Both the position numbers and the translations under genes were made by a program. 27,103 nucleotides of DNA from a virus. The notes under the pieces were generated by a model. It saw nothing but the letters and a program-made list of their open reading frames with translations. It was not told where the DNA came from and did no database searches. The number at the start of each line of letters is the position of its first letter. The stretch's first letter is position 1. Location: IMG/VR virus record IMGVR_UViG_3300005529_000649, positions 1-27,103 of that record; one strand, given 5' to 3'. Of the stretch, positions 1 to 27,103 are shown in pieces.

Positions 1-342
1 GGCTGCAGTGATGGCTTGGGCACAGCGCAAGTCGGACTGCTGACCTCCACCAATAACTGCTCCAACTCTGGCGGAACTTGCGGAGCAGCACCGGCCGGCT
101 CAGTCACCATCGCCGCAGCTGCTACCACTGTCACGGTGGCTACAACCGCAGTTACAGCGAACAGCCAGATTCTCATCCAGGAAGATTCCACCTTGGGAAC
201 GCGACTTTCGGTGACCTGCAATACCACAACGGGACGCCTTTATACCGTCACAACGCGCACGGCAGGCACGAGTTTTGTTATAACGTCCAGTGCAGCACCG
301 ACCACCAACCCAGCCTGCCTTAACTATTTCATCATCAATTAA
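1..342 (+). CDS. Tail fibre-like protein, C-terminal fragment
   Basis: The frame is open from the left edge and ends at TAA 340-342, so only the last 113 residues are in the window. The sequence is rich in Thr, Ala, Ser and Val with alternating hydrophobic residues (for example VTIAAAATTVTVATT), as in beta-structured fibre or adhesin tips, and has spaced cysteines (NNCSNSGGTC, SVTCNTT, PACLNY) that could form disulfides. No catalytic motif is visible. Its place just before a phage head module and its composition suggest a tail fibre or receptor-binding protein end; this is inference, and the N-terminus would be decisive. An internal TTG at 16 is not a credible start because the frame continues upstream. 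Confidence 0.6.
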   Translation, partial: GCSDGLGTAQVGLLTSTNNCSNSGGTCGAAPAGSVTIAAAATTVTVATTAVTANSQILIQEDSTLGTRLSVTCNTTTGRLYTVTTRTAGTSFVITSSAAPTTNPACLNYFIIN

Positions 343-564
343 ATGGGATTAGTTTCCAGCCACCAAGCCGGCTACATGGAACTCGACGGTGCAACCAAAG
401 ATGCCGACTGTGAACGGGTGGACGTTCACGGTGGAGTGTCCAAGCAACTCGGCTGCTGCAACTTATTCGAGCACGAAGACTCCCGCCCTAAGCAGTTCCG
501 CTGTGGAACGTGTGAATACGTCCGCTCCCGCGGCGGGCTGGGTGCCAGATTGAGAGCAAAGTGA
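343..564 (+). CDS. Small Cys-rich protein, probable metal or Fe-S binding
   Basis: This gene encodes 73 residues, with ATG directly after the upstream TAA. Five cysteines are clustered: C23, the pair C38-C39, and C54-x2-C57 inside FRCGTCEYV. The spacing suggests a zinc ribbon or a small iron-sulfur centre, and the GGVSKQLGCCNLF block slightly recalls high-potential iron-sulfur proteins, but I cannot assign a family. An alternative start is the ATG at 376 (residue 12), which keeps all cysteines; neither start has a clear Shine-Dalgarno. The gene overlaps the next one by four bases (GTGA), indicating translational coupling in a small operon upstream of the portal gene. Function unknown. Confidence 0.7.
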   Translation: MGLVSSHQAGYMELDGATKDADCERVDVHGGVSKQLGCCNLFEHEDSRPKQFRCGTCEYVRSRGGLGARLRAK

Positions 565-902
565 ACGAACACGACGGAACTATCGCAGTCGATCTTGACG
601 GGACACTCGCCTTCTACGACAAGTGGCGCGGTATCGACCACATAGGCCGGCCCATCCCGCGCATGCTGACGCGGGTGAAGATGTGGCTACGGCAGAAGCG
701 CAAGGTGGTTATTTTTACGGCGCGCGTATCGAAAGCGGATCAGGCCGCTTCGGCGAAGAAATATATCGAAGCCTGGTGCGAGAAGCACATCGGGCAAAAG
801 CTTCCGGTCACGGCGCTGAAGACGCTCGACATGGTGGAATTCTACGATGATCGCGCGATTCAGGTTAAGCGCAACACCGGGGAGAGAGTCGACGGACAGT
901 GA
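561..902 (+). CDS. HAD-superfamily phosphatase-like protein
   Basis: The 113-residue protein carries the short HAD core. Motif I is VDLDGT with nucleophile D11 and D13, motif II is T53 in IFTAR, K87 could be the motif III lysine, and D96-D97 in YDDRA form motif IV. These bind Mg2+ and form the phosphoaspartyl intermediate in HAD phosphohydrolases. No cap insertion is visible, as in compact phage phosphatases and the phosphatase half of polynucleotide kinases. The substrate cannot be read; nucleotide or nucleic-acid 3'-phosphate is possible. The start is GTG within a GTGA overlap with the upstream stop, and the gene overlaps the next one the same way, so the three are probably cotranslated. 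Confidence 0.85.
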   Translation: MNEHDGTIAVDLDGTLAFYDKWRGIDHIGRPIPRMLTRVKMWLRQKRKVVIFTARVSKADQAASAKKYIEAWCEKHIGQKLPVTALKTLDMVEFYDDRAIQVKRNTGERVDGQ

Positions 903-1342
903 GATTCCCTTTCGTTTCCCGCTCCATGCACGACGAGTTGGTTCGCCAGTACGAGGCGCGACTGGCCGAAAAAGACTTAATCATTGCGAACCTCGACACT
1001 GAACGCCGCCAAGTCTGGAACCGTCTGCACAAACAGATTTTCGGAATGCCCATGTGGAAGGATGAACCCACGGCGCCAGTTGACCACGAAACTGCCAGCC
1101 CGCAGCCGAGTGATGCGCAACAGCGGGAAGACGCCAACAGTTTGCAGAGCCTGCTACTCAAAGCCAACGGGCGGGCCTCGAAGATTGGCCGGATGATCAC
1201 GGCCAAGAACATCCGCAAGGTAGCGCGTTCGGCGGGAGAAGTAGGCAGAGAGCAGGTTCGCGGATTGATGGCCGAAGCAGAAGCCTTGGGGAAAGCAGCG
1301 GTTCAGCCGGCAACTCAACCTCATCCAGAAACGGGAACGTAA
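899..1342 (+). CDS. Coiled-coil hypothetical phage protein
   Basis: The 147-residue protein starts at GTG in a four-base overlap with the HAD gene. Residues 10-45 form a charged heptad-like helix (ELVRQYEARLAEKDL) followed by a Trp/Phe patch, then a polar Pro/Gln-rich linker (about 60-85) and a second basic helix region (about 85-130). No transmembrane segment or catalytic motif is seen. A later ATG at 926 could be the true start. It sits between a phosphatase and a lipoprotein gene just upstream of the portal. I do not recognise the family; a virion-associated or assembly role is only suggested by position. Confidence 0.65.
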   Translation: MRFPFVSRSMHDELVRQYEARLAEKDLIIANLDTERRQVWNRLHKQIFGMPMWKDEPTAPVDHETASPQPSDAQQREDANSLQSLLLKANGRASKIGRMITAKNIRKVARSAGEVGREQVRGLMAEAEALGKAAVQPATQPHPETGT

Positions 1343-1561
1343 ATGCGTAGTCTGTTGTTACTGCTGTGTCTGTTTTCGGTTGGCTGCATGAAACACAAGA
1401 TCGATGTGCGCTTGCCGGACGTCGTCATACCCAAAGAAGCCATCGTGAGCGATGTCGTGCTCGAGGGCTGCAAAAACGTGCAAGCCAGTCCTCCCGCGGG
1501 CTGTAAACGTACCCGCCTTTCCTACAGGAAAGGTTCAGAGAAAATCCAGATTCACCAATAA
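1343..1561 (+). CDS. Small lipoprotein
   Basis: The 72-residue protein begins at ATG immediately after the previous TAA. It has a classic lipoprotein signal: MRS, a leucine-rich core (LLLLLCLF) and a lipobox SVGC with the lipidated cysteine at residue 15. The mature part is about 57 residues, with a DVVIPKEAIVSDVV segment and two further cysteines (GCKN, AGCK). It is probably exported and anchored in a membrane. Outer-membrane spanin subunits of phages are small lipoproteins of this size, but no inner-membrane spanin partner or endolysin lies nearby, so this is only a possibility. A superinfection-exclusion lipoprotein is another. Confidence 0.7.
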   Translation: MRSLLLLLCLFSVGCMKHKIDVRLPDVVIPKEAIVSDVVLEGCKNVQASPPAGCKRTRLSYRKGSEKIQIHQ

Positions 1562-1564
1562 CCC

Positions 1565-3976
1565 ATGGCCATTGTCTCTGACGGAATCATTCCAGATCAG
1601 GCATCGAATTCCGGCGCCGCTTCGGTGCTTCCGCAAACTGCCGAGCAGGGCCAGGAGCGAACCCCCGACGCTCCCATGGCGGGCAAGCCGGAAGAGAAGC
1701 GCAAACAGGAAGGCATCCCCGATGAGGAAAAGCAGTCGCTCATGCGGGTGCGCCGCCTCTACAAAGAGAAGTGGCATACAGTTCGCCGCAAGGTAATCCG
1801 CCGGGTACTCAAGGCGTACGAATTCTTCAAAGGCAACCAGTTCATCGCTTTCGACCCTGAAAACTTCCAGTGGTTCGATCCCATAGAAGCAGCCCTTGAA
1901 GGCCAAGAGGATCCGGAAGACCTTGACCTCTATAAGTTCACGAACAACGTTTACCAAATGCTGACTGGCGGATTCGTTGCAGGCTTGTCGCCAGACATCC
2001 CGAAAACTGCTTTCTTCCCGGATGATGCTTCCGATCCAGACGACCTCTCGACCGCGAAAGATGCCTCCGATGTCGTCGCGATCGTCGAACGTAAGAACAA
2101 CATCAAGACGCTACAGAAGCAGGAATTGTTGTTGCTCTGGCTTGCCGGCGCCTACTTCTCCTACACGCGTTACATCGTCGACGAGGACCGCGCGGGAACG
2201 AAACAGGAACCGGTATATGCGGACGTTCCCCAGCAGGTGACTCCGGACCGCTTTGTTTGTCCCGAGTGCGGCAATGAAGAACCTGCGGCTGGCATAAATA
2301 TCCCGGCATGCAAGAACTGCGGCCACGAAATGACGGAATCGGACTTCTACCCGGGCGAAACCATGCCTATGCCTACCCAAGTAGGCCAGCAGGAAGTGCC
2401 GAACGGCATGACGGCAGTTGATCTGTTCGGGCCGCTGAATGTCGATGCCGCTCCGAACGCCAAGAAAATTTCGCAGACTCCTATTCTCGATCTGCAGGAC
2501 GAAATCGATATCGGCTATCTCCGGTCCATGTATCCGGATGCCTGGGATGAACTGAAGCAGTCGACAACCGGCTCCTCGATTGAAGGCGAACTTGAGCGGG
2601 TTGCCCGCCAGCACGTTTATTCGGCCTTGGGCGGCAGAAACAACATGACGGGAGAGATCATGCCAACACTCTCCCGCTGCTGGATTACGCCGCAAGCCTT
2701 TGGCGTGCTCGACGACAAAACCATGGCCCAGCGGCTAAAGGCTCGCTTCCCCAAGGGCTGCAAGCTGGTTTCAGTTGGCGACGTCTTCCTAGAAGCGCGC
2801 CCGGAAAAACTAACCGATCACTGGACACACTGCGCAGCCTTCGATGCACACGAGTTTGGACTGTTCCCGCCGGCCGTGGGCGATTCAGCTATCGAAGTTC
2901 AGGAGCGCATCAACGACGTCGCCAACATCACCCATGAGCACATGGACCGCAACGCCTCCCCATCGCTGATCACGGATGAGGACGTAATCGACACCAAGGC
3001 GCTCAGCGGCAAGCCATTCCCGCCAGGAGTGATTACCGGAATTAAGCGGAAAACCTCGCAAGGCCAAGTACCAATCCGCGACCTGATGTTTCAGCCGGAA
3101 ATTCATATTGACCAGCACATCTATGACTATGGCGACAAGCTGGTATTCCTGGCGCAGCTGCTTTCGGGAGTCACACCGCAGGTGTTCGGGGGCTCCGGTG
3201 ATCCGCACATTGAGACCGCATCCGGGCAGAAGCAGCAACTGAATACCGCCCTTGGCCGCCTGGGATTGTTCTGGGATCAGATCAGGGATGAGCACGCGCA
3301 GCGCGCCATGATCATCGTGAAAACCACGATCCAGAACATGGGCGGGGAACTGCGCGACACCATCAAGGACGATGGCACCGAATTCCAGAACCGCGCCGTT
3401 GACCTCGACAACATGAAAGGCCAGATCCACGCACATCCGGAGACTGACCAGGGATTCCCGCAGACCTACGCCGAGATTCGCGACCGCATCGAGCGCTTCA
3501 TCGAGATGGCCAAAGACAATCTGTATATCCAGGCCATGCTCGAGGTGCCGACTAATCAGAAAATCGTAGCACTCTATACGCTGCCATCGAACATGGTTGT
3601 CCCCAAAGATGCGAAGCGGAAGAAGGTACTGCAGGTCATCAACCAGCTGATCCAGGACGCCGACCAGGGCGTTCCGATGCAGCAGGTTCCTAACCCGATG
3701 GTGCCCGGGCAAATGATGTTCATGCCCACTCGCCTGCCTGATTCTGACTTCGATTCGCCCTTCGAAGATGTGGTCGACGTGGTGAAGGAGTGGGCAGAAG
3801 AGCATTGGCAGATGGCGCAAACCGATCCGCCAGCCTTTGAGAACATTCGCGCGTACTACCGGCTTGCTGTGCAGTTTGCCACGCAAGAGCAAATCAAGCA
3901 GCAAGCGGCACAGCAACTGGCCGCTGGTGCTTCTGAGGGAGAAGCACCGGCAGCGCCAGCCCAAGCAAACCCATGA
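1565..3976 (+). CDS. Portal protein (P22-like) with inserted zinc ribbon
   Basis: The 803-residue protein has the size and layout of large podovirus portals. It has an N-terminal charged tail, a helical wing-like region with a YEFFKGNQFI-type block near residues 87-100, a middle region with AVGDSAIEVQERIND and RNASPSLI (about 439-470), a long segment around YDYGDKLVFLAQLLSGVTPQ, and a Gln/Ala-rich C-terminal tail. Portals form a dodecameric ring at the capsid vertex for DNA packaging and exit. An unusual feature is a Cys4 zinc ribbon, C232-x2-C235 and C249-x2-C252, in a loop of the first half. ATG lies three bases after the lipoprotein stop, suggesting coupling. The next gene is scaffold-like, then capsid, supporting the call. 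Confidence 0.85.
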   Translation: MAIVSDGIIPDQASNSGAASVLPQTAEQGQERTPDAPMAGKPEEKRKQEGIPDEEKQSLMRVRRLYKEKWHTVRRKVIRRVLKAYEFFKGNQFIAFDPENFQWFDPIEAALEGQEDPEDLDLYKFTNNVYQMLTGGFVAGLSPDIPKTAFFPDDASDPDDLSTAKDASDVVAIVERKNNIKTLQKQELLLLWLAGAYFSYTRYIVDEDRAGTKQEPVYADVPQQVTPDRFVCPECGNEEPAAGINIPACKNCGHEMTESDFYPGETMPMPTQVGQQEVPNGMTAVDLFGPLNVDAAPNAKKISQTPILDLQDEIDIGYLRSMYPDAWDELKQSTTGSSIEGELERVARQHVYSALGGRNNMTGEIMPTLSRCWITPQAFGVLDDKTMAQRLKARFPKGCKLVSVGDVFLEARPEKLTDHWTHCAAFDAHEFGLFPPAVGDSAIEVQERINDVANITHEHMDRNASPSLITDEDVIDTKALSGKPFPPGVITGIKRKTSQGQVPIRDLMFQPEIHIDQHIYDYGDKLVFLAQLLSGVTPQVFGGSGDPHIETASGQKQQLNTALGRLGLFWDQIRDEHAQRAMIIVKTTIQNMGGELRDTIKDDGTEFQNRAVDLDNMKGQIHAHPETDQGFPQTYAEIRDRIERFIEMAKDNLYIQAMLEVPTNQKIVALYTLPSNMVVPKDAKRKKVLQVINQLIQDADQGVPMQQVPNPMVPGQMMFMPTRLPDSDFDSPFEDVVDVVKEWAEEHWQMAQTDPPAFENIRAYYRLAVQFATQEQIKQQAAQQLAAGASEGEAPAAPAQANP

Positions 3977-4003
3977 CGTTCTGAGCACAACCTGAAGAAA
4001 GGA

Positions 4004-4057
4004 ATGTTTAGCCCGCCCGCGCGCGGGCTTTTCTATTTATGGCAACACAAGCCGTAA
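4004..4057 (+). other. Possible 17-codon leader ORF overlapping a hairpin and the scaffold start
   Basis: An ATG at 4004 follows a purine-rich AGAAAGGA Shine-Dalgarno-like stretch (3996-4003) with almost no spacing. It opens a 17-codon frame through the GC-rich hairpin at 4010-4029 and stops at TAA 4055-4057, 16 bases past the ATG of the next gene at 4039, in another frame. Translation of this leader would melt the hairpin and could allow reinitiation at 4039. The very short Shine-Dalgarno spacing argues against it; the alternative is that the hairpin brings the same Shine-Dalgarno close to 4039. Confidence 0.2.
4010..4032 (+). terminator. Terminator-like hairpin directly before the scaffold-like gene
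   Basis: AGCCCGC (4010-4016) pairs perfectly with GCGGGCT (4023-4029) around a six-base loop and is followed by TTT, C, T, so it resembles a weak intrinsic terminator after the portal gene. The next start codon is only six bases further (4039). The only Shine-Dalgarno-like sequence (3996-4003) lies on the far side of the hairpin, so the structure may also act in translation. Confidence 0.6.
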
Positions 4058-5634
4058 CACCAGCAGCACCCGCAGCACCTCCGGTCAGTAGCGAATCCGT
4101 ATCATCGACTCCGGCGGTAGAAACTCCATCGTCTACGCCTGCGGCTCCAGCGACGCCAGAGCCAATCAGTTACAAGGCCGGTGAGAGCGATCAGGAACTC
4201 TTAGCGCGTATCACTCGCGAAAAAGCTGAGAAAACTGCGCAGCCAGCCACGCCGGCGACGCCTGCCACCGAAGTTGCGCAACCTGCCACGCCCGTAGAAA
4301 AGAAAACCGAGCCTGCACAGCCCGAGACTCCTCCCGCCGAACCTGCCGACCTCGATGACGAGCAGAAAGAGATGCTCGCACAACTCGAGACTGAACTCAT
4401 GGCCGGCGAAGAGGTAGAAGGCGTACTCAGCCCCAAGGCACTCGCCGAGCATGCCGACCTAAAGCCGATTCTCGAGAAGAATCCGGAATTCAAGGGCCAG
4501 CTAATGAAGACGGCTCGCCTGGCCTCCGAAGCCGTCAAATATCAGGAAATCTTTACCACGCCGGAGCAGGCCGCCGAAGCCAACGAGCTGGCGACCGCGT
4601 ATGGCCCCATTCGCGACAGCTTCCAATCGATTCAGAAGCCGGAAGACGCCCGCAGCGTACTCGAACAGATTGCCAAGCAAAGCCTGATGGTCGACGAGGC
4701 GGGCAATCCGGTAACAGGGCCGGACGGCAAGCAACTGGTGCATGAATCCTTCGCTCATTTCCTCGACGGCGTTTATACGCACGTCGCCAACTATTCCATC
4801 CAGCAGATGCAGCGCAGCGGGCAGGTTCCTGCCGAAGTGTTGCCCCTATTGAACGCTGCCCTGGATGTACAGCGCGCACAGCTTCAGAAAGAAGTCGCCA
4901 AAGGTGGCGATGAAGCAGAAGACGCGCAAGGACTTCTCGCAGCCCTGGACACCCTCAAAGAGCGTATTTCGCCTGCTCGCTCTCAGGCGTCAGAGGAAAT
5001 TCCAGAGCATGTGAAACAACGACTGGCCGATATAGAACAGCGTGAACAGAAGCTGGCTCGCGACCAGCAGCAGGCCCGTCAGCAAGAGCAAGTAGCGTTT
5101 GAAGAGAAGTTTGAAACTACCGTCGATCAGCGGCTAAACCCGCTGATGGATCGGCTGCTCGAGAAGATGGACGTTCCCGACTTCAACCGGGAAACGGCCA
5201 AAGCCAGAATCGCCGAAGCCTTAGCGGAACGCCTGCTTGCGAACCAGCATTACGTTCGCGCGGCTCGCTCTCTGAAAGGGCAAGGCATCTCTGACGACGT
5301 CCTGAAACAGCGTGTGGCCCTGGCTATGCGCAACGTGCAGGAGATATTGGCCGATGTCGCTCGTCCCATCATCAACGAAGCCAAAGGCAGCTTCAAAAAG
5401 TCTCAAGACGCGAAATCCGCCAAGTTAGCCTCGCAGATCGACGCTTCTAAATCCGAGCCCAAGGGCGGCACCGCTGTACCTACGCCCCCGCCTGTCCCAA
5501 AGAAACACGAACTCTTGCCTGAATTCCGCCGACAGTACAAAGCCCAGACGGGCGATGTGCCTTCGGACCGGGAAGAGATGGCGTTCCTCACGGACAGGCC
5601 AATCAACGGATTTAAGTGGCAAACGTCTGCGTGA
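4039..5634 (+). CDS. Probable capsid scaffolding or head-assembly protein
   Basis: The 531-residue protein lies between portal and major capsid genes, where scaffolding proteins usually sit. Residues 1-115 are low-complexity Pro/Ala/Thr/Glu with repeated ATPATP- and AQPATP-type words. The middle is helical and acidic, with a predicted coiled coil around residues 325-365 (QRLADIEQREQKLARDQQQ), and a second helical part follows to about 460. The C-terminus contains a TPPPVPKKHELLPEFRRQYK block, basic and possibly capsid-binding as in known scaffolds. No enzymatic motif is seen. Start ATG 4039 is preceded by a hairpin rather than an adjacent Shine-Dalgarno. Scaffold identity is inferred from position and composition. 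Confidence 0.65.
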   Translation: MATQAVTPAAPAAPPVSSESVSSTPAVETPSSTPAAPATPEPISYKAGESDQELLARITREKAEKTAQPATPATPATEVAQPATPVEKKTEPAQPETPPAEPADLDDEQKEMLAQLETELMAGEEVEGVLSPKALAEHADLKPILEKNPEFKGQLMKTARLASEAVKYQEIFTTPEQAAEANELATAYGPIRDSFQSIQKPEDARSVLEQIAKQSLMVDEAGNPVTGPDGKQLVHESFAHFLDGVYTHVANYSIQQMQRSGQVPAEVLPLLNAALDVQRAQLQKEVAKGGDEAEDAQGLLAALDTLKERISPARSQASEEIPEHVKQRLADIEQREQKLARDQQQARQQEQVAFEEKFETTVDQRLNPLMDRLLEKMDVPDFNRETAKARIAEALAERLLANQHYVRAARSLKGQGISDDVLKQRVALAMRNVQEILADVARPIINEAKGSFKKSQDAKSAKLASQIDASKSEPKGGTAVPTPPPVPKKHELLPEFRRQYKAQTGDVPSDREEMAFLTDRPINGFKWQTSA

Positions 5635-5656
5635 AACCTTCACCGACTGAGACTTA

Positions 5657-5681
5657 GCGCCACTTAGGCGCAGAAAGGGAG
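5657..5681 (+). promoter_or_regulatory. Small hairpin plus Shine-Dalgarno deciding the TTG capsid start
   Basis: GCGCC (5657-5661) pairs with GGCGC (5667-5671) around a five-base loop. It is followed by GGGAG at 5677-5681, seven bases before TTG 5689. No ATG in this frame gives the expected N-terminus, so this ribosome site supports TTG initiation for the major capsid protein. Confidence 0.55.
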
Positions 5682-5688
5682 AACTCCA

Positions 5689-6939
5689 TTGCCTGCTCTA
5701 ACTAGTGCGGGAACTGTTTCGGTTCAACTCGAAGCAGTTTCGGAAGCCCTTCCTCTCATGGTGGAGAAGGAAGGCACCCTGGACAAAATGATCCAGGACC
5801 GCGGACGGGCGAAACGAGTTTCAACTCGTAACTACCGTATTCCGCTCAAGACCAACCTGCCCGGCTCGGTGTCGAAGATCAACCTTGACCAGGGCGATTT
5901 CCCGCGCGGCTCCGGGACCGGCTACGACCTCTTCCAAGTCACGCCGCTGGCTTTCACGGTTCCTTTGGAACTCACGAAGCTGGTGGAACTGACTGGGAAA
6001 GGCCAAGACGTGGCGACCGTCGATGTGGTCAATGACAACATCGCCGACGCTGCGGCCGCTCTCCGGCGCTTCCGCGACGTATTCCTCCAAACCGCTGGCA
6101 CGGGCCAGTTGGCGACTGTCGCTTCCACCTATGCTGGTGGTGGCGCAAACCCAATCACTCTGGCTTCGACGCCTTTCGGGGCGCGCTTGCTTGCTAAGGA
6201 CCAAACCGTTCAGGTTTTCAACCCGACCGGCAACGTTCTGCGCGGTACCATGCGCATCCTGAAAATCCAGAACACCCTGGGTTCAACCCAGACGATCACC
6301 GTAGACGCTGTGCCCGCCGGCACGGTCGCCAACGACCTGATCATGGTGGCTGGTGTCGAGCAGGGCACGCCCATTTTCATCAACGGCATCCCGGTATTCC
6401 ACTCGACGAGTGCAACCGGAACCTTGATGGGAATCGATCGCTCCAACGTTTACACGCAAGCCAACGGTGTGAACGCTGGCTCGGTTGGCCTCGTACAGCC
6501 TCTGCTCCGTCTGGCCATGAACCAGATCCGGCAGGCGCTCGGCGACGATGCCTTAACCGGCATCTTCTTCCACACTCACCCCTCCCAGGGCCAGGCTTAC
6601 GAAGAGCTTGGCTTCCAGATTCAGTACATTCCGCTGGAAGGCGGAAAGGCTGATGGCATGGATCTGCTGTTCCGCGGGAAGAAGGAAGTCTCGGGCAAGC
6701 CGTGGGTGGAAAACATCCACGCTGACCAGACTCGAATCGACCTGATGAACACCAAGGTCTGGGGCAAGGTGAAATGGGGCGACCCGCCGTTCTGGTACGA
6801 GTTAGAGGGCCAGCGAGTTTTTCCGATTAGTAACATGGTCGCTCTCAGCCGAAATGCTGATGAGAAAATTCCTTCTGATGGACTCGGAAGCTGTGATGCC
6901 AACGAGGCGCAAGCTGAGGATCTTCCTCTTGCAGCGTGA
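5689..6939 (+). CDS. Major capsid protein, exon 1 with unspliced read-through
   Basis: The gene starts at TTG 5689 with Shine-Dalgarno GGGAG. Position after portal and scaffold, length near 420, and blocks such as VTPLAFTVPLELTKLVEL and FWYELEGQRVFPI are consistent with a phage major capsid protein, probably HK97-like fold. The unspliced frame runs to TGA 6937-6939 (416 residues), but its last 36 residues after VFPI are unlike a capsid end and lie in RNA that folds as a group I intron. Joining 5689-6827 to 7058-7184 gives a 421-residue protein ending YVDNPRAVGSITSLLVPAGN, which reads like a genuine capsid C-terminus. The unspliced form probably lacks a strand needed for folding. Exact splice sites are inferred. 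Confidence 0.85.
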   Translation: MPALTSAGTVSVQLEAVSEALPLMVEKEGTLDKMIQDRGRAKRVSTRNYRIPLKTNLPGSVSKINLDQGDFPRGSGTGYDLFQVTPLAFTVPLELTKLVELTGKGQDVATVDVVNDNIADAAAALRRFRDVFLQTAGTGQLATVASTYAGGGANPITLASTPFGARLLAKDQTVQVFNPTGNVLRGTMRILKIQNTLGSTQTITVDAVPAGTVANDLIMVAGVEQGTPIFINGIPVFHSTSATGTLMGIDRSNVYTQANGVNAGSVGLVQPLLRLAMNQIRQALGDDALTGIFFHTHPSQGQAYEELGFQIQYIPLEGGKADGMDLLFRGKKEVSGKPWVENIHADQTRIDLMNTKVWGKVKWGDPPFWYELEGQRVFPISNMVALSRNADEKIPSDGLGSCDANEAQAEDLPLAA

Positions 6940-7057
6940 GAGACTAAGCGAAGGAACGCCCCTCGCGGGTGATGCAATAGTCCGGTCTCATGGGAACAAG
7001 AACCATGAGAGTGCGGCAGAAATGACCGCACCCACCTACACGGTGAGTAACAAGTCG
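6828..7057 (+). ncRNA. Group I self-splicing intron in the capsid gene
   Basis: The helices can be placed in canonical order. P1: exon CGAT 6824-6827 with GTCG 6838-6841, giving the U-G wobble at the 5' splice site. P2: 6842-6849/6856-6864. P3: TTCCTTC 6869-6875 with GAAGGAA 6950-6956, seven perfect pairs. P4 candidate: 6889-6892/6912-6915. P5 candidate: 6898-6900/6906-6908. P6: GAGGA 6916-6920/TCCTC 6924-6928. P7: GACTA 6942-6946/TAGTC 6978-6982. P8: 6957-6961/6967-6971. P9: eight pairs 6986-6993/7003-7010. P9.1: 7011-7016/7026-7031. P9.2: 7033-7036/7042-7045. The AGACTAA...ATAGTCC signature is the usual P7 core. No endonuclease ORF is inside. The terminal G could be 7054, 7057 or 7063; all keep frame. 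I prefer 7057 from the protein sequence. Confidence 0.85.
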
Positions 7058-7184
7058 CTATGGAACCAACGGCTCGCTGACCGGCGGCTGGATTTCGTTC
7101 CTTGTGGACGCATACCAGACCTACGTGGACAATCCGCGAGCTGTGGGCTCGATAACTTCGTTGTTAGTGCCAGCTGGTAACTAA
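7058..7184 (+). CDS. Major capsid protein, exon 2 (C-terminus)
   Basis: This frame is shifted relative to exon 1 and encodes GSLTGGWISFLVDAYQTYV followed by DNPRAVGSITSLLVPAGN, ending at TAA 7182-7184. Blocks with NPRA-x-x-S-x-x-S-L-x-x-P-A/S-G at the extreme end are familiar from HK97-fold capsid proteins of environmental phages (my recollection of the family, not a search). There is no start codon or ribosome site suited to independent translation, and a TGA at 7044-7046 blocks it upstream, so it should be expressed by splicing from codon 380 of exon 1. The removed length is 2 modulo 3, exactly what is needed to join the frames. Confidence 0.8.
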
Positions 7185-7206
7185 TGACGAATGGTGTTGA
7201 CAATTT

Positions 7207-7234
7207 CCAGAGCAGGAGTAACATCCTGCTCTGG
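7207..7234 (+). promoter_or_regulatory. Perfect 11-bp hairpin between capsid and HNH genes
   Basis: Eleven bases (7207-7217) pair perfectly with 7224-7234 around loop GTAACA. The hairpin lies after the capsid stop and its 3' foot overlaps the GGAG (7233-7236) that should serve the HNH start at 7244. It could stop or slow transcription after the abundant capsid message, protect its 3' end, or restrict HNH translation. There is no long T run. Confidence 0.6.
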
Positions 7235-7243
7235 AGTGTTTAT

Positions 7244-7996
7244 ATGAAAGAAACCAAGCGCTGTCCGGCATGCGGAGAAGATAAGCCACGGACAGAAGAA
7301 TTCTATTACTTTCGGCCTGGTCGAACACCTACATCTCCTTTGGTTCCTTACGGTAGATGCAAGCCGTGCCATCGCAAGGCGACACAGGATTGGCGGAAGG
7401 AAAATATTGTTCGTGCACGAGCGTGGCGTCGCGAAGACATGCGCAACTTGCGCCAGCAAATCCTGGAGCACTACGGGAAAGCATGTGTGTGCTGCGGGAT
7501 CGATGAGCCAGCGTTCCTTTCGATAGACCACATTCACGGCGGCGGATCGAAGCACATTAAAACGATGAACACGCACGGGAACTATTACCGATGGCTGGTG
7601 AAGAACAATTTTCCTGCTGGCTTCCAGACGCTTTGTCACAACTGCAACCAAGCCAAGGGATACTACGGGTGCTGCCCGCATCAACTCAACGCAAGCCCTG
7701 AGAAGCTGCAAGCACTCGGAATGAAGCCGCGCGACAACTTCCCGGTTGCGATCAACGGTAAGATGAAAACCTGTCGGGTGTGTCATCAGGCTAAGCCGTT
7801 TGAGCAGTTCATCAACTTTGGTGCGCCAGGAAGCAAGCGGAATGTGTGCAGAGAATGTCGAGCACAAGCAACCCCTAGTCTCGTGGCAGTTTCCCTCGCC
7901 ACCGAAGCCGAGGTAAAGCGGCTGTTCGCTGAAATCGCGAAACCGCATGGTGCCGTGGAAAAGATGGAAAAGATTGTCACATCCGCTGTCCATTGA
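7244..7996 (+). CDS. HNH homing endonuclease, free-standing beside the intron
   Basis: The 250-residue protein has three Cys clusters. The first is CPACGEDK (C7, C10) with CKPC. The central HNH/treble-clef module has CVCCG, LSIDHIHGGG (D95-H96) and LCHNCNQAKG (C131, C134, N135). A third knuckle has CRVCHQ and CREC. HNH enzymes nick or cut DNA using the His and a metal ion; phage versions often spread themselves and nearby introns. ATG 7244 is chosen because GGAG lies seven bases upstream; an in-frame ATG at 7184 overlapping the capsid stop (TAATG) would add 20 residues that cross the hairpin. It is followed by its own intrinsic terminator. Its target is likely near the capsid intron site, by inference. 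Confidence 0.9.
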   Translation: MKETKRCPACGEDKPRTEEFYYFRPGRTPTSPLVPYGRCKPCHRKATQDWRKENIVRARAWRREDMRNLRQQILEHYGKACVCCGIDEPAFLSIDHIHGGGSKHIKTMNTHGNYYRWLVKNNFPAGFQTLCHNCNQAKGYYGCCPHQLNASPEKLQALGMKPRDNFPVAINGKMKTCRVCHQAKPFEQFINFGAPGSKRNVCRECRAQATPSLVAVSLATEAEVKRLFAEIAKPHGAVEKMEKIVTSAVH

Positions 7997-8018
7997 CCCG
8001 TTTCGCATGGTTTTACCG

Positions 8019-8043
8019 AACCCGCCCGAGTGGCGGGTTTTTT
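8019..8043 (+). terminator. Intrinsic terminator after the HNH gene
   Basis: AACCCGCC (8019-8026) pairs perfectly with GGCGGGTT (8032-8039) around CGAGT, followed by six T residues (8038-8043). This is a textbook Rho-independent terminator 22 bases after the HNH stop codon. Confidence 0.85.
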
Positions 8044-8055
8044 ATTGGGGCTCCC

Positions 8056-8268
8056 ATGCTGTGCTCTATCAAGGACTGCCATTGTCCCATCGATGAGTAC
8101 AAACAACTGAGAAAGAAACTCAACAATAAGTACGTCTGCGATGTGTGCTGGGAAATGTTCGCAGCTATTTACCAGCGCGAATGGTTCCAGAAAGCGCAAG
8201 ACGAATACATCGCACAACTCAAGAAAATCGATCAGCTGAAACCGGGTAGAGACTACTTCAAAGAATGA
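8056..8268 (+). CDS. Small zinc-knuckle-like phage protein
   Basis: The 70-residue protein begins at ATG 8056; GGGG at 8047-8050 may act as ribosome site. An in-frame TTG at 7993 would make the start lie before the terminator and read through it, so it is rejected. Cysteines C3, C8, C10 (MLCSIKDCHC) and CDVCW near residue 28 could bind zinc; the rest is helical and charged (YKQLRKKLNNK, EYIAQLKKIDQ). It overlaps the next gene by four bases (ATGA), so they are coupled. I do not recognise it. Confidence 0.7.
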   Translation: MLCSIKDCHCPIDEYKQLRKKLNNKYVCDVCWEMFAAIYQREWFQKAQDEYIAQLKKIDQLKPGRDYFKE

Positions 8269-9005
8269 TCCACCGCGACGACCTGCACATAACTCATACC
8301 ACGCCAAAGGCGATAGCCGATTTCTGCAAGAAGCTAGGCGGGAAAAATCCTTACGGCGAACCCATGCTCCGCGTGTGCATAGCCCAGGACCGCTACATGA
8401 AAGTCGGCGGCGAACACAAAATCTGGCGCAAAGGCTCATCGCTGGCCGACCGCGGCGGCTACGTTGAAGGAGTTGGAACAAAGCATTCTGTCGGCTTCCG
8501 AGAATCGAGCGAAAAGCCCATTGCCGTAGAGACCGGACTGAGAGAAGTTCCAGCCTATCCCAACATTGAAGGCTGGATACTTGAACGCTGGTATCCCGCG
8601 AACCTGGTAGCACCCGGCGGGCAGGAAGCGTGGGAGCGCTTTGGAACTATGCGCGGCGGAGTCGCGGAACTCGGACCTTACCCAGAATTCGGCCTCTACG
8701 ACATCATCGCCGGACCTACCGCGCACGTGCCGGAAATCTCTGCTTTGCAGATGGCCTACCAGCTTTACATGGACACGCTGGAAAACAAAAAAGGCACGGT
8801 CGAATCACGCTTCCGCGCGCGCGTGAATAACGCCATCTACGCTGCCGAAGAGCAGGAAAAGAAGTTCAAGGCCGAATCCAAAGCCTTTTTCAAAGACGTA
8901 GCCGGGCCAGTATGGTCATCGTCCCGGGAGGGTGGCCGGCTGCGCACCAAGATTGAAGAGAGGTTGCGTGCCCGCGGGTACAACATCGGGCACATAGGAA
9001 ACTAA
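8265..9005 (+). CDS. Hypothetical phage protein, probably virion or assembly related
   Basis: The 246-residue protein starts at ATG in an ATGA overlap with the zinc-knuckle gene. The first half contains a Trp/Gly-rich globular part (KVGGEHKIWRKGSSLADRGG, about residues 45-65) and WILERWYP (about 105-112). The second half is helical (MAYQLYMDTLENKKGTVESR) and ends in a basic tail (REGGRLRTKIEERLRARGYN). No catalytic motif, signal peptide or membrane segment is seen. Its location after the head genes and before tail genes suggests a structural or assembly role. Function unknown. Confidence 0.7.
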   Translation: MIHRDDLHITHTTPKAIADFCKKLGGKNPYGEPMLRVCIAQDRYMKVGGEHKIWRKGSSLADRGGYVEGVGTKHSVGFRESSEKPIAVETGLREVPAYPNIEGWILERWYPANLVAPGGQEAWERFGTMRGGVAELGPYPEFGLYDIIAGPTAHVPEISALQMAYQLYMDTLENKKGTVESRFRARVNNAIYAAEEQEKKFKAESKAFFKDVAGPVWSSSREGGRLRTKIEERLRARGYNIGHIGN

Positions 9006-9011
9006 GTTCAG

Positions 9012-9078
9012 CCGTGGAGCCTTAGCCCTGTTCGCAGGGTAGAGCTACGGTGAGGGGCATCGGGCTAGACGGTGCCCC
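9012..9078 (+). ncRNA. Structured intergenic RNA element with alternative pairing
   Basis: Two strong hairpins sit between genes. Hairpin A spans 9012-9050: CCGT/ACGG, AGC/GCT and CCCTG 9026-9030/CAGGG 9035-9039, capped by TTCG. Hairpin B spans 9054-9078: GGGGCA 9054-9059/TGCCCC 9073-9078. TAGCCC (9023-9028) in A can instead pair with GGGCTA (9062-9067) in the loop of B, so a pseudoknot or switch is possible. I match it to no known family; it may simply be a complex 3' end of the upstream mRNA. Confidence 0.4.
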
Positions 9079-9108
9079 GGCGCTTTTGTAATTCGATAGA
9101 GAGGAGAC

Positions 9109-9132
9109 AGGCTGCCGAGCGCAGCCTTTTTT
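9109..9132 (+). terminator. Terminator-like hairpin between Shine-Dalgarno and start
   Basis: AGGCTGC (9109-9115) pairs with GCAGCCT (9121-9127), followed by T x6 (9127-9132). It looks like an intrinsic terminator, yet ATG 9137 follows five bases after. GAGAGGAGA (9099-9107), the obvious Shine-Dalgarno, lies just upstream. If the hairpin forms, the effective distance from GGAG to ATG becomes about 11 bases. Confidence 0.6.
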
Positions 9133-9136
9133 ATTT

Positions 9137-10219
9137 ATGCCAAGTGACACAATTGCTCGAGATTTACGGGATGAAGCAGCAGCTAACTTTACCTCCGCTT
9201 TTCCGGAGGTAGACCCGCTGCGCGGCACCCCTGCTGGACGGCAGGCAGAAATGTCCGAAGAGATTCGGGCGTGTCTTGACCTGGCGATCGACATTGACCG
9301 GCGTCTGTCTGAAGTAGGCGTGCCGCCGTGCTCAGTGTTGAACATGAATCCCTTCACGCTGCGGCCCGATGGCACAGTGTTTGAGAACGGTTTCGAGATC
9401 GAAGGCGCACCCTTCCCCAAAGACTTCGAGGAAGCGCTGGCCAACGAAAAGAATCGCGTATTCCGGTTTCCTTCGGAAATCGGCCTGCTCGAAGGCGTCT
9501 ACAAACGCGCGATTCCCTACCGGCGAACCATCCTGCGGCGCTACCGCTTCTCGATTGCCGACCGCGGCGGCGCCATGTTCATCCCGCGCGAACACGTTCC
9601 ATCGGCCCTGGCGCGGGAGTGCGAACAGCAGCTGTACGCCTTTGGCGGAGTGGTCTCCTACGTGGGCGACGTCGCGCCCCAGGATCCCAGGGCGGCCACA
9701 TGGAAGCACTTCGACAATCTGAATGAAAAGCGCACGCACGAAGCTGTCATGGAGCGGCTGAAGAGCGCGTTCACGCGCATGGTCAGCAACATGGAATCGC
9801 TGGTCAGGATTGCCAATACGTCCTACCGGGCGCCCAACCGTATCGGCTTCAACGATGTCAACGAAGCCCACCGCCGCGCCGCCATGTATCTCCACCAGAT
9901 TGGCAAACTGGCGCAAAAGCCGGATTGGATCGAAATCTCTCGCGACGAAGCCTCAATCGCCGATCCCTGCCCAGTCTGCAAGAAGGAAGGCGCTGTCGGA
10001 GCCGTGCTGTGCGCGAATTGCGGATACGTATGGGATCCGGCACAGGCGTACCTGCTAGGCATGATCGAGGCGGAAAACAACTCGCTTCGCCGGCTCAAGC
10101 CGCAAGTGTTAGACGAGCTTGGCCTCGATCCGGAACTGTCCATGGTCGATGAGAAAGGCAACCGCAAGAAGCACGCCAGCAAGAAAGGGAAGAAGCAAGC
10201 CACCCCGGATTCGGAGTAG
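9137..10219 (+). CDS. Hypothetical phage structural protein with C-terminal zinc ribbon
   Basis: The 360-residue protein starts at ATG 9137 behind the SD-hairpin arrangement. Residues 1-60 are helical, residues 60-115 hold a mixed segment (VLNMNPFTLRPDGTVFENGF), followed by an Arg-rich part (YRRTILRRYRFSIADRGG). A Cys4 zinc ribbon (CPVCKKEG ... CANCGYVWDP) lies at about residues 280-305. The C-terminus is strongly basic (KGNRKKHASKKGKKQ), suggesting nucleic-acid contact. It is followed within nine bases by the fibre/glycosidase gene. I do not recognise the family; it could be a head-tail or DNA-associated virion protein. Confidence 0.7.
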   Translation: MPSDTIARDLRDEAAANFTSAFPEVDPLRGTPAGRQAEMSEEIRACLDLAIDIDRRLSEVGVPPCSVLNMNPFTLRPDGTVFENGFEIEGAPFPKDFEEALANEKNRVFRFPSEIGLLEGVYKRAIPYRRTILRRYRFSIADRGGAMFIPREHVPSALARECEQQLYAFGGVVSYVGDVAPQDPRAATWKHFDNLNEKRTHEAVMERLKSAFTRMVSNMESLVRIANTSYRAPNRIGFNDVNEAHRRAAMYLHQIGKLAQKPDWIEISRDEASIADPCPVCKKEGAVGAVLCANCGYVWDPAQAYLLGMIEAENNSLRRLKPQVLDELGLDPELSMVDEKGNRKKHASKKGKKQATPDSE

Positions 10220-10227
10220 ACCCCATT

Positions 10228-12261
10228 ATGCAGTTTCTGAAACGAGGGCCGCTGCTGGCGGCCATTTTCCTTTACGCAAGCTTGGCAGTAGCTCAATTCG
10301 CTCCCGCTACGAGCTTTCCAGGCTGCCCTAACGCGGCCGATATCCAGCTTCCCAACACCGGAACCTGTGTGCCGCAGCATCTGCAAATTAACTGGGACTT
10401 GGAGATGGTCCCATTTCTGACTCTGGTCGACGCGCTGATGGGTGGCCAGACGCCGGCTACCGCGTTCTCAACTTATCGGCTGCAGATTAATGGTGGGCAG
10501 TGGCTGAATACGAGCGATCAGACTGGCGCTGGCCCACTCGTGTTACGCGACAACCCGCAAATCAATAGTCCTGTGATTAGTTCGGCCACGATGAACGGCA
10601 CCCAGCAGGTCAACGGGAACCTCAATATCACCGGAATTATCGGTACTGGAACGGCCAGCAACACGGACCAGCGGGGCGCGCTAACTTGTTCGGCAGGTTC
10701 GGCCAGCTATTTGTTCCAAGGTACCTATACCAATCCGCCGATGTGCTTCCCGATCGACACCACAGCACACTCGGTGCCGACTTTCACCGTGTCCGCTACA
10801 ACGTTGAGTATCAGTTCCTGCGGCTCGGATGTGATTCAGTACCAGTGCTACGGCGGTCTCAGCTCGCCGTTAGGTATAACCACTACCCTGGCTCAGGAGA
10901 CTGGGAACAATACCGCTGCGTGCGCAGCCATCGGCAACCCTTCTTACTGCACCGCCGCCTTTACCGGATTCAACACCAAAGCGACTAACACCACGGCCCA
11001 GACGCAGGTAGTCACCCCGCCACCCGGCCACATGTCCACGGTCAGCGTGAAGCAGTATCTCTACCCGAACTGGAACGGGAAAATGATTGCGGCTACGCAG
11101 CCATGGTTCGGACTCGCCAGCCACAAGAGTGTTGGCTACAACGAAAACCTGGCTTCCGTCGTTGCCACTCAGCACTCCCAGATGATTGCTGCAGGCTTCG
11201 ATATTGTCTCGCCTGATTGGTACGGAACTTCTTCGGCGCAAAGTTTCAACCACAACACCGTGCTTGCCCAAGCTGCCGACCTGGCCAGCCGCCCCGGGTA
11301 CCCGTTGAAGTTCCTCATCATGCTGGATAAAGGGGCACTGCAGAATGGCACCGCCGTCCTTGGAGGATGCCCCACGGGCTCTACCGACCAGACTACCTGC
11401 CTGATCAACGTGGGCAATGCGCTGTTTGATTACATCAATGCCAACTGGTCACAGCAGCCGTACTACGCTACCGATGCTTCAGGCAATCCCATTGTCACTA
11501 CTTTCATCGACGAAACTTCCTGGTCAGGCTCGAACTGGAGCTCAATTCTGAGTGCATGGCACAGCCATGTCACCGCCTATTCGAAGCCGATGAAACTGGT
11601 GAAGGAGTTTGGAAACTTCACCGAGGCAGGCTACGACGGGGCTTACATGTGGCCGCAGCCACCGCCGACCTACTCAGCCTCCAACCAGTTTTGCTGGGAT
11701 TCGGTCACCTGCGGAACCTCATACTCGAACACGTTCTACGCAGCCGCGATCGCCAACCCCTCCAAAATCGCCATTGGAGGATTCTGGAAAGGCTTTGACG
11801 ACAACAATGCGTCCTGGGGATCAAATCGCGTCATCGCCCAGCAATGCGGACAAGTGCTCGTACTCACTACCGCAAAGCCGGCAGCGAACGGGTTTTCTAC
11901 CAGCAACCAGCTACCGTTCATGCAGATCAACTGGAACGACTACGAAGAAGGCATGACGGTGGAGACTGGAGTGGACAACTGCTACCGGCCATCAGCCTCG
12001 GTATCGAGCGACACGCTGACTTGGGCGCTGAATCCCACGGATGCAACTTACGCTTCAACTACCACAATTCATCACTGGACGCTCTGGTACGGCGACAACG
12101 CCGGGAACCTCTACCTCGCGCAAGACAACATCGCGCGCGGCACGACTTCTATCAACATGTCCACCCTCGTTCCCTCCGGAACTTGGCGGATTTACATAGA
12201 GATGGTTGGCATGCCGCTGATCATCAATCGCATGTCGAACGTATCCACTTACACGCACTAA
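10228..12261 (+). CDS. Secreted-looking tail fibre with glycoside-hydrolase-like domain
   Basis: The 677-residue protein starts at ATG with GGAG nearby. Residues 1-22 resemble a Sec signal peptide (KR, hydrophobic LLAAIFLYASL, cleavage AVA|Q). Residues 80-160 have short beta repeats of the tail-fibre kind (NSPVISSATMNGTQQVNGNL). From about residue 270 there is a barrel-like enzyme part: QPWFGLASHKSVGYNEN, DIVSPDWYG near 328, VTTFIDETSW, KEFGNFTEAGYDGAYMW, and INWNDYEEG near 570. The last block resembles WNDY motifs of alpha-glucanase/alpha-mannanase families such as GH71/GH99, but I cannot confirm the family. A beta-sandwich end follows. Likely role: binding and cutting cell-surface polysaccharide. 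A signal peptide is unusual for a virion protein. Confidence 0.65.
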   Translation: MQFLKRGPLLAAIFLYASLAVAQFAPATSFPGCPNAADIQLPNTGTCVPQHLQINWDLEMVPFLTLVDALMGGQTPATAFSTYRLQINGGQWLNTSDQTGAGPLVLRDNPQINSPVISSATMNGTQQVNGNLNITGIIGTGTASNTDQRGALTCSAGSASYLFQGTYTNPPMCFPIDTTAHSVPTFTVSATTLSISSCGSDVIQYQCYGGLSSPLGITTTLAQETGNNTAACAAIGNPSYCTAAFTGFNTKATNTTAQTQVVTPPPGHMSTVSVKQYLYPNWNGKMIAATQPWFGLASHKSVGYNENLASVVATQHSQMIAAGFDIVSPDWYGTSSAQSFNHNTVLAQAADLASRPGYPLKFLIMLDKGALQNGTAVLGGCPTGSTDQTTCLINVGNALFDYINANWSQQPYYATDASGNPIVTTFIDETSWSGSNWSSILSAWHSHVTAYSKPMKLVKEFGNFTEAGYDGAYMWPQPPPTYSASNQFCWDSVTCGTSYSNTFYAAAIANPSKIAIGGFWKGFDDNNASWGSNRVIAQQCGQVLVLTTAKPAANGFSTSNQLPFMQINWNDYEEGMTVETGVDNCYRPSASVSSDTLTWALNPTDATYASTTTIHHWTLWYGDNAGNLYLAQDNIARGTTSINMSTLVPSGTWRIYIEMVGMPLIINRMSNVSTYTH

Positions 12262-12271
12262 GGGAAAAACT

Positions 12272-13039
12272 ATGGGCGGATTTGGCGGAGTCTTTGGAGG
12301 AACGTGGGGCGGCGGCGGCGGTGCTTCGCCGGCTACGCCGTCGCAGGGTGGCACGGGCGACGTCAAAGGAATTTTCGGCCGCATCTCCGCCTTGGTGGGA
12401 GATCCGCTCGGAAACTGGTGTACTCCGCTCAACTACCTCGCCCAGTTCAAGCAGGCGTGGGACTGGCTGTTCAACAAGCTTCGTCAAACCGATATGCCAT
12501 TCGACGAAGCCATCATCACCATACCCGGAGTGCCGGCAGGAACCCGAGACCTGACTGCTTATCAGGGAGCAAAGCAGCCGCTCGAGATGCTGATCGATCC
12601 GACGAAACTATGGTGGAAGCAGAAAGGCACCGACGACACCAAATACACCGAGGTACCCAAACTCGACTACCTTCCGGACGTACAGAACATTCAGGGGTTG
12701 CAGGGGTTTGCCTGGCGGCTGGGCACCATCTTCGTCACGCCTTCGACAATCGATATGGACCTGCGGCTTGAAGGGGAATTCATGTTCCCTGAGTTTGTCA
12801 CTCCCGACGACCCGATTCGCATGACCGGCTTCATGCACATCCTGGCGTTTAAAACCGCCAGCCTTATTGGCATCGAAAAGGGCAACGACAATTGGTACAA
12901 GAACTACGGTTCTGAAGCCCAGTCAAACCTCGACGACATTACTGCCAAGTTTGTGAAATCTGATCAGGCCAAGGTGCGCCGGATCGGACGTACTACCCGT
13001 CGCGGAAGATCGCGGCGGCGCTTGCACCTGAGTAACTAA
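12272..13039 (+). CDS. Probable head-tail connector/adaptor-like protein
   Basis: The 255-residue protein starts at ATG with AGGGA upstream. The first 25 residues are almost pure Gly with Phe/Trp (MGGFGGVFGG). The core pattern PLEMLIDPTKLWWKQKG, then a YLPDVQNIQGLQGFAWR block and IFVTPSTIDMDLRLEGEF, followed by an alpha-helical stretch, resembles P22 gp4-like connector proteins of environmental phages (from memory; not searched). The C-terminus is highly basic (RTTRRGRSRRRLHLSN), possibly touching DNA. It would sit beneath the portal and link head to tail. Its place among tail genes agrees. A different minor structural role is possible. Confidence 0.55.
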   Translation: MGGFGGVFGGTWGGGGGASPATPSQGGTGDVKGIFGRISALVGDPLGNWCTPLNYLAQFKQAWDWLFNKLRQTDMPFDEAIITIPGVPAGTRDLTAYQGAKQPLEMLIDPTKLWWKQKGTDDTKYTEVPKLDYLPDVQNIQGLQGFAWRLGTIFVTPSTIDMDLRLEGEFMFPEFVTPDDPIRMTGFMHILAFKTASLIGIEKGNDNWYKNYGSEAQSNLDDITAKFVKSDQAKVRRIGRTTRRGRSRRRLHLSN

Positions 13040-13051
13040 ACCAACCGAACC

Positions 13052-13075
13052 CGCCCAGCATTTGGGCGCAGGAGG
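13052..13075 (+). promoter_or_regulatory. Hairpin followed by strong Shine-Dalgarno
   Basis: CGCCCA (13052-13057) pairs with TGGGCG (13063-13068) around a five-base loop. AGGAGG at 13070-13075 follows, nine bases before ATG 13085. This strong ribosome site suggests high expression of the small downstream protein. Confidence 0.6.
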
Positions 13076-13084
13076 AAAACTAAA

Positions 13085-13441
13085 ATGCCCGTTGCTCTGC
13101 AAGTCGTTTCTGTCGATACTTCGCGCCGTAAAAAGCGCATCACCTATAAAGCCACTTTCAGCGGCAACTACCCGACTGGCGGGGATACTGCCAATCTGTC
13201 GGCTGCCACCAACCCGAAGTTTCTTCCGGGGGCTTACCCATCGCGCGTGCCGGATGTAGTCGACATCATCGGCAACCCGGGTGGAAACGGTGCGGAATTC
13301 GTGCTGGGCACAGGTATGACGGACGGGAAAATCAAGCAATTCTCTTCCGCCAACACCGAGCTCGGAGCCGGCGCCTACAACGCCGCGGTGACGGGTGATG
13401 CCAACATTCAGCTCGAGGCTTACTGGCCACTAGGAGTCTAG
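13085..13441 (+). CDS. Small beta-rich virion protein (decoration or tail)
   Basis: The 118-residue protein begins at ATG behind AGGAGG. The sequence alternates short hydrophobic strands and Gly/Asn turns (ITYKATFSGNYPTGGDTANL, VVDIIGNPGG, EFVLGTGMTDGKIKQF, IQLEAYWPLGV), the look of small capsid-decoration or tail-tube-like beta proteins. No cysteine or catalytic motif is seen. The strong ribosome site is consistent with a multi-copy structural protein. The 3' end carries the AGGAG that probably serves the next gene. I cannot tell decoration from tail without homologues. Confidence 0.65.
   Translation: MPVALQVVSVDTSRRKKRITYKATFSGNYPTGGDTANLSAATNPKFLPGAYPSRVPDVVDIIGNPGGNGAEFVLGTGMTDGKIKQFSSANTELGAGAYNAAVTGDANIQLEAYWPLGV
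13432..13436 (+). promoter_or_regulatory. Shine-Dalgarno suggesting CTG initiation at 13446
   Basis: AGGAG (13432-13436) lies nine bases before CTG 13446 and inside the end of the preceding gene. No other plausible start follows it at normal spacing in this frame; the next, TTG 13503, lacks a good ribosome site. Confidence 0.4.
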
Positions 13442-13445
13442 CCCG

Positions 13446-15662
13446 CTGAATTTTCAAGGCTCGCAACCCCACATTTACGATCGATGGGGTTCGGTCATTG
13501 CCTTGGAAGACCCGACCACGCTGCCTATGGGCGTGGCCAAGGTCGCAAAGAATTGCCGTTACAAGCCTACATCGGTAGTTACCCGCTTTGGCGTGCAGCA
13601 GACCATGGTCACGCCAACCCAGGACCAGCCGATTACGGGCTTGTGGGCAATCTATGTTCATGGCACTACCGAACTCCAGGTTCCCATCATCTTCGATGCC
13701 GCCGGGAAACTCTACTACGAGAATCCGGTTGGATCGGGCATCCTCACCCCACTTGCGCCTGCTCAACTAACCCTGCCCGCCGCCGCATTCCTTCAGATGG
13801 CGACCGCCTTCAACAAAGGCTTCGCCACCATCACTGATCTGAAAAGTCCACTTGGGCCAAACCTTGTAATCAACGGCGCTGTCTCGCCGCCGACCGTGGA
13901 TCCGCTCTCCTTGCACCTGATGGGGCAGAGCTGGCAGGCAGGAGAGGCTTACCTGCTCGGCGAAGTCGTTACGCCTAATCCGGTGAATGGGCATCAGTAC
14001 CGCTGTATCCAGCCCGGCACCAGTGGCGCTGCGCAACCAGCGTTTCCTACGGGTGCGGGTGCGACGGTAAACGATGGCAGCGTTATCTGGAAAGAATCGA
14101 CGCCAAGCGCTGTTTCAAGTGGCAGCGCCGGAAATATCTGCACTGGCACGCGCTACATGGTTTGGTTGTTTCAAACACGCTCTGGCTACATTCAGGGCAT
14201 GGACGATGGTGCGCCGATAGCGGTGACTCCTGGAGCTTCTGCGCAAAGCTTGCGCTGTAACAATATCCCCATCGGACCTGTACACACGATTCGTCGCATT
14301 GCCGCATTTACTCTTCCCGGCGACAACTCCGGAGGGCGGTATTTCTACATCCCGGTCAACGATTCCCGCTCAGGCGTAAGCCAAACCTCCACGGTCATCA
14401 ATGACAATGCGACCACCAGCGCAGTGTTCAATTTCGATGATGACTACCTCGAGGGCGCAGTTGCGGTTACTGACTTCTTCCGAAAAACCAAAGTTCCACC
14501 AGCGATGGACATCTACTTCGCGGAGTCGCTAAACCGGATGATTTACCAGACGAACCTTTATCCGTCAGGTTTCATGGTCTCGCTGCCGGGAGATTTCGAA
14601 TCAGTTTACGCGGACACAGGGCTGGTCCAAGTGGCTCAGGACAATGGCCAGAGAGCTATCGCCTGGCGCGAATACAAAGGCACGCAGTATGCCCTGAAAG
14701 AACGTTCCGGACATGTAGTCACGGAGAACCCGAACGACCCAGCCACATGGAATGTACGCAAGCGCTGGGACAAGAAAGGCCCGTGCGGCGTCCGCGCCGT
14801 AGATGTGGGGGCATCATTTCTGTTCTTTGCACATCGTTCTGGACCGCAGATGTTTACCGGAGACCTGCCACTGTGGGTAGGCGAAGAGATCGTCAAACTG
14901 TGGAAACGGATCAACTGGCAGTACCGGCACCTCATCTGGGTGCAGATCGATGAAGAGCAGTACGAAGTCCGTATTGGGGTTCCATTTGACGACTCGACCA
15001 TCTGCAACAAGATTTTCACGGTGAACTTCCTGAAAGGCTGGGATCCGCCAATACACTGGTCACCGATTGCCGGAAAACTGGTTGCCAGTCCCAACAGTCG
15101 CAAGTGGTCGATAGACGATATTCCGGCTACGCAGGCCGTTCGTCTGGAGCGCGACCTCAGCTCAAATCCGCCACCACAGCCACAAGATCAGGAAATCATT
15201 GAACGGGACGTTCTGCATACTCAACTGCTGTTTGCCTCGTCCGCGCCCGACGGCTTGGTGAACATGCTTTGCCCGGGCATTTACAACGACAACGGAAGTG
15301 GCATCGATTGGGTATACGAGACGGCGTTCACTTCGACAACCACGGGATTGTTTTGGCAAGCCAATGGAGTGGTAGTCACGGCGCGCGGCGATGGCGACTT
15401 GGCGGTGAGGCTCTTCCGCAGCATGAACGACAAAGACAATCTAGACCTCAATAGCCGCACGTTTTCGCTGAAACAGACCTTTGAAGACATGGGCCAGGGA
15501 GTATCTGGACAGCAGGGCAACCGCTTCCGGCTGCGTTTCTCGAACGAGGCGAAGCCCGATGTTTATGCCGAACTCCTGAAAGCAGTGATCTATGCCAATC
15601 AGATCGGCGCTGGCCCGAAGAATGCGAACGAGATGGTGAACCGAGGGCCAAATGCCCAGTAA
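13446..15662 (+). CDS. Large tail/stopper structural protein, probable CTG start
   Basis: The frame gives 738 residues from CTG 13446 or 719 from TTG 13503. I prefer CTG: the added residues NFQGSQPHIYDRWGSVIALE read like real protein continuous with EDPTTLPMGVAKVAKNCRY, and AGGAG is well spaced. The protein is beta-rich with repeated Trp/Gly blocks, a carbohydrate-binding-like YLLGEVVTPNPVNGHQYRC segment near residue 180, and ALKERSGHVV and SFLFFAHRSGPQMF in the second half, consistent with a propeller-like tail protein. P22 gp10-type tail hubs are comparable by position only. The end overlaps the next gene by 11 bases. There are no catalytic residues that I can name. Confidence 0.7.
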   Translation: MNFQGSQPHIYDRWGSVIALEDPTTLPMGVAKVAKNCRYKPTSVVTRFGVQQTMVTPTQDQPITGLWAIYVHGTTELQVPIIFDAAGKLYYENPVGSGILTPLAPAQLTLPAAAFLQMATAFNKGFATITDLKSPLGPNLVINGAVSPPTVDPLSLHLMGQSWQAGEAYLLGEVVTPNPVNGHQYRCIQPGTSGAAQPAFPTGAGATVNDGSVIWKESTPSAVSSGSAGNICTGTRYMVWLFQTRSGYIQGMDDGAPIAVTPGASAQSLRCNNIPIGPVHTIRRIAAFTLPGDNSGGRYFYIPVNDSRSGVSQTSTVINDNATTSAVFNFDDDYLEGAVAVTDFFRKTKVPPAMDIYFAESLNRMIYQTNLYPSGFMVSLPGDFESVYADTGLVQVAQDNGQRAIAWREYKGTQYALKERSGHVVTENPNDPATWNVRKRWDKKGPCGVRAVDVGASFLFFAHRSGPQMFTGDLPLWVGEEIVKLWKRINWQYRHLIWVQIDEEQYEVRIGVPFDDSTICNKIFTVNFLKGWDPPIHWSPIAGKLVASPNSRKWSIDDIPATQAVRLERDLSSNPPPQPQDQEIIERDVLHTQLLFASSAPDGLVNMLCPGIYNDNGSGIDWVYETAFTSTTTGLFWQANGVVVTARGDGDLAVRLFRSMNDKDNLDLNSRTFSLKQTFEDMGQGVSGQQGNRFRLRFSNEAKPDVYAELLKAVIYANQIGAGPKNANEMVNRGPNAQ

Positions 15663-17037
15663 CCAACTCAGCCGGTTTGACCTGGAAGCAGCCTCGCAAG
15701 GGAATCCAGCACTGCGCCAGATGCTGGAAGCTTTGATCGAGGACAGTGCGGCCCACAAATCCTTTACCGGCTATCACACAAGCGAACGCGAGGAGCCGGC
15801 CACGGTCAGGATAGGCGGTATCGCGGGCGGGCTGAAAAACTCTCCTGCGCCGCGCGGTGGGATTCAGCCTCCGCGGGCCGCACAGTGGACGGTTGTCGGA
15901 GTGGATGGAGCTTTCATTCTGGATATAGTTAACCCGGATGCCAGACTCGATCTGGCTTTTTCGGGATCGTTAACTCCGATACAGTTCCGCCGGCGCTTTC
16001 GCCGTCCACCCGGCCATCTAGCCTCAGATTTAGATTTCGACGATCGGCCAGAGCGCGCCTTCCGAGCGCACAGTCCGCGCCAGCTAATTCACCAGGTGCA
16101 AAGCGCCCTGGACCTTAATTTCAATGCCAACTCCGCAGTCGACACCTACGGTCCTAGTCCGACTACGCACTACCGTATTACCGACCGGGCCAACCAGACG
16201 CGCTACTGGCGCTTTCGCTCCAAGTACGCCAACTCCGACTGGAATGCGTGGGCTTACTGGATCGATCCGGCGCTATGTGGAGTGGTGGCGGTGTGGTCAG
16301 GGCTGCTGCGCACGCAATCCCTCACCGTAGTCAATGCCGCCAACACGCCCAACGTTCAGCCTCTCACCCAGTCGGCAACGTCGACCAGGATTAACGTCGC
16401 GGCCACCACGCAAACTTTCGGTTCGGCTCCAAACGTCGCTTATGCAGGAGGCTTCGTCGATCCCGGCGCGTACGGAACGTTCTACGTCTACTGTCTGGAT
16501 CTTAAGCGCCAGGGCGGTGCAGTGACCTACATCGCGACAACCTCCAACCCAACCGTAACCGCCGATGATGCTGTCGTTTACTTCGGGAAAATCACTACCT
16601 CGGCGGGTGGCGGAGGAGTCGGAGGCGGAGGCGGAGGCGGACCCTGCTGTATCGGGGAAGTCGAAAACACCATGTTCGATGGCTCCAAGAAGCGCAACGA
16701 CCGCTGCCGCAAGGGCGATGTGTTGCGCGGAATAGACGGCGGGCCGGAGCCGATCGAACGGATTGACATGGTGCCAGATATTCCTTGCTTTCGCTACGTG
16801 GGAGAGAACGGCCTGGTTCTGCGGGGCTGCTCTGCTGAGCACAGCCTGCAGTATGACGGCGGAGGATTTGATCATGCCTTCCTGATTGTTTCCGGACACA
16901 GGGTAGAAACCGAGAATGGCCCTTCTCGCATTACCAGGGAATTCATTGGGCATCACACGGTGTACAAACTTCACCTCGCGGGCCGCACCAAGACTTACAT
17001 TGCCGACGGCTATTACAGCCACAACTTGATGAAATGA
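15652..17037 (+). CDS. Tail protein with C-terminal Hint/intein-like domain
   Basis: The 461-residue protein starts at ATG inside the previous gene's end. Residues 1-320 are virion-like: an N-terminal helical part, beta segments (WTVVGVDGAFILDIVNPDAR), and a Tyr/Trp-rich middle. A glycine linker (about 319-331) leads to a Hint-like module, residues 332-461: Cys332-Cys333 at its start, TMFDGSKK and KGDVLRGIDGG as in intein block A regions, CSAEH with H397 as block B, and TYIADGYYSHN with H457-N458 near the end, as the intein C-terminal HN. Hint domains cleave or splice themselves. Only Leu-Met-Lys follows Asn458, so splicing is unlikely; N-terminal cleavage at Cys332/333 or a structural role is more plausible. 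Confidence 0.75.
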   Translation: MPSNQLSRFDLEAASQGNPALRQMLEALIEDSAAHKSFTGYHTSEREEPATVRIGGIAGGLKNSPAPRGGIQPPRAAQWTVVGVDGAFILDIVNPDARLDLAFSGSLTPIQFRRRFRRPPGHLASDLDFDDRPERAFRAHSPRQLIHQVQSALDLNFNANSAVDTYGPSPTTHYRITDRANQTRYWRFRSKYANSDWNAWAYWIDPALCGVVAVWSGLLRTQSLTVVNAANTPNVQPLTQSATSTRINVAATTQTFGSAPNVAYAGGFVDPGAYGTFYVYCLDLKRQGGAVTYIATTSNPTVTADDAVVYFGKITTSAGGGGVGGGGGGGPCCIGEVENTMFDGSKKRNDRCRKGDVLRGIDGGPEPIERIDMVPDIPCFRYVGENGLVLRGCSAEHSLQYDGGGFDHAFLIVSGHRVETENGPSRITREFIGHHTVYKLHLAGRTKTYIADGYYSHNLMK

Positions 17038-17345
17038 GCCACCAAGCCACTATTAAGCCGGGCAGTTTGAAACGAAACCTGCTCTCCGGAGGAATTGAGT
17101 TTGTGATGGTGTGCTGCGGAGCGTTTGAGCGCTCCGGGCATATCCAGAATCTGGCTGCCTTTGCCGACAACGAGGAACGGCAAGCTAGGATCGAGCAGGA
17201 ACTGCGGGAACACGAAGAAAAGCACGCTGCTGAAGAAGCAGCAGAAGAGTTTTTGCGCCAGTATGCGCAGCGCAATTCTGATTGCGGATGTCCTTCCGAA
17301 GCCTCCACTGGCGCAGCGCCAGACCAGAAGACGTCCCAGCCCTAA
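17034..17345 (+). CDS. Small coiled-coil protein with Cys-rich tail
   Basis: The 103-residue protein starts at ATG in an ATGA overlap with the Hint-protein gene. Residues 45-75 form an acidic heptad helix (NEERQARIEQELREHEEK), after a hydrophobic patch FVMVCCGAF (residues 23-31). The C-terminus has DCGCPSEA. It overlaps the following GNAT gene by about 58 bases in another frame. No family is recognised; possibilities include a tail-assembly or chaperone-like protein, but nothing in the sequence decides. Confidence 0.6.
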   Translation: MSHQATIKPGSLKRNLLSGGIEFVMVCCGAFERSGHIQNLAAFADNEERQARIEQELREHEEKHAAEEAAEEFLRQYAQRNSDCGCPSEASTGAAPDQKTSQP

Positions 17346-17701
17346 AAGAGCTTTACCAGGCGCAGTGTAAGCGAGTGGGGAAGACTCTTGACTGGTTTGA
17401 CCCAACCAAACCACCTGCACTGTGCTGCGTGGTGGGAGAACTGGATGGAAAGATTGTAGGCGCCATCGGGGGAGAGATGGTCGCTGAACTGTTCGTGATT
17501 GCCAGCGACCCGCGGTTTGCGCGCGACGCCATGCGGCAGATAGGCGTTCCCTTAGCCAGCCACTTCCGGCTACGAAAGATCAGGACGGTGCGCTGTTTTG
17601 TGCACAAAGGGTTTGAGCGATCGATTGCCTGGCTGCTGAAGAAGTTCGGGTTCGAAGGTCCAATGAAAGAATATGCCCATTACTACCTTCCGTTGGAATA
17701 A
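17288..17701 (+). CDS. GNAT-type acetyltransferase-like protein
   Basis: The 137-residue protein from ATG 17288 (TTG 17282 would add two residues) has the GNAT layout: an N-terminal strand and helix RSARPEDVPALKELYQAQ, central antiparallel strands CCVVGELDGKIVGAIGGE, then ELFVIASDPRFARDAMRQIG where the acetyl-CoA loop normally lies, and a C-terminal KKFGFEGPMKEYAHYYL strand like GNAT motif B. The usual Q/RxxGxG/A acetyl-CoA loop is not clear, so activity is uncertain. It may modify a virion or host protein. Its 3' end is covered on the opposite strand by the tail of the LAGLIDADG gene. Confidence 0.6.
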   Translation: MSFRSLHWRSARPEDVPALKELYQAQCKRVGKTLDWFDPTKPPALCCVVGELDGKIVGAIGGEMVAELFVIASDPRFARDAMRQIGVPLASHFRLRKIRTVRCFVHKGFERSIAWLLKKFGFEGPMKEYAHYYLPLE

Positions 17702-18506
17702 ACAAGCTTTCCTTAAGAAGGCGCGATCGGAGTGCCTCAGACTTGGTCCGCTGCTTTTCTCCGGCCGCACTAAGAGCGGCCTCTACGGTGTCGTACGTGG
17801 TGCCAATGATCTTCGCTACCTCTCTTGTCGAAAAGCCTGCTCTATAAAAGGCAACCATTTCCGCCTTTTTTTGGCAGGAGCGTGGCGGACGATCAACGAA
17901 CGCCTTCCACACCTCGTACTTTCTAGAACATCTCGTCCCTGCGGTGGAGGTGGTGTATATCCAATAACCCATCTTTACGGATTCCGATTGGTTCAATTGC
18001 AACGACCACGTCACTCCCGTTCTAACAATCGCTCGGCTACGTTTAATGATTCGATTTTCGGCGAGGACGACGCGCAGATCCTCTACGAACCCACGCGATG
18101 CAGATGCATAGGAACATTGGAGGGTTCCATGCTCCCTTCTATTAAAGAAACTGCCATCGGTGTCAAACAGACCGCGCACGAAGTGGGGCATAACATCGAA
18201 CGGCACAACAGGGAATCTCATGGTGTGCGCTTTGGCAGGAGTCAATCCGAATTGCTTGGCCATCTCTTTCCACAATTCTGGCGAGAAGAAATTAACAACG
18301 TAAAGACGTTGATGAGAGTGGACACGCAAGCTTCCGCCGAAAATAGCGGAGACGTTCTCAAGGACATCTATATCTCCGCCACACAGGCTGGACAACTTCC
18401 CGTTGCGATTGAGGTTGCCATCGCCAAACATCAATCCGAGAAACCATGCTTTCTCGGAAGTAAGCGGAGACAGGGACCAACTAGCAGGAATCTTTCTAAG
18501 TCGCAT
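17580..18506 (-). CDS. LAGLIDADG homing endonuclease with C-terminal HTH
   Basis: On the reverse strand, ATG at 18506-18504 gives 308 residues (TTG 18515 would add three). Two LAGLIDADG motifs are present: FLGLMFGDGNL with D29 and VRGLFDTDGSF with D117, each providing a metal-binding acid at the active site, followed by MGYWIYTTSTAGTRCSRKYE as in single-chain family members. Residues 217-245 form a helix-turn-helix (YRAGFSTREVAKIIGTTYDT), likely for DNA recognition. About the last 40 residues are read from the antisense strand of the GNAT gene, as expected if the gene inserted next to it. It is oriented against all structural genes, so needs its own promoter. It probably cuts phage genomes lacking the insertion. 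Confidence 0.85.
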   Translation of the reverse strand: MRLRKIPASWSLSPLTSEKAWFLGLMFGDGNLNRNGKLSSLCGGDIDVLENVSAIFGGSLRVHSHQRLYVVNFFSPELWKEMAKQFGLTPAKAHTMRFPVVPFDVMPHFVRGLFDTDGSFFNRREHGTLQCSYASASRGFVEDLRVVLAENRIIKRSRAIVRTGVTWSLQLNQSESVKMGYWIYTTSTAGTRCSRKYEVWKAFVDRPPRSCQKKAEMVAFYRAGFSTREVAKIIGTTYDTVEAALSAAGEKQRTKSEALRSRLLKESLFIPTEGSNGHILSLDLRTRTSSAARQSIAQTLCAQNSAPS

Positions 18507-18514
18507 ATGTGCCA

Positions 18515-18520
18515 ATTATA
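18515..18520 (-). promoter_or_regulatory. Candidate -10 TATAAT for the LAGLIDADG gene
   Basis: Read on the - strand, a perfect TATAAT lies eight bases before ATG 18506. Transcription would start at or near the ATG, implying a leaderless message, consistent with no visible Shine-Dalgarno. A convincing -35 box is not seen. Confidence 0.35.
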
Positions 18521-18554
18521 CGCTCAACTAGAGCAAGGATCGAGGTGACGCCAC

Positions 18555-18851
18555 TTGCCAAACCAGACCTTGAGCCGTCTCTTTCGATGCCTACTTGTCC
18601 TAGCAACTACGTGCTGCTCGATCTTGTCATTGAGCGCAACACCATACCCTATGCGGGGCGTTGCAAGTACCAAGAAACATCGTACTCACAAGACGTCTCA
18701 GCTTGGCCGCGCGCCGATTAAGCGTGGTATCGGCAGGCGGGAAGTTAAACCCACGTACGTAGTCTGCAGTTCTTGTCTGACAGATTCCGAGTACGAAGAC
18801 AACTACCTGTGGAACAAATATGCAGAGCACTGGTTCGATATGTGCTCCTAG
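18555..18851 (+). CDS. Small secreted-looking protein of unknown function
   Basis: The 98-residue protein starts at TTG 18555, six bases after an excellent GAGGTGA ribosome site (18542-18548); a stop in frame just upstream rules out a longer form. The N-terminus has an Arg, then a hydrophobic run (CLLVLATTCCSILSLSA) like a signal peptide or membrane anchor, followed by a basic stretch (KKHRTHK) and a C-terminal CSSCLTD with several Tyr/Trp/Glu. It ends just before the next gene, whose AGGAGGT overlaps its stop. Function unknown; a small membrane protein acting during ejection is possible. Confidence 0.5.
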   Translation: MPNQTLSRLFRCLLVLATTCCSILSLSATPYPMRGVASTKKHRTHKTSQLGRAPIKRGIGRREVKPTYVVCSSCLTDSEYEDNYLWNKYAEHWFDMCS

Positions 18852-18860
18852 GAGGTTGCC

Positions 18861-19694
18861 GTGAGCAAGAAAGACAGCAAAGCCGCCAACCAAATGGCTG
18901 ACTCGCAGCACGCCCGCGGTGCGGCTGTGCAAGATCAGGCCATGTCCGGAGTCGAAAAGGGAGTAAGCGACTTCCGCACAACCGTTCACGGCGTCATTGA
19001 CAAAAACCCCTACCTTGATCCCGCCTATCTCTCTCGCCAGCGGCTGTTAGCCTCCGACGCGCTGGGCGCGAACGAAAACGCAGTCCAGGACACGTTAAAC
19101 AACTACTCGCTTCGCTCTGGCACGAACTCGGCAAACATCGCCGCTACGGGGAAAGAGCTGGCACGGCAGCGCGGCCGAGACCTCACCGACTACATGGCAG
19201 GCACGGCCAACAAGGACTACGCCGCGTATCAGGACATGAGGACGAAGGGCGCAGGCATGCTGGGAGAGGTTCCTGGCATGTATACCCCGATGATGGGTGC
19301 TGGTACTGGGTTGCAGACCAACGCAATGGACGCCAGGGCCAGTGTGGCGAAGCAGCCGGGATTCTGGTCACAGTTTGGGCAGGATCTGGCGCAAGGAGCA
19401 GGGGCAGCTGCAGGAGCATACGCTGGTGGTTGCTGGATAGCCGAAGCGCTCTATGGCGAGAACGATCCGCGCACTCACCTGCTACGTTCGTGGCTCAACG
19501 ATGAATTCAAGCGAACCATGCTGGGGCGGGTAGTGATGGCGTTCTATCTGCGCTATGGCCAGAGAATCGCGGCAATAGCAAAGCGCTCACGAATGCTGCG
19601 CGCGGTCCTGCGTCCACTGTTCGAACTCGCGCTGAAACATGCGCGGCGTGATCGCATGACGTGTCTCTTGGGAAGGAGACTCCGATGGGCATAG
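18861..19694 (+). CDS. Probable internal virion/ejection protein with CWIAEALYG motif
   Basis: The 277-residue protein starts at GTG four bases after AGGAGGT. The first 185 residues are Ala/Gly/Gln-rich and helical (QARGAA-, NYSLRSGTNSANIAATG), like P22 gp7-type ejection proteins. A Gly/Ala spacer (AQGAGAAAGAYAGG) precedes CWIAEALYGENDP at residue 191, a version of the CFIATAAYG motif that in phage and bacterial proteins is followed, as here, by an LRSWLNDEF helix, a YYxxSP-like YLRYGQRIA and basic helices (RSRMLRAVLRPLFELAL). The function of that motif is not established to my knowledge. Its place before two more probable ejected proteins supports the call. Confidence 0.6.
   Translation: MSKKDSKAANQMADSQHARGAAVQDQAMSGVEKGVSDFRTTVHGVIDKNPYLDPAYLSRQRLLASDALGANENAVQDTLNNYSLRSGTNSANIAATGKELARQRGRDLTDYMAGTANKDYAAYQDMRTKGAGMLGEVPGMYTPMMGAGTGLQTNAMDARASVAKQPGFWSQFGQDLAQGAGAAAGAYAGGCWIAEALYGENDPRTHLLRSWLNDEFKRTMLGRVVMAFYLRYGQRIAAIAKRSRMLRAVLRPLFELALKHARRDRMTCLLGRRLRWA
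19673..19678 (+). promoter_or_regulatory. Shine-Dalgarno deciding the ATG 19685 start
   Basis: AAGGAG (19673-19678) lies six bases before ATG 19685. This favours ATG over the in-frame GTG at 19661, which would make the site part of the coding region. Confidence 0.6.
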
Positions 19695-21037
19695 TCGATT
19701 CCGCAATGGCAGGACTCCGGTCGGCGCTAGCCGGCGGAGACACAGACGATGACTCGACGGATCAGGTAGCGCGAAAGCTGCGCGGTATTATGCCAAACCC
19801 CGACATCATGAGTCGGTTTGGCATGGGCAGCGGTCAGCCTGGCAGCAACGCTATCAGTTCGCCTGCGCGGAGTGCGCCGTCGAACGCCTCCGACAATACC
19901 TATGCTCCAGGTACAGCACCAGCAACACCCGCTGCTGCTACTCCCGGCTTCGGCAAAGCAATGAACCCGCCAACGTACACTGCCCCCGATCCGGCTCAAA
20001 GAGCAGCCCTAGTACAGAAGCGTGACGCTCTCGCGCGTCCGCTGAATCCGAATGACCCGCAATACAAGCCATCGTTCGGAAGAAAACTCGCAGGTATCGG
20101 TGCGGCCTTCGGAATAGGCTTTGCCGGCAAGCCACAGGTCGGCATGGAAGTTGGTGGGGACATCATCCGTTCGAAGTACAACCAGGCAGAGAAGGTTCGC
20201 ACGGCCGATTACGCTTCCGCTGAAAAAGATTTGTCCGACTACGACACCTCACGTTCGCAAACTTTGGCCGACTTCAAAGCGCAGCACGAATCCTTCCAGG
20301 ACACGCTCGAAGCCAATAAACCAGGCACGCAGCTGTTTGGCGACGAGCAGAACAACCCGTATTACATGACGCCTTCAGGAAGAAAAATCCCCGCATACAA
20401 CAAGAAGGAAGACGCAGCGCCACTAGGACCGCCAACAACGATTGAGTCCGGAGCGGCGCGCGAAATCGCAGCAGGTACCCCGGACGGTCCATTCAACAAA
20501 AAGTTGGACAAGGAACGGAAGTTCAGCAAGCCCGACCGCCAGCCAACGGAACTGGAAACCTGGATAGCGGCATTCAGGCGGGACAACGGCAGAGAGCCCA
20601 CAGCAGATGAAATTGCGCAGCGCAAAGCGAAAACGCGCGGCACGCCAACGGATTTCTCGAAAGTAGAACTAGAGAAAAAGAAAGCGTTACTCGCGGCAGA
20701 AGATCGGTACAACAAGGACGTCGAGGATGGCAACCCAAACGCAGAAAAGAGGCTCAACCAAGCCAAGCAACTCGCCCAAGAAACGTACCTGCAGCAAATC
20801 CGCGAACTGGGAGGCTCGGTTGCTGGCGATCAGCCCGAATCCGCGCCAGCCGGGAAAACCGTACCGGGGAAAACTGTACCGGGGAAAACTGGACAGCAAG
20901 CCGCACAAAATAAAACCCCCGTCCAAGCACTCAAGGGCCACAAAGTAGGCGACGTAGTTACGCTCAAGGGCGGCAAGCGCGTGAAGATCAAACAACTCTA
21001 CTCAGACGGCACTTTCGAACACGAGCCCGCATCCTAA
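19685..21037 (+). CDS. Probable ejection/internal virion protein, disordered
   Basis: The 450-residue protein starts at ATG 19685, overlapping the end of the previous gene by 10 bases. Residues 1-110 are Pro/Ala/Asn/Thr-rich and probably disordered. About 130-165 are Gly/Ala/Ile-rich (KLAGIGAAFGIGFAGKPQVG), perhaps membrane-active. Residues 170-250 are acidic helical, with a TELETWIAAFRRDNGREPTA block near 290. Near the end is a short VPGKT tandem repeat and a final globular patch (HKVGDVVTLKGGKRVKI) like a small SH3/KOW barrel. Such composition is common among P22 gp20-like ejected proteins. Identity is inferred from gene order and composition. Confidence 0.6.
   Translation: MGIVDSAMAGLRSALAGGDTDDDSTDQVARKLRGIMPNPDIMSRFGMGSGQPGSNAISSPARSAPSNASDNTYAPGTAPATPAAATPGFGKAMNPPTYTAPDPAQRAALVQKRDALARPLNPNDPQYKPSFGRKLAGIGAAFGIGFAGKPQVGMEVGGDIIRSKYNQAEKVRTADYASAEKDLSDYDTSRSQTLADFKAQHESFQDTLEANKPGTQLFGDEQNNPYYMTPSGRKIPAYNKKEDAAPLGPPTTIESGAAREIAAGTPDGPFNKKLDKERKFSKPDRQPTELETWIAAFRRDNGREPTADEIAQRKAKTRGTPTDFSKVELEKKKALLAAEDRYNKDVEDGNPNAEKRLNQAKQLAQETYLQQIRELGGSVAGDQPESAPAGKTVPGKTVPGKTGQQAAQNKTPVQALKGHKVGDVVTLKGGKRVKIKQLYSDGTFEHEPAS
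20849..20893 (+). repeat. 15-bp tandem repeat, three copies
   Basis: Three 15-bp units (CCGGGGAAAACTGTA type; the first and last diverge at one or two bases) encode (A/P)GKT(V/G) in tandem within the ejection-like gene. Near-identity of units suggests recent slippage duplication that keeps frame. Confidence 0.8.
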
Positions 21038-24000
21038 ATGCCAGATACCGCCTCTCTAGACGACATCCAGGAACAACAACAGTCAGCAGCGAAAGCCAGT
21101 GGGACGGCTTCGCTCGATGATATTGCTTCCCTGGATGACATTCAGGAAACCCCGCAAGCCGCCGCACCGCCGTCTCTCTCTCATCGCCGCGGTGGCATGC
21201 AGACCACGGAGATAGTACCTAGCAAGGAAGAGCAAGAGCGGAGAATGTCCGAGGCTCTCCGCGAAGATCAGGCCGAGCAGCCCAAGCCCACACTCGGCCA
21301 GCGCGCGCGCGAGCTGGTTGGCATGTTTACTGACGTACTCACGCATCCCTCACCTGGCGCCGAAACCGGCATGAAGCAACTCGGCCCACAGGTATCGAGT
21401 GGCTTAGGGCATGTCGCGACACCAGGCAAGCGAGCACTCGGCGGATTGGAACTTGGGGAAGCTGGTATTGAAGCTGCAACTCCGTTGCTCGGTCCCGCCA
21501 CTCTCGCCCCCACAACTCTTCCAGCAGAAGCGGCATTGCCCTATGCCGTAAAACTGGCTGCTGGCCAAGCATCTGGTCTCGGTGCATCAGAAGCGGCTGG
21601 GCGAACTGCCAAGGCGTTTGGGGCGTCTCCCACAACTGAGCAGATTGTGCGTGATGCTGGATTCTTCCTGCCGTCGTTAATGGGTGCTGCATTTGGCGTG
21701 AAAGGAACCTTGCGCACGGGCGAAGAGGGCACAGCTGGAACCGTCGAAGCACTTGGCGGACGAGTCGCCGGCGGATTCGCGAAGACCCCGGGAAGCTACG
21801 ATATTGCCGCGAAGGTCGGGAAAACCACAGTGGGCGCCAGGATTCCTCGAGCTCCCGCTCCGCCACCAACTTCTGCAGATGTAGCCACGGAAGCCATGGC
21901 GCGCGCCCAACTGGCAGATGGATTAGCTTCGGGAGAAATTAAGCCGCCACCGCCTCCGCCAGTTCCAGGACCAGACAATCTCTCGCCCGAAGTAGTCCAG
22001 GCACTCGCCGAAGCAATCAAGGAAGCGCCAGCCGCTCAGCAACCAAAACTTATCCTCGAAGCACATCAACGGATCGCGTCGTGGATATTGCAAAAAGGCA
22101 AAGTTGTTGGCCCAGACGGGCAAGTAGCGGTTGCCGATAATCCAAAGTCAGCAGAGAGTATCGCCACTAAATGGGTCAACGAAGCGGTCAAAGCCCAAAC
22201 GCCCCTCACGAGTAGCCCGGGTGGCAAGGATATGCCATCGCCGGTGGCTGGCGGCGTCAAGGATAGCGAAGTTTCCAAGTCGGTTGTCCAACGGCCGCTC
22301 GTTGGAGTGGTGGACGATCTCACTGGAAAGCAGGCTGCGCCCAAGAGTGCGCTCGACCAAAAGGCGGTGCTCGGCGAGAACAAAACTGCCATTAGTAAAC
22401 CGTCGGTGTCCGTCGTCGGTGATATAGCCAGTGGTGTACCCGAGGTTCCTGCATCCGAGACTGCAATACTTCCGCCCACCTTTCCTGTTAGCGGGGAAAG
22501 TAATCTCTCTTCCGCAGACAACACAGTTGACCGCAGCCTTGGGATAGGCGCAATCCATGGAGCAGAACCGCGTAGTTCTAGCAGCAGTAGCGCGCGAGGG
22601 GGGAACCATGAAAGTTCTTCCACACCCATCACAAACAAGGGCGACTTGGGTTCCTCTGGTGTTTCGTCTTTGGCTCTTGAGAGCGGCCGCGCAAGCACGG
22701 GAGCACGTCCGTCTGGGAATGGCGGCCTTCCAGCTGCCGGCGTCGAAGGCGCTTCCGCAAATGAGACAGGTCTTAGTCAAATAGGTAAGGAAGAACCGAG
22801 TACAGGCAGAGAAATTATACAGCCGTCTTCTAATCCAGAAAAGTTAGACAAGATGGCAGAGAAAGCCGCTCCGCAGTACGAAGACCGCTTAGAAGCTGTA
22901 ACCAAAGACATCCCCGGTGTGACCTATGAGCGTGTTCGCGACGAGAAAAACCCGTCGCGCCTGAAGGAGAAAATAGAAGGGGAGGATCAGCCAGCATCCA
23001 CCATTCCAGACTACCTCGCAAGCCAAGTTGTGATCGACTCCCCGGACGCGCTACCGAAGGTTCTGGAAGCGGTTCGTAAAGAATTCCCGGTCGTCAAAGA
23101 GGAAGACCTCTTCAACAAGGGCGACGATACCTACCACTTCCACCACTACGCCATCCAGCTACAGCAGCCCAACGGCCTGAGCGCCGAACTTCACATCATT
23201 CCGAAGGACGTGTTTGATGTGAATGCACGCGAACACGAAGTCTATAAGAAGGCTCGGAAAGCTGAAATTGAGGGTAACAATAAGGAGCACGAGGAGTGGG
23301 CAGCCAAGGCTCGCGAACTACACGACGCCGCTTGGCAGAAGTGGCTTGAGCGCACTGGCCAGAAATCCGTAGCAACTGACGTTCCACATGGAACGTCTCA
23401 CATCGACGAAATCCAGCCTGAGAAGTTTTCAAAGGGCGACCGCGTAACCTGGGCAGGAGCTGATGGGAAGCAGCGCTCCGGAAGGGTCTCTTACGCTGAT
23501 CCCAATATGGGCATAGTGCGGGTGACTCCAGAAAAGGGCGGAACACTGGAGATCAACCCGAGACGGCTAAAGCGCGAAGCTACGCCCCATAAAGAAGAGA
23601 CGCCAGTCTTGGCTCAGAGTACCCCACAGAATGCCAAGCCTGCTCAACTGGTGCCTCAGCCTGCGTCCGCTGAGCCATTAGTAGGGGCGAAGGAGCCTTC
23701 GGGCCAAGTAAATGCGTCTGAAGGCAAGCCAGATAAATTCAAGTACCGCTCCACCCAGACGAATATCCCTGAAGGTTCGGAAGCTGCCCAGTCCCTAGAG
23801 TCCGCCCGCCAGCGAATCGCCGACGGTGATCTTGCGGCCAAAGGCAAGGATGTAGGCGGGAACCATGTAACGGTTCGGTACGGCATCAAGGACGACGACA
23901 TCGAGGGCGTGCGCAAGTATCTGAGTTCACTGTCCCCGTTCGAAGCCAGACTCGGCAAAACTGAGAAGTTTCCGCCCTCTGAATCGAGTGACGGCGCAGC

Positions 24001-27000
24001 GGTGATTAACGCTCCAGTCGAGTCTCCGGAACTGCACAAAATCAATGCCGAACTGGAGAAGCACGGCAACTTTATCGAGCCAACGTTCAAAGAGTACAAG
24101 CCGCACGCCACGGTGGCCTACGTCAAGCCAGAAAAGGCGGACCGCTATGTGGGAATGGACGTCACTCACGGGAAGAAGTTCACAGTTGATTCCATCGCCA
24201 TCACCGACCGAGAAGGAAACCAGGAAGATGTCCGACTATCAGGGAAACCCGCCGAAACCGGTGCTCCAGTTTCCCAAGTGTCCAACCCTGAAGCAGAAGC
24301 GGTACAAAAGAAAGAAGAAGTAGCGCCGCAGCCCGGCTCTCCAGAGTACGAAGCACTGAAGCAAAAACTCGCGGCACTGGAAGCAAAAGAAGTAGCGCCG
24401 CAAGCCACTAAAGAGCCTGAATCTCTTCTTACCGGAACCTCTGGCCAGTTCGAACCTGCCGCTGTAGCTCGTGCTGTTGAATCGGAATACACCAAGGAAA
24501 TAAAACCAGCCCTCCAGGAAGCTGGTCTCACCCTCGAAAAAGCGCTGTCCGAACTCAAGCACCTGATTGCGCCGCGCGCCGGCATTCCAGCGAAGACTCT
24601 CGATGCAGCCATGAAACTTACAGGCGCAAGAGAGAAAAATCGCTGGCTGTTGGAACAGACACTCGGCAAGGTGCAGACGCTATTCGACAAGCTTCCGCGT
24701 GAGCAGCAGATTGCGTTCGTCGACAACTACAAAGCCGGCCAGCCGCAGCCCAGCAAAGTCCTGCAGCGCATAGCCGACTTCATGGGCAAGACCGATGACG
24801 CTACCTACCGCGCCGTTGTGGAAGCCCAGGTAGCCAATCTTAGCGACAAAGCACAGCAATTGTGGCATTTAACTCCAGAAGACCTGAAGCAGCAGTTTTT
24901 GAAGAAAATCCAGAACTTCAAGGCCGATGAATCGATTAAAGGTCCACTGAGAGAATTAGCCGACCATCTGCTGACCTACAAGGATGACCACTTCCGGGTG
25001 CTGTGGAAGAAAGTTCCCGGGCGTCCAGAATCAAAAGGCACTGGCGCACAGCGCGGCAGTCGGCCGCTGGAAGGCTCGAAAGGGTTCCTGAAGCAGTCGA
25101 CGCTCAACTCCATGAGCGAAGGCATTGAGCGCGGCGGAGAGCCCTATTCCTACAATCCGGTCACCATGTTCCAGATGGCGCAGGCTGATGCCTGGCGATA
25201 CATCACTGCACAGAGAATGTGGAAGGACGCGCTGGATGATGGTGGCCGAGTATTCGTCAAGCAGGGCAAACCGCTGCCGGACGGCTTCAAATTCGTAGAA
25301 GACAAGATTGGCAACGTGCGCTTCCCGGCAGCATCGGGCGAAGGCATGGTGCAGGCTGGACGATGGGCACTGCGGGAAGACTGGCATCGTCTCTTGAGCA
25401 ACATGCTCAGCTACGACTACATCCGGGAATCGACCATCGGTAACGGCCTGATGTCCGTAAAGAACCACCTCACTGCCTACCGGTTGTCACTGTCGCCGTT
25501 CCACGCGCTGACGACTACCGTATCCTCCATGGGCGGACACGTGGGCGGCGGACTCACGCACCTGAACTATGCAATCCGGAATGCTTCTCTGACGGCAGCT
25601 GTAGAAGGCATCAAAGATATTGCTTCGACTCCCATTGCCCCCATTCAGGACTACCGCCTCGGCACCAGTTTGGTTCGCTACGCCACCAACAAAGAACAGT
25701 TTCTGAAGACCACACGCGGACAGGACTTCATCAAGAAATATCCGGAAGCCAACGAACTGATAGACCGAGTGTTCGCCAGCGGCGCCAAGTTTTCGCTTCA
25801 CGAAGATGAACGGTTGCACGGCATCGAAGGACTGCGGCAGGCTGCCGCCGAAGACCGCTACCTCGCCGCATTGTTGAAGACTCCATTTGCTGCCAATCAG
25901 ATGATCATGCGGCCGCTGTTCGGCTACTACATTCCACGTCTAAAACTGGCGTCGTGGTTGAAGGAATACAGCCAGCAGCTAATTGATCGGCGCGCGGACA
26001 TCGAAGCAGGCAAGATCACCGAAGGAGAAATCGGCCGCAAGGTATGGGACTCAGTAGAGAACGTATACGGCCAGATGAATTGGGATGCACGCTGGTGGCA
26101 TCGGACATTCAAGAGCGCGATCCAACTGGCATTCCGAGCGTTCACCTGGTTTGCTGGCAACATACGTCTGGTAAAAGATGCCGGTATCGGGCAAACCAGA
26201 GAGGTATTCGAATCCGGAAAGTGGTGGTACGAACACATGGGCGGAGAGGCAGAGCCGATGCCGAGCTCCGGCCCGATTCCGCGACTCGATCCGAACTTCG
26301 CCAAAGTAATCGGACTGGCAACAGTGTTCGCTGCCGGCAACGCTCTCCTGCAGTACGCCATGACGAGAGAGGCACCGAAAGATTACAAAGACCTCATGGC
26401 TGCACGCATCGGCGGAGTCGACTCCCACGGCAAACCCCGCCGCGTTACGGTTCCCGCGATCGTATTCAAAGACGCAATGTCGCTCTGGTACGGCGGTGCG
26501 ACCAATTATCTATCGGCGAAAAAATCCGACCTGTTTCAGGGCATCGCAGATGTGATGGCCAATGAAGATTTCCGGCACGACATGGTTCACAACCCGCAAG
26601 ACTCTTTCTGGAAGCAGCGCTATCAAGACGCCGCGCACATTCTCGGGAGCCCTATCGGGGTCTCCACCTACAAGAAAGATGTAGCCAGCGGCGAGAGCAA
26701 GGGTCGCGCTACGCTGGGACTCCTCGGCTTGGCGCCACCTCCGCGCGGATTCAACCAGACGAAAGCAGAACGTACGGCCCAGGCCATCATTGACCCTAAC
26801 CGCCATCCTCGCTACGAAACCAAAGAACAACGCGATGCCTACACCCTGAAGCAGCAAATTATTGAGGCGGGCGAAAAAGGCGACTGGCAACCCCTCCACG
26901 AAGCACGCCGACAAGGACTGATCGACGAAGAGCAAGCACGGGATATCCGTCACGACATCCGTCTCGGTCCACTGGCCGCGCGCGTCAACGGCTTCAGCTA

Positions 27001-27103
27001 TTCCGATTTCATGAAAGTCTACGACGTCGCCAATGCGGCAGAGAGAAAGCAACTCGATCCGATCAAAATGAGGAAGCGCAGGAACCTACTCCGCAAAGGG
27101 AAG
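21038..27103 (+). CDS. Giant polyvalent phage protein, 3' end beyond window
   Basis: ATG 21038 abuts the previous TAA. I followed the frame to the end: 2022 codons without a stop. Residues 6-35 repeat SLDDI three times. 100-370 are Gly/Ala/Pro-rich. 371-581 are low-complexity and lie opposite the antisense HNH gene. 600-740 resemble a RelA/SpoT nucleotidyltransferase-like domain (PDYLASQVVI; DDTYHFHHYAIQLQQ; AELHIIPKD). Around 799 is a KOW/SH3-like patch (KGDRVTWAG). 940-1070 form a 2H phosphoesterase: HVTVRYG with H943/T945 and HATVAYV with H1023/T1025. 1229-2022 is a long mostly helical region ending in KKRRNLLRKGK, like domains of phage polyvalent proteins. Such proteins enter the cell with DNA and carry several activities, some aimed at host defences. 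It takes the P22 gp16-like last ejection-gene position. Confidence 0.85.
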   Translation, partial: MPDTASLDDIQEQQQSAAKASGTASLDDIASLDDIQETPQAAAPPSLSHRRGGMQTTEIVPSKEEQERRMSEALREDQAEQPKPTLGQRARELVGMFTDVLTHPSPGAETGMKQLGPQVSSGLGHVATPGKRALGGLELGEAGIEAATPLLGPATLAPTTLPAEAALPYAVKLAAGQASGLGASEAAGRTAKAFGASPTTEQIVRDAGFFLPSLMGAAFGVKGTLRTGEEGTAGTVEALGGRVAGGFAKTPGSYDIAAKVGKTTVGARIPRAPAPPPTSADVATEAMARAQLADGLASGEIKPPPPPPVPGPDNLSPEVVQALAEAIKEAPAAQQPKLILEAHQRIASWILQKGKVVGPDGQVAVADNPKSAESIATKWVNEAVKAQTPLTSSPGGKDMPSPVAGGVKDSEVSKSVVQRPLVGVVDDLTGKQAAPKSALDQKAVLGENKTAISKPSVSVVGDIASGVPEVPASETAILPPTFPVSGESNLSSADNTVDRSLGIGAIHGAEPRSSSSSSARGGNHESSSTPITNKGDLGSSGVSSLALESGRASTGARPSGNGGLPAAGVEGASANETGLSQIGKEEPSTGREIIQPSSNPEKLDKMAEKAAPQYEDRLEAVTKDIPGVTYERVRDEKNPSRLKEKIEGEDQPASTIPDYLASQVVIDSPDALPKVLEAVRKEFPVVKEEDLFNKGDDTYHFHHYAIQLQQPNGLSAELHIIPKDVFDVNAREHEVYKKARKAEIEGNNKEHEEWAAKARELHDAAWQKWLERTGQKSVATDVPHGTSHIDEIQPEKFSKGDRVTWAGADGKQRSGRVSYADPNMGIVRVTPEKGGTLEINPRRLKREATPHKEETPVLAQSTPQNAKPAQLVPQPASAEPLVGAKEPSGQVNASEGKPDKFKYRSTQTNIPEGSEAAQSLESARQRIADGDLAAKGKDVGGNHVTVRYGIKDDDIEGVRKYLSSLSPFEARLGKTEKFPPSESSDGAAVINAPVESPELHKINAELEKHGNFIEPTFKEYKPHATVAYVKPEKADRYVGMDVTHGKKFTVDSIAITDREGNQEDVRLSGKPAETGAPVSQVSNPEAEAVQKKEEVAPQPGSPEYEALKQKLAALEAKEVAPQATKEPESLLTGTSGQFEPAAVARAVESEYTKEIKPALQEAGLTLEKALSELKHLIAPRAGIPAKTLDAAMKLTGAREKNRWLLEQTLGKVQTLFDKLPREQQIAFVDNYKAGQPQPSKVLQRIADFMGKTDDATYRAVVEAQVANLSDKAQQLWHLTPEDLKQQFLKKIQNFKADESIKGPLRELADHLLTYKDDHFRVLWKKVPGRPESKGTGAQRGSRPLEGSKGFLKQSTLNSMSEGIERGGEPYSYNPVTMFQMAQADAWRYITAQRMWKDALDDGGRVFVKQGKPLPDGFKFVEDKIGNVRFPAASGEGMVQAGRWALREDWHRLLSNMLSYDYIRESTIGNGLMSVKNHLTAYRLSLSPFHALTTTVSSMGGHVGGGLTHLNYAIRNASLTAAVEGIKDIASTPIAPIQDYRLGTSLVRYATNKEQFLKTTRGQDFIKKYPEANELIDRVFASGAKFSLHEDERLHGIEGLRQAAAEDRYLAALLKTPFAANQMIMRPLFGYYIPRLKLASWLKEYSQQLIDRRADIEAGKITEGEIGRKVWDSVENVYGQMNWDARWWHRTFKSAIQLAFRAFTWFAGNIRLVKDAGIGQTREVFESGKWWYEHMGGEAEPMPSSGPIPRLDPNFAKVIGLATVFAAGNALLQYAMTREAPKDYKDLMAARIGGVDSHGKPRRVTVPAIVFKDAMSLWYGGATNYLSAKKSDLFQGIADVMANEDFRHDMVHNPQDSFWKQRYQDAAHILGSPIGVSTYKKDVASGESKGRATLGLLGLAPPPRGFNQTKAERTAQAIIDPNRHPRYETKEQRDAYTLKQQIIEAGEKGDWQPLHEARRQGLIDEEQARDIRHDIRLGPLAARVNGFSYSDFMKVYDVANAAERKQLDPIKMRKRRNLLRKGK
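22148..22780 (-). CDS. Zinc-finger HNH endonuclease antisense in the giant gene
   Basis: On the reverse strand TTG 22780 opens 210 residues. Three Cys4 knuckles (C5/C8/C26/C30, then CDGC with CSMDC, then CVVC with YCSLGC) lead to a C-terminal HNH core (AEHRLLVERTLGR, EIVHHSNERPLDNR, ASHRRWH), as in free-standing phage HNH endonucleases. The gene's codons are exactly aligned with those of the + strand giant frame, which stays open because this gene avoids TTA, CTA and TCA internally. The last residues (FVDPFSGDTLC) probably come from antisense of the giant gene. It probably inserted there as a homing gene. No Shine-Dalgarno is seen; a TATAAT lies 33 bases upstream. Confidence 0.8.
   Translation of the reverse strand: MTKTCLICGSAFDAGSWKAAIPRRTCSRACAAALKSQRRNTRGTQVALVCDGCGRTFMVPPSRATAARTTRFCSMDCAYPKAAVNCVVCGREITFPANRKGGRKYCSLGCRNLGYTTGYITDDGHRRFTNGSFVLAEHRLLVERTLGRSLLSSEIVHHSNERPLDNRLGNFAILDAASHRRWHILATRATREGRLGFDRFVDPFSGDTLC
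22814..22819 (-). promoter_or_regulatory. Candidate -10 TATAAT for the antisense HNH gene
   Basis: Read on the - strand, a perfect TATAAT lies 33 bases before TTG 22780, with no good -35 at 17 bases. It could drive transcription of the antisense HNH gene against the virion operon. Confidence 0.3.

Follow-up and report, generated by a model that had tools for sequence, protein, structure and literature searches.

Results

A capsid gene interrupted near its 3' end

The stretch of DNA analysed here, referred to as the window, is a single metagenomic viral record of 27,103 bases. Its capsid ORF (5689-6939, plus strand) matched the PHROG major head protein family phrog_14242 (E=1.4e-5) and follows a long portal-like and a scaffold-like ORF, both named by position, for which protein family searches gave no family match. 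Read without interruption, the gene encodes 416 residues, the last 36 of which are derived from an intron-like insertion, and the conserved C-terminal 41 residues are lost; joining exon 1 to exon 2 without the 230-nt insertion yields a 421-aa protein (Table 1). No endonuclease ORF was found within 6828-7057. The original prediction was given for 6824-7184; the intron proper covers 6828-7057, the 126-nt exon 2 covers 7058-7183, and position 7184 already lies just past the capsid stop codon. The carrier of this split gene is a soil-type phage.

Table 1. Features of the interrupted capsid locus (window coordinates)
Feature	Position	Strand	Basis and remarks
Exon 1, major capsid (head) protein gene	5689-6827	+	Start TTG, end ...TTT CCG AT; phrog_14242 and relatives
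P1	6824-6828/6837-6841	+	Exon CGAU(U) with internal guide GGUCG; 5' splice-site wobble U6827.G6838; sequence, predicted fold
Group I intron (very probable), 230 nt, no ORF of its own	6828-7057	+	Ends in G (omega-G 7057); structure, covariance model, frame, homologues
P2 hairpin, loop CGAAAU	6846-6849/6856-6859, extended to 6842-6864	+	Sequence, predicted folds
P3, seven perfect pairs	6869-6875/6950-6956	+	Double-sided changes at all 7 pairs in relatives
P4	6883-6886/6903-6906	+	Pairing, covariation
P5	6890-6891/6898-6899	+	Pairing, covariation
P6	6909-6910/6934-6935	+	Pairing, covariation
P6a	6913-6914/6931-6932 and 6916-6920/6924-6928	+	Pairing, covariation
P7, GACTA/TAGTC	6942-6946/6978-6982	+	Guanosine-binding site: G6940-C6983, bulged A6941, G6942-C6982
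P8 hairpin	6957-6961/6967-6971	+	All 5 pairs covary in relatives
P9	6987-6993/7003-7009	+	Pairing, covariation
P9.1, loop CAGAAAUGA	7011-7016/7026-7031	+	Pairing, covariation
P9.2	7033-7036/7042-7045	+	Followed by family-typical terminus GAGUAACA
Exon 2, capsid gene	7058-7183	+	41 residues after the junction codon, and stop (YGTNGSLTGGWISFLVDAYQTYVDNPRAVGSITSLLVPAGN)
HNH / endonuclease VII-like ORF	7184-7996	+	Likely start ATG 7244; phrog_2255, E=1.3e-23; outside the intron
13-bp hairpin between capsid stop and HNH gene	7205-7236	+	Predicted fold -24.2 kcal/mol; possible terminator or translation block

The insertion has the architecture of a group I intron

The helices named in the original prediction (P1, P2, P3, P6, P7, P8 and three P9 hairpins) are all present and perfectly paired, and P4 and P5, which its list had missed, could be added. 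The elements follow the pseudoknotted P3-P8/P7 order, with P4-P6 between P3 and P7, while P10, the pairing of the guide with exon 2, is weak and was drawn by hand from the sequence. Extensions typical of two subgroups are absent, namely P7.1/P7.2 of subgroup IA (3 nt separate the P7 5' strand from the P3 3' strand) and P5abc of subgroup IC1 (P5 consists of 2 bp with a short loop). The motif GAGACTA-N20-50-ATAGTCC is found a single time in the window and in none of 100 dinucleotide shuffles, and the folding energy corresponds to z = -2.8. Similar P2 loops are found in the relatives on contigs L130 and L139. The intron ends (6824-6843 and 7041-7060) form an imperfect direct repeat (CGATTAGTAACATGGTCGCT and CGGTGAGTAACA-AGTCGCT) with a score reached in 0.05% of shuffles; this repeat was not seen by eye in L130 and may be due to chance.

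Intronless homologues follow the spliced reading

The capsid alone as query gave no match in IMG/VR or among named phages. A search with the portal-like protein led to related contigs, 28 of them viral and two from Acidobacteria MAGs; of the 28, 20 have a full-length, uninterrupted capsid gene and L003 has a partial one. The spliced protein aligned to its final residue with all 20 intronless capsids at 45-53% identity (45% for L002, 46-53% for the 19 others), and profile comparison covered it whole at 100% probability. Against L002 it scored 340 bits, compared with 313 bits for the unspliced protein, the alignment of which ends before the junction. By tblastn, exon 2 alone was placed correctly in L002 (E=1e-7), where the 36 unspliced residues had no match. 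The alignment of both forms to homologues, suggested as a check in the original prediction, came out in favour of the spliced reading: homologues with the 36 residues and without exon 2 would have spoken against it, and 20 relatives are collinear with the spliced protein through exon 2. The predicted error at the end of the 416-residue protein, the capsid C-terminus in another frame downstream and a removed length of 2 modulo 3 (230 nt, restoring the frame) were all borne out, and we conclude that the automatic annotation of the capsid C-terminus is wrong. An AlphaFold model of one relative's capsid had a pLDDT of 39.5 and was set aside, and a profile search of the PDB found no relatives.

The splice sites could be placed by codon identity. 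The window junction reads CCG AT/C TAT (the slash marking the joint), compared with CAG ATC TAT in L015 and others, and because the joined codons ATC TAT equal those of the relatives, the boundaries 6827/6828 and 7057/7058 are favoured. The predicted spliced junction is TTTCCGAT/CTATGGAACC, and the empty (intronless) junction is CCGATCTATGG. The splice rule was checked on L064, where removal of 199 nt, beginning after U and ending in G, joins ACGT/ACGC and restores the ORF. L130 encodes the protein read from the restored ORF (GSVSDPARQIGGWVSYNVRYTNTLRPGSTM) with no insertion at that point and has an intron of its own a few codons upstream. The window obeys the same rule, with U at the exon end and G at the intron end. 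The genes concerned in L130 and L064 are homologous, and their introns, which belong to one family, sit at neighbouring positions; in each gene the insertion site of the other is uninterrupted.

The intron belongs to a large covarying family

A search of IMG/VR with the pattern GTGAGAGACTA-N22-50-ATAGTCC revealed at least 120 viral stretches that share this fold; in total length, the matched motifs cluster at 43-49 nt. Most pattern matches contain a P3 of seven pairs three bases behind P7, in many different sequences; P3 is no part of the pattern, yet it covaries at a fixed place. P4-P6, P9-P9.1 and the GTAACA terminus are common to family members. In a 32-sequence alignment, 99.9% of 1301 pair cells hold standard pairs (shuffles, 77.7%; slid structures, 36-42%), and compensatory changes on both sides occur at 30 of 41 pairs (0 of 500 shuffles). 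Part of this covariation was selected, as P7 is in the pattern and P3 pairing and the P9.1 loop motif served as alignment filters; P4, P5, P6, P8 and P9 lie outside pattern and filters and therefore constitute unbiased evidence, and in the same alignment all of them pair at 99-100%.

A covariance model built from 31 relatives, with the window excluded, matched the window intron at 151.6 bits (E=1.2e-34). When the first 100 of the at least 120 pattern loci were searched with it, 159 matches were obtained; 523 kb of contigs with capsid or HNH relatives gave none, and there was no second intron within the window. With the Rfam model RF00028, the search proposed in the original prediction, the window intron had no match at the gathering threshold or at E<=10, although the element is group I by every other test made. 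Silence of a group I model had been named as refuting the intron; for RF00028 this silence is literally what was observed, but the out-of-sample family model does match. Since the directly scored family member in L130 also receives only 21 bits from RF00028, we consider that model an unfair test of this family and its silence a matter of detection rather than of biology. The L055 intron was detected by both models (34 bits with the family model, 74.9 bits with RF00028), tying the family to established group I introns. RF00028 matches in L055, L132, L096 and L100 were rejected as recognition of the family, their coordinates being those of other introns on the same contigs.

On seven contigs (L128, L060, L064, L093, L130, L097 and L108) two to four introns are clustered, separated by short exons. 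On five others (L049, L143, L163, L087 and L142) the P9 region is apparently replaced by differing endonuclease-like ORFs, which by eye look LAGLIDADG, GIY-YIG-like and HNH-like; this suggests repeated colonisation of the same ribozyme by endonuclease ORFs.

Family members interrupt head and reductase genes

Among 80 exon fragments adjoining family members, 20 matched the major head protein family phrog_1357 and up to four more matched other head PHROGs, while about a dozen matched ribonucleotide reductases and a few matched portal, adaptor or terminase proteins. An intron of this kind had been called uncommon in a phage capsid gene. This view did not hold: about a quarter of the tested family exon fragments represent major head proteins, a relative interrupts a P22-type coat gene, and capsid introns have been published (PMC3706429, PMC7886860). 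Two named phages carry the element without annotation, their gene halves being listed as separate CDS: Roseobacter phage CRP-118 (OR420741.1, L171), between two 'ribonucleotide reductase' CDS (covariance model R1, 82 bits), and Caudoviricetes ctn9Y15 (MW202674.1, L172), between two 'P22 coat protein' CDS (R1 model, 78 bits). These small phage introns are frequent, yet for the most part they lack annotation. BLASTN with the intron against phages and plasmids returned chance-level pieces only, of which the one in CRP-118 later proved to be a family member. In a search that detects positive controls, one of 297 genomes from the phylum of the Acidobacteria MAG had a family match, and a weak one; there is therefore no sign of a cellular home. 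Related phage genes were observed in the Acidobacteria MAG contigs L169 and L170. As to the phage host, there is a hint of an acidobacterium.

Discussion

The claim that a group I intron lies near the 3' end of this capsid gene is upheld by its structure, by covariation across the family and by 20 collinear intronless homologues. We regard it as very probable that the major capsid gene contains, at 6828-7057, a compact group I intron lacking an ORF, which would self-splice and thereby restore the head protein. Catalysis, as well as efficient splicing in vivo, we infer from established knowledge of group I introns. After transcription, the RNA would fold into the P3-P9 ribozyme core, with P1 formed between the internal guide GGUCG and the last bases of exon 1 (CGAU). 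The first attack, after U6827, would come from a guanosine bound in P7, and the freed exon 1 would then attack after G7057, joining the codon AT/C and restoring the 421-residue head protein. The intron was probably acquired by homing or recombination, and the adjoining HNH gene could, speculatively, have aided its arrival.

The downstream HNH gene is a free-standing endonuclease gene, because in L007/L029 a homologue with 41% identity follows an uninterrupted capsid gene at the equivalent position; the same contigs led us to reject the HNH gene as a mark of the intron. A role in moving the intron is nevertheless possible. The HNH enzyme might cut intronless capsid alleles close to where the intron inserts, so that repair carries intron, exon 2 and HNH gene along as a mobile unit, and collaborative homing has been proposed for split intron/endonuclease pairs. 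The position of the HNH ORF directly behind the 126-nt exon 2 and its absence beside the intronless capsid of L002 fit such a unit. Evidently, though, the HNH gene does not need the intron, which is missing in L007/L029, and IMG/VR relatives of the window HNH gene have no family intron nearby. In intron-rich phages, many homing endonucleases are encoded by genes standing on their own (PMC12363816), which is compatible with joint movement. On balance we consider a mobile unit rather unlikely; it is an addition to self-splicing and replaces no part of it. Elsewhere in the window, LAGLIDADG-type and HNH endonuclease ORFs lie on the opposite strand (17580-18515 and 22148-22780, both minus). By eye, the C-terminal part (16600-17037) of the ORF at 15652-17037 resembles an autoprocessing domain of the Hint/intein type (CCIGEVENTMF...GYYSHN); searches of Pfam and PHROGs at 0.001 gave no match.

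The missing RF00028 match could also be read as the mark of a relic, i.e. an insertion of group I descent that no longer splices, with the phage using the 416-residue capsid and its new C-terminus. We find this most improbable: no core pair is broken, and the core positions that are invariant in the family are unchanged. Exon 2 has kept its open frame, its conservation and its phase, all of which would erode without translation. Even less credible, to a degree we regard as negligible, is a frameshift, sequencing or binning error that put foreign DNA into the capsid gene: no second copy of this single metagenomic record was found, but a chance artefact would not place a full representative of a large structured RNA family, 230 nt long, at exactly the point where its removal repairs the gene.

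Capsid genes with group I introns are already known, and the intron described here is a further, well-supported case. In mycobacteriophage LittleE, a group I intron of about 820 nt with a LAGLIDADG-type endonuclease inside splits the major capsid gene, and its splicing was demonstrated by RT-PCR and N-terminal sequencing (PMC3706429); lactococcal phage Tuc2009 is cited there as well. Both LittleE and the window have a split major capsid gene, U at the end of exon 1 and G at the end of the intron, and free-standing HNH genes are common in the same genomes; unlike LittleE, the window has an intron of 230 nt without an ORF, the splicing of which is deduced. The crAss-like phages of the delta and zeta groups likewise have group I introns in their major capsid genes (PMC7886860) and are uncultured, but these introns were found via intron-encoded endonuclease domains, occur several per gene and belong to another lineage with other hosts. 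Small group I introns, averaging about 206 nt, have been reported in Jug phages, 37 of 76 predicted ones being confirmed by metatranscriptome reads (PMC12363816). The Jug introns share the compactness of the present one, and their endonuclease genes mostly stand alone; the intron-bearing genes named are terL, nrdD and DNA polymerase, and the introns were found with published subtype models. The elements in CRP-118 and ctn9Y15 are of the same subtype as the window intron, but sit in other host genes (ribonucleotide reductase and P22 coat) and have a diverged 3' domain.

We tentatively propose, while considering it somewhat more doubtful than probable, that the family represents an undescribed, phage-borne compact subtype, abundant in viral contigs, largely invisible to the Rfam group I model and by extension probably to databases built on it, and residing mostly in virion head genes rather than replication genes. 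Its marks would be the core GUGAGAGACUAA...GAUGCRAUAGUCCG, the P9.1 loop CAGAAAUGA and the GUAACA terminus. The frequency of the subtype and its invisibility to Rfam are the less expected part of the result; its concentration in virion genes in the present sample is also notable. The standard Rfam group I model also seeded the largest recent database. Since RF00028 fails on the members of the family that were scored, phage group I introns may be undercounted in the literature, with a bias towards those in replication genes. A covariance model is now at hand (31 sequences, strong covariation), making this testable on existing viral contigs and metatranscriptomes. The annotation error seen in the window recurs in other phage head and reductase genes interrupted by introns of this family.
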